Source: Caldisericota bacterium
GTDB lineage: Bacteria; Caldisericota; JANLFM01
Length of the DNA stretch: 53,079 bases
Direction: 5' to 3'
NCBI GenBank assembly: GCA_024655865.1
Contig: JANLFM010000012.1
Span: 1 to 53,079 of the forward strand
Shown here one piece after another: positions 1 to 53,079 of the stretch (the stretch's first letter is position 1; each line of letters starts with the position of its first letter). The notes under the pieces are model-generated. The model worked only from the letters and a program-made list of their open reading frames with translations. It was not told where the DNA came from and did no database searches. Made by a program: the position numbers and the translations under genes.

Positions 1-1923
1 CCAATCCTGGATGGAACTGGAAATTTCAATGGTTCCTTTGCCATGATCTCCGACATTTCCCGAATTAAACAGGTGGAAAAGGACTTCTACAATGCCTTAG
101 AGGAATTAAGAACGCTGGAATTTATTGTGAACAAGAGCCCAGCCGTGGCTTTCATCTGGAAACCTCAGAAGGGGTGGCCAGTTCAGTTCGTAACCGAGAA
201 CGTTTCCCAGTGGGGATATACGAAGGAGGAATTTGAGAGCAAGAGGGTTCTTTTTGCGGAAATTGTTCACCCTGATGATCTAGGACGAGTGAGCGAGGAA
301 GTGGCCCAATTTAGGAAAGAGGGGAGGAAGGAATACCGCCAGCACTATCGCATTTTGACCAAGGACGGACGAGTGCGCTGGGTGGACGATAGTACGTTTG
401 TGAGACGCGACCCCTCAGGCAAAGTGACCAGTTACCAAGGGATAGTCCTGGATGTCACAGAGCGAAAAATTGCAGAAAAAGAAGCAGAGGAAGCCAGACT
501 GCGCCTTCAGGCCTTTTTAGAGGCCAGCCCGGATTTGATTTACCTCAAAGACTTGAGCGGCAAAAATTTGCTGGTGAACTCTGCTTATGCTTACTACTTT
601 GGGAAAGATAAATCGGAGATAGAGGGAAGGAACGACAACGAGATCATGCCTCCTGACCTTGCAGAGCAGTGCGCGCTCAGCGACCAGGAAGTCCTCCATG
701 CCAATGCTCCGATTCGGGTTGAGGAAGCGATCCAAAATGAAAAAGGGCTGAGATCCTTTGACACCATCAAATTCCCTATTCCGGGAACAGACGGAAAAAT
801 CGTGGGAATTGGGGGTATCAGCCGGGATATTACTGAGAAGAAAAAAGTAGAGGAAAAATTGCAGGAAGCGGAGCGTAATTTGAGGGGCTTCCTTGAGGCC
901 CTGCAGGAAAGCGCAGTCCTCCTTGACCTGGAAGGTAAGGTGGTTTTTGCTAACAAAACCGCTTCCTGTCGAACTGGAATTCCGCTTGAGAAGCTTCTGG
1001 GGGCGAATCTCTATGAGATTTTGCCGCCACAGTTTAAAGACAGGTTTATAAAACAATGTGAACAGGTTATCAAATCAGGAAAGCCCTTGACTGAAGAGGA
1101 AACGCTTGGAGATAGATTTTTCCTTTTCCAGGTCTATCCCATGAAGGGTGAACAGGGTAGGGTAGAGCGCCTGGTAGTCCTTTCTATCGATATTACTGAG
1201 AGGAAAAGGATAGAAGAGGAAAAAGAAAAAGTCAGGAACAGTTTGATCTACTCCGTATCCCACGACCTGAAAACTCCCCTTATGGTGATGCAAGCATCGC
1301 TGGACCTTCTTTTAAATTTAGATGCCAGGGGGAAAAGCGAAAAGTTCCTGGAATACGAGCCTCTCTGGAGGAGTAACCTGAACAGGCTCAAAAGCCTGGT
1401 AGATAATTTGCTTATCAGTCAGAAAGCCCTGATTTCCAGTGTTCCTGTTTCCCTTAAAAGCGTGGATGCAAAGGATGTTCTGAATAAAGCAATCTCGGAG
1501 TTGAGCAATTTTGCCAGCGCGGCGAGCGTCAGCATAGAAACCCAAATGCCCGAGGAACCACTATTCTGGGAAATGGACGAGGAACTCATAGCTCGTGCTT
1601 TAGAGAACCTCCTTTCAAACGCCATTAAATTTTCCCCTAAAGGGAAGAAGGTAATTGTGGGTGTGGAAAGGCAAGGAAAGCAGCTGGTTTTCTGGGTGGA
1701 GGATAGAGGTCCAGGAATACCGGAAGAGGAGATGGAGGAGCTCTTTCAGCCTTTCAAAAGGTCAAGTCTGGCAGAAAAAAGGAGAATTCCGGGAACCGGA
1801 CTGGGCCTTTTCGTATCCCGCAGGCTGGTGGAAGCTCACGGAGGGACCCTTCTCCTGGAAAGTACGCCTGAAAAAGGAACTAAAGCCACAATTGCAATCC
1901 CTACAAGAAAGAACGCCTCGTAG
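1..1923 (+). CDS. PAS-domain sensor histidine kinase (5' end outside window)
   Basis: The frame is open from base 1, and the residues before the first ATG (43) read like the end of another PAS domain, so the gene begins upstream of the window. Three more PAS/PAC modules follow (roughly visible residues 35-155, 165-285, 290-400), each ending in a D-I/V-T-E-R/K-type linker. Then come a HisKA domain with the phospho-acceptor in SVSHDLKTP and a HATPase domain with N box (ENLLSNAIKFSP), G1 (DRGPGIP) and G2 (GTGLGLF). No membrane segment is visible, so this part looks cytosolic. It should autophosphorylate on His and pass phosphate to a response regulator, but no receiver gene is present in the window. 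The stop codon is 39 bases before the flavodoxin ATG, so the two may be co-transcribed. Confidence 0.93.
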   Translation, partial: PILDGTGNFNGSFAMISDISRIKQVEKDFYNALEELRTLEFIVNKSPAVAFIWKPQKGWPVQFVTENVSQWGYTKEEFESKRVLFAEIVHPDDLGRVSEEVAQFRKEGRKEYRQHYRILTKDGRVRWVDDSTFVRRDPSGKVTSYQGIVLDVTERKIAEKEAEEARLRLQAFLEASPDLIYLKDLSGKNLLVNSAYAYYFGKDKSEIEGRNDNEIMPPDLAEQCALSDQEVLHANAPIRVEEAIQNEKGLRSFDTIKFPIPGTDGKIVGIGGISRDITEKKKVEEKLQEAERNLRGFLEALQESAVLLDLEGKVVFANKTASCRTGIPLEKLLGANLYEILPPQFKDRFIKQCEQVIKSGKPLTEEETLGDRFFLFQVYPMKGEQGRVERLVVLSIDITERKRIEEEKEKVRNSLIYSVSHDLKTPLMVMQASLDLLLNLDARGKSEKFLEYEPLWRSNLNRLKSLVDNLLISQKALISSVPVSLKSVDAKDVLNKAISELSNFASAASVSIETQMPEEPLFWEMDEELIARALENLLSNAIKFSPKGKKVIVGVERQGKQLVFWVEDRGPGIPEEEMEELFQPFKRSSLAEKRRIPGTGLGLFVSRRLVEAHGGTLLLESTPEKGTKATIAIPTRKNAS

Positions 1924-1962
1924 GTGAATCCTTCAGAGTTGGCAAATACAAAGGAGGGAAAA

Positions 1963-2451
1963 ATGGCAGCCATTGTTTATTATTCCAGAACTGGCTCCAC
2001 CAGGGAGCACGCTAAATGCCTCAGGGAAATCACCGGAGGGGAACTTATTGAGCTTGAGGAAATAAAAGCCAGAAAAACAAGCGGGCAGTGTGCGATTCAG
2101 GCTCTTCTTGGAATTTGCTCAGCATTAAAAAACGCTGATTTTGACCTTTCTCCATTTGAGACGATTATTCTGATGACCCCTATTTACGCCTGGAACCCAT
2201 CGCCAGCCTTAAACACTTTCCTGAAAAAAGCCGATTTAAGAGGGAAGAAGGTCTACTTAGTAACGTTGGGCGAGGATCCTAATTCCCATAAGAAGCCCAT
2301 CGAAAAAATTAAAGCTAAGGTGGAAAAAAAGGGAGGAATCTTTCTTGGGGCAAGCTCGTTCAAAGGGGCGAACATGTTCAAGGGGACATTCCGCTTTACC
2401 GAAGAAGAGCTGAAGCGAAATTGCCAAGAAATTGCGAAAAAAATTGCCTGA
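1963..2451 (+). CDS. Flavodoxin-family protein
   Basis: About 162 residues. The N-terminus IVYYSRTGSTREHA is the FMN phosphate-binding loop of flavodoxins; the rest fits a single alpha/beta flavodoxin fold, with LMTPIYAWNPSPA as the second flavin loop. The ATG at 1963 is chosen because a strong ribosome site, AAGGAGG, lies at 1951-1957. A GTG at 1924 in the same frame, directly after the kinase stop, has no such site. The protein probably carries electrons or senses redox state; the partner is unknown. The neighbouring PAS kinase could be functionally linked, but that is only positional inference. Confidence 0.82.
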   Translation: MAAIVYYSRTGSTREHAKCLREITGGELIELEEIKARKTSGQCAIQALLGICSALKNADFDLSPFETIILMTPIYAWNPSPALNTFLKKADLRGKKVYLVTLGEDPNSHKKPIEKIKAKVEKKGGIFLGASSFKGANMFKGTFRFTEEELKRNCQEIAKKIA

Positions 2452-2579
2452 AGGCTTTTAGACCAGGGCATTCCATGTACTTTAGTTTTTGAGCGCCCAA
2501 AAATTGGGGTTTTCAAAAGGGCAAAAGGGGCTTAGGTTTTTCAAGAATTAAGAGGGAAGAAAAGAAAGCCGAAAATTCC

Positions 2580-2625
2580 GCATATCTAATTTCGCAAAAT
2601 GTAACTTTTCCGAAATAAGATATGC
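2580..2625. other. dif-like inverted repeat (candidate Xer recombination site)
   Basis: Two 20-base arms (2580-2599 and 2606-2625) form an inverted repeat with 18 of 20 positions matching, around a 6-base centre TGTAAC (2600-2605). The inner part, ATTTCGCAAAA (2589-2599), TGTAAC, TTTTCCGAAAT (2606-2616), has exactly the 11-6-11 layout of dif sites. It ends 18 bases before the ATG of a Xer-type recombinase. Adjacent gene-plus-site layouts are known for XerS/difSL and XerH/difH. A regulatory operator for the recombinase gene is the main alternative. Confidence 0.6.
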
Positions 2626-2643
2626 TATTATATTGGGGAGGGA

Positions 2644-3579
2644 ATGGAGAGCTATATCAGGCAGTTTTTGGAACATCTGGAAATTGAGAAGGGCTACTCC
2701 CCGGGAACTGTGGAGGCCTACGCTACACATCTCTACCGCTTCGTGCAATGGCTCAGGGACAATTTTCCCGAGGTGGATCATCCCGAAAAAATCACTCTGG
2801 AACACGTGCACCAATTTCGCCTTTATCTTTCCCATCTTAAAAATTCAGAAGGTAAACATTTAAAAAAGGTCACGCAGGCTTATTACATCATCACCTTACG
2901 CACCTTCCTGCGTTATCTTATGGTGAACCGCCAGATGCAGGTTCTCTCTCCAGATCGCATTGACTTGCCTAAAATTGGAGAGCGCATCGTAAACTTCCTT
3001 ACTTTAGATCAGGTGGAGCTCCTCTTGAGGGCTCCTGATACTTCTACTCTTTTGGGCCTGCGCGATCGGGCTATTTTAGAGCTTCTCTTTTCCACCGGGC
3101 TGAGAGTCTCAGAGCTTGTGATCCTGAATCGGGACCAGGTCTCCCTGGAACGCAAGGAATTTGGAGTGATCGGGAAAGGAGGAAAAGCCAGGGTGGTTTT
3201 CCTCTCCGATAGTGCCTGTTTCTGGCTTTCCCAGTACCTGGATAAGAGGACTGACAATCTTAAACCTCTATTTATCGGTATACCGGGAAAAGGAAGGCGT
3301 TCCCGTGATGGCCGTCTCACGGCGCGATCCGTGGAATTGATTGTGGATCGTTATGCCCGTCAGGTAAACTTGCCCTTCAACGTCACCCCGCACACTTTGA
3401 GGCATTCTTTCGCTACCGATTTGATGATCGCGGGTGCGGACATACGCGCTGTCCAGGAGATGCTGGGACACTCTTCCATTAGAACGACCCAGGTTTACAC
3501 TCACGTCACTGACAGACAGTTAAAGGAAGTTTATCGAACTTATCACGGGCGCTCAAAAAAGAGGGAGACTCCAAAATAA
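2644..3579 (+). CDS. xerD: Tyrosine recombinase, XerC/XerD type
   Basis: 311 residues, a normal length for Xer proteins. The N-terminal SAM-like core-binding domain (about 1-95) is followed by the catalytic domain. All catalytic residues are visible: Arg in STGLRVSEL, the beta-hairpin Lys in IGKGGKARV, HTLRHSF (His and Arg), LGHSS (His) and the nucleophile Tyr in TTQVYTHV. It should resolve chromosome dimers at dif with a partner or alone. The start ATG has a GGGGAGGG ribosome site directly upstream. A dif-like inverted repeat occupies 2580-2625, which suggests a self-contained recombinase/site pair. XerC versus XerD cannot be decided from sequence alone. Confidence 0.9.
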   Translation: MESYIRQFLEHLEIEKGYSPGTVEAYATHLYRFVQWLRDNFPEVDHPEKITLEHVHQFRLYLSHLKNSEGKHLKKVTQAYYIITLRTFLRYLMVNRQMQVLSPDRIDLPKIGERIVNFLTLDQVELLLRAPDTSTLLGLRDRAILELLFSTGLRVSELVILNRDQVSLERKEFGVIGKGGKARVVFLSDSACFWLSQYLDKRTDNLKPLFIGIPGKGRRSRDGRLTARSVELIVDRYARQVNLPFNVTPHTLRHSFATDLMIAGADIRAVQEMLGHSSIRTTQVYTHVTDRQLKEVYRTYHGRSKKRETPK

Positions 3580-3719
3580 AGGGAGTACCTTCGGAAAAAA
3601 TAGCCCTCAAAATGCCTCTCTGAGGCCTTGTCATTTTTAAGGACGATAAAAACATCATCCAGGAATTTCAAACAGGGAAAACAGGGCAAAATCGGGCCAT
3701 TTATGCTCTTAAGTATGCC
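3580..3719. other. Convergent intergenic gap
   Basis: The 140 bases between the convergent xerD and radical SAM genes hold no credible gene. The only structure seen is a short hairpin, GCCTC-TCT-GAGGC near 3613-3625, followed by a T-rich run (CTTGTCATTTTTA). It could be a weak terminator for xerD, but the stem is only five pairs. Confidence 0.35.
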
Positions 3720-4637
3720 TCAAATTTCCTGGAACCAGCCGTTTTCCAATCCTGCCTGGAGCATCGCTTTTTTGGCTTCCTCATATTCTGATTTAGTGAT
3801 CCTGCGATTCAACTGGGGGTTTTGCACAGCCTTATAAGCTGGGAAATACTGGGACATCAAGCTAATGTATGTTTCTTTGGAAAGTTCCCTGGAGATGAAC
3901 TCCATCGTGGCTTTTGTCCCGGCCCAGCCATTGGGTAAGACTAAGTGCCTGATCAAAAGGCCTTTTATGGCAATTCCCTCTTTATCCAGTTTGAGATCCC
4001 CTACTTGCCTGTGCATCTCTCGAACAGCTGTTCGACTTACCTCAGCGTAATCGTTAACACCGGAAAACTTCTTTCCCGCATTGTTATCGGAGTACCTCAA
4101 GTCAGGCATGTAAATGTCTACTACCCCGTCGAGCAGCCTGAGGGCCTCCAGGGAATCATATCCTGAACTGTTATAGACGAGAGGAATGGATAATCCTCTC
4201 GGCACCGCAATTAAAAGAGCTTCCAAAATCTGGGCCACCACGTGGCTGGGTGTCACGAAATTTATGTTATGACACCCCCAATTCTGTAGGGTGAGCATCA
4301 TCCCTGCCAATTCCTCTGGAGAAACCTCTTCGCCGTGTCCTAATTGACTGATGGGATAGTTCTGACAATAAATGCAGCGCAAGTTGCAGTTGGTGAAAAA
4401 GATTGTTCCCGATCCTCGATAACCGGAAATTGGTGGCTCTTCACCAAAGTGAGCGTTGTAACTGGAGACTGCCGCATACCTTCCCGTACGACAGAATCCC
4501 TTCACCTGGAAGCGATTTACTTTACAGTATCTGGGGCATAGCCGGCATTCCTTAAGGGATTCCAGGGCCTCCCCTACCCTCTTTTCAAGTTCTCCAGTGC
4601 CATAAAGCTTCAAATAAGATGGCTCAAATGCTCTCAT
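3720..4637 (-). CDS. Radical SAM protein, PflX/COG1313 type
   Basis: 305 residues. The radical SAM cluster motif is CNLRCIYC (about residues 87-94), and an N-terminal cysteine group CRLCPRYC plus a later Cys (about residues 33-53) suggests an auxiliary metal or cluster site. The C-terminal HLVLPNG and MSQYFPAYKA segments are typical of the PflX family, which resembles pyruvate-formate-lyase activating enzymes but whose substrate is unsettled. A glycyl-radical partner gene is not present here. It lies near a MEMO1-family gene, recalling the AmmeMemoRadiSam gene set, though the radical SAM member of that set is a different subgroup. No clear ribosome site precedes the ATG. Confidence 0.85.
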   Translation of the reverse strand: MRAFEPSYLKLYGTGELEKRVGEALESLKECRLCPRYCKVNRFQVKGFCRTGRYAAVSSYNAHFGEEPPISGYRGSGTIFFTNCNLRCIYCQNYPISQLGHGEEVSPEELAGMMLTLQNWGCHNINFVTPSHVVAQILEALLIAVPRGLSIPLVYNSSGYDSLEALRLLDGVVDIYMPDLRYSDNNAGKKFSGVNDYAEVSRTAVREMHRQVGDLKLDKEGIAIKGLLIRHLVLPNGWAGTKATMEFISRELSKETYISLMSQYFPAYKAVQNPQLNRRITKSEYEEAKKAMLQAGLENGWFQEI

Positions 4638-4662
4638 AATCTAATTTTATTCCGTTTAAATC

Positions 4663-4692
4663 AAAACCCCTGGTGCTCTTGCCAGGGGTTTT
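4663..4692 (-). terminator. Rho-independent terminator after csp
   Basis: A perfect 11-bp inverted repeat, AAAACCCCTGG / CCAGGGGTTTT, with an 8-base loop. Read on the minus strand it lies about 80 bases after the csp stop codon and ends in a T-rich tract. It separates csp from the radical SAM gene. The symmetric A/T flanks mean it could act in both directions. Confidence 0.75.
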
Positions 4693-4770
4693 GCGTTCTG
4701 GTTCTCTACCTTCTGCCCTCGCTGCTATAAGAACGGTGGAAAACTGGAGCAACCGAGAGCCTGAGGGAGT

Positions 4771-4974
4771 TTACTTGACCTTCATCACGTTAGCTGCCTG
4801 GGGACCCTTTGGGCCTTCCACGATGTCAAACTGAACATGATCTCCGGGTTCAAGGGTTCTGTACCCATCCATCTTAATCGCTGAATGATGTACAAAAATG
4901 TCCTTCCCGTTGTCCAACTCGATAAAGCCAAACCCCCTCTGAGCGTTGAACCACTTAACTTTTCCTTCGGTCAT
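4771..4974 (-). CDS. csp: Cold shock domain protein
   Basis: 67 residues, a complete single cold shock domain. RNP1 is seen as RGFGFIEL and RNP2 as DIFVHHSAI, with the opening [10 protein letters not shown] typical of CspA/B/L. It binds single-stranded RNA/DNA and acts as an RNA chaperone. The ATG has an upstream CGGAGG at 8-base spacing. It has its own promoter (5035-5063) with a leader of roughly 54 bases and a terminator (4663-4692), so it is a monocistronic unit between htrA and the radical SAM gene. Confidence 0.97.
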
Positions 4975-5034
4975 CCAATTTTCCTCCGAACTTACTCGAA
5001 AACTCTCCTCCAGGCAAACCTGAAGAATATTTTA

Positions 5035-5063
5035 ATTTAAGCCAATCAGGCTCACCTTGTCAA
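5035..5063 (-). promoter_or_regulatory. csp promoter
   Basis: On the minus strand TTGACA (5063-5058), a 17-base spacer and TTAAAT (5040-5035). The -35 box is a perfect consensus match. Transcription would start near 5028, giving a leader of about 54 bases with a small CAGG-TTTG-CCTG hairpin just before the ribosome site. The promoter sits directly behind the htrA stop codon. Confidence 0.7.
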
Positions 5064-5066
5064 GTA

Positions 5067-6251
5067 TCAGGGGAGCTCAGAGGGCATCTGTTCAAGCTTG
5101 AGCGAGATGGTAAGGGTGGAACCATTTCTCCAGATGGTCAGGGAAACCTGGTCGCCCACGTTTTTGTTCCTGATTACGTTGCGCAGGTCATCCAAATGAT
5201 ATATCGGGGTTCCATCGATTGCTTTGATGACGTCGTTCACTTGAACCCCTGCTTTCTGGGCTGGGCTTCCATTCATGACTTCCACGACCACGACACCCAT
5301 TTGATCGGGGAGCTGAAGTTTCTTAGCGGTATCCGCAGTGATCTTGGAATAGGTGATTCCAATCCAAGGGCGAATGGCCTGACCTTTGGTAATCAGGTCG
5401 CTGAAAACCTGCTTTGCTGTGTTAATGTCCACGGCAAAACCCATTCCCTGGGCATAGGTAATGATCGCGGTATTGATACCAATCACTTCCCCCTTGATAT
5501 TCACCAAGGCACCGCCGGAGTTCCCGGGGTTGATAGCGGCATCCGTCTGAATCAAATCCTGCAGAGGGCGTCCGGTTTCGGGATTTGTGAGGGTGCGATT
5601 CAGTGCACTTACCACACCCACAGTGACAGTGTTCTCAAAGCCGTAAGGATTTCCGATAGCAATGGCCCAGGATCCAACTTTCAGATTGGATGTATCGCCT
5701 AGCTTGGCCTCGGGAAGGTTGGTGGCGTCGATTTTCACTGCTGCGATGTCAGAAATAGAATCCGAGGCCACGACTTTCCCCTGGAAGGACCTACCATCGG
5801 GAAGGGTTACTCGTATGTCAACCGCGTTCCTTACCACATGTGCATTAGTCATAATATACCCGTTTTTCCCATCTACTATTACCCCAGAGCCCTGGCCTTC
5901 CTGAGGTTCGGGCTGTTGGAAGAAGGGATAATAGAAGTCCGGGAACCCGAAGGGTGTTTGAACCTGATACTTGGTGTCGATGAACACCACTGCTGGTGCT
6001 ACCTTTTCCACAGCAGCCGTGATAGCATCCTGGGTAGCCTCGGTGTATCCCTGAGGTTCCTGGGTAGGCTGCTGGGTCCAGGGCGTGATTTCCGTAGAGG
6101 TAGTGGCCGTGGTGGTAGGGGTCAATGGGCTGGGTCCTGAGAAACCAGTGCCCTGTTGAGCGGCGCAAGCAGGAAGAAATATTAAAAGCACAAGCACCAA
6201 AGCCAGGGTTGCTTTTGCTTTATTTAATTTTAAGTTTTCTATGAGCCTCAT
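5067..6251 (-). CDS. htrA: HtrA/DegP-family serine protease with one PDZ domain
   Basis: 394 residues. An N-terminal hydrophobic segment (about 14-30) ends in FLPAC, which could be a lipobox making this a lipoprotein, or an ordinary signal/anchor. A Pro/Thr/Gln-rich linker follows (about 35-75). The trypsin-like domain has His in TNAHVV, Asp in SDIAAVK and Ser in GNSGGAL. A single PDZ domain occupies about 290-385. It degrades or refolds damaged proteins outside the membrane. A ribosome site AAGGAGG is at 6261-6267. A promoter and an 11-bp tandem repeat upstream suggest control by an OmpR/PhoB-type regulator. Confidence 0.95.
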   Translation of the reverse strand: MRLIENLKLNKAKATLALVLVLLIFLPACAAQQGTGFSGPSPLTPTTTATTSTEITPWTQQPTQEPQGYTEATQDAITAAVEKVAPAVVFIDTKYQVQTPFGFPDFYYPFFQQPEPQEGQGSGVIVDGKNGYIMTNAHVVRNAVDIRVTLPDGRSFQGKVVASDSISDIAAVKIDATNLPEAKLGDTSNLKVGSWAIAIGNPYGFENTVTVGVVSALNRTLTNPETGRPLQDLIQTDAAINPGNSGGALVNIKGEVIGINTAIITYAQGMGFAVDINTAKQVFSDLITKGQAIRPWIGITYSKITADTAKKLQLPDQMGVVVVEVMNGSPAQKAGVQVNDVIKAIDGTPIYHLDDLRNVIRNKNVGDQVSLTIWRNGSTLTISLKLEQMPSELP

Positions 6252-6277
6252 ATTTCTTTTCCTCCTTTCGCGTCTGT

Positions 6278-6306
6278 TCTATATTGATTAAAGCGTAGAT
6301 TTTAAA
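6278..6306 (-). promoter_or_regulatory. Candidate htrA promoter
   Basis: On the minus strand TTTAAA (6306-6301), a 17-base spacer, then TATAGA (6283-6278). Both boxes are imperfect, as expected for an activator-dependent promoter. The tandem repeat at 6323-6344 ends 16 bases before the -35 box. Confidence 0.45.
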
Positions 6307-6322
6307 AAATTAGGGGAAGGTA

Positions 6323-6344
6323 CTGTTAAGATTCTGTTAAGATT
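6323..6344 (-). promoter_or_regulatory. Tandem 11-bp repeat, candidate response-regulator site
   Basis: Two perfect head-to-tail copies of CTGTTAAGATT (plus-strand orientation; TTAACA-N5-TTAACA on the minus strand). The 11-bp period is one helical turn, the arrangement bound by OmpR/PhoB-family regulators, and it matches the B. subtilis PhoP box style. It lies upstream of the htrA -35 box and overlaps the stop codon of the MEMO1-family gene. Confidence 0.45.
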
Positions 6345-7179
6345 TGAAAAAAGCTATGGCGCCATAACCCACGACCTGAGAAAAATCACCACCAGTATCC
6401 CCTGAGGTAGCGTACTTCAAAAGTTTTCCTTCTTTGACCCCTGCAGCCTTGCAAGCTTCAAGCAGAATAATTACCGGTGCGTATCCGCACATGGTGATAG
6501 GAATTTTGTGCACCCTTTCCCAGAGGAGATCGCTATCCAGATTTACAATAGCTTCAATCGCCATGCTATCCAGCTTAATGGCGGTGGCATGCGAATGGTA
6601 GTGCGATAAATCCGTGGAAGCTAAAATTACTGCATCCTTATCTTCCTTAAGCAATTCCCCGGCCATTTTTCCCACCGCTTTAATTTCAGATAAATCCATG
6701 GAGGAAACGCAAATGGGAACAAAAAAAGCTTCAGGGGATAAGAACTGCAGGAAGGGAAGCTGAACCTCGAGGGAGTGCTCGCGAAGGTGTGCAGAGTGAT
6801 CTTCCTCGATCTGGGGGATAGTTTTCAAAAGCGTTGCTTTCCCGCTCTCTATCCCGATATCCCCTAATGGGGTACGCCAGGACCCCTGCGACATAATTGA
6901 GAATTCCCTTCCTATTCCCGTATGATTGGGCCCTAAAAGTAAAACCCATCTAAACCCGTTTTCGGCTAAACGGCTATAAGAATGGGCGGCAATGGGACCT
7001 GAGTAGATGTAGCCCGCGTGAGGAACGATCAAACCGAAAAGCTCGCCTTTAGGCGGGGAATGTAGTACAGGGACATTTCCTGGACCAAGCCTGTGCTGGA
7101 AGCACTGAACGATCAGATGCTTGAGTACATCCGGCTTGGAAGGATAAAAAGCACCAGCTACTGCTGGCATTCTGATCAT
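6337..7179 (-). CDS. amrB: AmmeMemoRadiSam system protein B / MEMO1 family
   Basis: 280 residues, the usual family length. The start RMPAVAGAFYP, the motifs PHAGYIYSG and LLGPNHTG, STDLSHYH, and the Cys in MCGYAP are the conserved family blocks; they resemble a class III extradiol dioxygenase fold with candidate metal ligands. The exact reaction in bacteria is not established. Its classical partners are an AMMECR1-domain protein and a radical SAM protein; only a different radical SAM subgroup is found in this window (3720-4637). It follows purA by 34 bases on the same strand and is likely co-transcribed. Confidence 0.92.
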   Translation of the reverse strand: MIRMPAVAGAFYPSKPDVLKHLIVQCFQHRLGPGNVPVLHSPPKGELFGLIVPHAGYIYSGPIAAHSYSRLAENGFRWVLLLGPNHTGIGREFSIMSQGSWRTPLGDIGIESGKATLLKTIPQIEEDHSAHLREHSLEVQLPFLQFLSPEAFFVPICVSSMDLSEIKAVGKMAGELLKEDKDAVILASTDLSHYHSHATAIKLDSMAIEAIVNLDSDLLWERVHKIPITMCGYAPVIILLEACKAAGVKEGKLLKYATSGDTGGDFSQVVGYGAIAFFKS

Positions 7180-7213
7180 TTTTCCACCTCCTGAAACCTC
7201 CTGAATGCAGCTC

Positions 7214-8488
7214 TCACTCCAGAGCTATCATCTGTTCCCGAGCAGGACCAACGGAAACCAAAGAGATCCTTTTACCTAAGGCCTGTTCCAGAAACTTAAT
7301 GTATTCCAAAGCTCCTTTAGGCAAATCCTGCGGCTTTCTCGCTTGAGAGATATCCTCTCGCCACCCGGGCAAAGTCTCATAAATCGGTTCTACCCGATCA
7401 AAAGCCTCAGCAAAAGCTGGTAAGCCTTCGATCAGACGACTTTCAAATCTATATCCCACGCAGACCTTCAATTCTTCCAGTCCGCTTAAAACGTCGAGCT
7501 TGGTGAGCACTAATTCATCTGGGGAATTAGGGTAGATTACGTATTTAATCGCGGGGACATCGAACCAGCCACATCTTCTGGGGCGGCCAGTAGTTGTCCC
7601 ATACTCCCCTCCCCTATCCCGGAGGTATTGACCTATTTCCTCTTTCAGCTCAGTGGGAAATGGTCCGGTACCCACCCTGGTGGCATAGGCCTTAACTACA
7701 CCCATGATTCTATCGATTTGATGCGGTCCTAAACCGCATCCCAGAGAAACCATTCCCGCCATGGGAGAAGTTGAGGTCACAAAAGGATAGGTGCCCAATT
7801 CGTGATCCAGTAAGGCACCCTGGGCTCCCTCGAGCAGGATGGATTTTCCTTCGCGGTAAGCTTTTTGAAGAAGGATCAGGGTGTCGGTGACAAATGGTCT
7901 GAGAAACTCCGCATCCCTGAGCAGTTTTTCGTAGACCTCCTCAAGCTTCAAGGGATTTTCCCCAAAGATCAAGGTGAGGATTTTGTTTTTCTCCTGGAGG
8001 ATATTCTCCAGCTTGTCTTTGAGGTAAACGGGGTCGTAAAGCTCGCACACCCTGATTCCCTTTCGGGCTACTTTATCCGCAAAAACGGGACCGATCCCTT
8101 GTCCTGTTGTTCCTAACTTGCGTTTCCCCCTTACCTTTTCCTCGGCCAGATCGAGCATTTTGTGATAGGGAAGAATCAAGTGGCAGCGATCACTGACAAA
8201 AAGCTGTGCGTGCTTCTCCTGGCTGCTTTTCACCTCATCCAGTTCTCTGCGCATGGTGTCTATGTCCAGAACCACTCCATTGGCAATTACGCAGGTTTTA
8301 TCGGGATAGAGCATACCGGAAGGCAAGAGGTGAAAGCGGAAAATTCGACTGTTAACCTTCACAGTGTGGCCGGCATTAGGACCCCCATTAAAGCGAACCA
8401 CATAGTCATGTTGAGGAGCGAGGAAATCAATAATCCTCCCCTTTCCCTCGTCTCCCCAACCCAGCCCGATTAAAACTGTAGCAGGCAT
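7214..8488 (-). CDS. purA: Adenylosuccinate synthetase
   Basis: 424 residues, full length. The GTP-binding GWGDEGKG loop with catalytic Asp, NGGPNAGHTV with the catalytic His, GTTGQGIGP, LLEGAQG and GTTTGRPRRCGW are all present. It joins IMP and aspartate with GTP hydrolysis in the first step from IMP to AMP. It starts 3 bases after the stop of the FAD-dependent dehydrogenase, so the two are translated from one message. No other purine genes are nearby. Confidence 0.98.
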   Translation of the reverse strand: MPATVLIGLGWGDEGKGRIIDFLAPQHDYVVRFNGGPNAGHTVKVNSRIFRFHLLPSGMLYPDKTCVIANGVVLDIDTMRRELDEVKSSQEKHAQLFVSDRCHLILPYHKMLDLAEEKVRGKRKLGTTGQGIGPVFADKVARKGIRVCELYDPVYLKDKLENILQEKNKILTLIFGENPLKLEEVYEKLLRDAEFLRPFVTDTLILLQKAYREGKSILLEGAQGALLDHELGTYPFVTSTSPMAGMVSLGCGLGPHQIDRIMGVVKAYATRVGTGPFPTELKEEIGQYLRDRGGEYGTTTGRPRRCGWFDVPAIKYVIYPNSPDELVLTKLDVLSGLEELKVCVGYRFESRLIEGLPAFAEAFDRVEPIYETLPGWREDISQARKPQDLPKGALEYIKFLEQALGKRISLVSVGPAREQMIALE

Positions 8489-8491
8489 ATT

Positions 8492-9841
8492 TTATCCCTC
8501 TTTTCCTGTAATGCGCCGGGCGATCTCCCTTGCGGCAACCACCCCTGAAGCAGAAGCTTGGATCAAACCGCGAGAAACTCCCGCTCCATCTCCAATGTTA
8601 AAGAGATTTTGTATCTCGGTTTCCAGGACAGAATTCAATTTAGGACGCGATGAGTAGAATTTCACCTCCACCCCATAAAGGAGAGTGTGGCGGGAAGCTA
8701 ATCCCGGAGCGAGGAAATCAATCGCTTTAATCATCTCCAGAATATCAGTAAGGTACCTGTACGGGAGAACGAAGGAGAGGTCTCCCGGAGTAGCCTCTTT
8801 CAGGGTGGGTGTGACAATCCCGTGGGCGATTCTGTCCTTAGTGGAGCGGCGCCCGGATTCTAAGTCCCCCAACCTCTGGATGATCACGGTTCCTCCAAGG
8901 AGATTTGCCAGGCGCGCAATATAACGGCCGTAGGTTATAGGTTCTTTGAAGGGGTCGGTAAAACGGGTGGAAACCAGAATAGCGAAGTTCGAGTTCTCGG
9001 TCTTGCGGTTAGCATAGCTGTGGCCGTTGACCGTTATTATCCCCTCCGAGGATTCCATGGCCACCACTCCGTACGGGCACATGCAGAAGGTACGTACCCG
9101 ATCATCGAACGACTTGCTAAAGTACTCTAACTTAGCCTCAAAGGAAACACTGGTTAAGGGTTCAAGGACAGCTGCAGGAACCTCAACCCTAACTCCCACA
9201 TCTACCGGGTTTCGCGCCATAGTCAAATTCAAGCGGCGGCATTCCTCTACCCACCAGGCTGCGCCCTCTCTCCCGGGTGCCACGACCAGAAAATCGCTTT
9301 CAATGGCTTCACCATCAGCGATCTCCACACCCTTGGCTTTGCCGTTTTCGGTGAGAATTTTTGTTACCTGGACACCGGTGCGGATTTCCACCTTCTCTTT
9401 GAGGTAATCACGGAACCCTCTGAGGATGTTTTTGCAGTTATCAGTACCCAGGTGTCTGATACGTGAGGGGATAAAGCGCAAGCTTGCCAGGGCTGCTTTC
9501 CGGGAAAGATTGCTTAATTCATCTTCATTTGTGCCATAAATTGTGGAGGGGGCCCCAAATTCAAGATAGATTTGATCCACATAATGGATCAGGCTAAGAG
9601 CTTCTTCCAGTCCTCGAAAATCCCTGAGGTACCCTCCGATCTCAGGGGACAAGGTTAACTTTCCATCGGAGAAAGCCCCCGCCCCGCCCCAACCGGAGAT
9701 TAAGGAGGTTCTCTCGTCTATCTCCTTACCCTTTTCCAAAAGAAGGACGTTTATGGGCAAATTGGCCCTGGTCAACTCAATAGCGGTAAAGATTCCAGCT
9801 GGGCCAGCACCGACAATTATTAGATCATATTTTTTACTCAT
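8492..9841 (-). CDS. FAD-dependent dehydrogenase (COG2509 type)
   Basis: 449 residues. The N-terminal dinucleotide-binding motif IVGAGPAGIFTAIEL binds FAD, followed by SGWGGAGAFSDGKL typical of COG2509 dehydrogenases. The C-terminal LFNIGDGAGVSRGLIQASASG closes the flavin site. The physiological substrate is unknown; the protein is predicted to be a soluble flavoprotein oxidoreductase. It is the first protein gene of a unit leading into purA, and tRNA-Pro lies 33 bases upstream on the same strand. Confidence 0.88.
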   Translation of the reverse strand: MSKKYDLIIVGAGPAGIFTAIELTRANLPINVLLLEKGKEIDERTSLISGWGGAGAFSDGKLTLSPEIGGYLRDFRGLEEALSLIHYVDQIYLEFGAPSTIYGTNEDELSNLSRKAALASLRFIPSRIRHLGTDNCKNILRGFRDYLKEKVEIRTGVQVTKILTENGKAKGVEIADGEAIESDFLVVAPGREGAAWWVEECRRLNLTMARNPVDVGVRVEVPAAVLEPLTSVSFEAKLEYFSKSFDDRVRTFCMCPYGVVAMESSEGIITVNGHSYANRKTENSNFAILVSTRFTDPFKEPITYGRYIARLANLLGGTVIIQRLGDLESGRRSTKDRIAHGIVTPTLKEATPGDLSFVLPYRYLTDILEMIKAIDFLAPGLASRHTLLYGVEVKFYSSRPKLNSVLETEIQNLFNIGDGAGVSRGLIQASASGVVAAREIARRITGKEG

Positions 9842-9874
9842 TTTTGCCTGTCATTCCTGTCTTAGAAAATTAAA

Positions 9875-9952
<78 letters not shown>

Positions 9953-9971
9953 AACCAAAAATATGTTAGCA

Positions 9972-11303
9972 TTAAGGTTTTTTTCCTGCAAGGGTTTTGC
10001 GCTTTGAGCGCAGCTCAAAGAAAATCGGGGTCCCAATCAGACCAAGCCTGCTAATCAGTTGGTTTTTTAAGTAGCGTTCATAGGAGAAGTGTAGATTTTC
10101 CGCCTTGTTCACAAAAAAGAGGAAGACTGGCGGAGCTACTGACTTCTGGGTCACATAATATATCCGAAACTCCTTCCCTGGAGCCTGAGGCGGAGGGTGC
10201 GCCAGGGTAATCTCGGCAATCATTTTATTCAATAGGCTGGTGGCAAAGTGCCTCCGGTAACTGGAAAGAACTGCCACCAGCAAAGGCGTTAACTTATCTA
10301 AATTCATTCCGCTCTTTGCGGAAATAAAGATGGACTCCGCAAACGCCAAAAAATCAAGTTCTTTGGCCATGTATTCCTTGAATTGCGTCACTTTTTTAGG
10401 ATTAAAATCCACGAGATCACACTTATTCACCGCCACGATACAGGCCTTCTTTGCTTCCTGGATCATACCCGCTATTTTCCGATCCTGGGCCATGATTCCT
10501 TCCTCAGCGGAAATTACAAGAAGTGCCAGGTCGCACCTGGAGATGGCTTCCTGGGCGCGTAAATTACTCAAATATTCTAAATCCGTACTGATTTTGCTTT
10601 TCTTTTTGATCCCCGCTGTGTCAATTAAGAGAAAGATACCGTTAGGTGTTTCCCAGTAAGTGTCGATGGCATCCCGGGTAGTTCCCGGAATTTCGCTCAC
10701 GATCACCCTCTCTTGTCCTAAAAGGGCGTTGAGCAAGGCGGATTTGCCAACGTTCGGGCGCCCCACGATAGCTACCTTCCCAACCAATCTCCTTGTCGGG
10801 GGGATGGCCTCAGGCAGGCGCTGAGATATTTCATCAAGAAGTTCGCCTATATTAAAACCGTTCAGCCCGGATACCGGAATGGGGTCTCCCCAGCCTAAGG
10901 AGTAGAAGGCTAAAGCGGTGTTCGCCTGCAATATGGTATCCACTTTATTGGCAACCAGGATCACCGGTTTTCTGCTTTCTCGAACTATCCGTGAAACCTC
11001 CTGGTCTAAGGGCATAACTCCCTCTCTGGCATCCAAGACGAAAAGGATCAGGTCTACTTCCCTCATCATATTGAGCAGGATCTCCTGGGCTTTGACTTTG
11101 ACGGCATCGGAAGCATCCAGATCTAGCCCTCCGGAATCAATTAAAAGAAAGTGCTTATCGTTCCATTCTACCTCAGCCTGAAGCAAATCCCTGGTCACTC
11201 CCGGTTCCTCATGCACGATGGACTTCCGGGAGCGCACAATGCGGTTGAAAAGGGCGGACTTACCTACGTTGGGTCTTCCTACGATCAGGACCTTTGGGAG
11301 CAC
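9972..11303 (-). CDS. der: Ribosome-assembly GTPase Der (EngA)
   Basis: 443 residues with two tandem G domains and a C-terminal KH-like domain. The P-loops are GRPNVGKSALFN (about 8) and GRPNVGKSALLN (about 180); switch motifs DSGG and DTAG and the NKVD and NKCD specificity motifs are visible. It is needed for 50S subunit assembly. It starts with GTG at 11303, immediately after the cmk stop codon, as in many bacteria where cmk and der are linked. Confidence 0.97.
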   Translation of the reverse strand: MLPKVLIVGRPNVGKSALFNRIVRSRKSIVHEEPGVTRDLLQAEVEWNDKHFLLIDSGGLDLDASDAVKVKAQEILLNMMREVDLILFVLDAREGVMPLDQEVSRIVRESRKPVILVANKVDTILQANTALAFYSLGWGDPIPVSGLNGFNIGELLDEISQRLPEAIPPTRRLVGKVAIVGRPNVGKSALLNALLGQERVIVSEIPGTTRDAIDTYWETPNGIFLLIDTAGIKKKSKISTDLEYLSNLRAQEAISRCDLALLVISAEEGIMAQDRKIAGMIQEAKKACIVAVNKCDLVDFNPKKVTQFKEYMAKELDFLAFAESIFISAKSGMNLDKLTPLLVAVLSSYRRHFATSLLNKMIAEITLAHPPPQAPGKEFRIYYVTQKSVAPPVFLFFVNKAENLHFSYERYLKNQLISRLGLIGTPIFFELRSKRKTLAGKKP

Positions 11304-11969
11304 TTAGCTCATCCTTTCCTCAATCAGTTTGATTACCAGGTCAATCGTCTCGTCCAGGCTCAGAGAGGAAGTGTCAATGATTACGGCGTCTTCGGCTGGG
11401 CGTGTAGGAGCGACGTCTCGCGTGGAGTCAATGGAATCACGCAGACGGATGTTTTCTTCCGCTTCCGCATCCGATCTAGGAAAAGGAAGCCTCTTATTCT
11501 GAGCAGCTCTGCGCTGTGCACGGATTTCTTCCCGAGCTACAAGAAAAATTTTCACCTGAGCCTCCGGAAAAACCACTGTCCCTATGTCTCGGCCTTCCAC
11601 TACGATCTTTTTCCCGGTGGCATACTCCCTGAGAAAACTATTCACTTTCTCTCTCACAACAGGAATCTTGGCTACCTCCGAGACGTACTTCTCTATCTCG
11701 GGAGAACGGAGGAGCTCTGTAACCACTACCCCCTCAAGGTAGTGGTCTGGGGGACGGTAATCAAAACGGAGCCCTACCAACTCTCTTTTTAGGGCGTATT
11801 CATCCTTCCAGTTAATGCGATTCTTCAAGAAATAAAGGGTCACAAAGCGATAGAAGGAACCGGAATCCAATCGCTCCCAGGAGAAATGACGAGCAACAGC
11901 AATCGCAATGGTGCTCTTGCCTGAGGCCGCAAGCCCGTCAATAGCTACCACAAATTGCTGGAAATTCAC
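11304..11969 (-). CDS. cmk: Cytidylate kinase
   Basis: 221 residues. The P-loop is GLAASGKSTIA, and GRDIGTVVFPEA and the lid RLRDSIDSTRDVAP are family signatures. It phosphorylates CMP and dCMP with ATP. The start GTG overlaps the stop of the preceding small gene (GTGA), so translation is coupled; der follows directly. Confidence 0.97.
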   Translation of the reverse strand: MNFQQFVVAIDGLAASGKSTIAIAVARHFSWERLDSGSFYRFVTLYFLKNRINWKDEYALKRELVGLRFDYRPPDHYLEGVVVTELLRSPEIEKYVSEVAKIPVVREKVNSFLREYATGKKIVVEGRDIGTVVFPEAQVKIFLVAREEIRAQRRAAQNKRLPFPRSDAEAEENIRLRDSIDSTRDVAPTRPAEDAVIIDTSSLSLDETIDLVIKLIEERMS

Positions 11970-12268
11970 TTCGAGATTAGAAGCTCCTTCACCCTTAAAG
12001 CGAGGTCCCTTTCGTCCTGAACCCCGTTCAAATCCAGGTGCTGCCCCATCAACCCTTCGATCAATCCTCGGATTACCTCACCGCGCCAGAGTTGCTTTCC
12101 ACCGCGGGCTTTGCACTCCTTGGCTATCTGGTCTATCCAGCGCACCTGATGCTGATAAAGGAAGGCAATAATTTTCTCCGTGGCCTCTGTGGGTGCAGGA
12201 TGCGTCCTATCAGGAACTTCGGCCTTTTGCTTTCTCTCTTCACGCATTAAATCACTAAACCTTGGCAT
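11966..12268 (-). CDS. Small unknown protein, possibly ribbon-helix-helix-like
   Basis: 100 residues, not recognised. A charged, Pro-containing N-terminal tail (about 1-30) is followed by a helical region. The stretch RWIDQIAKECKARGG then QLWRGEVIRGLIEGL looks like the two helices of a ribbon-helix-helix fold, but this is pattern reading only. It overlaps the ATPase gene upstream by 14 bases and cmk downstream by 4, so it is clearly part of the operon and is likely real. A DNA-binding partner of the ATPase is one possibility. Confidence 0.7.
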   Translation of the reverse strand: MPRFSDLMREERKQKAEVPDRTHPAPTEATEKIIAFLYQHQVRWIDQIAKECKARGGKQLWRGEVIRGLIEGLMGQHLDLNGVQDERDLALRVKELLISK

Positions 12269-13067
12269 CTTCTAAAACACCTCCCAGGTCTTTGACTACA
12301 TCCTGAACAATTTGGCTCGTGAGCGTCTTGGTGCGCCTGATGTACCCCTCAAGCAGACACATATCGCAGATCATGTTAATCAATCTGGGGATTCCCGCGG
12401 AATAATTGTATATTTCTTTCACCGCATCTTGCTGAAAAGGGAAAAGAGGGGCACCGGCAACCCTCATCCTGTAAACGATATACTCCAGGGTCTCCTTGTC
12501 GTTCAAAGGCCCAAGCTGAGCCCGGATCACAATCCTCTGGTTCAACTGGGGAATTTTCCTCAGCTTTCTTTCCAGCTCTGGCTGGCCAACCAGGATCACC
12601 GTGAACAGCTTTTCCTTGTTAGTTTCCCAGTTTGTGAGCAGCCTAATCTCCTCTAAGGATTCCCTAGAAACTAATTGGGCTTCATCTAAGATGATGACCA
12701 GATAAACACCCTCCTCTAATTGCTGAAGAGCGAACTTTCTTAAAAGCACTACGATGTCCCGTTTGAACCGGGGTACTAATTCGAAGCCAAACTCATAGGC
12801 GGCATCCTTCAGAAGCTGAGTCGGGGTATTCTTAGGGTTAAGGAGCACAGCGTGTTTGATATTCTTCATCTGCATGAGTAGAGCCCTGGTCAATGTGGTC
12901 TTTCCCGTTCCTATGGCTCCTGTGAGCATAGCCAGGCCCTTGCGGGAAAGAATGGCGTATTTTATTCTGGCCAGTGCCTCCTCATGTTGAGGACTGAGGT
13001 AGAAAAAAGCAGGATCGGGAGTGGTACCGAACGGCTGTTCTTTTAGGCCCCAAAAACTTTCGTACAC
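12255..13067 (-). CDS. ExeA/GspA-like AAA ATPase
   Basis: 270 residues. Typical opening of the family (SFWGLKEQPFGTTPDP), Walker A GAIGTGKTT (about residue 50), Walker B VIILDEAQ, and a sensor region GQPELERKL. ExeA-type ATPases serve secretion or are related to transposition helper ATPases; this one lacks the peptidoglycan-binding C-terminal domain of full ExeA and lies in a housekeeping operon (ridA upstream, a small unknown and cmk downstream). The function here is unknown. Confidence 0.85.
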   Translation of the reverse strand: MYESFWGLKEQPFGTTPDPAFFYLSPQHEEALARIKYAILSRKGLAMLTGAIGTGKTTLTRALLMQMKNIKHAVLLNPKNTPTQLLKDAAYEFGFELVPRFKRDIVVLLRKFALQQLEEGVYLVIILDEAQLVSRESLEEIRLLTNWETNKEKLFTVILVGQPELERKLRKIPQLNQRIVIRAQLGPLNDKETLEYIVYRMRVAGAPLFPFQQDAVKEIYNYSAGIPRLINMICDMCLLEGYIRRTKTLTSQIVQDVVKDLGGVLEDAKV

Positions 13068-13072
13068 TTTCC

Positions 13073-13450
13073 TTATCTTCCCTTAAAGGCGACTACTTCG
13101 ATCTCTATTTTAGCACCCCGGGGAAGAGCGGCGACCTGGACGGTTGTTCGTGCCGGATAGGGTTCCTCGAAATATCTGGAATAAACGTTATTCACGATAG
13201 AAAAGTCCTGCATGTCACTGAGGTAGATGGTAGTTTTTACTACCTGGGTCAGGGAACATCCTGCTTGTTCCAATAGTCCTTTGATGTTTTCTAAAACCAA
13301 CTCCGCTTGAGCGCCCACATCCCCGGAAAGGAGCGAGCCATCCTCTTTCAGGGGAATCTGGCCGGAGACAAAAAGAAAACCGTTAACTTCAATCGCTGGA
13401 GAATACGGCCCGATCGGTTTCGCTGGTCCGAAATGAGCTCTTTTTTCCAT
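13073..13450 (-). CDS. ridA: RidA family 2-iminobutanoate/2-iminopropanoate deaminase
   Basis: 125 residues. Family blocks PIGPYSPAI, FVSGQIP and PARTTVQVAALPRGAKIEIE are intact, including the substrate-binding Arg (ART) and the late Glu. It hydrolyses reactive imine intermediates made by PLP enzymes. A strong site AAGGAGGG precedes the ATG at 13450. Its first 62 bases overlap the extended 3' end of rimO in another frame, and the ATPase gene begins 5 bases after it. Confidence 0.96.
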   Translation of the reverse strand: MEKRAHFGPAKPIGPYSPAIEVNGFLFVSGQIPLKEDGSLLSGDVGAQAELVLENIKGLLEQAGCSLTQVVKTTIYLSDMQDFSIVNNVYSRYFEEPYPARTTVQVAALPRGAKIEIEVVAFKGR

Positions 13451-14723
13451 CTCCGCCCTCCTTGTCTATTTTTCCTATTAAACTATAAATGTTGGCCTTT
13501 GTAACGCGAATTGGATAAAAAGCCCCAGGAGAAAGATTCGCTTTAATCTTTATCAGGCAGTCTATCTCAGGGGCATCCCTGTATGTGCGCCCGATGGCGT
13601 AATCCCCCTCCACTCGGTCAATGAGGACGAGCTCCGTGCCTCCCAAAAGCTTCTTGTTCTTTTGACGGTAAATTTCCTTTTGCAGGGCTAAAATTTCATT
13701 GTAGCGGACGAGTTTTTCCCTCTCTTCCACCTGATCTGGAAAAGATTTAGCCTCGGCTCCTTCTTCTGGATAAAAGGGGAAAACGGCCAGCCTTTCAAAG
13801 CGAACTTCTTGAATGAAGTCCACAAGCTTTCGAAACTCTTTTTCTCGCTCGCCGGGAAAGCCCACGATAAAAGTAGAGCGCAAGGCGGCTTGAGGCCAGA
13901 TGGTGCGCACAAGCTCAACAAGCTTACGAACCTCCTTTTCCCTCTGGCCTCTTCTCATCGAAGCGAGGATCTTAGAATCCACATGCTGCAAGGGAATGTC
14001 CAGGTAAGGAACCACTCCAGGAATGGATTTCAATGAAGTTAAGAACTCCTCGTCGATAAGTTGAGGATAAAGATAAAGGAGGCGAATCCATGGGAAACCA
14101 ATCCGAGAGATGGCATCCAGAAGCTTAATCAGAAGGGGTTTTCCCTTTAAATCAAGGCCCCAAAAGGTAGTGTCCTGAGCCACGAGCACAAGCTCCTGAA
14201 CCCCCATCTCCTTTAGATCTTTTGCTTCCTCAAGGAGGGGTTCCAGCTTAAGGGAGCGATATCTTCCCCGGAGGTGAGGAATCAAGCAGAAAGTGCATTC
14301 CCTGTTACACCCTTCGGCGATTTTCAAGTAAGCGTAGGGGAAAGTGGTAAGGACCCTGGGAGCCCCTTTTTCCTCTAAGGAACAAGTGGTGTCCTTATAA
14401 ATTAAGCTATCAATTTCAGGATATTGTTCTCTGAGCTCCTCCCCTACCCTTTCGGGAAGACAGCCCAGGACTATAATCTTTTTCAGCCTTCCTTGCTTCT
14501 TCCACTTAACTGCTTGCCTGATGAAGCTCATGCTTTCATCTACAGCGGGTTTTATGAATGCGCAGGTATTAATTAAAAGCAAATCGGATTCCTCTGGCTC
14601 CGTGATTGCGTAACCTTTCTGGGCGTAATCGGCAAAAAGCCTTTCTCCATCAACCTGGTTTTTGGGACAACCCAGGTTGATCAGGGAAACTTTTTCCGGT
14701 TTTTTACCCTTAGTTATGGCCAT
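13389..14723 (-). CDS. rimO: Ribosomal protein S12 methylthiotransferase RimO
   Basis: 444 residues. The N-terminal MTTase domain has cysteines in NLGCPKN, INTCAF and VLGCLPE for the auxiliary cluster; the radical SAM motif is CNRECTFC; a TRAM domain ends around LIGKID. It adds a methylthio group to Asp of S12. The natural TRAM end is followed by about 25 extra charged residues that run into ridA, giving a 62-base overlap, so the stop codon seems to have moved downstream. It overlaps the rodZ-like gene by 10 bases. Confidence 0.95.
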   Translation of the reverse strand: MAITKGKKPEKVSLINLGCPKNQVDGERLFADYAQKGYAITEPEESDLLLINTCAFIKPAVDESMSFIRQAVKWKKQGRLKKIIVLGCLPERVGEELREQYPEIDSLIYKDTTCSLEEKGAPRVLTTFPYAYLKIAEGCNRECTFCLIPHLRGRYRSLKLEPLLEEAKDLKEMGVQELVLVAQDTTFWGLDLKGKPLLIKLLDAISRIGFPWIRLLYLYPQLIDEEFLTSLKSIPGVVPYLDIPLQHVDSKILASMRRGQREKEVRKLVELVRTIWPQAALRSTFIVGFPGEREKEFRKLVDFIQEVRFERLAVFPFYPEEGAEAKSFPDQVEEREKLVRYNEILALQKEIYRQKNKKLLGGTELVLIDRVEGDYAIGRTYRDAPEIDCLIKIKANLSPGAFYPIRVTKANIYSLIGKIDKEGGDGKKSSFRTSETDRAVFSSD

Positions 14724-15463
14724 TGGAAAGTGGTATCCGTGCCAGGAGAGATCTCTTGATCTTCAATAAATAGTTTGAAATTCTGGGGGTCATCGAAATG
14801 CAAGATAAAGCTTTCTCCCCTCCAGGTGCCCTTTTGCCCGGGCGAAAGTTCTCCCTGGAATTGGACCTTTCCATCAATTATCACTTCAATGGTCCCCTGA
14901 TTCACAGCCTGAACTTGAAGTTGAACTATTTTCCCAGGTGGGGTGGGTTGAGAACTCAGAGTGGGAGTGGTTACCACTTCTGACGGTTTAGTGGTGCTTG
15001 CAGAAGTTGAGGAGGGAAGCGGGCTAATCTCAGAGGGGGAAGCGGAGGGAGAAACGGTAGTTTCCAGGTTACCTTTTGGGAGAATCAAGTCAAGAAAAAC
15101 CAGGATCAAAAGGAAACATAGAAGGGCTGCCCCTGAAATTAATAAAAAGGATCGGAGCGGGTTTTTTCTGCGATAAAAGAGCCTCTCCTTCCGAGGTGGG
15201 GAGGGAAGATCCAAAAGATACGAGGCTGGGACTGTGTCTTCGATACTTGAAAGGAGAGGAGCGGGGTCAAGGCCCAAAAACTCCGCGTACTTTCTTACGT
15301 AAGCGCGTACGTAGGCCAGAGCGGGAATTTCGTGAAACCTGTTCTCCTCAATTGCTAAAAGGTAGTTCAATCTAATATGGGTAGCCTTTTCCACCTCTTC
15401 CAGGATAATTCCCTTGGAGGTGCGGGCGTTATAGAGGGTTTTCCCAACATCTAATTTTGCCAT
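14714..15463 (-). CDS. rodZ: RodZ-like HTH and DUF4115 membrane protein
   Basis: 249 residues from ATG 15463. Cytosolic HTH_25 domain (about 1-70, with KGIILEEVEKATHIR), a basic stretch, one membrane helix (about 103-125), a Ser/Thr/Pro-rich linker (about 135-170) and a C-terminal DUF4115 domain. RodZ links MreB to cell-wall elongation. A TTG at 15499 extends the frame by 12 codons but coincides with the -35 box TTGACA, so ATG 15463 is preferred. That makes the mRNA nearly leaderless. It is divergent from lexA. Confidence 0.88.
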   Translation of the reverse strand: MAKLDVGKTLYNARTSKGIILEEVEKATHIRLNYLLAIEENRFHEIPALAYVRAYVRKYAEFLGLDPAPLLSSIEDTVPASYLLDLPSPPRKERLFYRRKNPLRSFLLISGAALLCFLLILVFLDLILPKGNLETTVSPSASPSEISPLPSSTSASTTKPSEVVTTPTLSSQPTPPGKIVQLQVQAVNQGTIEVIIDGKVQFQGELSPGQKGTWRGESFILHFDDPQNFKLFIEDQEISPGTDTTFQWP

Positions 15464-15470
15464 CCTGTTT

Positions 15471-15499
15471 ATCTTAAAAACCCTTAAAATTCCTGTCAA
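15471..15499 (-). promoter_or_regulatory. rodZ promoter
   Basis: On the minus strand a perfect TTGACA (15499-15494), a 17-base spacer and TAAGAT (15476-15471). Only 7 bases separate the -10 box from the ATG at 15463, so the transcript is predicted to be leaderless or to have a leader of one or two bases. Confidence 0.65.
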
Positions 15500-15508
15500 A
15501 GAATTCTT
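15499..15508. promoter_or_regulatory. AAGAATTCTT palindrome between rodZ and lexA
   Basis: A perfect 10-bp palindrome touching the rodZ -35 box and lying 9 bases before the lexA -35 box. It is in a good place for an operator, but it does not match the GAAC-N4-GTTC Gram-positive LexA box, so its role is a guess. Confidence 0.3.
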
Positions 15509-15517
15509 ATTAAAAAC

Positions 15518-15546
15518 TTGTGCCCCAAGGACTTTTTACTTATTAT
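15518..15546 (+). promoter_or_regulatory. lexA promoter
   Basis: TTGTGC (15518-15523), a 17-base spacer and TATTAT (15541-15546). The start codon lies 11 bases after the -10 box, so the leader would be about 5 bases and there is no ribosome site. Confidence 0.6.
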
Positions 15547-15557
15547 TTATTTGCCTG

Positions 15558-16148
15558 ATGGAAAAATTAACTGAAATCCAGCAAAAAATACTTCAATTTC
15601 TAACGCAGAAGGTCTCAAGGGGGCAAGGAGTGCCTTCTGTGCGAGAGATCTGTAATGCTGTGGGTCTTAGATCCACATCCTCAGTTCACGCACAACTGGC
15701 GATGCTGGAAAGGAAGGGTTACATCAGGAGGACTCCTTTCAAAAGTCGATCTATCGAGGTTATAGGAATTTCCAGCTCCGTTCCCAGGGTCCCCCTGGTT
15801 GGCAGAGTAAGGGCTGGGCAACCCAACCTTGCTCAAGAGGAGTGGATTGGCTTTTTTCCCTTACCCGAAGTCTTCCGAGGGGCCGATTGTTTTGTTCTCA
15901 ATGTAAAGGGAGACTCCATGGTGGAGGCGGGGATTCAAGAGGGGGACTACGTGATTGTGCGCCGGCAAGCGCAGGCGGAAAATGGAGATATCGTGGTGGC
16001 TTTAATTGATGATGAGGCCACGATCAAAAGGTTTAAAAAATCTCAGGCTGAAATTGTGCTTGAGCCCGCAAATCCTAAATATCAACCCATCGTTACAAAG
16101 GATGTGCTCATCCTGGGCAAGGTAATTGGCCTTTTCCGCATCATTTAG
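15558..16148 (+). CDS. lexA: LexA repressor
   Basis: 196 residues. N-terminal winged helix (about 1-65, PSVREICNAVGLRSTSSVH), the self-cleavage Ala-Gly in VRAGQP (about 88-93), and the catalytic dyad Ser in GDSM and Lys in ATIKRF. It represses SOS genes until RecA promotes autocleavage. The gene is divergent from rodZ, has a near-leaderless promoter, and its 3' end overlaps the convergent ynbB gene by 8 bases. No canonical LexA box was found before it, so the operator in this lineage may differ. Confidence 0.96.
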   Translation: MEKLTEIQQKILQFLTQKVSRGQGVPSVREICNAVGLRSTSSVHAQLAMLERKGYIRRTPFKSRSIEVIGISSSVPRVPLVGRVRAGQPNLAQEEWIGFFPLPEVFRGADCFVLNVKGDSMVEAGIQEGDYVIVRRQAQAENGDIVVALIDDEATIKRFKKSQAEIVLEPANPKYQPIVTKDVLILGKVIGLFRII

Positions 16149-17379
16149 GGAGTAATCCCTGCTTGAGCAGTTCCTGGGCAGCCACCAGCGCTCCCAGCAC
16201 GGCGTGATCGAAGATCAAACCGCCTTGAAGGTATCCCATATATGGTGGCGCTATCGGCGCGTCAAAACTGAGCTCCAATGAAGCTCCGGATACGAATGTC
16301 CCTCCTGCCATGAGCACCTCTTCCTCATATCCGGGCAATCTCTGGGGGATCGGCACTGCCTGGTGATCAAGCGCGCTGGCTTTCTGAATCCCTCTGGCAA
16401 AAGCGAGCAGCCTCTCTCTGGAACCCAGCATAATAGCCTGAACGATGTCGTTCCTTGGCGCCTGGGGCTCGGGATAAACTTGAAAACCCAGCGCCTGAAA
16501 AAAATAGGAAAAAAAGACTGCGCCCTTTAAGGCCTCGCATACTGTAAAAGGCGCGAAATATAGTCCTTGAAAGAGGTTCCTCAATTGGCCCTCTGTGGCC
16601 CCCAGCTCTTTTCCTAACCCGGGGGCGAAGAAATGATCGAAAATTGGGCGCATAGCTTCGGCCGTTCCCGCGATATAACCTCCTCCCAGAGCAAGACCGC
16701 CTCCAGGGTTTTTAATTAAAGAGCCGCAGATCAGATCAGCCCCGTACGCTGTTGGTTCCTTTTCCCGAACGAATTCCCCGTAGCAGTTGTCCACAATTAA
16801 GAGTGAGGAAGGGAAAAGCTTTTTAAGGGCGGAGATGATCTCAAAGAAATCGAAAGAATTTTTTAAAGGTCCCGGTTGATAACCAATGGAACGTTGTAAA
16901 TAGAGAACCCGGGCATCAGGATAACGGCCAGCGAAATCCACAGGATCTTGATGATCACTGTTGATTATGACCCTTACTCCCGATTCTTCAAGGTGAGAAA
17001 AAGTGGGTAAAAGGGAACTGTAGGCCTTCCCGGAGAGGCAAAGAATCAGGTTTTTCGGCCGAAGGTGAGATAAAAGCGCGGTAGCTATAGCGTGAGTTCC
17101 GGAGACAAACTGCATGCGCACCAGGGAATCCTGGGCATCGAGAGAATGAGCGAAGGCTATCTCTAATGCTTCCCTGCCGAAGTCCCCCAGGCCATAACCA
17201 GAGGACCCCTTGAGGGAAGATTCTGACACTCCTGCTTTTTGAAATCCGGAAACTACTTTAAAGAAGTTTGCTCTCCTTACCCGCTCCAGGGAGGGAAAGT
17301 GAGATATAGCTCTTTCTTCGGCATCATGAGCGATTTTAAGTAACCGGGGATCAAAATTATTTGAAATTAGGGAGAACAT
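16141..17379 (-). CDS. ynbB: PLP enzyme of the aluminium-resistance/YnbB family
   Basis: 412 residues with a cysteine/methionine gamma-lyase-type PLP fold. The PLP lysine is in GSLIKNPGGG and the cofactor-stacking region is SGTHAIATALL. It is annotated variously as aluminium resistance protein or methionine gamma-lyase family; the true substrate is not firmly known. The 23-base overlap with hflX mirrors the ynbA-ynbB pairing in Bacillus, supporting the assignment. Confidence 0.9.
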   Translation of the reverse strand: MFSLISNNFDPRLLKIAHDAEERAISHFPSLERVRRANFFKVVSGFQKAGVSESSLKGSSGYGLGDFGREALEIAFAHSLDAQDSLVRMQFVSGTHAIATALLSHLRPKNLILCLSGKAYSSLLPTFSHLEESGVRVIINSDHQDPVDFAGRYPDARVLYLQRSIGYQPGPLKNSFDFFEIISALKKLFPSSLLIVDNCYGEFVREKEPTAYGADLICGSLIKNPGGGLALGGGYIAGTAEAMRPIFDHFFAPGLGKELGATEGQLRNLFQGLYFAPFTVCEALKGAVFFSYFFQALGFQVYPEPQAPRNDIVQAIMLGSRERLLAFARGIQKASALDHQAVPIPQRLPGYEEEVLMAGGTFVSGASLELSFDAPIAPPYMGYLQGGLIFDHAVLGALVAAQELLKQGLLPK

Positions 17380-18487
17380 CCTTGTTTCGGAACCCCATTT
17401 CCTTGAATTTTTGAATTAAATCTCCCAGACCATCCCCTTTGAGCGCCGAGACTGCCAGTGCAGGTTGATTAGTCCTTAAGAGTAGATCCAACCAGGGACC
17501 GGAGGTAATTAAATCCAGTTTGTTAATTACAGTTAAAGTGGGTTTATCAGAGAGCTCCAGATTTTCCATAATTTCGCGGGCAAGTTGAATATGCTCCTGG
17601 GCTTTAGTATCAGAACCGTCAACCACTAAAAGAAGTAGATCCGCTTCTTGTGCTTCCTCCAGCGTAGCCCGGAAGGAAGCAAACAGGTGATGAGGGATTT
17701 TTCTAATAAACCCTACTGTATCGGAAATAAGGATATTGCTCGAGCCCTTGAGCAAGCGCACTTTGGGATCCAGGGTGGAAAAGAGACGCGGGGAAATGAC
17801 CGTCTCCTGCCCCGTAAGAGCAGAAAAAAGGGTTGATTTTCCGGCATTAGTGTATCCTAAAAGACTAACAATGAAGAAGTTTTTGCGCCTGCGGCTTCTG
17901 CGCAAAATTTCCCTTTCCTTTTTGACCTCTTTCAATTCCTCTTTGAGCTTGTGAATTCTCTGCCTCATTAACCGGCGATCAAGCTCCAGCTTAGTCTCTC
18001 CGGGGCCCCTTGTGCCAATTCCGCCCCCTAATCTGGAAAGCCATTTTCTGCCTCCAGCCAGCCTGGGTAAAAGGTACTCCAGTTGCGCTAACTCGACCTG
18101 AATCTTTCCTTCTTTGGATTGAGCACGACGAGCGAAGAGGTCAAGGATTATCTGGCTTCGGTCCAGGACTTTAATTTGAAGGAAATTTTCCAGAGTGCGT
18201 ACCTGAGAAGGGGTGAGCTCGTCATCGCAAACTACCATGTTTGCCCCTAATTGTTTGAGCAAATTCCGAACTTCCTCCATCTTGCCCTTCCCCAGATAAA
18301 AGCGCGGGTCGATAGCTTCCCTCTTTTGAATTACATAATCCAGAACTGCTCCTCCCGCTGAGGCCACAAGGTCTTTAAGCTCGTAAAGCAAGTTCCAGGT
18401 GTCCTGCTCGTCTCTTGAGGGAAGCTCGCAAGAAAGGAGGATAGCTTTCTCCTGCTCTTCCCTGGTCTCTTTAAGCGTCTTGGTCAT
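17357..18487 (-). CDS. hflX: GTPase HflX
   Basis: 376 residues. An N-terminal HflX domain with the glycine-rich linker GGIGTRGPGETKLE, a basic coiled region, and a G domain with P-loop GYTNAGKST, DTVGF and NKLD. It binds and splits stalled or heat-damaged ribosomes. The C-terminal extension is short compared with the longest family members. It begins 9 bases after the ctpA stop and overlaps ynbB. Confidence 0.95.
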   Translation of the reverse strand: MTKTLKETREEQEKAILLSCELPSRDEQDTWNLLYELKDLVASAGGAVLDYVIQKREAIDPRFYLGKGKMEEVRNLLKQLGANMVVCDDELTPSQVRTLENFLQIKVLDRSQIILDLFARRAQSKEGKIQVELAQLEYLLPRLAGGRKWLSRLGGGIGTRGPGETKLELDRRLMRQRIHKLKEELKEVKKEREILRRSRRRKNFFIVSLLGYTNAGKSTLFSALTGQETVISPRLFSTLDPKVRLLKGSSNILISDTVGFIRKIPHHLFASFRATLEEAQEADLLLLVVDGSDTKAQEHIQLAREIMENLELSDKPTLTVINKLDLITSGPWLDLLLRTNQPALAVSALKGDGLGDLIQKFKEMGFRNKDVLPNFK

Positions 18488-18496
18488 TTAAAAAGG

Positions 18497-19696
18497 TTAA
18501 CTGACAGACAAAATCTCCAGGGCTTTATCAAAAACCGGATCCTTTCCTTGCTCCAGATCCTGAGGCGTTGAGACCATTTCTATATCCGGGCTGATTCCAA
18601 TCTTGTGAATGGATCTCCCGGAAGGGGTAAGGTATCTTGAGGTGGTGAGGATTACAGCGCTTCCCTGGGAGAGAGGGGTTACGGTTTGAACTATCCCTTT
18701 GCCGAATGTGGTCTGGCCGATCAGGGTTGCCAGCTTGTGATCTTGAAGAGCTCCCGCCAGGATTTCGGCTGCACTCGCTGTACCCCCGTCTACCAGCACG
18801 ACAATTTTTTCAAAGGAGTACTTGGGAGTAAAGGGGTCGGATCGAGAAAACTTCGTATCCCCGTTGCGATCCTCTATGATGACGATTGTTTGGGCGCTGG
18901 GAATGAGGTAACTCGCCACGTCTATAACGGAGGAAAGCAGTCCTCCCGGGTTCTGCCTGAGGTCCAAGATCAATTTGGTTACACCATGCCTGCTAAGTTG
19001 TTCCAGCGCATTGCCAAAATCCTGAGCAGTCTGTTCCTTAAAACCAAGGAGCTGAATATAGCCTATCTGGTCCTTAACCACGCGGTAGGAGACGGTTTGA
19101 ACGGTGATCAACTCTCTGGTCAAGGTGAACTCTAACAGTTCTCCGTTTCTCTCTAAAAGCAATTTCACCTTGGTTCCAGGTTCTCCCCGCACCTTGGAAG
19201 CAATTTCCGAGATAGAGAGGCCCTCTACATAATTGTCATCCACTTTGACAAAGTGATCTCCAGAGCGAATTCCTGCTTTTTCAGCCGGAGAGCCGGGGAA
19301 TACTGAGATGACAGTGGCCTTGGAATCCTTGGCTCCTATCTCCATTCCTACACCGCCATAGGTTCCTGTAACTTCCGAGTTCCATTCCTGGTAAGATTTG
19401 GGATCAAGGTACTGACTGTAAGGATCACCTAAGGAACCTACCAGGCCTTTCAGGATCCCGTTCATTAATTGAGAAGAGGGAATATCCTTTTCGAGGTATT
19501 CGTCCTGAATTGTGCCCAGAGTTTCAGAGAAGAGCTTCCAGTCCTCCTCAGTAAACTTTACGCCGGAAGGAGCGGAAATATTTGCCTTTAAACTGGGAGC
19601 AAACAAATATCCCAGGTAAAAGCAGGCGATCGCTAAAACCAGGGCAGCGGCTATCGTTTTTATTTTCAACTCTTTGTTCTTGCTCATGGTAACCAT
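18497..19696 (-). CDS. ctpA: C-terminal processing protease (S41 family)
   Basis: 399 residues. An N-terminal membrane anchor (about 13-33), a PDZ domain (about 95-180), and the S41 domain with catalytic Ser in GGTASAAEI and Lys in FGKGIV. It is an extracytoplasmic protease, often working with an envelope murein hydrolase. The frame overlaps the upstream M23 gene; the second ATG at 19687 makes a typical ATGA coupling with that stop and may be the true start. Confidence 0.94.
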   Translation of the reverse strand: MVTMSKNKELKIKTIAAALVLAIACFYLGYLFAPSLKANISAPSGVKFTEEDWKLFSETLGTIQDEYLEKDIPSSQLMNGILKGLVGSLGDPYSQYLDPKSYQEWNSEVTGTYGGVGMEIGAKDSKATVISVFPGSPAEKAGIRSGDHFVKVDDNYVEGLSISEIASKVRGEPGTKVKLLLERNGELLEFTLTRELITVQTVSYRVVKDQIGYIQLLGFKEQTAQDFGNALEQLSRHGVTKLILDLRQNPGGLLSSVIDVASYLIPSAQTIVIIEDRNGDTKFSRSDPFTPKYSFEKIVVLVDGGTASAAEILAGALQDHKLATLIGQTTFGKGIVQTVTPLSQGSAVILTTSRYLTPSGRSIHKIGISPDIEMVSTPQDLEQGKDPVFDKALEILSVS

Positions 19697-20847
19697 TCTA
19701 ATGGATCAACGAACTCACCGCCAACACGAACTTCAAAATGGAGGTGAGGTCCAGTAGTGAGACCGGTCATCCCCACCCAGCCGATGACTTCCCCCTGGGA
19801 GACCGTATCACCGGGTCCTACGGCGAAACCTGAAAGATGAGCGTAGACTGTGGAAATGCCCCCGGCATGTGCAATGAGGATCATGTTCCCGTAAGTCCCG
19901 CGGTATTCCGCAGCAACGACGATTCCATCGGCTGCAGCCGCCACCGGAGTGCCGTAGGCAGCCCCAATGTCTATTCCTCTATGGAAATCCCCCCATGATC
20001 TATATCCGAAATAGGAAGTGATATTTCCGCTTACAGGCCATATCAGGCCAGCTTCTGATGGCTCCCCTGTGTACACGTAAGTGGTAGTAGCCAGCAAACG
20101 CTCGATATAAGCCTGGTCCTCTTCTATGGCTTGAACTAATTCCGATTCCTCTCCTTCGAGCTGGCTCTGTTCCAGCGCCAGGGAGACTAAGTCAGCTTTC
20201 TTGTTAAAGTATTCATCCTCTAATTTCTTTTGTTCCTCTTCAGCTTTTTGCTTTAAAAGCGCGTACTGTTCCTGCTGCCTTAAAAGTAAGGCTTTCTGTT
20301 CCTCAAGCTGTTTCTTATCAATGTTCAACTGGCCGATGAGCTGTTTTGTTTGTTCCAGAAGGGCTTGATCTTCCTTGAAAACCCTCTGAAAATAGGCAAT
20401 CCTGTTTCGGAATTGTTGAAAATCTTCGGAAGAAAAGATGATCTCTAAATATCGCCCCCGATTCAGGCGGTAAAGGGCTACGATCCGCTGCATGATCAAG
20501 TCCTGTCTTTCCTTCAAGGCTTTTTCGATTACCTTGACTTCTGCGTCCTTTTTAGCAATTGATTGCGAGGCCTGCTCTATGGTATCCGAGACCTGAACCA
20601 ACTTGGTCTGGTAAAAGGTGTATTCCGCTTCCAGGTCATACATTTGGCGGTTTATTTCGTCGAGCTGATTTAAAATGTCGCTCTGGTGGGATTGAACTTC
20701 TTCTAACCTCTGCCGCACTTCTTCCAGCCTGGCTTTGTAGGCTTCTAATTCAGATTTTAAGTCCTCGAGATCGTTTCCCCGAACAGGAAGCCCGAAGATA
20801 ACGATCAACTGAAATGCGATCAGAAGACAGATAATCAAGCGTCTCAT
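19684..20847 (-). CDS. Murein hydrolase activator / M23 peptidase (EnvC-like)
   Basis: 387 residues. A signal peptide (about 1-24), a long coiled coil (about 25-250), then a LytM domain with zinc ligands in HRGIDIG and HLHFEV. Because the metal ligands are complete, it may cut peptidoglycan itself rather than only activate amidases. It lies directly after ftsEX with a 4-base overlap, which fits control by FtsEX during division, and just before ctpA. Confidence 0.93.
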   Translation of the reverse strand: MRRLIICLLIAFQLIVIFGLPVRGNDLEDLKSELEAYKARLEEVRQRLEEVQSHQSDILNQLDEINRQMYDLEAEYTFYQTKLVQVSDTIEQASQSIAKKDAEVKVIEKALKERQDLIMQRIVALYRLNRGRYLEIIFSSEDFQQFRNRIAYFQRVFKEDQALLEQTKQLIGQLNIDKKQLEEQKALLLRQQEQYALLKQKAEEEQKKLEDEYFNKKADLVSLALEQSQLEGEESELVQAIEEDQAYIERLLATTTYVYTGEPSEAGLIWPVSGNITSYFGYRSWGDFHRGIDIGAAYGTPVAAAADGIVVAAEYRGTYGNMILIAHAGGISTVYAHLSGFAVGPGDTVSQGEVIGWVGMTGLTTGPHLHFEVRVGGEFVDPLEWLP

Positions 20848-21770
20848 TCTGTGAGAAACCTCCTGACGCTTATATTAGCAGCCAGAGCGCCTAAAAGGGA
20901 ACCGAGTACCAGGAGCGCTAACATTACCCAGAAAAGGAACTCCTGATCCGGGGCAATGTGTGCCAGGAACGCAAGTCTGTTAAGGCTGGCTACAAGAGCT
21001 GATTGCATAGGAATGAGAAGTAAACAGGCAATTACTGCGCCAGTGAGCCCGTAAAAAATGCCCTCGGTAACAAAGGGATAGCGGATGTAGTTGTTCGTGG
21101 CTCCCACAAGCTTCATAACCTCGATCTCTGTTTTCCGTGCGTAAACGGTCATGCGGATGGAGGAAGAAAACAGGAACCAGGTGGAAAAAACAAACAGCAA
21201 GGAGACAACGAGTCCCAGTATGCGGAAGTAATTGGCGAAAGCTATTAGCTTGGAGACCGTCTCCAGATCATACTGGACGTCATCAACCTGGGGGAGATTC
21301 CTGAGTTGGGAAACTATGCTCAGCGTCTGGGAGGGATTTTTTGGTTTAATTTCCAAGGAGGCAGGAAGGGGGTTCAGGGGAAGAGTGGATAAAACATCCT
21401 CGAATCCGGTGAGGTCTGCTTTCAAGGTTTGCATGGCCTCCTCAGATGAGACGTATTTAACCATATCCACCTCAGGCCAGGTGATAATTCTTGACTGAAG
21501 CCAGGCAGCTTCTGAGGGAGTAACGGTGGACTTTAAATAAGCAGAGATGCCCACTCTTTCCTCAAAGCTATGGACCAGGTTATTGAGGCTTCCATCAAGG
21601 AGAAGGAAGAGCCCGAAAATCAAAAGGGATATCCCTGCTACTACGATGCACGCTATAGAGAAAGCCCCGTTCCTTCTGATATTCAGCCATGCTTCCACCA
21701 GGGCTTTCCTGGTCAAACGGAAGGAAATTCCCTCAAAATGGCGGCGGCGGAGCCTGATCATCTTCTCCAT
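20844..21770 (-). CDS. ftsX: Cell division protein FtsX
   Basis: 308 residues from ATG 21770, which has GGGGAG five bases upstream; an upstream in-frame TTG (21782) is less likely. Four membrane helices are visible (about residues 30-55, 180-205, 230-255, 275-300) with an extracellular loop between the first two. FtsX is the membrane partner of FtsE and transmits ATP-driven changes to the downstream coiled-coil hydrolase activator. It overlaps ftsE by 38 bases. Confidence 0.94.
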   Translation of the reverse strand: MEKMIRLRRRHFEGISFRLTRKALVEAWLNIRRNGAFSIACIVVAGISLLIFGLFLLLDGSLNNLVHSFEERVGISAYLKSTVTPSEAAWLQSRIITWPEVDMVKYVSSEEAMQTLKADLTGFEDVLSTLPLNPLPASLEIKPKNPSQTLSIVSQLRNLPQVDDVQYDLETVSKLIAFANYFRILGLVVSLLFVFSTWFLFSSSIRMTVYARKTEIEVMKLVGATNNYIRYPFVTEGIFYGLTGAVIACLLLIPMQSALVASLNRLAFLAHIAPDQEFLFWVMLALLVLGSLLGALAANISVRRFLTE

Positions 21771-22458
21771 TGATCTCCCCAACCTTTCTGCCCTGGTCGA
21801 GCATAATTGTGTGGCATTTAAATTTGCGCACTATTTCCTCGTTGTGAGTAGCCATGAGTATGGTTGTCCCACTCTCATTGATCCTCTTCAGGAGCAGCAT
21901 CAGCTCCCAGGATGTTGTCCAATCCAGGTTGCCCGTAGGTTCATCAGCAAGGAAAAGAGGTGGATTGTTGGCCAGGGCCCGCGCGATGCTCACCCTCTGC
22001 TGCTCTCCTCCAGAGAGCTCCTCAGGGAAGCAATTCACCTTGTCCTCCAGGCCCACGAGCTCTAAAACGTAGCGCATTCTTTTCCGCGCCTCTTTGTCCG
22101 AAAATCCTATAACCTCCAGGCTGAAGAGGACGTTCTCTCCCACGGTACGCCTGGAAAGCAACTTATAATCTTGAAAAACAGTGCCAATACTTCTTCTCAG
22201 GTAAGGAATTTGACTTTGTCTTAAGCGGGAGAGGTCGTGTCCATCCACAATCACTCTACCCTGGGTGGGCGCAGTAGCACGATAGAGGAGCTTTAAAAGG
22301 GTAGATTTTCCGGCTCCGGAAGGGCCCATGACAAAGGCCATCTCGCCCTTTTCAATGGTTAAGGTAACGTTGTCCAGGGCCACTATTTTTGGAGGATAAA
22401 TTTTAGTTACATTTTGTAATTCGATTATCGGAATCCCTAATTTCGGCAAATCACTCAC
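21733..22458 (-). CDS. ftsE: Cell division ATP-binding protein FtsE
   Basis: 241 residues, an ABC ATPase: Walker [10 protein letters not shown], signature LSGGEQQ, Walker [15 protein letters not shown]-loop ATHNEE. The C-terminus carries an unusual Asp/Pro-rich tail (DDQAPPPPF) beyond the usual end, which causes the overlap with ftsX. The start is GTG, overlapping the stop of the exported unknown protein. Confidence 0.96.
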
Positions 22459-22873
22459 CCAATAACTGATATTGCCCCCAGACTAGGAGAACGACATCGG
22501 TTTGGGCAAGAAGTCCTCTGCCATCAGATCGGGGGACAACCAGGTGATGATTCAGAGGGATGGACTCCATGTGCTTAATGTCCACTCCCCCAGTAAGATC
22601 TGCGATTCCACCCTTAGTGGTTGCCGGGTCAGCCAGGCAATAGGTCGATCCTACTCTCACTACGAACTCCGTGCCGGCCTGGCCAATTACTGATTGCCCT
22701 GCTTTAAGCTCTAATACTTGAGGAATAAGGAATTGATCCACGTAACTTTTCGTGATGAGCGGATCTTCTTTGGAACCAGGAGCTTCACTCTGCGCAGTAG
22801 CCTGGCCAACAAATAGAATAATCCAAAGTGCAAAGACCGCTATTATCAACAGGGCTAAGCCCTTTTTAATCAT
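22451..22873 (-). CDS. Exported protein of unknown function upstream of ftsE
   Basis: 140 residues from ATG 22873, which has GGAGGG six bases upstream. A signal peptide (about 1-27) ends near ATAQS. The mature part has a glycine-rich AGQSVIGQAGTEFVVRVG segment and DGRGLLAQTDVVLLVWG. I recall proteins of this type beside ftsE/prfB in Clostridia, but no function. Translation is coupled to ftsE (overlap 8 bases). A role in the wall or division apparatus is a positional inference. Confidence 0.8.
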   Translation of the reverse strand: MIKKGLALLIIAVFALWIILFVGQATAQSEAPGSKEDPLITKSYVDQFLIPQVLELKAGQSVIGQAGTEFVVRVGSTYCLADPATTKGGIADLTGGVDIKHMESIPLNHHLVVPRSDGRGLLAQTDVVLLVWGQYQLLGE

Positions 22874-22901
22874 AATCAACCCTCCGCATTGAAAAATTAT
22901 A

Positions 22902-24017
22902 TCAACTTGATTTCAAGCGCCGCAAGTTTTCCCAGATGAAGTTATCAATATCCCCATCCAGGACCCGGTTTACATCGCCCACCGTGTACTCCGTCCTGTG
23001 GTCCTTAACCATGGTGTAAGGATGAAGGACGTAGGAGCGGATCTGATTTCCCCAGGCTGCTGTTTGATACTCTCCTCTTATCTGGGCGATCTTCTCCCTT
23101 TCCTCTTCCTCTTTTTTCTGGTGCAAACGAGCCAGGAGGATCTTCATGGCTGTGTTTTTATTCTGAAGCTGGGAGCGTTCATTCTGGCACTGAACCACTA
23201 TTCCCGAAGGCATATGAGTAATGCGAATAGCGGAATCGGTTTTTTGGACGTTCTGCCCGCCATGCCCTGAGGCTCTGAAAGTTTCAATTTTCAAATCCTC
23301 GGGGTCGATCTTGACCTCCTCACTTGAGATCTGAGGGATCACATCCACAAGAGCAAAAGAGGTATGGCGCCTCCTGTTGGCGTCAAAGGGCGAGATGCGC
23401 ACCAGCCTGTGCACTCCCTTTTCATTGCGCAAGAGACCGTAAGCGCGACGCCCGTTTATCAAAACTGTTGCTGACTTGATTCCGGCCTCCTCTCCCGGTG
23501 AAACATCCACAACTTCCGCTTTTAATCCTTTCCTCTCAGCCCACCTCAAGTACATGCGCAGGAGCATTTCTGCCCAGTCCTGGGCATCCGTTCCCCCGGC
23601 GCCAGCGTGAACCGAGAGAATAGCATCGGACTGGTCGTAAGGGCCATTAAGGTAAAGGGACTGTTCCGTTTCGTGTACCAGATGGTCCCAGTAGGCCAAT
23701 TTTTCTTGAAGTTCTGGAAACAAAGAAGCAATATCCTCCTCGTCAATTAAGTGAAGCCAGGTTTCCGCTTCGGAGATTTCCTTTTCAAGCAACTCTGCCT
23801 GGGAAATGCTATCTTCCAGCTCCCCGAGTTCCTGGAATATTTGTCTGGACTCCTCGCTCTTATAGAAATCCGGCTGGGACCTCTTTTTTTCCAGGAGGTT
23901 GCGCCTCTTCTTTAATTCTTTAAGATCAAAAGCGGAACAAAGTTCTCTCATCCGCTCTAAATTTGTCTCAATGAGCTTTTTCAGCTCTGAGATATCTATT
24001 GGTTTTTCCCGTGACAT
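22902..24017 (-). CDS. prfB: Peptide chain release factor 2
   Basis: 371 residues from ATG 24017; a TTG at 24044 gives 9 more. The codon-recognition motif SPF ([10 protein letters not shown]) marks RF2, and GGQ in SGHGGQNVQ triggers peptide release at UGA and UAA. The frame is continuous through the region where many prfB genes carry the programmed CTTTGA frameshift, so the autoregulatory frameshift is absent. The 5' end overlaps secA by 22 bases. Confidence 0.96.
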
Positions 24018-26527
24018 TTTTTGAACTTTAATCCACTGCCGCAAGGACAGGGGTCGTTTCGTCCCACACCCTGAAAGTTGAGCTCACTTGCTTTTTCCTT
24101 CCTTCCAGGCAGGGAAGGGCTTGAAGCTCTGGCCATTTCTTTCCTTGGCTGATTCTGAGGAGCTCCCACCCTTGCTTCTGACCTTGGGGCGGGTTGCAAT
24201 TGCACCCTGAACAAAAACTTGAGGGTATCTTCCTTAATCCGGCGCAGCATGTCCTGGAACATCTCAAAGGCCTCAAATTGATACTCTAAAAGTGGGGATT
24301 TTTGCCCGTAAGCGCGGAGCCCGATACCTTCCTTAAGGAAGTCCAGGGAGTAAAGCTGGTCTTTCCACTTGATATCGATCGTGCGCAATAGAACGTATCG
24401 TTCGATCTGCCGCATAAGCTCTTCTGAAACCTCCGCTTCCTTCCTGCGATAGGCTTCAAGAGCTTTCTCCTTTGCCCACTCGATTAGCTGGGAACGCGAA
24501 AGGTCTTCATCCAGGGGTGGAAGAGGCTGAGCAATTAATTGCTCCAGGGATTTCAGAAAGCCCTCAAGATCCCACTGCTCACGGGAAGCATGGGGGTTCA
24601 TGTGAAGGTCAGCCAGTTCCTCCACCTCGGAGTTCAGCATATCAAGGACGTGCTCCCTGATGTTTCTCTCCTCCAGGATCTTCTTGCGTTCCGCATAGAT
24701 TACTTCCCTCTGCTTGTTGAGAACGTTATCAAATTCCAGGAGTTGCTTCCTGATTTCAAAATTGTGAGCCTCCACCTTCTTTTGGGCATTCTCAATAGCC
24801 CTGGTCAAAAGCGGATGCTCAATAGGAGTATCCTCGGGGACTTTCAGGCGATCCATAAACATGGACACGGAGGATCCCCCGAAAATTCGGAGAAGCTCAT
24901 CCTCCAGGGAAAGATAAAAGCGAGAGGAACCGGGGTCACCCTGACGACCAGCCCTTCCCCGGAGTTGGTTGTCAATTCTTCTTGATTCGTGCCTTTCTGT
25001 GCCAATGATATGTAGCCCGCCCATGGCCGCAACCCCATCACCCAGAATAATGTCCACTCCTCTGCCAGCCATGTTGGTAGCGATAGTCACAGTTCCGGGC
25101 TGTCCAGCCAGGGCAATGATCTGAGCTTCTTTCTCGTGATATTTGGCGTTCAGCACCTGATGTGGGATTCCTTCCTTGGAGAGCATCCTGCTGAGAATCT
25201 CTGACTTCTCAATTGACCGCGTGCCCACGAGCACTGGCCTTTTCTGACTGTAGAGTTCCTTTATTTCGTTAACTATTGCCCTGAATTTTGCTCTTTCGGT
25301 TTTGAAAATTACATCTGGGAAGTCCTTGCGGACCATGGGCTTGTTGGTGGGAATTACGACCACAGGCAGGTTATAGATAGCCCGGAATTCCTCCTCTTCG
25401 GTGTAAGCGGTTCCAGTCATACCGGCGAGCTTTTTGTACATGCGGAAGTAATTCTGGAAGGTGATTGTGGCCAGGGTCTGGTTTTCCTGGCGCACACGAA
25501 GTCCCTCTTTAGCCTCAATAGCCTGATGTAAACCGTCGGAGTACCGTCTCCCAAACATCAGCCGCCCTGTGAACTCATCCACAATGACTACTTCCCCATC
25601 TTTGACGATGTAATCCACGTCTCTGCGGAAAAGGCGAATCGCCTTTAAAGCAGCATTAATGTGCCGGAGGTATTCCACATTCTCGCTGGCGTAAAGGTTG
25701 TTTAGACCGAGGTATTTTTCTACCTTTTTAGCTCCCTGAGGAGTCAAGGAAACGGTTTTAACCTTCTCATCAGTTTCGTAATCCTCGCCCTCTACGAGCC
25801 TCCGTGCCGCCTGTGCCGCCCGGTAGTAGAGATCGGTGGATTCCTCAGCAGGCCCGGAAATAATCAATGGGGTCCTGGCCTCATCGATTAAGATGGAGTC
25901 CACCTCGTCGATAATTCCGTAATGTAACTCTCGCTGAACGGTATGCTCCAGATCAATGGCCATGTTATCGCGCAGATAGTCAAAACCGAACTCGTTATTC
26001 GTGCCATAAGTGACATCTGCAGCGTAAGCTTCTTTGCGTTGGGCTATCGTGGAATCGTGCAGGATTAAGCCCACTTTTAAGCCTAAGGCTTCGTAAACCG
26101 GACCCATCCAGAATCGGTCCCTTTTCGCCAGGTAATCGTTGACTGTGACCACGTGAACGCCCTTTCCTTCCAGAGCGTTTAGGTACGCGGCTAAGGTAGC
26201 AACCAGAGTTTTACCTTCACCGGTTTTCATCTCAGCGATTTTCCCTTCGTGCAGGACAATACCGCCAATGAGTTGCACGTCGAAATGCCTGAGCCCGATG
26301 GTTTTCTGGGCTATCGTCCTGACCAGGGCAAATGCTTCGGGAAGGATGTCGTCAAGAGTTTCTCCGGAGGCGAGCCGCTTTTTGAACTGTTCGGTGAAGA
26401 GAGGAGCCTCCTCAGGAGTAACCTGTAAGAAGCGAGGCTCCAATTCGTTTATTCGGGCAACAATTTGCCAATAACGATTAAGCTCTCTTTCGTTGGAAGA
26501 GAGCAAATTTTTCAGAAGTTTAATCAT
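23996..26527 (-). CDS. secA: Preprotein translocase ATPase SecA
   Basis: 843 residues. Walker A in MKTGEGKT, Walker B/DEAD-like [25 protein letters not shown], and a C-terminal zinc SEC-C motif [13 protein letters not shown] after a Pro-rich linker. It drives export through SecYEG and uses the tail for SecB or ribosome contacts. It begins directly after the hpf stop codon, a common hpf-secA-prfB order. Confidence 0.98.
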
Positions 26528-27064
26528 CTATTCCATCTCGGGCTCTATCAGCCCGTAGTTTCCATCCTCTCTTTTGTACACAACGTTGACCTGGTTGGAT
26601 TCCGCGTTCAGAAAAACGAAAAAGGAATGGCCCAAAAGCTCTAACTGCTCCACCGCTTCCTCGGGGCTCATCGGTTTTAGGGCAAAGCGTTTCGTCTTCA
26701 CTATCCTGGATTCTTCGGAAGAAAGAAACTCCCCCTCTTCAACCGGGAGCGCCCTCTCTCCTTGAGCAGTCGCTTTCCCCTTCCGAGTTAACCTTTCTTT
26801 GTGCCTTTTAACCTGTCTTTCCAGCTTATCCGCCATGCGGTCAATGGCAGAATACATGTCAGTGTCCTTTTCCTCAGCCCTGATTAAGGCTCCGGAAACT
26901 TGCATGGTAGCTTCGGCCGCAAAACGACCTCTTTCCATGCTCAACGTTACGAGCACGTCCTGAATATTGTTGAAGTAGCGATCTACTCGCTGAACCTTCT
27001 TGACGGCATATTGGTGTAAAGCTTCAGTGAGATTTACGTTCTTCCCTTTTACTATGATTCGCAT
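26528..27064 (-). CDS. hpf: Ribosome hibernation promoting factor, long form
   Basis: 178 residues: an N-terminal S30AE domain (about 1-100), a charged linker, and the C-terminal dimerisation domain (about 120-175, with KRFALKPMSPEEAVEQ). Long HPF makes 100S ribosome dimers in stationary phase. A good GAGGAGG site precedes the ATG. It leads the secA-prfB group. Confidence 0.96.
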   Translation of the reverse strand: MRIIVKGKNVNLTEALHQYAVKKVQRVDRYFNNIQDVLVTLSMERGRFAAEATMQVSGALIRAEEKDTDMYSAIDRMADKLERQVKRHKERLTRKGKATAQGERALPVEEGEFLSSEESRIVKTKRFALKPMSPEEAVEQLELLGHSFFVFLNAESNQVNVVYKREDGNYGLIEPEME

Positions 27065-27139
27065 ATTTTAAGCCTCCTCAAATTTCTGGCTATACAATCC
27101 TTGAAAGTAAAAAGAAACTATCATCAGGGAGGATATCTG

Positions 27140-27823
27140 TCAACCTTGGGCCTTTCCCGAAACCACCACCGTAATTTCTCCCTTGACCGTTTTCCTCGTG
27201 GATACGATGGAAATTATCTGGGACAGGCTACCCCTGAGAACTTCCTGATGCATCTTGGTCAGTTCCCTGCAAACAGCTGCTTGTCGATCTCCCAGAACCT
27301 CAAGCATGTCTTTTAAAGAGCTCGTGAGGCGATTGGGGGACTCAAAAAAAATCAACGTGGCTTTCAGTTCGGAAAGGGTTGCGTAGAGACGGCGGCGTGC
27401 ACTCTGTTTTGAGGGAGGAAAGGCGTGAAAGAGGAAGGAGTGAGTGGGAAGTCCAGAAAGGATTAAAGCAGCAATCACCGAGGAAGGACCAGGAATGTAA
27501 TCCACTTCAATGTTCTCCCTGATTAAAAAGGGTATCAACTCTCCACCTGGATCAGAGATTCCCGGGGTTCCGGCATCAGAAACCAGAGCGATTTTTTTCC
27601 CGGAATTTAGCTGCTCTAAAACCCAGGAAAGCATGGTTTTTTCCCTGTGCTTCTCCAGGCACTTGATGGGTTTCTGAATATTAAAATGCTTGAGCAGTAT
27701 ACCGGTGCGTCTGGTATCCTCGGCTAATATCATGTCCACGCTCTGGAGAACCGAAATTAACCTGAAGGAAGCGTCCTCTAAATTTCCAATCGGTGTGGCG
27801 CAGACGAAAAACTTCCCAGCCAA
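27140..27823 (-). CDS. rsmI: 16S rRNA 2'-O-methyltransferase RsmI
   Basis: 227 residues. Tetrapyrrole-methylase fold with FVCATPIGNLED at the N-terminus, AEDTRRTG, SDAGTPGISDPG and FFESPNRL. It methylates C1402 of 16S rRNA. It stops at the end of the methylase fold and lacks the roughly 50-60-residue C-terminal extension usual in RsmI (about 280 residues). The start codon is TTG, one base after the stop of the diguanylate cyclase gene. Confidence 0.92.
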   Translation of the reverse strand: MAGKFFVCATPIGNLEDASFRLISVLQSVDMILAEDTRRTGILLKHFNIQKPIKCLEKHREKTMLSWVLEQLNSGKKIALVSDAGTPGISDPGGELIPFLIRENIEVDYIPGPSSVIAALILSGLPTHSFLFHAFPPSKQSARRRLYATLSELKATLIFFESPNRLTSSLKDMLEVLGDRQAAVCRELTKMHQEVLRGSLSQIISIVSTRKTVKGEITVVVSGKAQG

Positions 27824-27824
27824 A

Positions 27825-29807
27825 CTACACCGAAATAGCTTTCTTGGATTCCTTTTGGGCGTACATGCGACTATCCGCTATGCGCAGCAGGGTTTCGCCG
27901 TCTGTAGCATCAGTGGGGAATACAGCGTATCCAATCGAGGCGCTGATGGGGACCTGTAAATTTGGGGGGAATGATTCCTCAATTTTCTTATGCAGCCTCT
28001 CGATGATTTGCTCTGCTTCTAAGGCGTCAGTGGAGGGAAGAATGATTACAAATTCCTCGCCACCGTACCGAAATACCACGTCAGATACCCGGACGTTCTC
28101 TTTAAGCAGACGAGCGAACTTAGCCAGGATCTTATCCCCTTCCCTATGCCCGTATAAGTCGTTGTATTTCTTGAAATGGTTCAAATCAAGATAAACCAGA
28201 ACCAGCTTCTGGCAATGCCTTTGGGCAAAAGCCAGCTCTTCTTCCAACCTGCGGAAGAAGTAACGGTAGTTATAAAGGCCCGTTAGGTAATCAGTGATTG
28301 CCATCTCAGAGACGTTCTGGAAAAGGCGAGCGTTGTATATAGCGCTTGCTGCAAAGGAGGAGAAAATCGTAATCAAGCGGAATTCGCTTTCTGTAAAAGG
28401 ACGGTGGCCCAGACGGTAAACGGTCATTACTCCAATCACCTCGTCTTTGATCTTAAGTGGAACAGAAATCAGGGATTCCTCTTCCACTGGAGTGCCATTT
28501 ACTTGCTTCACTCGGGGATCGAGTTCTGCTTCCGCCAGGTTCACCCCCACTCCGGCCTTTGCTACCCAGCCAGTGATACCCTCCCCTACCCTAATTTTCA
28601 TGCTCTTTATCTGGTCCTGATAGGAACCACTGGCGGCAATACAGCGCATTTCCTCTGACCCGTTCACTAACTCAAAGATAAAGCCCTCATCAGCCTGAAC
28701 CAGCCTCTGGGCACTTTCCAAAACCTTGGAGACGATCTCTTCCACATTAATGGAACCCATGAGTGTCTGAGCCACCTCAAATAAGGAGGAGAATTCCTCT
28801 GCCTTTTGCCTAGTCTCAAGAAAAAGCCGGGAGTTCATAATGGCTACACCGCATTGGTTAGCCAGGGATTGAGCCACAAGGAGTTCCTCAGGCAGGAGCG
28901 ACTTCTTCTCTGGAAGGAGAATCACGAGGAAACCCAGGAGTTTATCCTGGTAAATTATGGGTAAAAGCCCAGCACCCGAGAGGGAATAAGCGCTTAAGAA
29001 ATCCTGGGGGAGATTCGTGTAAATGGTGGGCTTGCGCTGTTCTTTGAGCTCTGGAAGGACTGAATTAAAGATCTCAGCGAGTTTCAAGGATAAACGCGCG
29101 TACTTGTTTTCCTGGAGTTCAAAGGGGGAAACGCGGTTATCTTCCAGGAGGAAAACGAAAACTTCGGTCAATGAGAGGAGCTCTTTTGTTGATCTGGTGA
29201 CAGCCCTTACAGCCTCATCGAGAAAAAGAGTGGAGTTAATTTGCCGCGAAACGTCAATCAGGGTCTTCATCTGCTGGATTCTGTTCCGGTTTTCCTGGGA
29301 TTGGCGTTGGTTCTCAAGATATAGGCTCACTACTCTGGCCGCCATTGCTAAAATATCCAGTTGTTCCTTCCGAAAAGCATTTTCTATCTGAGAAAGAACA
29401 ACCAGGGTTCCGCAACTTTTTCCCTGATGTTCAAGAGGGACGATGAGCGCTGAGCGGGGAGAGATTCGGGATAAAGGGAGGACCGAGGTCAAGTTAAACT
29501 CATCCTGGGTATAGTTTCCCAAGATGGTGGGATTATTAATCTGGATCAGGAAATTTAACTCACTATTATCCGGGCTAAACTGAGCAGGAAATTCGATAGA
29601 TGGATCTTTGGGAGCGATCTTAACTTGATATGACATCGACTGGGGGTCCCAAAGAACCAATATGGCATAGGTTCCCTTGGCAAAGAGCAGGGATTCGGTG
29701 AGAAACTTCTCCAGGAAGCCCTCCGGTGTGCGGAAAGGAGAATTAAGGGTGTTATTTAAAAATTCTAAAGCTTCCTGAAAACTCAAAGAATCACTATAAA
29801 AATTCAT
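27825..29807 (-). CDS. Triple-GAF diguanylate cyclase
   Basis: 660 residues. Three GAF-like sensory domains (about 1-170, 175-330, 335-485) lead to a GGDEF domain (about 495-655). The active site is RYGGEEF with the substrate motif DLNHFKKYND, so it should make cyclic di-GMP. RVSD five residues before GGEEF matches the product-inhibition I-site. No membrane helix is present. No c-di-GMP receptor or EAL/HD-GYP gene is in the window. Its start overlaps the Clp1-like gene (ATGA). Confidence 0.92.
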   Translation of the reverse strand: MNFYSDSLSFQEALEFLNNTLNSPFRTPEGFLEKFLTESLLFAKGTYAILVLWDPQSMSYQVKIAPKDPSIEFPAQFSPDNSELNFLIQINNPTILGNYTQDEFNLTSVLPLSRISPRSALIVPLEHQGKSCGTLVVLSQIENAFRKEQLDILAMAARVVSLYLENQRQSQENRNRIQQMKTLIDVSRQINSTLFLDEAVRAVTRSTKELLSLTEVFVFLLEDNRVSPFELQENKYARLSLKLAEIFNSVLPELKEQRKPTIYTNLPQDFLSAYSLSGAGLLPIIYQDKLLGFLVILLPEKKSLLPEELLVAQSLANQCGVAIMNSRLFLETRQKAEEFSSLFEVAQTLMGSINVEEIVSKVLESAQRLVQADEGFIFELVNGSEEMRCIAASGSYQDQIKSMKIRVGEGITGWVAKAGVGVNLAEAELDPRVKQVNGTPVEEESLISVPLKIKDEVIGVMTVYRLGHRPFTESEFRLITIFSSFAASAIYNARLFQNVSEMAITDYLTGLYNYRYFFRRLEEELAFAQRHCQKLVLVYLDLNHFKKYNDLYGHREGDKILAKFARLLKENVRVSDVVFRYGGEEFVIILPSTDALEAEQIIERLHKKIEESFPPNLQVPISASIGYAVFPTDATDGETLLRIADSRMYAQKESKKAISV

Positions 29808-30697
29808 CTCTCTCCCAATTCTTTTATATTTTTATTCATTATAAGACTTTCATGGTTAAAAATCCTTATTGTGCTGGCTTCTATTGCCCGAATTTCACTA
29901 ATATCTGAAACGGGAGCTATAAGCTTCAGGTTTTTGCCTCCCTCGAGGAGGATTCCCAGGGCTAAAAGCCAGCCCTCCCCATCCAGAAGCCCCACAACCA
30001 GGCTCCCATTTCCCTTACCCCTTTCAAAGAATTGAGCCCCGGGCAACAGGGCTACGCTCTCAGTGCTAATTTGGAATGCCCTGGCAGTTTTAAAGTAATT
30101 GCGCAGTTTTTGTTCCCTTAAAATGGCTCGCTCCTGGGGCGAGAACCTTTTCACTTGCGCCGGAACAGGGTCCTTGATTATCTTGATATCAGTGCGGTAA
30201 GAAAAACGACTTAGGATCGGCTCTAATTCGAATCCTCGCTCTCGAGCGATGATGAAATCGGGGCGCAGAATTTCAATTTTTGTGCGCTTGAGCCAGACTC
30301 CTGGTGACCCCTCTACTAAACCTGTGGTATCCACTATCGTCAACTCCGTCCCTTCCTTTTCAGCTTCCTTTTTGAGCAAAGCAGCCGCTGTTAGACAGCG
30401 CCAGAATGCTCCTTGGGGGGAAAAGCGGCCGATGAAATACTGTCTTTTCGGCCTTTCCTCGACAAAGAAGGTACAGGTCATTGGTGGACCAAACTCACTT
30501 TGGCCTACATCGAGCTCCAAAATCGCGGACTTCAGTCCCGCTTTGCAACCTTTCTGGTAAAGAAGTCTGGCGATGTAGGTCTTCCCAGTATCCACGCCTC
30601 CCAAAAGGAAAACAGTTCCCCCTTTTTCTAATATGCTTGGACCCCATTCCTCCCAGGTTTCGGGTTCAGTTTGAGGAAAAAATGTGGATTTATTCAT
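29804..30697 (-). CDS. Clp1/Grc3-type polynucleotide kinase
   Basis: 297 residues from ATG 30697, which overlaps the stop of the upstream gene (ATGAATAA). Walker A GGVDTGKTYIARLL, the lid-type motif ELDVGQSEFGPP, SPQGAF, and TIVDTTGLVEG with ELKR-like spacing match the archaeal-type Clp1 5'-hydroxyl polynucleotide kinase family (CLP1_P). It would phosphorylate RNA or DNA 5'-OH ends. Such proteins are typical of Archaea and eukaryotes and much rarer in Bacteria. The C-terminal part is less conserved. Confidence 0.83.
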   Translation of the reverse strand: MNKSTFFPQTEPETWEEWGPSILEKGGTVFLLGGVDTGKTYIARLLYQKGCKAGLKSAILELDVGQSEFGPPMTCTFFVEERPKRQYFIGRFSPQGAFWRCLTAAALLKKEAEKEGTELTIVDTTGLVEGSPGVWLKRTKIEILRPDFIIARERGFELEPILSRFSYRTDIKIIKDPVPAQVKRFSPQERAILREQKLRNYFKTARAFQISTESVALLPGAQFFERGKGNGSLVVGLLDGEGWLLALGILLEGGKNLKLIAPVSDISEIRAIEASTIRIFNHESLIMNKNIKELGER

Positions 30698-31469
30698 TCT
30701 CAGGAAGTATCCTCCGAAAATAGGCTTCCCAGCCCAATTGTCCTGTCTTTTTCCACTCCTCGGGTGACAGGGCAGAAATAAATCCGCACCATTTTTCCTC
30801 AAAGGGAACTGGCTCCAGCCATCTTAAAAGGGTCTCCATCTCCTCTTCCATCAGGCCAAGGTAGTCCCGGAGCACAGGAGAGCGAAAGGGAATCCCTAGG
30901 AGATGGGTAAAAATAGAATCAAAATCGAATATCAGGAAATCGCTTTCCAGTAAATCCTCGATGTGCCGGAGAGCGAAAATGCTGTTGATCTTTATTCCTA
31001 CCTTGGGGTAACGATCGAACGGGGATCTTTGATCGTTAAGCTGATCCATGATTTTTTCAATTGTAGCAAGAGCTGAATGGAGCTCGGACTTCTTTCTGAT
31101 AGAAGGTAGGGCGATCCAGGCTTTTCGGAAATAAGAGGCTTTTAGCAAGGCCCGAATCTGGGAATCAAATATTTTAGGGCAATTTTTCCACAAGAGATAA
31201 CCGTCTAAATGGCGGAAGTCCTTTAACTCGGTGGCAATTAGGGTATCTTGACGTCCATTAAGACTTGAGAATTCCGCAAGGGCAAAAATGATGGGGGTCC
31301 AGTTCCCCAGGCTGCTGCACTCCAGGTATTTTTTCAGTTGCTCCTCGGGGGATGGAAATGATAATCGATTCAGAAAAACCCACCCCGTTTTCACCAGGAT
31401 GGGATTCGTGGAGGACGCTGGCAACCTGCGCAGCTCGTAGATGTCTTCGATGTACCACCCTCTCTCCAT
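30690..31469 (-). CDS. Degenerate PtsI-like (PEP-utilising) barrel protein
   Basis: 259 residues, not an obvious known enzyme. By eye it follows the C-terminal TIM barrel of PtsI/PEP-utilising enzymes: LVKTGWVFLNRLSFPSPEEQ against GLLRTEFLFMDR..P.EEEQ, KIFDSQIRALLKAS against PELFKTQLRAILRAS, and PKVGIKINSIFAL against IPVGIMIEVPSAA. The expected catalytic residues are replaced: Arg of GLLRTEF by Lys, IRTLDIGGDK lost, metal-binding Glu of MIEVPSA by Asn, TNDL by FDSI. It is therefore probably a pseudoenzyme or binding protein. It sits 10 bases after the GT2 gene and overlaps the Clp1-like gene. Confidence 0.65.
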   Translation of the reverse strand: MERGWYIEDIYELRRLPASSTNPILVKTGWVFLNRLSFPSPEEQLKKYLECSSLGNWTPIIFALAEFSSLNGRQDTLIATELKDFRHLDGYLLWKNCPKIFDSQIRALLKASYFRKAWIALPSIRKKSELHSALATIEKIMDQLNDQRSPFDRYPKVGIKINSIFALRHIEDLLESDFLIFDFDSIFTHLLGIPFRSPVLRDYLGLMEEEMETLLRWLEPVPFEEKWCGFISALSPEEWKKTGQLGWEAYFRRILPENE

Positions 31470-31479
31470 TTCTCACACC

Positions 31480-32136
31480 CTACTTATCGGCATCCTGAGG
31501 TTTCTTGCTAAAGAGGACTTTAATAATTTGCCAGTACATATGTAACCTTGAAAGCAACCCTTTCTTAAGACCCAGTTTCTCCTCTTTCATACGATGACTC
31601 ACTCCGCTGAGGAAGACCTTTTTTACGATAAGGCCCTTTGATTTTAAGAACCTTTCTAAGAGAATTTCCAAACCAAATCCCACTCCCACATGAGAGGAAA
31701 TGGCTTCCTGCCAGGCTTTGTGAGAGATCGCCCTCTGGCCGGAGAGGAAAGGGGTGACCGCTTGGGCCAGATCAGTATGAAGATAGCCCCTTTTAAAAAG
31801 GCCCAGGGTGGCCTCAGCCTCTCCCTCTATAATAGGCTGAACTAACTGCCTGACGTGTTCCGGCCTTAAACCGATAAGGTCTGCGTCCAGGAGTACGAGG
31901 TAGTCAGCGCCAGTAGCTTGAGCTCCTGCATTTAGCGCAAAGTCCTTGCCCTTATTCTCCTGGAGCTCGATCACCTTGTGAGCTCCGGAGGCTCGGGCAA
32001 CGCTTGCAGTGCGATCGGTGGAACCATCTGAAATGACAATTACTTCATCTATAAAGCCGCACTCCAGGCAAGCTCGAACCACGGAACCAACAGTTTCCTC
32101 TTCGTTTAAAGCCGGAATCAGAGCAGCAAATTTCAA
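31480..32136 (-). CDS. GT2-family glycosyltransferase
   Basis: 218 residues. GT-A fold with IPALNEEETVGSVV, ISDGSTDRT and the metal-binding LLDADLIG. The size and the NKGKDFALNAGA segment resemble dolichol-phosphate-mannose-synthase or glucosyl-phosphoglycerate-synthase-like enzymes; the acceptor is not clear. No membrane helix is seen. The TTG start overlaps the ispG stop (TTGA). Confidence 0.85.
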   Translation of the reverse strand: MKFAALIPALNEEETVGSVVRACLECGFIDEVIVISDGSTDRTASVARASGAHKVIELQENKGKDFALNAGAQATGADYLVLLDADLIGLRPEHVRQLVQPIIEGEAEATLGLFKRGYLHTDLAQAVTPFLSGQRAISHKAWQEAISSHVGVGFGLEILLERFLKSKGLIVKKVFLSGVSHRMKEEKLGLKKGLLSRLHMYWQIIKVLFSKKPQDADK

Positions 32137-33164
32137 TCCTTGTTCAACTCCTCCAATAAAGCCTCCTTAATCTCCGCCAGAGTCACTCGCTTGATAATTT
32201 TTCCCCTTTTAAAAATTATTGCTCCATTTTTGGTCAGGGAAACGCCCAGGTCTGCCCGGGCAGCCTCACCGGGACCATTCACTTCACACCCCATAACAGC
32301 AATTACCTTATGGCTTTTCATTTCATTTTCCAACAATCTAACCGTCCTGATCAAGGATTGGAGCGAGGAATGAGTTCTTCCACAGGTGGGGCAGGAGATG
32401 ATTTCCAATTTTCTTTTTCTTAAGCCCAGGGATTCCAGTATGCAGAAAGAAGCCTGGACCTCAACTTCTGGGGGGGCTGTCAGGGAAACCCTGATTGTAT
32501 CACCGATTCCCTCTTTTAAAAGTGTATAAAGGGCAATTGTAGACTTCACGATCCCTTCCGGGATGGGACCGGCTTCCGTAAGCCCTAAATGGAGGGGAAA
32601 GTCATACTTCTTTGAAAAACGCAGGTAAGCCTCAATTGTATCCTCTATTGAGGAAGCCTTCAGGGAGAAGATCAAATTGCGGTAATTGTAAGGAGAAATC
32701 CAATCCAAAAAATCTTCTGCGGCCAGGATAAGCCCCTCCCACAGAGGGGAAATGTGCCTGAATTTTTTAGGCAGGGATCCGGTATTTAGCCCTATTCTGA
32801 GCGGGATGTTTTTCTCCATGGCCAGTTCCAGAATTTTCTTAAGACCGGCTTTGGGGATATTTCCCGGGTTAATCCTGATTTTATCCGCGCCAGCCTCCAT
32901 GGCCTTCAGGGCCAGAGAGGGATCGAAGTGGATGTCAGCGATCAGGGGAACGTTAGCCCTCCCCTTTAAGTAGCGGAAGGTTTCAACAGCGCGCTCGTCT
33001 GGAATTGCCATTCTGACCAACTCACAACCAACGCTCTCGAGTCTGCGCAATTGTTTCAGGGAAGAGGCTTTATTGTGAGGGTCGGTTTTGAGCATACTCT
33101 GAACAGCTATTTGCTCTCCCCCGCCGATTGTGAGGTTTCCAATTTTAACCTTAAAGGAGGCCAT
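32133..33164 (-). CDS. ispG: 4-hydroxy-3-methylbut-2-enyl diphosphate synthase
   Basis: 343 residues. TIM barrel start with GGGEQIAVQSM and LVRMAIPDE, and a [4Fe-4S] domain with CPTCGRT and GCEVNGPGEA. It reduces the cyclic MEP-pathway intermediate to HMBPP. It overlaps the rseP stop by one base (TGATG). dxr, which usually lies nearby, is absent from this block. Confidence 0.97.
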   Translation of the reverse strand: MASFKVKIGNLTIGGGEQIAVQSMLKTDPHNKASSLKQLRRLESVGCELVRMAIPDERAVETFRYLKGRANVPLIADIHFDPSLALKAMEAGADKIRINPGNIPKAGLKKILELAMEKNIPLRIGLNTGSLPKKFRHISPLWEGLILAAEDFLDWISPYNYRNLIFSLKASSIEDTIEAYLRFSKKYDFPLHLGLTEAGPIPEGIVKSTIALYTLLKEGIGDTIRVSLTAPPEVEVQASFCILESLGLRKRKLEIISCPTCGRTHSSLQSLIRTVRLLENEMKSHKVIAVMGCEVNGPGEAARADLGVSLTKNGAIIFKRGKIIKRVTLAEIKEALLEELNKD

Positions 33165-34165
33165 CAGAGTTTAAAGATGTCTCCCCAGGTTACAAGAAGT
33201 AAGAAGGCCAGGAGGATGATAAAGCCTATGGTGTTTACTGTATTGTAAACTCTGGGATTAATTTTCTTACCCCGGATTCCTTCAATAATAAGGAATAGCA
33301 GGTGCCCCCCGTCCAGGGCGGGGAAGGGAATCAGGTTAAAGACTCCCAGGGCCATGGAAAGGATCCCTGTAATTCCCAAAAGGTTTAAAAAGCCAGCTTG
33401 CGCCTGTTGAGCGGTAAGCTGCACAATTCCCACAGGGCCAGCGAAGTCTGAGAGAGAGACCTTTCCCGTAAATAGCATCCCCAAGGAGTAGAACATAATC
33501 AGAAACATCTGACCAAAATAGGTGAAGGAGGAACCCAGCGCAGCCACAAAAGTTCTTTTTTCCAGAGCTGGTACGATACCCACTATGTACCTTTTTTCGG
33601 CCTCCAGGTATGTGGGAGTGGTAGTAATATCAAGGATCTTGCCATCCCTTTCAATCCTAAAAGTTAAGGGCGATCCACCGGTACTCTGGCTAATTTTTAA
33701 GGTAATGTCCTCCCAGGTCTTCACGGGAGTACTGTCAATCATCAAGATTTTGTCCCCTGAGCGCAATCCCGATAGTTCCGCAGGGCTTTGGGGTAATATT
33801 TCGGCAATTGTCGTTGTGGGCATCGGCGCAAGTGAGAAGAGAAGAACAAACATAAGGAGTGCCAGGATGACGTTACACAAAGGTCCTCCAAATAATATTA
33901 AAAAGCGCTTCCAGAACTTCTGGGCATTAAAACCATCGGGAGAAAGATCTCCCGGTTCCATCCCTTTGATTTTTACGTAAGCTAAAACCGGGATAAGGTT
34001 TAACCTGTAAACTGTACCCCCACGGCGCGTAGATAATAATGCAGGGCCAAAGCCCAGGGCAAACTCCTCCACCGGAACTCGCGCCAATCTGGCAAAGATA
34101 AAATGCCCGAGCTCATGGCCTATAGCTAATAAAGTTAAAACCAATATTCCAATAAGAACGTTCAC
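33164..34165 (-). CDS. rseP: Site-2 protease RseP/RasP
   Basis: 333 residues. HELGH zinc motif in the first membrane helix (about residue 19), a PDZ domain (about 110-185), and NLIPFPALDGGH near the C-terminal helices. It cleaves anti-sigma factors and leftover signal peptides within the membrane. The start is GTG at 34165, 22 bases after cdsA. Confidence 0.96.
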   Translation of the reverse strand: MNVLIGILVLTLLAIGHELGHFIFARLARVPVEEFALGFGPALLSTRRGGTVYRLNLIPVLAYVKIKGMEPGDLSPDGFNAQKFWKRFLILFGGPLCNVILALLMFVLLFSLAPMPTTTIAEILPQSPAELSGLRSGDKILMIDSTPVKTWEDITLKISQSTGGSPLTFRIERDGKILDITTTPTYLEAEKRYIVGIVPALEKRTFVAALGSSFTYFGQMFLIMFYSLGMLFTGKVSLSDFAGPVGIVQLTAQQAQAGFLNLLGITGILSMALGVFNLIPFPALDGGHLLFLIIEGIRGKKINPRVYNTVNTIGFIILLAFLLLVTWGDIFKL

Positions 34166-34187
34166 TTTCCCAGAAAATTCCTTTCTC

Positions 34188-34973
34188 TCAGATCATAAAA
34201 AGTACACTATAAAAATATACCAAAGGAGCCGTAAAAAGAAGGGAATCCAATCGATCAAGAAAGCCACCATGCCCTGGGATTAAATTTGAGGAGTCTTTCT
34301 TTTGCGCTTCCCTTTTGAAAACGGACTCAAAAAGATCTCCAAGTAAGGCAAATAAGCTGACAAGTATTCCCAGGGGAATTACTTTTAAGAGGGGTTGCCC
34401 GAAAATTAAGGCGGTAACTACCGCCCCAATGATTCCTCCAATAGGGCTCGCCAGGGTCCCCTCCAGCGTCTTTCCAGGGCTGATCTTGGGGAAGATCCTC
34501 ACCCTCCCCCAGTACTTACCCACAAAGTATGCCACGGTATCATTGGCAAATGTACTCAGAAGAAAAAGGGTAAGAAGGTAAAAGCCCTTTGGCCCTTCTC
34601 GCAGAAGGTAAATAAATCTCAGCAGAAATCCTAAGTAAATGGGGGCAAAAAGAAAAACGGCCACCCTGATGGAGCGATTGGGCCCCCCTTTAGCCAAAAT
34701 ATAGATGGCGCTAATAAGGAAGGAAAGGGCGAGCGCCACCTCGAGAGGGATGTAGATTTCAGGTCGCAGATTGAAAAGGAAAAGGAGAAAGGAAAAGAAA
34801 ACGGGAATAAAATCTAATTTCTCCAGGTTAAGAAGCCTGCACAGTTCCCAGAGGGCGATAGCTCCAAATATCAGAATCAATGACCACAGAGCCCAGCCCC
34901 CTAGATAACCCAGGAAAAAAATAATGGGCAAAAGAAGAAAGGCGGAAACCAACCTCCAGAGCAGATTATTCAT
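34188..34973 (-). CDS. cdsA: Phosphatidate cytidylyltransferase
   Basis: 261 residues, with about seven or eight hydrophobic helices. The C-terminal signature is complete: SVFKREAQKKDSSNLIPG followed by HGGFLDRLDS. It makes CDP-diacylglycerol for phospholipid synthesis. It overlaps the UppS-like gene by 8 bases. Confidence 0.96.
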   Translation of the reverse strand: MNNLLWRLVSAFLLLPIIFFLGYLGGWALWSLILIFGAIALWELCRLLNLEKLDFIPVFFSFLLFLFNLRPEIYIPLEVALALSFLISAIYILAKGGPNRSIRVAVFLFAPIYLGFLLRFIYLLREGPKGFYLLTLFLLSTFANDTVAYFVGKYWGRVRIFPKISPGKTLEGTLASPIGGIIGAVVTALIFGQPLLKVIPLGILVSLFALLGDLFESVFKREAQKKDSSNLIPGHGGFLDRLDSLLFTAPLVYFYSVLFMI

Positions 34974-35523
34974 TTATTTTGCCAAACCGTCTTTCTCTTC
35001 TGGAGAACTCAGCGATGGCACGCTCCAGTTCGTCAAGGGAGAACTCGCTCCAGGAAAGGGGGGAGAAAAAGAGCTCGCTGTAAGCCATGGACCAGGTCAG
35101 ACTATCACTAAGCCTCCTGCTGCCGCCGGTGAAAATTATCAGATCCGGTTCCACCCAACCTAAGTTGCTCATGTATTCCTGAACGTCGTTTTCCGAAAAC
35201 TGGAAATCCGGATTTCCTTTGAGAAGATTGGCTAAAAATTCCTTTTCGCTGAACTGAAAACCAAGATTAACCAGAGGTAGTTCACTGGAGTGGGGAATAA
35301 CGCCTTTTTCCAGGATCCTGAATTTGTAAGGAAACGTGTCTAAAAAATTGGGAGGCAAGGTTTCCCGGCTCTCCTTGAAGAAAAAACTAACCTGATCAAA
35401 TCCATATTGTATAGCTGCCTGGGAAAGCTGGGCTACCTTTTCCAGGGTTTTCTCAACAGGAAGACCTCCCAGGGAGCGGTATTCTTTTCCCGTATCTTTC
35501 AGAATAAAGGCGAGGTGTTTCAT
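34966..35523 (-). CDS. Divergent UppS-like (cis-prenyltransferase) protein
   Basis: 185 residues, against about 240-250 for UppS. The C-terminal third is clearly UppS: PDLIIFTGG, RRLSDSLTWSMAYSELFF, and RRERRFG. The N-terminal active site is not: MDGNGRWA is replaced by LKDTGKEY, so the catalytic Asp is lost or shifted by one residue. FSTENW is replaced by FKESRET, and the diphosphate-binding Arg of IRTGGE is Phe. The locus (frr-x-uppS-cdsA) is the standard one. It may be inactive or a regulatory subunit; a true UppS should exist elsewhere. Confidence 0.8.
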   Translation of the reverse strand: MKHLAFILKDTGKEYRSLGGLPVEKTLEKVAQLSQAAIQYGFDQVSFFFKESRETLPPNFLDTFPYKFRILEKGVIPHSSELPLVNLGFQFSEKEFLANLLKGNPDFQFSENDVQEYMSNLGWVEPDLIIFTGGSRRLSDSLTWSMAYSELFFSPLSWSEFSLDELERAIAEFSRRERRFGKINE

Positions 35524-35531
35524 CTCCCGGC

Positions 35532-35798
35532 TTATCTACCGTAGATCAAAAAGAAAGCATCCTGGGAGCGCGGGGCTCTTTGTTCTGAGAGGTAGTTATC
35601 GTAGCTTAAAAAGACCTGCAAGTGCCTACCGTCCTCTTGACGCAATAACACCAGCCTCGGCTTTCCAGCTGGTTCTGCATCGGCCGGGGGTCTGAGGTAT
35701 ATGACCTCGATTTCAAAGCCACGTTCTTTTAAGCCTGCTTCGAATTTTTCCCATAATTCCCCGCAATAAAAGGGAAATTCGGGAAGGAAATTACTCAT
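35532..35798 (-). CDS. Small protein of unknown function between frr and the uppS-like gene
   Basis: 88 residues, not recognised. The start ATG 35798 overlaps the frr stop (TGATG) and has GGAGG at short spacing; a TTG one codon earlier is possible. It is a soluble alpha/beta-looking sequence (IEVIYLRPP, PRLVLLRQEDGRHLQVFLSYDNY) with no membrane segment. Tight coupling on the 5' side indicates that it is a real gene. It might work with the degenerate UppS homologue that follows by 8 bases. Confidence 0.7.
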   Translation of the reverse strand: MSNFLPEFPFYCGELWEKFEAGLKERGFEIEVIYLRPPADAEPAGKPRLVLLRQEDGRHLQVFLSYDNYLSEQRAPRSQDAFFLIYGR

Positions 35799-36355
35799 CA
35801 AACCTCCATAATGGAACTTTCTTTCTTTTCTAAGGCCTTATCCACTAGGTCGATATATTTGTCAAGAAGCTTTTGCACCTTCTCCAGATAACGGTCACGG
35901 TCGTCTTCGGAAATCTTTCCAAGTTCCTTAAGCTCTTTGATGGCCTCGTTGGCGTCACGGCGATGGTTACGAAGCTCAACTTTACAATCCTCTGCCATTT
36001 TTTTGGCAGCCTTAATCAATTCCTTTCTTCTTTCCTCAGTTAGTGGAGGGAAAACCAGGCGGATGACCTGGCGATCAACCTGGGGTGTAACTCCTAGGTT
36101 AGCCTTTAAGATAGCTTTTTCTATTTCTTTGAGGGTCGACTGGTCCCATGGTTGAATGATTAAAACCCTGGGCTCGGGAGTGCTGATCGTTGCCAGCTGG
36201 TTAACCGGAAGAAGCGAACCGAAATAACTTACGGTAACCTTATCCAGAACCGCAGGGGTAACCTTGCCCGCTCGAATAGTTTTGAATTCTTCTTGCAGGA
36301 AGGTAAGCGCTTTGCTCATCCTTTCTTCTGTTTGCTTCAGGATTTCTTCGAGCAC
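35798..36355 (-). CDS. frr: Ribosome recycling factor
   Basis: 185 residues, full length. RAGKVTPAVLDKV, TISTPEPRVLIIQPWD and TEERRKEL are family signatures of the helical and hinge regions. It releases ribosomes after termination together with EF-G. The start is GTG with a GGAGGG site; pyrH ends 2 bases upstream. Confidence 0.98.
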   Translation of the reverse strand: MLEEILKQTEERMSKALTFLQEEFKTIRAGKVTPAVLDKVTVSYFGSLLPVNQLATISTPEPRVLIIQPWDQSTLKEIEKAILKANLGVTPQVDRQVIRLVFPPLTEERRKELIKAAKKMAEDCKVELRNHRRDANEAIKELKELGKISEDDRDRYLEKVQKLLDKYIDLVDKALEKKESSIMEV

Positions 36356-36357
36356 CT

Positions 36358-37071
36358 CTATCCCTCCTTCACCTCGGTTCCTATTTTCTCTCCTAAGATT
36401 AGTCTTTTTATATTTTCTGGCTCGTTAATGTTAAAAACTATAATAGGAATTTTGTTCTCCCTACAAAGGGCAACCGCTGTAGCATCCATGGCTTTTAGAT
36501 CCTTTGCCAGGTACTCAGTGTAGGTGAGGTTGCTGAAAAGTTGAGCATCCTTGTTCGTTTTGGGATCAGCGGTATATATTCCTTCAACCTTAGTTCCCCT
36601 GAGGAATACTTCTGCACCGATCTCAATTGCTCTGAGGGCAGCTGCAGTGTCAGAGGTAAAGAAAGGACTTCCCACTCCAGCAGCAAAAATTACCACCCTC
36701 CCCTTTTCTAGATGGCGAATGGCTTTGCGGCGGATATATGGCTCCGCAATTTTGTGCATATCGATAGCAGTTTGTACCCTGGTAGGAATGCCCATTTTCT
36801 CAAGCATTGCCTGTATCGCAAGGGCATTCATCACCGTAGCCAGCATCCCCATATAATCTGCTGTGGCGCGATCTATGCCGATCTTTTCTGCCATTTCCAC
36901 ACCCCGCCAGATGTTTCCCCCGCCAACAGCCACAGCTACCTCGCACCCCAAACTCCTGATTTCCTCAATTTGCTTGCATACTGTTTCCAGAAATTGGGGA
37001 TCAATCCCGTAATCCAATCTCCCTTGCAGAGCCTCCCCGGAGAGTTTGAGGAGGACCCTGCGGAACTTCAA
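36358..37071 (-). CDS. pyrH: UMP kinase
   Basis: 237 residues when started at TTG 37071 (MKFRRVLLKLSGEAL), which is the usual N-terminus and length; longer versions would overlap tsf. AVGGGNIWRG, GVGSPFFTSDTAAALRA and the late NIN motif fit hexameric bacterial UMP kinase, which makes UDP from UMP. The ribosome site GGAGAGG lies at the tsf 3' end. Confidence 0.97.
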   Translation of the reverse strand: MKFRRVLLKLSGEALQGRLDYGIDPQFLETVCKQIEEIRSLGCEVAVAVGGGNIWRGVEMAEKIGIDRATADYMGMLATVMNALAIQAMLEKMGIPTRVQTAIDMHKIAEPYIRRKAIRHLEKGRVVIFAAGVGSPFFTSDTAAALRAIEIGAEVFLRGTKVEGIYTADPKTNKDAQLFSNLTYTEYLAKDLKAMDATAVALCRENKIPIIVFNINEPENIKRLILGEKIGTEVKEG

Positions 37072-37072
37072 A

Positions 37073-37672
37073 TTAGATTTCCTCTCCGAGCTTGAAACGG
37101 ACAAATCTTCTGATTCGAACATTCTCCCCTACCTTGGCAATTAGCTCTTTCACCAGATCCCCTATGGTCTTTTGGGGATCTCTGACATAAACCATCTCCA
37201 TCAGACAGTTGGTTTTAAAGAAGCTTTCCAGTTTAGATTCCACAATTTTCTCAATTACCTTTTCCGGTTTGCCTTCTTGGAGTGCCTGCTTTCGGTAGAT
37301 CTCCTTCTCCTTTTCCACAACATCGTGAGGTACGTCCTCCCTTTGAACGTAAAGGGGCGCCTCAGCGGCTATCTGCAGGCAAAGTTCTCGAGCCAGGGCG
37401 CGGAACTCAGGAGTACGGGCAACGAAGTCTGTCTCGCAATTCAGCTCCACCATTACTCCAAGTTTGGAGTCGTGATGGATATATGCTTCGATCATGCCTT
37501 CCTTTGCCTCCCGGCCCATCTTCTTTAGCGCAGCCGCAAGCCCTTTTTCACGCAAAAGCTCAATTGCTTTGTTTAAATCACCCTCGGCTTCCCTCAAAGC
37601 ATTGCGACAATCGAGTATTCCGGCTCCAGTCTTCTCCCGAAGCTCTTTCACCATTTCGGAAGTTATTTCCAT
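37073..37672 (-). CDS. tsf: Elongation factor Ts, short form
   Basis: 199 residues. N-terminal UBA-like domain with LREKTGAGILDCRNAL, then NCETDFVAR. Like Thermus-type EF-Ts it is short, lacking the duplicated core subdomain of the 280-residue E. coli protein. It exchanges GDP on EF-Tu. It follows rpsB by 24 bases. Confidence 0.97.
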   Translation of the reverse strand: MEITSEMVKELREKTGAGILDCRNALREAEGDLNKAIELLREKGLAAALKKMGREAKEGMIEAYIHHDSKLGVMVELNCETDFVARTPEFRALARELCLQIAAEAPLYVQREDVPHDVVEKEKEIYRKQALQEGKPEKVIEKIVESKLESFFKTNCLMEMVYVRDPQKTIGDLVKELIAKVGENVRIRRFVRFKLGEEI

Positions 37673-37696
37673 ATTAAAGATACTCCTTTCTCAGGG

Positions 37697-38500
37697 TTAA
37701 AATTTTTCTTCTTCTAAGTCGATAGTGTCCAGGTACTTCTCTTCCTCCTCGATCATTTCCAGAACAGAAGCCAGAGTCTCCTCAGAGGCAGCCTCTGCTG
37801 CTTCCGTGGGGAATTGCACGCCTTCCCTTGCTTCAATGACGGCGTCGGCAATCTTGCTGGCAATGAGTTTGATTGCCCTGATGGCATCGTCGTTGCCGGG
37901 AATAGGGTAATCAATCTGATCAGGGTCGCAGTTCGTGTCTACAATGGCAATCACTGGAATCTCCAATTTATTGGCTTCAACGACTGCGTTTTGGTCCTTT
38001 CGGGTATCAGTTACAAATACGGCCCCTGGGAGATCAGTCATTCCGCGGATTCCGCCCAAGAAACGCATAAGCTTCGTCTTTTCGCGCATCAAAGATGAGA
38101 CCTCTTTTCTTGGGAGCTTATCCATTACACCATCGGCTTCCATTTTCTCGAGCTCCGCTAATCGATCCAGCCTGCGTTTGATAGTCTTGAAGTTAGTGAG
38201 CGTACCACCTAACCACCTTTCATTAACGTAAAACATGCCGCAGCGCTCGGCTTCGGTTTTTACGGCCTCTTGAGCCTGCTTCTTGGTACCCACAAAGAGA
38301 ATGGACTTTCCCTGAGAAATTACTTCTTTAACGAACGCATAAGCTTCGTCGAGTTTCTGAACGGTCAACTGCAAGTCTATGATGTAGATGCCGTTGCGCT
38401 CAGTAAAGATGAACTTTCGCATTTTGGGATTCCAGCGCCTTGTCTGATGCCCAAAATGTACGCCTGCTTCAAGCAGGCTTTTCATGCTGACTACTGCCAT
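37697..38500 (-). CDS. rpsB: 30S ribosomal protein S2
   Basis: 267 residues. [22 protein letters not shown] at the N-terminus reads as S2 and [19 protein letters not shown] and [10 protein letters not shown] follow in order. An acidic C-terminal tail ([17 protein letters not shown]) extends beyond the core. It is first in the rpsB-tsf-pyrH-frr group and has its own promoter and structured leader. Confidence 0.98.
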
Positions 38501-38527
38501 TTTTTACCTCCGTTTGGTTTGTTCCTC

Positions 38528-38586
38528 CACTTCCCTCGACTTGGGACGAGACCTTGGATGGCCACCACGTCTCCAATCAGGAAGTG
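38528..38586 (-). ncRNA. Candidate structured leader of rpsB
   Basis: Between promoter and rpsB, an outer stem CACTTCC/GGAAGTG (38586-38580 with 38534-38528) encloses an inner stem GAGAC/GTCTC (38573-38569 with 38552-38548). Ribosomal protein leaders of this type often bind their own product to repress translation. I do not recognise a described family. Confidence 0.45.
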
Positions 38587-38600
38587 TGCGTAATCGCTTT

Positions 38601-38629
38601 AGTATAATAAGGATTTTAAATTCAAGCAA
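38601..38629 (-). promoter_or_regulatory. rpsB promoter
   Basis: On the minus strand TTGCTT (38629-38624), a 17-base spacer, and TATACT (38606-38601). Transcription would start near 38594, giving a leader of about 95 bases, in contrast to the very short leaders of other promoters in this window. Confidence 0.65.
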
Positions 38630-38641
38630 GGCCTGGGTTAT

Positions 38642-39706
38642 TTAACATTTGACGAAGTAGTTTCCTGGAAGCGAACGGATGAGGCCTTTTACTTCAAGAA
38701 CAGCAAGTGCAGCAAGAACGGAGCTCGTTTCCAAATTTAACTTCTGGAGAAGGTCTTCGAGGAGAATAGGCTCCAAAGTTAAAGCTTCCAGGACTTTTCT
38801 TTCCTCAGAAGTCAAATCAGGATCGGTCAATTTTTTCGGAAAAAGTTGAAGGTGAAAGTCCTCTAAGATATCCTGGGCACTTTCTACAAGCTTTGCTCCC
38901 TCCTTGATCAGCCGATGGCAACCCTTGCTTGAGGGAGAAAGAATTGAACCCGGGACAGCATAAACCTCGACCCCCATATCCAGGGCAAAATCACAGGTGA
39001 TCAGGGCCCCGGATTCTTCCCCTGCTTCAACAACCACCACTCCCTCGGAAATGGCGGCAATAATTCGATTTCTTGCGGGAAAGTGCCACTGCTTTGGGGA
39101 AGTATCGGGGGGATATTCCGAAATCAAGAATCCCGTAGCAAGGATCCTCTCAGCAAGGCCTTTATTCTCGGGCGGATAAATATGCTGAAAGCCGGAACCC
39201 AGGACGGCTATCGTTTTTCCTCTTGCGTCCAGGGCAGCCTGGTGAGCAACGCTGTCCAGACCCCTTGCCAGACCGGAGACAATAATAAGACCAGCCTCAG
39301 CGAGCTCTTTGGCGATTCTATAAGCCACTTCCCTCCCATAATTGGTAGGGTTGCGCGTGCCCACTACTGCAACTGCTTGCTCTGAGAAGTTCACCTCTCC
39401 CCACAAATAAAGGACTACTGGAGCGTCGGTTAACCTGCTCAGCTTTTCGGGGTAAGAGTGCGACCACTTTCCCAGGACCTGAACTCCATTTTTCTCGCAC
39501 CAGGCGGCAATCTTATCCACTTGAGCCCAATCCAAGTTTTTGATATGTGCCAGAATTTCCTCGCTCAAAGGTTGGTTTAGCCAGGCTTTTCTCGTGAAAA
39601 ACTCCTCTGGAGTGAAATCTTTAACCAAGGCATTCAGGCTTTTAGGAGCAATATAAGGGGAAAGCAAACTGATAGCTATAAGATAACGATCAGGAACTAT
39701 ACCCAT
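38642..39706 (-). CDS. dprA: DNA processing protein DprA
   Basis: 354 residues. The Rossmann-like core has VVGTRNPTNYGREVA, VSGLARGLDSVAHQAAL and FPARNRIIAAIS. The C-terminal winged-helix region (about 290-350) is present. DprA loads RecA on incoming single-stranded DNA during transformation. It is the last gene of the long block and overlaps comM by 10 bases. Confidence 0.96.
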   Translation of the reverse strand: MGIVPDRYLIAISLLSPYIAPKSLNALVKDFTPEEFFTRKAWLNQPLSEEILAHIKNLDWAQVDKIAAWCEKNGVQVLGKWSHSYPEKLSRLTDAPVVLYLWGEVNFSEQAVAVVGTRNPTNYGREVAYRIAKELAEAGLIIVSGLARGLDSVAHQAALDARGKTIAVLGSGFQHIYPPENKGLAERILATGFLISEYPPDTSPKQWHFPARNRIIAAISEGVVVVEAGEESGALITCDFALDMGVEVYAVPGSILSPSSKGCHRLIKEGAKLVESAQDILEDFHLQLFPKKLTDPDLTSEERKVLEALTLEPILLEDLLQKLNLETSSVLAALAVLEVKGLIRSLPGNYFVKC

Positions 39707-41217
39707 TCCTCATTTCCCCGGTATTGAAGAGCCTCGGCAAGGTGGGGCAATTTGATAGTCTCAGAGCCTTCTATGTCAGCGATAGTGCGGGCAAGCTTTA
39801 ATGTGCGATCATAGGAGCGGGCGGTTAAATTTAGCCTTTCCACGGCCTGTCTCAGGAATTGCCTTTCCTGAGTTCCTAAAAAGCAGAACCTTTTTAAAAG
39901 CCTGCTTGAGAGCTGAGAATTGGTTCTGATTCCTAAAGGCTTATATCTCTCAAGCTGAATGATCCGTGCTCGTTCCACCCTCTTCTTCATCTCTGCGGAT
40001 TGCTCCTTTATTTCGGTAGAGGTCAGCTCTTCTGCAGAGAGGGGAGGAACTACAATATGAATGTCGAAGCGGTCCCAGATAGGACCGGAAACCTTATTCC
40101 AGTAACGGCGAATTTCCCCGGAGCTGCAGCGACACGCCTTGTTGGGGTCCAACCTATAGCCACAGGGACAGGGATTCATAGCAGCTACAAGCATAAAATT
40201 GGCGGGGAAGACAACCGTTCCGTGAACTCTGGTAATAGAAACGTTTCCCTCCTCCAGCGGTTGTCTTAAGGCCTCGAGAGCATCCCTTCTGAACTCTGGG
40301 AATTCATCCAGGAAAAGCACGCCATTGTGAGCCAGGGAAACTTCGCCAGGAGTTGGATTAGTGCCGCCTCCTACGAGACCGGCGTAGGAAATGCTGTGGT
40401 GTGGAGAACGGAAAGGGCGCGCAAAAATCAGCTTCGTTTCCCCTAATAGCCCGCTTACAGAGTAAATTTCAGTAACCTCAAGCATTTCCTCAAGGGTCAT
40501 ATCTGGCATTACCGTGACTATGCGCTTGGCAAGCATTGTTTTCCCTGCACCCGGACTCCCGATCATCAGGATATGATGTCCTCCTGCGACTGCTACTTCC
40601 AGAGCTCTTTTGGCCATTTCCTGACCTTTGATCTCGCCGAAATCAAGGTTCGTAGGGAAAGCGCAGGCCGAACGTAGGGATGCCGGGCTTGCCGGTTCTA
40701 CCACCAGGTCGCCATTTAAAAAAGAAACCACCTGGGTGAGGCTATCCAGACCATAGACTGATACTCCTTCAATTAAGGTGGCCTCGGACGCCGATTCCTT
40801 AGGAACAACGAATTCCTGATATCCCAGCCTTTTGGCCCGTCTTACAATTGGTAAAACGCCTTTAACCGCCTTCAATTCCCCTGAGAGGGAAAGCTCCCCT
40901 ACGAATACTTTATCTTCGAAAGCCAGGGACTTGATTTGTCCCGAGGCCGCGAGGAGGCCGATAGCTATGGGAAGGTCATATTGTGGGCCCTCCTTTCGTA
41001 AGTCTCCTGGGGCCAGGTTCACCGTTATCCGGGACAAAGGGAAGGAAAACCCGGAATTTTTGATTGCCGATCTTACTCTCTCCCTTGATTCCTGAACCGC
41101 GGTGTCTGGCAGGCCAACAATGGAAAAAGAAGGCAACCCTGAACTAATATCCACTTCTACCTGAGCGGGTATAGCGTTCAGTCCATCAAGAGCAAAACTC
41201 AAAATCCTGCTGGGCAT
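39697..41217 (-). CDS. comM: ComM/YifB Mg-chelatase-like AAA protein
   Basis: 506 residues from ATG 41217 (MPSRILSFAL), which has GGAGG upstream and follows the yraN stop directly; a longer start overlaps yraN. N-terminal ChlI domain, Walker A GSPGAGKTMLA, Walker B GVLFLDEFPE, and a zinc-binding CPCGYRLDPNKACRCS. ComM is a hexameric helicase for branch migration in natural transformation, consistent with dprA next door. Confidence 0.95.
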   Translation of the reverse strand: MPSRILSFALDGLNAIPAQVEVDISSGLPSFSIVGLPDTAVQESRERVRSAIKNSGFSFPLSRITVNLAPGDLRKEGPQYDLPIAIGLLAASGQIKSLAFEDKVFVGELSLSGELKAVKGVLPIVRRAKRLGYQEFVVPKESASEATLIEGVSVYGLDSLTQVVSFLNGDLVVEPASPASLRSACAFPTNLDFGEIKGQEMAKRALEVAVAGGHHILMIGSPGAGKTMLAKRIVTVMPDMTLEEMLEVTEIYSVSGLLGETKLIFARPFRSPHHSISYAGLVGGGTNPTPGEVSLAHNGVLFLDEFPEFRRDALEALRQPLEEGNVSITRVHGTVVFPANFMLVAAMNPCPCGYRLDPNKACRCSSGEIRRYWNKVSGPIWDRFDIHIVVPPLSAEELTSTEIKEQSAEMKKRVERARIIQLERYKPLGIRTNSQLSSRLLKRFCFLGTQERQFLRQAVERLNLTARSYDRTLKLARTIADIEGSETIKLPHLAEALQYRGNEEWV

Positions 41218-41218
41218 C

Positions 41219-41584
41219 TCAGTTTTCCTCCAGAAAATTTTCCAGGTGCTCAATTTCTTTTACCCTTCCTCGCTCATCCCAGACAATGGTGACGAGGTCG
41301 AAGCGAAAGGGTTTCCCTAAAATTCCCTTCTTTGCCAGATAAAGATAACCGGCTCGGAGAAGCCTTTCTTTTTTAAAGGGAGTGATGCTCTCCAGGGGGT
41401 GTCCCCGAACCAGGGATCTTCTGCTTTTTACTTCCACGAAAACGATTATGCCTTTTCTTTCACACACTAAATCGATCTCCCCCCCTCTTTCTCGGAAATT
41501 TCTCTCCAGAATGCGAAATCCCTTTTTAAAAAGGTACTTCTCTGCCGATTTTTCCCCCTGGGGTCCTAATTTAAAGCTCTCCAT
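41219..41584 (-). CDS. yraN: YraN family endonuclease-like protein
   Basis: 121 residues with the UPF0102 restriction-endonuclease-like fold. GEIDLVCERKGIIVFVEVKSR contains the Asp and ExK residues of the family. The biological role is uncertain. It overlaps rnhB by 14 bases, the usual neighbour. Confidence 0.93.
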   Translation of the reverse strand: MESFKLGPQGEKSAEKYLFKKGFRILERNFRERGGEIDLVCERKGIIVFVEVKSRRSLVRGHPLESITPFKKERLLRAGYLYLAKKGILGKPFRFDLVTIVWDERGRVKEIEHLENFLEEN

Positions 41585-42239
41585 CTTCCAGAAAGATTTT
41601 CAGGCATTGATAATTTGTCCTGTGTTCCGTAGTCAGGCCGATTCTTCTTAAAACTTGATAATGCTCGCTTGTGGCGTAACCTTTATGCCGGCAAAAACCG
41701 TACTCGGGGAAAAGACGGTCAAGCGCCAACATCAAGACATCCCTGTAAACTTTAGCCAGTATGGATGCGGAGGCAATGACCCCGCTTAAGGAATCCCCCT
41801 TGATGATGGATATTTGCGGAGCGCGCTTGTATCCAGGAAGCGTCCACTTACCATCGATAAGTACTACACCGGGGGTCAAGGAGAGGTTCAGAAGAGCTCT
41901 CTTCATAGCCAGTAAATTGGCCTGGTGCATAGTAAGGTGTTGCATTTCCGCCACTGAGACTAATCCGAAGCCAAAATGTGAGCTGGAGGAGATTATTCTG
42001 AAGAAAAGGCGTTTTCTTTCCTTCTCCTGTAGGACCTTGGAGTCGGCCACTGGAAGAACCTCATGGGGAGGGGAGAACCAGTGGACTGCGCAGGCTACTA
42101 ATGGACCTGCCAGGGGCCCACGGCCCGCTTCATCAATTCCGCAGACGCTTTTAAATTTTTTAAAATAAGGCTTATCGAAATTCCAGAGATTACCAGAGTC
42201 TAAAAGTTCCACTTGAAGTGACTGAAAGGCCAAAAACAA
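41571..42239 (-). CDS. rnhB: Ribonuclease HII
   Basis: 222 residues. CGIDEAGRGPLAGP carries the first two metal ligands; ADSKVL, ASILAKVYRD and the late YGFCRHKGYAT complete the site. It removes ribonucleotides from DNA. The ATG at 42239 overlaps lepB by 40 bases; a GTG at 42212 would overlap by only 13 and is also possible. Confidence 0.96.
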   Translation of the reverse strand: MFLAFQSLQVELLDSGNLWNFDKPYFKKFKSVCGIDEAGRGPLAGPLVACAVHWFSPPHEVLPVADSKVLQEKERKRLFFRIISSSSHFGFGLVSVAEMQHLTMHQANLLAMKRALLNLSLTPGVVLIDGKWTLPGYKRAPQISIIKGDSLSGVIASASILAKVYRDVLMLALDRLFPEYGFCRHKGYATSEHYQVLRRIGLTTEHRTNYQCLKIFLEDGEL

Positions 42240-42799
42240 AGAAAGGTTTTTCCCTCTAAGGAAGCGATGGAAACTGGTCCAAAGTATCGAGAATCGGAAC
42301 TGTTCATTCGGTTGTCTCCCATCACGAAGACGGTGCCTTCTGGAACCACGAGATGATTGAATTTCCCGCCTGACGTCTCTCCTAAAGCGTAGGGCTCTTC
42401 AAGTTCCGACCCGTTTACAAAAACCTTGCCATCTTTGATGTCCACTGTTTCCCCGGGAAGGCCAATTACCCTCTTTATATAGGGTTTTTGCACCTGTCCT
42501 CCAGGAGGCATAAAGACAACGATATCCCCCCTTTGAGGTGTTCCCAATTTGTAGGCTAATTTATTTACCAGGATAAAATCCCCTTCCTCAAGGGTGGGAT
42601 GCATGGAGCTGAGGTGGACTTGGAATGGCTGTACGACGAAGGTTCTCAATAATAAAGCCAAAATCAAAGCAATGAGAATGGTTTCGATCCATTCCCATAC
42701 TGCAGATTTTGGCTTCTTTCCCTTCTCCTGGAGAACCTCTTCTAGCGGCTCTGGCTGGCCTACGGCGTTCTCAATTTCAGGAGAGTTTCCTTTCTCCAC
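42200..42799 (-). CDS. lepB: Signal peptidase I
   Basis: 199 residues. One N-terminal membrane helix (about 37-58), nucleophile Ser in LSSMHPTL, catalytic Lys in [11 protein letters not shown], and [11 protein letters not shown]. It cleaves signal peptides outside the membrane. The GTG start overlaps the rplS 3' end by 23 bases, and an AAGG site is just upstream. Confidence 0.96.
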
Positions 42800-43121
42800 T
42801 GACCTTACGCTCTTTTCCTACCTTTTCCCTTAAATAGTAGAGTTTAGCGCGCATGGTTTTGGCTTTGCGCACCACCTCGATCTTCTCGATAGCTGGAGAA
42901 TTGATGAAAAAAACCTTCTCTACTCCCACACCGTGGGAAATTTTGCGCACCGTAAAAGTCTCTAAACGACTGGGGCCCTTGCGAGCGATGACAATCCCCT
43001 CGAAGGCTTGAATTCGTTCCTTGCCTCCTTCGACGATCTTCACGTGCACGCGCACCGTGTCACCGATTTTGAAGTCAGCGAGATCCTCTCTTTTATTGCC
43101 ACCCAATTGGGCTAAATTCAT
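42777..43121 (-). CDS. rplS: 50S ribosomal protein L19
   Basis: 114 residues. [25 protein letters not shown] and [16 protein letters not shown] are typical of L19, which bridges the two subunits. An AAAGGAG site precedes the ATG. An 81-base gap before it holds a possible internal promoter. Confidence 0.98.
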
Positions 43122-43159
43122 TCTTCTATACTCCTTTCACTTTACATCTCAAGGTTTTA

Positions 43160-43188
43160 ATGCTATCAGTTTTGTCATTCATCTTCAA
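43160..43188 (-). promoter_or_regulatory. Possible internal promoter before rplS
   Basis: On the minus strand TTGAAG (43188-43183), a 17-base spacer, and TAGCAT (43165-43160). It sits in the largest gap inside the long block, but both boxes are imperfect. Confidence 0.35.
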
Positions 43189-43202
43189 GTATTTGCTGCC
43201 TT

Positions 43203-43763
43203 TTATCTCAATTTGAATATGCGGTCAAGGATGATGCTCGCGGCGGTGCGGACAGAAAGGTGGTTATAATCAGAAGTATGAGCGATGGGCTCCAAAAAGT
43301 AGTCCCCACGCTCGATTTCCTCCTTTACTATTCCCCATCCTGTGCCCAGAACCAGAAGACCTGGCCTTTTTGATGTTCTAATTTTCCGCCTGAGCTGGGA
43401 GGGAGAAATGAAATCTCGCAGAGGACGAGCATCCGTGTATACCGTGTATGGCGGGCGACCGAACTTGTCTTTTAAATCATCCTTGACCTCTTGAAGGGTG
43501 CCTGCCACTTTGACTATCTTTAACGCCTCAGCGCGATCAGGGTTTATCTGTGCTCCTTTCCCTGAAGTCCAGTATTTGATTATCCTCAATGCTATCTCCC
43601 TCTGGCTTTCAAACGGGTGGACGACGTAGTAGCCTGAGAGGTTATAGGTTCGCGCTAGGCGAGCGATGTCATGAATATCAAAATTGGTAATGTTTGTGCA
43701 GGAAACTCTACCGGTTCTATTGTATATGGGAAAATGGATAAGGGCGATTGCTAACTTGATCAT
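43203..43763 (-). CDS. SPOUT-type RNA methyltransferase (COG4752)
   Basis: 186 residues. LAIALIHFPIYNRTG at the start and LLVLGTGWGIV plus the knot region LEPIAHTSDYNHLSVRTA match the Methyltrans_RNA (PF09936) family, found beside trmD in Thermotoga and others. It binds SAM in a trefoil knot; the RNA target is unknown. It overlaps trmD (ATGA). Confidence 0.9.
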   Translation of the reverse strand: MIKLAIALIHFPIYNRTGRVSCTNITNFDIHDIARLARTYNLSGYYVVHPFESQREIALRIIKYWTSGKGAQINPDRAEALKIVKVAGTLQEVKDDLKDKFGRPPYTVYTDARPLRDFISPSQLRRKIRTSKRPGLLVLGTGWGIVKEEIERGDYFLEPIAHTSDYNHLSVRTAASIILDRIFKLR

Positions 43764-44506
43764 TTGCTTTTTAAAAGTATCTCCTCGAGAGTTTCCTTGA
43801 TTTCTCTCAGAAGTTTGAGCTCTTCCGGGGAAAGGTCCTTTGCCTTAAGGAGGTCAGGTCGAAAAATTAGGGTTTTGAGAAGTGAGTTCTTCAGTCTCCA
43901 GGTGTTGATAGCCTGGTGGTGCCCGGAAATTAAGATTTCTGGAATTACGAGTTCCCGGGGTCTGGTGTATTGGTCGTATTCCAACAGCCCCTTAGCAAAT
44001 GACTCCTCGCCCAGGGACTCAAAATTGCCCAACACTCCCGGGGTTAATCTGGAAACAGCATCGATAAGCACCATAGCGGGAAGCTCGCCACCGGTCGTCA
44101 CGAAATCTCCAAGGGAAATTTCCTCCTGGCAAAGATCCCTTACCCTGGCATCCACACCTTCGTAATGTCCGCAAATCAGGCAGAGTGTTTGCTTGAGGGC
44201 AAGCTCCCTGGCTTTTTCCTGGGTAAATTTATTACCTCCAGGGCCAAGTAGGACTGTGTATACCTCTCCCCCGGTTTTCTCCATTACCCCAGAGAGCGCA
44301 CTGATAATAGGCTCAGCGAGCATAACCATACCAGGTCCTCCGCCGTAGGGGTAATCATCTGTGCTCCGATGCTTATCCTGGGTAAAATCCCTTAAATTCA
44401 ATACGTTAATTTCCACTAGTCCATTTTTTAAAGCCCTGCCGAGGATACTATACTCTCTGAGCGCTTCGAAAATTTCCGGAAAAACCGTCAGGACGTAAAA
44501 TTTCAA
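43760..44506 (-). CDS. trmD: tRNA (guanine37-N1)-methyltransferase
   Basis: 248 residues. VLTVFPEIFEALREYSILGRAL, YGGGPGMVM, CGHYEGVDARV and the knot SLGDFVTTGGELPA are TrmD signatures. It makes m1G37, preventing frameshifts. It overlaps rimM (ATGA) and the SPOUT gene that follows. Confidence 0.98.
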   Translation of the reverse strand: MKFYVLTVFPEIFEALREYSILGRALKNGLVEINVLNLRDFTQDKHRSTDDYPYGGGPGMVMLAEPIISALSGVMEKTGGEVYTVLLGPGGNKFTQEKARELALKQTLCLICGHYEGVDARVRDLCQEEISLGDFVTTGGELPAMVLIDAVSRLTPGVLGNFESLGEESFAKGLLEYDQYTRPRELVIPEILISGHHQAINTWRLKNSLLKTLIFRPDLLKAKDLSPEELKLLREIKETLEEILLKSK

Positions 44507-45009
44507 CGCACTACCCCCCGATCCTCTACAAGGATCGTTTTAGTCTCCAAATTAATCTCCCTTACCACTTCCTTAAGCGCGGGGACCATGAGCACTTTTT
44601 CCTCCGGATTTTTAACCAGGAAAACGTCATTTGCAGGAAGAGACCAAATTTCAAATAGCTCTCCAATAAGCTCTCCGGATACAGTAATAACTCGACAGCC
44701 CTTAAGGTCGTCAACATAATACTGCCCTTCAGGGAGAGCAGGACGCTCGTTCAAAGGGATATAAATTGAGGCACCCACAAATTCCTCACTTTGATTTCTG
44801 TCAGTTATGCCCTCGAGCTTTAAAAGTACATATGCACCGGCCATTTTTATCCCCTCTATGGTTCTGGCCTCTTCTTTTAGAAAAACCCTGCCTATTTCTC
44901 CAAAGCGTTCTGGCCTGGCAAAAGGTTGTACCTTGAGCCATCCACATACGCCGTGCGGCTTTATAATCTTCCCTACACAAATTCTTATAGGATTCTCACC
45001 GGATTTCAA
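44503..45009 (-). CDS. rimM: 16S rRNA processing protein RimM
   Basis: 168 residues. An N-terminal RimM domain (CVGKIIKPHGVCGWLKVQP) and a C-terminal PRC barrel (YYVDDLKGCRV ... LMVPALKEVVREI). It helps 30S head assembly. The only usable start is TTG at 45009, overlapping ylqD by 14 bases. Confidence 0.96.
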   Translation of the reverse strand: MKSGENPIRICVGKIIKPHGVCGWLKVQPFARPERFGEIGRVFLKEEARTIEGIKMAGAYVLLKLEGITDRNQSEEFVGASIYIPLNERPALPEGQYYVDDLKGCRVITVSGELIGELFEIWSLPANDVFLVKNPEEKVLMVPALKEVVREINLETKTILVEDRGVVR

Positions 45010-45394
45010 CGATGATCCCGTCTTTTATCACTATCTCCTGACGAGCAATTTTTCCAAAAAGGTCATCCCCTACCTTTACTTCCACCAGGCCTTCCAGAGT
45101 TCCCTGGGGATACTCTGAATCCGGAGGAAGGCTCTCGACCTCTTTAACTTTCTCATTCAGTTGAGCTTTAACCAATTCTTGCTTCCTTTTTTCCTCCTCA
45201 ATTTCCTGGCGGACAGCCATCATTTGTTGGATGTTCTGGCTATCCATACCAAGGAGATAGCGCCTTCCCTGAGTTTCCAGTTGTTCAATGCCTAGGTCTA
45301 TTTCTTTAATTGCTGCCCTGAGTTTTTGAAGAAGGTCTTGGCGGAAGCTTTCTGTTACTATAGCCTTCACAAGGACCGTTTGTTTTAAAAGCAT
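44996..45394 (-). CDS. ylqD: YlqD family protein
   Basis: 132 residues from ATG 45394, which has AAAGGAG upstream; the longer TTG version would include that site. LKQTVLVKAIVTE at the start, a helical middle rich in Glu/Lys/Gln (about 20-85), and a beta-rich tail (VEVKVGDDLFGKIARQEIVIKDG). YlqD is a conserved Firmicutes protein of unknown function between khpA and rimM, as here. Confidence 0.9.
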   Translation of the reverse strand: MLLKQTVLVKAIVTESFRQDLLQKLRAAIKEIDLGIEQLETQGRRYLLGMDSQNIQQMMAVRQEIEEEKRKQELVKAQLNEKVKEVESLPPDSEYPQGTLEGLVEVKVGDDLFGKIARQEIVIKDGIIVEIR

Positions 45395-45408
45395 CTCTGT
45401 TTCTCCTT

Positions 45409-45636
45409 TCAAGCTACGCTGATTAAAATGCGCTTTTTCGAGCTGCCGTATATGTTTCTCACCACAGTTCTTATGGCTTTGATCACTCTGCCATTTTTCC
45501 CAATTACTTTACCTAAGTCTTCTTTAGAAACCTTTATGGTCACTTCAATAGCCTCTGCGGTCTCGCGCTCTGAGATTTCTACCTCTTCAGGATGGTCGAC
45601 AAGGCTTTTTACCGCGAATTCTAAAAAACTCCTCAA
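45409..45636 (-). CDS. khpA: KH-domain RNA-binding protein KhpA
   Basis: 75 residues, one KH domain with the GKNG loop in GKVIGKNGRVIKAIRTVV. KhpA binds RNA and pairs with KhpB in Gram-positive bacteria. The start is TTG, with AAGGAG at the rpsP 3' end. It sits in the classical rpsP-khpA-rimM order. Confidence 0.96.
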   Translation of the reverse strand: MRSFLEFAVKSLVDHPEEVEISERETAEAIEVTIKVSKEDLGKVIGKNGRVIKAIRTVVRNIYGSSKKRILISVA

Positions 45637-45638
45637 GG

Positions 45639-45911
45639 CTAACTCTCCTTTTTCATTTGCAGAAACTTCTGCCAGATCCCCTGGGACTTAAGCAGTTCCT
45701 TGGCGGAATCTGTCGGTTGAACGCCCTTGGAGAGCCAGTAAAGTATCCTTTCCTCATCGAGCTTAATCGCAGGTGGCTCGGTGCGGGGATTATAGCTGCC
45801 AAGATTCTCAATATAAGCTCCGTCCCTGGGTGCCCGAGAGTCCGTCACCACCAAACGATAAGTTGGCTTTCTGGGAGCGCCCTGTCTTGTGAGTCTAATT
45901 TTAACTGCCAT
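45639..45911 (-). CDS. rpsP: 30S ribosomal protein S16
   Basis: 90 residues. VKIRLTRQGAPRKPTYRLVV and DGAYIENLGSYNPRT are the S16 signatures. It starts 2 bases after the ffh stop codon. Confidence 0.98.
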   Translation of the reverse strand: MAVKIRLTRQGAPRKPTYRLVVTDSRAPRDGAYIENLGSYNPRTEPPAIKLDEERILYWLSKGVQPTDSAKELLKSQGIWQKFLQMKKES

Positions 45912-45913
45912 TT

Positions 45914-47218
45914 TTAACCTCCAATGGAATAATTTTTCAAAAAGGGCAGGGTGCCCTTTTTTGCTTGTTTGAGCAAATTTTTGAACTGATCAAATCTTTT
46001 GAGTAGCATATTCACCTCATGCACTGAAGTGCCACTCCCCAGAGCAATCCTTTTTTTCCTGCTGGAATTGATAATTTCGGGAGCGTCTCTTTCCTCTGGG
46101 GTCATGGAAAGAATGATCGCCTTCCAGCGAGCGAGCATTTTTTTGTCGGCCTCCTGAGGAGTAACACCGGGGATTTTAGGGATTAAGTCCTTGATACTGC
46201 CCATGCGCGTGAGACCCTCAAGCTGCTCCAAAAAATCGGTCAGAGAAATTCTTCCCTTAAGTTGCCTTTCCAACTTCTCCTTATCAGACACTGCAAGCGC
46301 TTTTTCCGCTTTTTCAATCAGAGTGAGCATATCCCCCATTCCCAAAATGCGAGATAGGAAGCGATCAGGATGGAAGACTTCCAGGTCTTCCATCTTTTCA
46401 CCTGTGCCAATGAAGCGAATCGGTTTGCCAGTGATAAAATGAATGGAGAGTGCCGCTCCCCCTTTAGCATCCCCATCTAATTTTGTCAGGATCAAGGAGT
46501 CAAACCCGACTAAGCGCTGAAATTCCTGGCCTACGGAGAGGGAGGCATGCCCCAAAGTGGAATCAAGTACCAGGATCGTCTCGCGGGGGTTGAATATCTT
46601 TTTGGTGGTTTCCAGTTCCCCCATTAAATCCTGATCAATATGAAGCCTTCCCGCAGTGTCTATAATTCCCAAATCGAATCCATGATTTTTGAAATACTGG
46701 AAGGAGGTTCTGGCAAGCTCGAGGGCATCCTTTCCTTCTCCCAGGTAAGCAGGAATACCCTCTTTCTGGGCAAGATAGGCCAGTTGTTCCATAGCCGCCG
46801 GTCTTTTAGCATCTAAGCCAAGCAATAGAACATGCTTACCCTGATTTTTAAACGTTCGGGCCAATTTTACACAAGTTGTGGTTTTGCCAGACCCTTGCAG
46901 TCCAATAAGCATAATACAAGCGGGGAAAGCGGTTATAGAAAGTGGTTCCGGTTTCTCTCCCAGAATACCAATGAGCTCATCCCTGACAATTTTTATTACC
47001 TGCTGTCCCGGAGTTAAACTATCTAAAACCTCCTGACCCACGGCTTTTTCCTTTACGCGCTCAGAGAAGGCTTTGACAACACTCACGTGAACATCTGCTG
47101 CAAGAAGGGCCACGCGAATTTCTTTTAAATATTGCTCCACTTCTTCAGGATTAAGTTTCCCTCTGCTGGTTAGCTTCCGAAAAATTTCCTGGAGTTTGGA
47201 GGTCAAAAAATCAAACAT
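45914..47218 (-). CDS. ffh: Signal recognition particle protein Ffh
   Basis: 434 residues: N domain, G domain with GLQGSGKTT, DTAGRL, TKLDGDAKGG, and a C-terminal M domain (about 300-430) with RKKRIALGSGTSVHEVN contacting the SRP RNA. It targets nascent membrane proteins. The ATG overlaps the ylxM stop by 8 bases. No SRP RNA gene was recognised in the window. Confidence 0.98.
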   Translation of the reverse strand: MFDFLTSKLQEIFRKLTSRGKLNPEEVEQYLKEIRVALLAADVHVSVVKAFSERVKEKAVGQEVLDSLTPGQQVIKIVRDELIGILGEKPEPLSITAFPACIMLIGLQGSGKTTTCVKLARTFKNQGKHVLLLGLDAKRPAAMEQLAYLAQKEGIPAYLGEGKDALELARTSFQYFKNHGFDLGIIDTAGRLHIDQDLMGELETTKKIFNPRETILVLDSTLGHASLSVGQEFQRLVGFDSLILTKLDGDAKGGAALSIHFITGKPIRFIGTGEKMEDLEVFHPDRFLSRILGMGDMLTLIEKAEKALAVSDKEKLERQLKGRISLTDFLEQLEGLTRMGSIKDLIPKIPGVTPQEADKKMLARWKAIILSMTPEERDAPEIINSSRKKRIALGSGTSVHEVNMLLKRFDQFKNLLKQAKKGTLPFLKNYSIGG

Positions 47219-47531
47219 TGAAAAATTCCTTCAGCTCTTTCAAGGTCTTCTCATCGAACATTCTTTTGTCACCTGAAAGCGCCAGAACCTGATCGCGGAT
47301 GTGGTCCAACCTTTGCTGGAAGGAGAGCTTGTTCTCCAGTTCCGTCAAAGTTCTCAGGGATCTTTTAATGAGGTCATAGACTCCCTGTCTGGAGATGCAG
47401 AGTCTCTCCCCTATTTCCTTTAGGCTCAGGTCCTGCTCCAGGTATAGGTTCAAGACCTCACGCTGTTTTTCCGTAAGCAGCGGTCCGTAAATGCTATTCA
47501 ACCTGGAAAACATTTCCCTTTTTTGAAGCAT
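47211..47531 (-). CDS. ylxM: YlxM family SRP-associated helix-turn-helix protein
   Basis: 106 residues. LLTEKQREVLNLYLEQDLSL and EIGERLCISRQGVYDLIKR form a sigma-region-4-like HTH typical of YlxM, which lies before ffh in Firmicutes and may modulate SRP. The upstream gap of 32 bases contains AAGTA-AAAA-TACTT, a small inverted repeat just before the start. Confidence 0.93.
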   Translation of the reverse strand: MLQKREMFSRLNSIYGPLLTEKQREVLNLYLEQDLSLKEIGERLCISRQGVYDLIKRSLRTLTELENKLSFQQRLDHIRDQVLALSGDKRMFDEKTLKELKEFFNV

Positions 47532-47563
47532 GTCAAGTATTTTTACTTAACAGAGGAGGGAAG

Positions 47564-48433
47564 TCAAGAGAGGAATTTTTTAAGGAAAATATCCGGGCTA
47601 AACTCCAATAAGTCCTCTAAGCCCTCCCCTACTCCCAGAAATTTCACTGGTATGGAGAGCTCTTTTTGAATTGCGAAGACAAACCCGGCTTTAGCCGGGG
47701 AGTCGAACTTAGTGACAATAATCCCTGTAAGCCCTAAATCTTCATGGTAGCTGCGGGCCTGATTTATTGCATTCAAACCGGCGTTAGCATCCAGGACAAG
47801 CAGCGTTTCCTCCGGGGACCCCTCTTTTTTCTTGGAAATCACTCTTTTAATTTTCTTAAGCTCCTCCATGAGGTTTGTATCCGTGTGCTGTCGTCCGGCA
47901 GTATCCACAAGCAGAAACTCGATGTTTCTGCTTCTTGCCCCTTCTAAAGCATCAAACACCACAGCTGCGGGGTCTCCCCCTATGGGGTAGCCGATGAATG
48001 GCAGGTTCAATCTATCAGCCCAAATTTTCAACTGCTCCCTGGCTGCAGCTCTAAAAGTATCAGCACAAGCTATGAGCACGCTTTTACCCTTCTTCTTCAA
48101 GTAATGTGCAACCTTAGCGATGGATGTGGTTTTTCCAGTTCCGTTTACCCCCACAAAGAGGTATACCGAGGGAGGTGTATCCGCTATGTTTAGCGAAGAT
48201 TGAGGGATTAAAGAATCGCGAAGTTTTTGGGTTAAAAACATCGTGGCCTCATCAATGTTTTTGATTTCTAAATTTTTCTGGCGGAAAAGTTCCAGGAGTT
48301 CCTCGGTAAGATAAGGCCCAAAATCCGCTTCCAGCATCAAGGTGCGAAACATTTCATAGTCCTGGGGTCCAAGCTTAAATTGAGAAGGGGAGAGCTTTTG
48401 AAGAAAGTTGCGGAGCTTAGCGGACCAGCTCAT
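47564..48433 (-). CDS. ftsY: SRP receptor FtsY
   Basis: 289 residues. Short N domain followed by the G domain: GVNGTGKTTSIAK, DTFRAAAREQL, DTAGRQ, TKFDSPAKAG and GVGEGLEDL. It lacks the acidic A domain of longer FtsY proteins. It docks SRP at the membrane. It overlaps rnc by 17 bases; smc, normally between rnc and ftsY in Firmicutes, is missing. Confidence 0.97.
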   Translation of the reverse strand: MSWSAKLRNFLQKLSPSQFKLGPQDYEMFRTLMLEADFGPYLTEELLELFRQKNLEIKNIDEATMFLTQKLRDSLIPQSSLNIADTPPSVYLFVGVNGTGKTTSIAKVAHYLKKKGKSVLIACADTFRAAAREQLKIWADRLNLPFIGYPIGGDPAAVVFDALEGARSRNIEFLLVDTAGRQHTDTNLMEELKKIKRVISKKKEGSPEETLLVLDANAGLNAINQARSYHEDLGLTGIIVTKFDSPAKAGFVFAIQKELSIPVKFLGVGEGLEDLLEFSPDIFLKKFLS

Positions 48434-49109
48434 CCTTCAAAATCCCGTTCTTTAAAAGGAAGACCCTGGCAGCTTGCTGTTCCGCAGCCTTCTTGGTGGT
48501 ACCCGATCCTAATGCACTGTGGTATCCTTTGAGACTTACTTTTACAACAAAAATCCTGGCGTGCGGAAGCCCTTTCTCATCCACAACCTGATAAACAGGA
48601 AGATTTGGGGTGAATTTCTGCGCGTATTCCTGAAGGATACTTTTATAATCGGTCTGCATTAAATAGGGGGAATGGAGCTCCTGCTTAAATAACCCCAGGA
48701 TTGCCCTTTTTGCTTTTTCGTAGCCCTTTTCTAAAAAATAAGCGCCAAATAGGGCCTCCATGGCGTCTGCCAGAATAGAGTCTTTACTCCTTCCTCCGCT
48801 TCTCTCCTCCCCTTTTCCTAAGATGAGCATCTCGCCCAAATGTATTTCTCGAGCTTTTTTGGCCAAAGAAGTTTGATTTACCAAAGCGGCTCTTCTTTGG
48901 GTGAGCTCCCCTTCCGCGCTATCGGGATAAATCACATATAATGCCTCCGATAACGCCAATTCCAACACAGCATCGCCCAGAAATTCCAGCCTCTCCCATC
49001 CCTCATGGACATTCTCAGGGGGTAAGGCCGATGGGTGAGTCAGCGCTTGAGTAAGTAATCTCTTATTTTTGATTTTTAGAAGCGGAGAAGTCCTACTCTT
49101 CCAGACGAT
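48417..49109 (-). CDS. rnc: Ribonuclease III (start codon unclear)
   Basis: The catalytic signature ERLEFLGDAVLE lies upstream of the first GTG in frame (48968), so the gene must begin further 5'. The frame is open back to 49121 and encodes the expected N-terminus (KNKRLLTQALTHPS). It contains no ATG, GTG or TTG in that stretch. ATC at 49109 is a tentative start giving about 230 residues, and TGAGG lies about 10 bases before it. ADAMEALFGA supplies the second metal site; a dsRNA-binding domain occupies the last 70 residues. It processes rRNA. Its 5' end would overlap acpP by 17 bases. Confidence 0.85.
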   Translation of the reverse strand: MVWKSRTSPLLKIKNKRLLTQALTHPSALPPENVHEGWERLEFLGDAVLELALSEALYVIYPDSAEGELTQRRAALVNQTSLAKKAREIHLGEMLILGKGEERSGGRSKDSILADAMEALFGAYFLEKGYEKAKRAILGLFKQELHSPYLMQTDYKSILQEYAQKFTPNLPVYQVVDEKGLPHARIFVVKVSLKGYHSALGSGTTKKAAEQQAARVFLLKNGILKDELVR

Positions 49110-49338
49110 TTTTGATATACCTCACGGCGTCGCCAACCGTTTCGATATTCTCCAGGTCCTCATCGGGGATTCGAATGCCAAATAGGTCCTCCATGGCTTC
49201 AGCAAATTCAACCATATAAAAGGAATCCGCACCCAGATCCTGGAGGAAATACGCGTCCATGTGCACTTCTTCGGGCTCCACAGCGAGTTGATCCACTATA
49301 GTCTCCTGTACTTTACGAAAAATTTCCTCTTCATCCAT
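49093..49338 (-). CDS. acpP: Acyl carrier protein
   Basis: 81 residues. The phosphopantetheine Ser is in GADSFYMVEF (DSF rather than the common DSL). Acidic helices follow (IPDEDLENIETVGDAVRYI). It carries acyl chains in fatty acid synthesis and supplies PlsX. AAGGAGG upstream and a 2-base gap from plsX. fabD, fabG and fabF, often between plsX and acpP, are absent. Confidence 0.96.
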   Translation of the reverse strand: MDEEEIFRKVQETIVDQLAVEPEEVHMDAYFLQDLGADSFYMVEFAEAMEDLFGIRIPDEDLENIETVGDAVRYIKNRLEE

Positions 49339-49340
49339 AA

Positions 49341-50348
49341 TTAATTCGCTCCTCCTTGGGTTGATTTCACGATTGAATCCCTTAAATTTTCTACAATATT
49401 TCTTTCAAGGCAAGCAACAGCTTGCTTGATACTGCTTTTTATGGCTTTGGCGCGTGAACGGCCATGACAGATTAGCACCAGGCCGTTTACGCCTAAAAGC
49501 GGTGCACCTCCAACTTCACTATAATCCAGGCCTTTCAGGATAGAGCGAAGAAGCGGCCTGAGCAGGGCTCCCCCTAATTTAAAACGAAACTTATGCCGAA
49601 GCTCTTCTTTGAGCCTGTGGATTATTTCCTCCGCAACCCCCTCCATGGCTTTTAAGGCAATATTGCCCTCAAAACCATCACTGATAAAAATCTCGGCCTT
49701 GTTGCTCAAAAGATCCCTTGCCTCCAGGTTTCCAATAAAATTTATTTGTGATGTTTGGAGGAGGCCATAGGCCTCTTTCAGTAAACGATTCCCTTTGGAA
49801 GGTTCTTCTCCGTTGGAAAGAAGGGCGATACGAGGAGCAGGAATACCAAAATTTACCTGGTAGTATACATCAGCTAATAGGGCAAATTGCAGGAGTTGCT
49901 CCGGGGTACAGTCCACATTGGCTCCGGAATCCAGAAGCAAAATAGTTCTCTCTTTTCCTGGTAAAGGAGCCACAAGAGGGGGCCTTTTGACGCCAGGGAT
50001 TGTTCCCAAAATAGTGATGCTTGCAGCCATAACAGCTCCAGTATTGCCGGCAGAAATGAAAGCGTCAGCCTTTCTTTCTTCTACTAATCTTAAACCAACC
50101 TGGATGGAAGAGTTCCTCTTGCGCAATGAAAGGGAAGGCGATTCCCCCATGGCCACTATTTCATTTGCAGGCACCAGGTGAATGTGTTCTTTTAATAGAC
50201 CGTATTCAGAGCACTTCTGTTCTAAAAGCTCTTGGGGACCCACGAGATAAAATTCACACTCACCCCCAGGGGCATCCTTAACTCCTTTGAGGATCTCCTC
50301 TGGCGCATAGTCCCCTCCCATGGCGTCAATGGCAAGACGAAAAGACAT
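49341..50348 (-). CDS. plsX: Phosphate acyltransferase PlsX
   Basis: 335 residues. IDAMGGDYAPEEIL at the start, SAGNTGAVMA, DSGANVDC, and the C-terminal GGAPLLGVNGLVLICHG. It makes acyl-phosphate from acyl-ACP for phospholipid synthesis. Its ATG overlaps the rpmF stop by one base (TAATG). Confidence 0.97.
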   Translation of the reverse strand: MSFRLAIDAMGGDYAPEEILKGVKDAPGGECEFYLVGPQELLEQKCSEYGLLKEHIHLVPANEIVAMGESPSLSLRKRNSSIQVGLRLVEERKADAFISAGNTGAVMAASITILGTIPGVKRPPLVAPLPGKERTILLLDSGANVDCTPEQLLQFALLADVYYQVNFGIPAPRIALLSNGEEPSKGNRLLKEAYGLLQTSQINFIGNLEARDLLSNKAEIFISDGFEGNIALKAMEGVAEEIIHRLKEELRHKFRFKLGGALLRPLLRSILKGLDYSEVGGAPLLGVNGLVLICHGRSRAKAIKSSIKQAVACLERNIVENLRDSIVKSTQGGAN

Positions 50349-50557
50349 TACCGTCCTCTAATTTTCTTCTTGTGCTCCTTTACTTCAATTTCAACCTTGT
50401 GTTCTCCATCGTAGTACCCGCAATGAGGGCATACCCTATGTGCTTCCATCAACTCGTGACAATGGGGACACTCAACCATTTGAGGAGGATCAATCTTAAG
50501 GTGGGATTGTCTCCTTCTAATTTTGGTTTTTGTTTTCTTTTTCTTTGGGACTCCCAA
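50348..50557 (-). CDS. rpmF: 50S ribosomal protein L32
   Basis: 69 residues from TTG 50557 (MGVPKKKKTKTKIRRRQSH), with AAGGAG eight bases before; an upstream TTG (50575) would include that site. Two CPHC pairs form the zinc ribbon, so this is the zinc-binding version. It lies between yceD and plsX, the classical arrangement. Confidence 0.96.
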   Translation of the reverse strand: MGVPKKKKTKTKIRRRQSHLKIDPPQMVECPHCHELMEAHRVCPHCGYYDGEHKVEIEVKEHKKKIRGR

Positions 50558-50578
50558 TTCAATTCTCCTTTCCAAATT

Positions 50579-51061
50579 TTAGTACATGGTCTTATCATTT
50601 TTTTGGCATTGACAATCTACAAAATTTAAGTTTGCCCCACAAGTGGGGCAAAGTCCGCGGCAAGATTCACTGCAGAGCGGGTTCCACGGCAAAGAAACCA
50701 AGATATTTTCCCTGATAGAGCCTGTAAGGTCAATAACCTCCCCATCAAAGTAGAAAGTGTTCAACTCCTCTTCCTGAAGCTCTACCTGCCCTTCCCTGAA
50801 CTGAGGAGTCCCTTGTTCGTAGTACTCCTGAAAATCGACTTGGAGCGCCTGAGGGAACTTACATAGACACCTTCGACATTCCAATTCGACTTTTATCTCA
50901 AGCTGCGCTTTTACTACATATTTATCTCCTCGGTATACAAGCGTTATTTTGCCCTTGATCGGTTCAAGAAGGGGCAAATCTAAAAACGCCTCTGGATTAA
51001 TGTAAACCGGAACCTCGAGGGAGCTTCCAACTTCTTTTAAATCCGCAACATTTATATGCAT
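50579..51061 (-). CDS. yceD: YceD/DUF177 family protein
   Basis: 160 residues. ECRRCLCKF in the middle and a cysteine-rich C-terminus (CSESCRGLCPTCGANLN) mark the DUF177 family, linked to 23S rRNA accumulation and always near rpmF. It is first in the long block; its promoter leaves only 6 bases between the -10 box and ATG, so the mRNA appears leaderless. Confidence 0.94.
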   Translation of the reverse strand: MHINVADLKEVGSSLEVPVYINPEAFLDLPLLEPIKGKITLVYRGDKYVVKAQLEIKVELECRRCLCKFPQALQVDFQEYYEQGTPQFREGQVELQEEELNTFYFDGEVIDLTGSIRENILVSLPWNPLCSESCRGLCPTCGANLNFVDCQCQKNDKTMY

Positions 51062-51067
51062 GCTTGC

Positions 51068-51096
51068 ATAATAGAAAAATAGAGAATCATAAGCAA
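51068..51096 (-). promoter_or_regulatory. Promoter of the yceD-rpmF-plsX block
   Basis: On the minus strand TTGCTT (51096-51091), a 17-base spacer, and TATTAT (51073-51068). The ATG begins 7 bases beyond the -10 box, at the expected transcription start. Confidence 0.65.
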
Positions 51097-51127
51097 GGGT
51101 GAAACACTAATCGATTGAAAAGGCCGC

Positions 51128-51865
51128 TTAGAACTTTCTTCTCTTAATATTAATGCGAATGACTCCCTGAACTAAATATCCGTAACCCTGAAATAGGGGT
51201 TTGCCAGCCTCGTTGAAAAAAGTCTCTGCCAGCAAAAGCAGGGGGGTGTACTTATCCACGTTCAGAACTTTGGCTACTTCTTCTGTGGGCAAAACTGCCT
51301 CAATCTCATCTGAGGAGTGATCCACATATTCATCACAAAATTCATAGACAAAATCGAAAAATGAGCCAATAAGATCTTCCGCAGTATAAGGCCGCTTGAT
51401 AAAGGAAGTTGGGAGGTAGTTCTTGAAGTAAATAACGGGCATATTATTAGCTTTCCAGAGCCTGTCCGCTCTAAGGAGCTTTTCATCAGGATCAACCTTC
51501 AAAAGCTCTTGGACCTCAGGAACTGAGGAAGCGGAAATTTCCTGGTATCCTAGCAAATGAATTGTCGGCGTGTACCCGCAACATCTGATCACCTTATGCA
51601 GATCCTCTATGTAACTCAAGTTCAGTCCAAAGGAGAGGGCCTTACGGTTAATCCTCGTTCCTGCACCCTGCCTGCGGGAGATAAATCCCTCTTTTTCTAA
51701 AGCAGCAAGGGCAGTCCTAATCGTAGAGCGCGAAACCTGATATTTCTGGGACAGGGCATCTTCTGAGGGAAGCTGGTGGGCATTTCGAAACTCGCCCTCT
51801 AACATGTCTTTAAGAAGGCTTTCTTTAACGTGTTCTGATAGGGTAGGTTTGGCTTTATTTTCCAT
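51128..51865 (-). CDS. GntR/HutC-family transcriptional regulator
   Basis: 245 residues from ATG 51865, which overlaps the usp stop (TAATG). N-terminal winged helix (LPSEDALSQKYQVSRSTIRTA, RRQGAGTRI) and a C-terminal UTRA ligand domain (about 90-240). UTRA members sense small metabolites such as sugars or amino-acid intermediates; the ligand is unknown. Being co-transcribed with a universal stress protein suggests stress or nutrient control, possibly autoregulation at 52327-52355. Confidence 0.9.
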   Translation of the reverse strand: MENKAKPTLSEHVKESLLKDMLEGEFRNAHQLPSEDALSQKYQVSRSTIRTALAALEKEGFISRRQGAGTRINRKALSFGLNLSYIEDLHKVIRCCGYTPTIHLLGYQEISASSVPEVQELLKVDPDEKLLRADRLWKANNMPVIYFKNYLPTSFIKRPYTAEDLIGSFFDFVYEFCDEYVDHSSDEIEAVLPTEEVAKVLNVDKYTPLLLLAETFFNEAGKPLFQGYGYLVQGVIRINIKRRKF

Positions 51866-52302
51866 TATCTCACTACTAAAACTGGGCAATGAGCATGATG
51901 CACGACCGCGTCAGACACTGATCCCAAAAGGAACCCCGCGATTCTGGACATCCCCCGAGATCCGATTAAAATTAGATCGAAATTCCCCTCCCTGGCATAA
52001 TTCAAAATGCAGCGGGCTGGGTGCCCTTCAAGAAGATTCTTATCAGCTGTTCCTGGAGGGAAGATTTTTATCAGCTCTTCCAGAATCTCGTTGCCCTCTT
52101 TCTGTCGGAAGTCAATTAACTCCGGTATCGCCTGCAAGATTTTTTCTTCACCGGGAGCCGCCGTGGCAATTAAGGTCAGGGGAGGCAAAACGTATATCAA
52201 GGTAACTGAAGCCTCAAACCTTTCTACCAGTTCCTTAGCCACAAGCACAGCTTTTTTAGATTCCTCTGAGCCGTCTACCGGCACCAATATTCTTTTAAAC
52301 AT
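51865..52302 (-). CDS. Universal stress protein UspA family
   Basis: 145 residues, a single Usp domain. ILVPVDGSEES at the start and the ATP-binding GSRGMSRIAGFLLGSVS near the end fit the ATP-binding subclass. It helps survival under stress in ways not well defined. A GAGGA site precedes the ATG; the promoter is at 52327-52355. Confidence 0.94.
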   Translation of the reverse strand: MFKRILVPVDGSEESKKAVLVAKELVERFEASVTLIYVLPPLTLIATAAPGEEKILQAIPELIDFRQKEGNEILEELIKIFPPGTADKNLLEGHPARCILNYAREGNFDLILIGSRGMSRIAGFLLGSVSDAVVHHAHCPVLVVR

Positions 52303-52326
52303 GTTCCTCGCTTTTCTTCTTTGATT

Positions 52327-52355
52327 ATTAAATATACACCAAATGTTAATATCAA
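52327..52355 (-). promoter_or_regulatory. usp-gntR promoter
   Basis: On the minus strand TTGATA (52355-52350), a 17-base spacer, and TTTAAT (52332-52327); each box matches consensus at five of six positions. Confidence 0.6.
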
Positions 52356-52389
52356 ATTATATAGAAAAATTATATTTGGGGCTATCTGC

Positions 52390-52395
52390 TATACT
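52390..52395 (+). promoter_or_regulatory. Extended -10 of the methyltransferase gene
   Basis: TATACT preceded by TGC, an extended -10 element (TGnTATACT). No good -35 box is seen. The ATG at 52405 lies 9 bases after the box, so the transcript is predicted to start within a few bases of the start codon. Confidence 0.5.
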
Positions 52396-52404
52396 AAATT
52401 AAAA

Positions 52405-53016
52405 ATGGTGGAATGGAAGGACTTTCAGCCTGACGAGTTATTGATCTGGTTTGATTCCCTGATCCCCTCGACAGGGAAGGGTCTGGATCTGGGCAGCGGT
52501 TCAGGGAAAAATTCTTTGTATTTGGCCTCGAAAGGCTTAAACGTGCAGGCTGTTGATATTTCCCGAAAGGCTTTGAATCTCCTCAAAGAGCAGGCACAGA
52601 TGCTCGGTTTAAAAGTGTGGACCTTCCGGCAGGACATGTACCAGTTCCCCATTGAAGAAAACAAGTACGATGTAATTCTGTGCCTCTGGTCTCTAATGTT
52701 CCTTGAGCCGATAAAAATTCAGGAGTTTTCCCGGAGGCTCATTGATGGACTATCCCCAGGTGGACTTCTTTTCTGTTCCGTATTTACCACTCAGGATCCC
52801 AGCTATTTCTCGGCAGAAAGAATGCTCAAGAGGGTCTCAGAGAGGCTCTTTGAAAGTAAAGATCAAAGATATCTTTATTTTTTCGCTCCCGGGGAATTAG
52901 AAAGTTATTTTAAGGATTTGCAGATTATCTTTTATGCTGAGGGACACTCTCTTGACTTCAAACATTCACTCTCTCATCGTCATGGCTGGGCCCAGCTTTT
53001 AGCCCGAAAGGGTTAG
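52405..53016 (+). CDS. Class I SAM-dependent methyltransferase
   Basis: 203 residues from ATG 52405; a longer in-frame ATG at 52321 would include the promoter region. Motif I is GLDLGSGSGKNS, acidic loop VDIS, and motif post-I YDVILCLWSLMFL. It resembles TehB/UbiE-like small-molecule methyltransferases; the substrate is unknown. It diverges from usp-gntR and ends directly against the partial tRNA-Leu on the opposite strand. Confidence 0.86.
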   Translation: MVEWKDFQPDELLIWFDSLIPSTGKGLDLGSGSGKNSLYLASKGLNVQAVDISRKALNLLKEQAQMLGLKVWTFRQDMYQFPIEENKYDVILCLWSLMFLEPIKIQEFSRRLIDGLSPGGLLFCSVFTTQDPSYFSAERMLKRVSERLFESKDQRYLYFFAPGELESYFKDLQIIFYAEGHSLDFKHSLSHRHGWAQLLARKG

Positions 53017-53079
53017 TGCCGGGGACCGGAATCGAACCGGTACGGGCTTATCGCCCAGCGGACTTAAAATCCGCTGGGC
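53017..53079 (-). tRNA. Partial tRNA-Leu, cut by the window edge; anticodon loop appears inverted
   Basis: On the minus strand the 3' acceptor strand CCCCGGC with discriminator A, T arm ACCGG-TTCGATT-CCGGT, and a long variable arm GGGC-GATAA-GCCC identify a class II tRNA almost identical to known tRNA-Leu. CCA is not encoded. The anticodon loop reads TTTTAAG (formal anticodon TTA), while the opposite strand reads CTTAAAA, the normal Leu(UAA) loop. The last 27 bases are a perfect palindrome around the loop, so the end is probably a fold-back artefact. Confidence 0.75.

Follow-up and report, generated by a model that had tools for sequence, protein, structure and literature searches.

A candidate dif site beside a single Xer recombinase gene in a Caldisericota bacterium

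The xer locus and its inverted repeat

The window, a stretch of 53,079 nucleotides from a Caldisericota bacterium, carries the gene of a 311-residue tyrosine recombinase (xer) preceded by an inverted repeat. Its arms, GCATATCTAATTTCGCAAAA (2580-2599) and TTTTCCGAAATAAGATATGC (2606-2625), are complementary at 18 of 20 positions and flank the centre TGTAAC (2600-2605). The repeat ends 18 bases 5' of the xer ATG at 2644, exactly where a preliminary description of this DNA had placed it, and its inner 28 bases form the predicted dif core, ATTTCGCAAAA TGTAAC TTTTCCGAAAT, with 27 bases between the core and the xer start (Table 1). The left arm of the core also agrees with the XerC arm of E. coli. 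The analysis was computational throughout.

Table 1. Features of the locus and additional recombinase genes of the same genome (G000, assembly of the window genome; G001, Caldisericota bacterium A05DMB09; R1, site profile described in the text)
Feature	Position	Strand	Evidence
Predicted dif core, 11-6-11	2589..2616	+	Single copy; 28/28 in G001; sole R1 match in G000 and G001
Putative left 11-bp recombinase-binding arm	2589..2599	+	Agrees with the Patescibacteria arm ATGTCGCACAA
6-bp central region TGTAAC, putative strand-exchange region	2600..2605	+	Patescibacteria counterpart mostly TGTATC
Putative right 11-bp recombinase-binding arm	2606..2616	+	10/11 complementary to the left arm
Outer left arm, species-specific repeat extension	2580..2588	+	Not kept in G001
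Outer right arm, species-specific repeat extension	2617..2625	+	Not kept in G001
Putative extended -10 TGCTATTAT of the xer promoter, just downstream of the dif core	2623..2631	+	G001 has TG-n-TATTAT at this position
xer, 311-aa tyrosine recombinase	2644..3579	+	NCBIfam/Pfam, alignment, tree
Cumulative GC skew maximum; genes to the left on +, to the right almost all on -	2716	.
Extra XerC/D-like genes, G000	C22:168871-169671, C55:1743-2552, C38:1050-1847, C6:25809-26609
Extra XerC/D-like fragments, G000	C42:161-757, C32:5017-5142

The window holds no further 20-6-20 repeat at 17 or more of 20 matches, and 20 first-order Markov shuffles of it produced none at 18 or more. Inner 11-6-11 units at 10 of 11 matches number three in the window against 0.75 per shuffle, so that symmetry by itself is not rare and was dropped as proof for the 28-mer; the significance of the 11-6-11 unit lies in its conservation and position. 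Across the whole assembly (1.82 Mb, 63 contigs), the 28-mer has one match at up to three mismatches, which bears out the single copy named as a check in the preliminary description. Neither this search nor the R1 profile gave a second dif-like site in G000; a second, better dif was what the description had considered adverse.

Residues R154, K178, H250, R253, H276 and Y285 of the xer product, which we take to be the catalytic set (R-K-H-R-H-Y), are all invariant in the alignment. Against the NCBIfam models, the protein scored 251.1 bits for XerD (cut-off 330) and 249.8 for XerC (cut-off 335), below both; it reached 135.7 bits for XerS (cut-off 267) and barely exceeded the cut-off of 220 for XerA_Arch, with 222.8 bits. 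Among solved chains compared by phmmer, E. coli XerD (1a0p) was the closest at 143.6 bits, followed by the archaeal chains 4a8e (122.1) and 5hxy (98.1); the XerH structure 5jjv gave 46 bits. The FtsK_gamma model was over its cut-off in all five family genomes, indicating an FtsK with a gamma domain.

An orthologous pair of XerC and XerD was not found in G000, which holds one such gene. Six further genes or fragments with an integrase domain are present (Table 1). The four full genes encode at most about 300 residues, share 74-81% DNA identity with one another and 28-30% identity with the xer product, and score 143-170 bits, against XerC/XerD cut-offs of 330-335. They resemble a repeated element, perhaps a mobile one not yet recognised, rather than partner XerC and XerD proteins, although a contribution from them is conceivable. 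As such genes exist, the absence of a second Xer gene, whose presence with its own site the preliminary description had counted as adverse, applies to the single-copy, terminus-linked type and not to these shorter, repeated XerC/D-like genes. The extra genes often lie near contig ends, and similar end fragments occur in G001.

Conservation and chromosomal position of the site

In Caldisericota bacterium A05DMB09 (G001), of the same genus, an identical site (28/28) lies 55 bp before xer. The identity stops at most two bases beyond the 28-mer on each side. The xer proteins are 86% identical and the xer genes 73% identical in DNA, and the rest of the upstream spacer matches in 45 of 90 aligned columns. 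The chance of 28 unbroken matches is 0.002 at 80% identity per base and 4e-9 at 50%. The outer 9-base arms of the repeat are lost in G001; the conserved unit is therefore the 11-6-11, and the 20-6-20 repeat was rejected as the functional unit. The 28-base dif layout at 2589-2616 given in the preliminary description thus proved to be the conserved unit; its 20-base arms are present in the window and fail as a conserved element, as their outer nine bases differ within the genus. G001 has one exact copy and an overlapping match with three mismatches, which is produced by an adjacent half-site. An extra half-site, ATTTCACAAAA (L010, G001:C42:16005-16015), lies five bases before the full site.

Two genomes labelled Coprothermobacterota, from Lake Pavin (G002 and G004), which represent a second genus, have an xer 58% identical to that of the window. 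Their site, ATGTCGGATAA GTGCCA TTATCCGACAT, is present in a single copy, begins about 100-125 bp before the xer match and has arms that form a perfect repeat. Compared with the window site, both arms are altered together, and such compensating changes are expected if one protein binds both arms. The comparison of the region before xer proposed in the preliminary description thus yielded a site that is identical in G001 and changed but symmetric in G002/G004. An extra half-site, TTATCCGACAT, was seen 15 bases after the full site in both genomes (L012/L011). No full xer was found in G003, of the same family, perhaps owing to an assembly gap.

The same comparison bears on an RNA hairpin, which could terminate transcription of the flavodoxin-like gene upstream or form part of the xer leader. 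In its favour, the strand has a folding energy of -17.2 kcal/mol (z -2.3). It has, however, no terminator-like site and no Rfam match, and in G001 the outer stem is lost while the 28 bp are unchanged, including the centre that would be unpaired. With loop bases identical in relatives, the terminator or RNA element was rejected, and we regard it as very improbable.

Downstream of the site, 13 genes keep their order in the window genome and three others, covering two genera, which indicates that the locus is part of the chromosomal core and not a recent insertion. This order, together with the single copy, weighs against the view that the repeat is the att site of a mobile element, or of an integrated element exploiting dif, with the present gene as its integrase. 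A tyrosine recombinase beside an inverted repeat is indeed the usual integrase/att layout, and the Xer is of a foreign, Patescibacteria type (see below); yet no second att was found, and the protein matches the XerC and XerD models along its length. An att site was accordingly disfavoured and has very little probability in our assessment. Unlike the order to the right of the site, which is kept between genera, the left neighbours (window 1-2602) are unmatched in G002/G004.

The cumulative GC skew of the window reaches its maximum about 100 bp from the site. As the contig end is 2.6 kb away, the left side of this switch rests on little sequence; G001 has 16 kb to the left of its site, and the skew maximum of its 155-kb contig, at 15506, is about 515 bp from the site at 16021-16048. 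Gene direction flips from + to - at xer in four of four genomes, with left(+,-)/right(+,-) counts of 2,0/3,49; 10,2/21,118; 29,6/10,22; and 6,1/2,12 (Fisher p = 0.007, 2e-6, 2e-5 and 0.003, respectively). G002 has a weak skew switch whose maximum is away from the site; its gene direction still flips. The skew and direction pattern at the site is terminus-like, the picture of a replication terminus as seen in a 63-contig assembly, and agrees with the location on a GC-skew switch that the preliminary description had put forward as a check.

The Patescibacteria connection and the putative xer promoter

A scan of genome contigs for Xer relatives, seeded by peptide patterns of the window family and hence uneven in its sampling, returned the family itself, one contig labelled Dehalococcoidia and otherwise Patescibacteria or entries named 'bacterium'. 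In a maximum-likelihood tree of 54 proteins, which contained no archaeal sequences, the window family is nested in the Patescibacteria Xer group (100/100), beside a group of Shapirobacteria, Levybacteria and Roizmanbacteria (100/97). The Xer proteins of other members of its own phylum are placed elsewhere. Transfer from a Patescibacteria-type donor would be the simplest reading. The Dehalococcoidia-labelled contig (L062), whose taxonomy we do not rely on because it is an 11-kb MAG contig, encodes an Xer 57% identical to that of the window, with the site GGTTCGCATAA CGGCTC TTTTGCGAACT 69 bp upstream; a second Xer-like gene follows shortly after the first (9057-10693 and 10632-11321).

In Shapirobacteria and their neighbours, a de novo search for inverted repeats, combined with a weight matrix, revealed ATGTCGCACAA TGTATC TTTTGCGACAT or a close variant of it in the vicinity of xer, mostly 0.3-0.6 kb upstream of the gene and up to 3.8 kb. 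The predicted Patescibacteria site, RTGTCGCACAA-TGTATC-TTTTGCGACAT, occurs at up to one mismatch in 84 of 193 sampled Patescibacteria genomes, once in 82 of these 84; a reversed control pattern had no match in the 193 genomes. In most of the sampled Patescibacteria, xer is more than 1.5 kb from the site. Three genomes were tested for position, and in two that are near-complete, with sampled skew, the site lies near the + to - skew switch (G212, site 752934; G087, site 620912). In the third, G070, which stands as a counter-example, the dif-like site does not coincide with a skew switch. G070 is a Shapirobacteria genome of roughly 0.7 Mb, and its 534-kb contig containing the site (G070:C3, L190-L216) has positive skew (0.05-0.36) throughout the readable part, with 72 kb masked. 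The open-licence literature searched gave no published Patescibacteria dif, which is weak evidence of absence.

Profile R1 combined 23 Patescibacteria sites with the dif sequences of E. coli and B. subtilis and included no site of the window family. Run on whole genomes at E<=10, it had one match in G000, at 2590-2615 (14.4 bits), and one in G001, at 16022-16047, both nearly full length. The E-values are modest (0.08), and within that limit the R1 match is an independent confirmation of the predicted dif. R1 did not find the G002/G004 site. Its matches in one further genome and in the phylum's other members were weak and partial, with the exception of one weak full-length match (10 bits) in G055. 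Xer and its site seem to have come into the lineage jointly, from a source of Patescibacteria type.

No -35/-10 pair upstream of xer passed a consensus scan, so the xer promoter in Table 1 is a putative one. The site of G002/G004 and L062 begins 5-6 bases downstream of a -10-like hexamer; judged by eye, the TTGNCA-17-hexamer arrangement is promoter-like. Among 9-mers in the 200 bp upstream of Patescibacteria xer genes, a dif half-site, GTCGCACAA, shows the strongest enrichment, and GTCGTACAA is among the next. One or the other lies within 200 bp upstream in 30 of 76 Patescibacteria xer genes (0.2 expected), and 15 of the 23 half-site genomes tested also carry a full site. Half-sites of the form GTCG[CT]ACAA (e.g. 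L081, L091, L113, L135) sometimes stand directly against TATAAT. The natural reading of such half-sites would be as operators, suggesting that Xer may regulate its own gene in Patescibacteria, and the full dif of the window lineage would then serve as both dif and operator. Since the site adjoins the putative xer promoter, its occupation by Xer may also dampen xer transcription, to which we assign roughly an even chance.

These promoter data raise the possibility that the palindrome is an operator only, through which Xer or another dimeric regulator controls xer, the true dif lying elsewhere. The conserved extended -10 next to the site, the spacing to the hexamers in G002/G004 and L062, and the half-site excess before Patescibacteria xer genes, with the full site elsewhere in 15 of 23 genomes, would all fit. 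An operator alone, however, leaves unexplained the exact 28-bp dif layout, the location at the switch of skew and gene direction and the agreement with Patescibacteria sites that are single-copy and for the most part remote from xer, and G000 has no second dif-like site. We consider this restricted function unlikely; the operator and dif roles are compatible with each other.

Proposed function and comparison with known systems

We conclude that 2589-2616 is very probably the dif of a single-Xer system and that 2644-3579 encodes the recombinase acting on it. The self-contained dif/Xer module envisaged in the preliminary description is thereby supported by copy number, position, conservation and profile; the Patescibacteria type of both protein and site had escaped it. 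What the sequence data establish is the layout of the site, its single copy, its conservation and its terminus-like position, together with the catalytic residues of Xer and the presence of FtsK. Two Xer monomers would bind the two 11-bp arms, a single Xer thus serving both, and two such sites would pair once a chromosome dimer forms. FtsK, through its gamma domain, would activate the paired sites at the septum, and strand exchange, with cleavage presumably where the arms meet the 6-bp centre, would yield monomers.

The locus offers a dif/Xer pair that can be tested at once in a lineage where none has been described, and it points to a predicted dif in Patescibacteria. Of more interest than the window site itself are three leads: the Patescibacteria site, the half-sites and the apparent transfer. 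Half-sites in xer promoters would amount to a simple feedback loop, in which the amount of recombinase is tied to its own site. Passage of an Xer between phyla along with its site would suggest that chromosome-resolution systems are replaceable as a unit. Taken together, a Patescibacteria-type single-recombinase module may have moved into the Caldisericota/Coprothermobacterota lineage as its only chromosome-resolution system, with Xer controlling itself through a dif or half-site in the xer promoter across both groups; we offer this combined proposal tentatively, at somewhat below an even chance.

The window system resembles XerCD/dif of E. coli and B. subtilis in its 28-bp site at a skew switch and its FtsK with a gamma domain, and its left arm and the first part of its centre resemble E. 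coli dif. Unlike XerCD/dif, it has one protein equidistant from the XerC and XerD models and nearly symmetric arms. XerS and XerH are proteins of about 355 residues with atypical sites, difSL being 31 bp long with an 11-bp centre, whereas the window combines an Xer of 311 residues with a canonical 11-6-11 site, the centre being 6 bp. In having its site next to a single recombinase gene, the window is like XerS/difSL of streptococci and lactococci and XerH/difH of Helicobacter and Campylobacter, where one recombinase works with a site beside its gene (PMC5357621). In some archaea, xerA and dif likewise form one module (PMC5357621). The archaeal XerA/dif of the Pyrococcus abyssi type shares one recombinase and a 28-bp site with the window, but the window host is bacterial and has an FtsK with a gamma domain, and its Xer is, by phmmer, closer to E. 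coli XerD than to the archaeal structures. XerL/dif of Legionellales is reported as a bacterial single-recombinase system where none had been known (PMC9765430); it belongs to another lineage and is set beside the window system by description. The Xer and site of Patescibacteria share with the window one Xer clade and the same site layout and profile, and differ in the distance between xer and the site, which is 27 bp in the window, about 0.3-0.6 kb in Shapirobacteria-like genomes and more than 1.5 kb in most of the sampled Patescibacteria.
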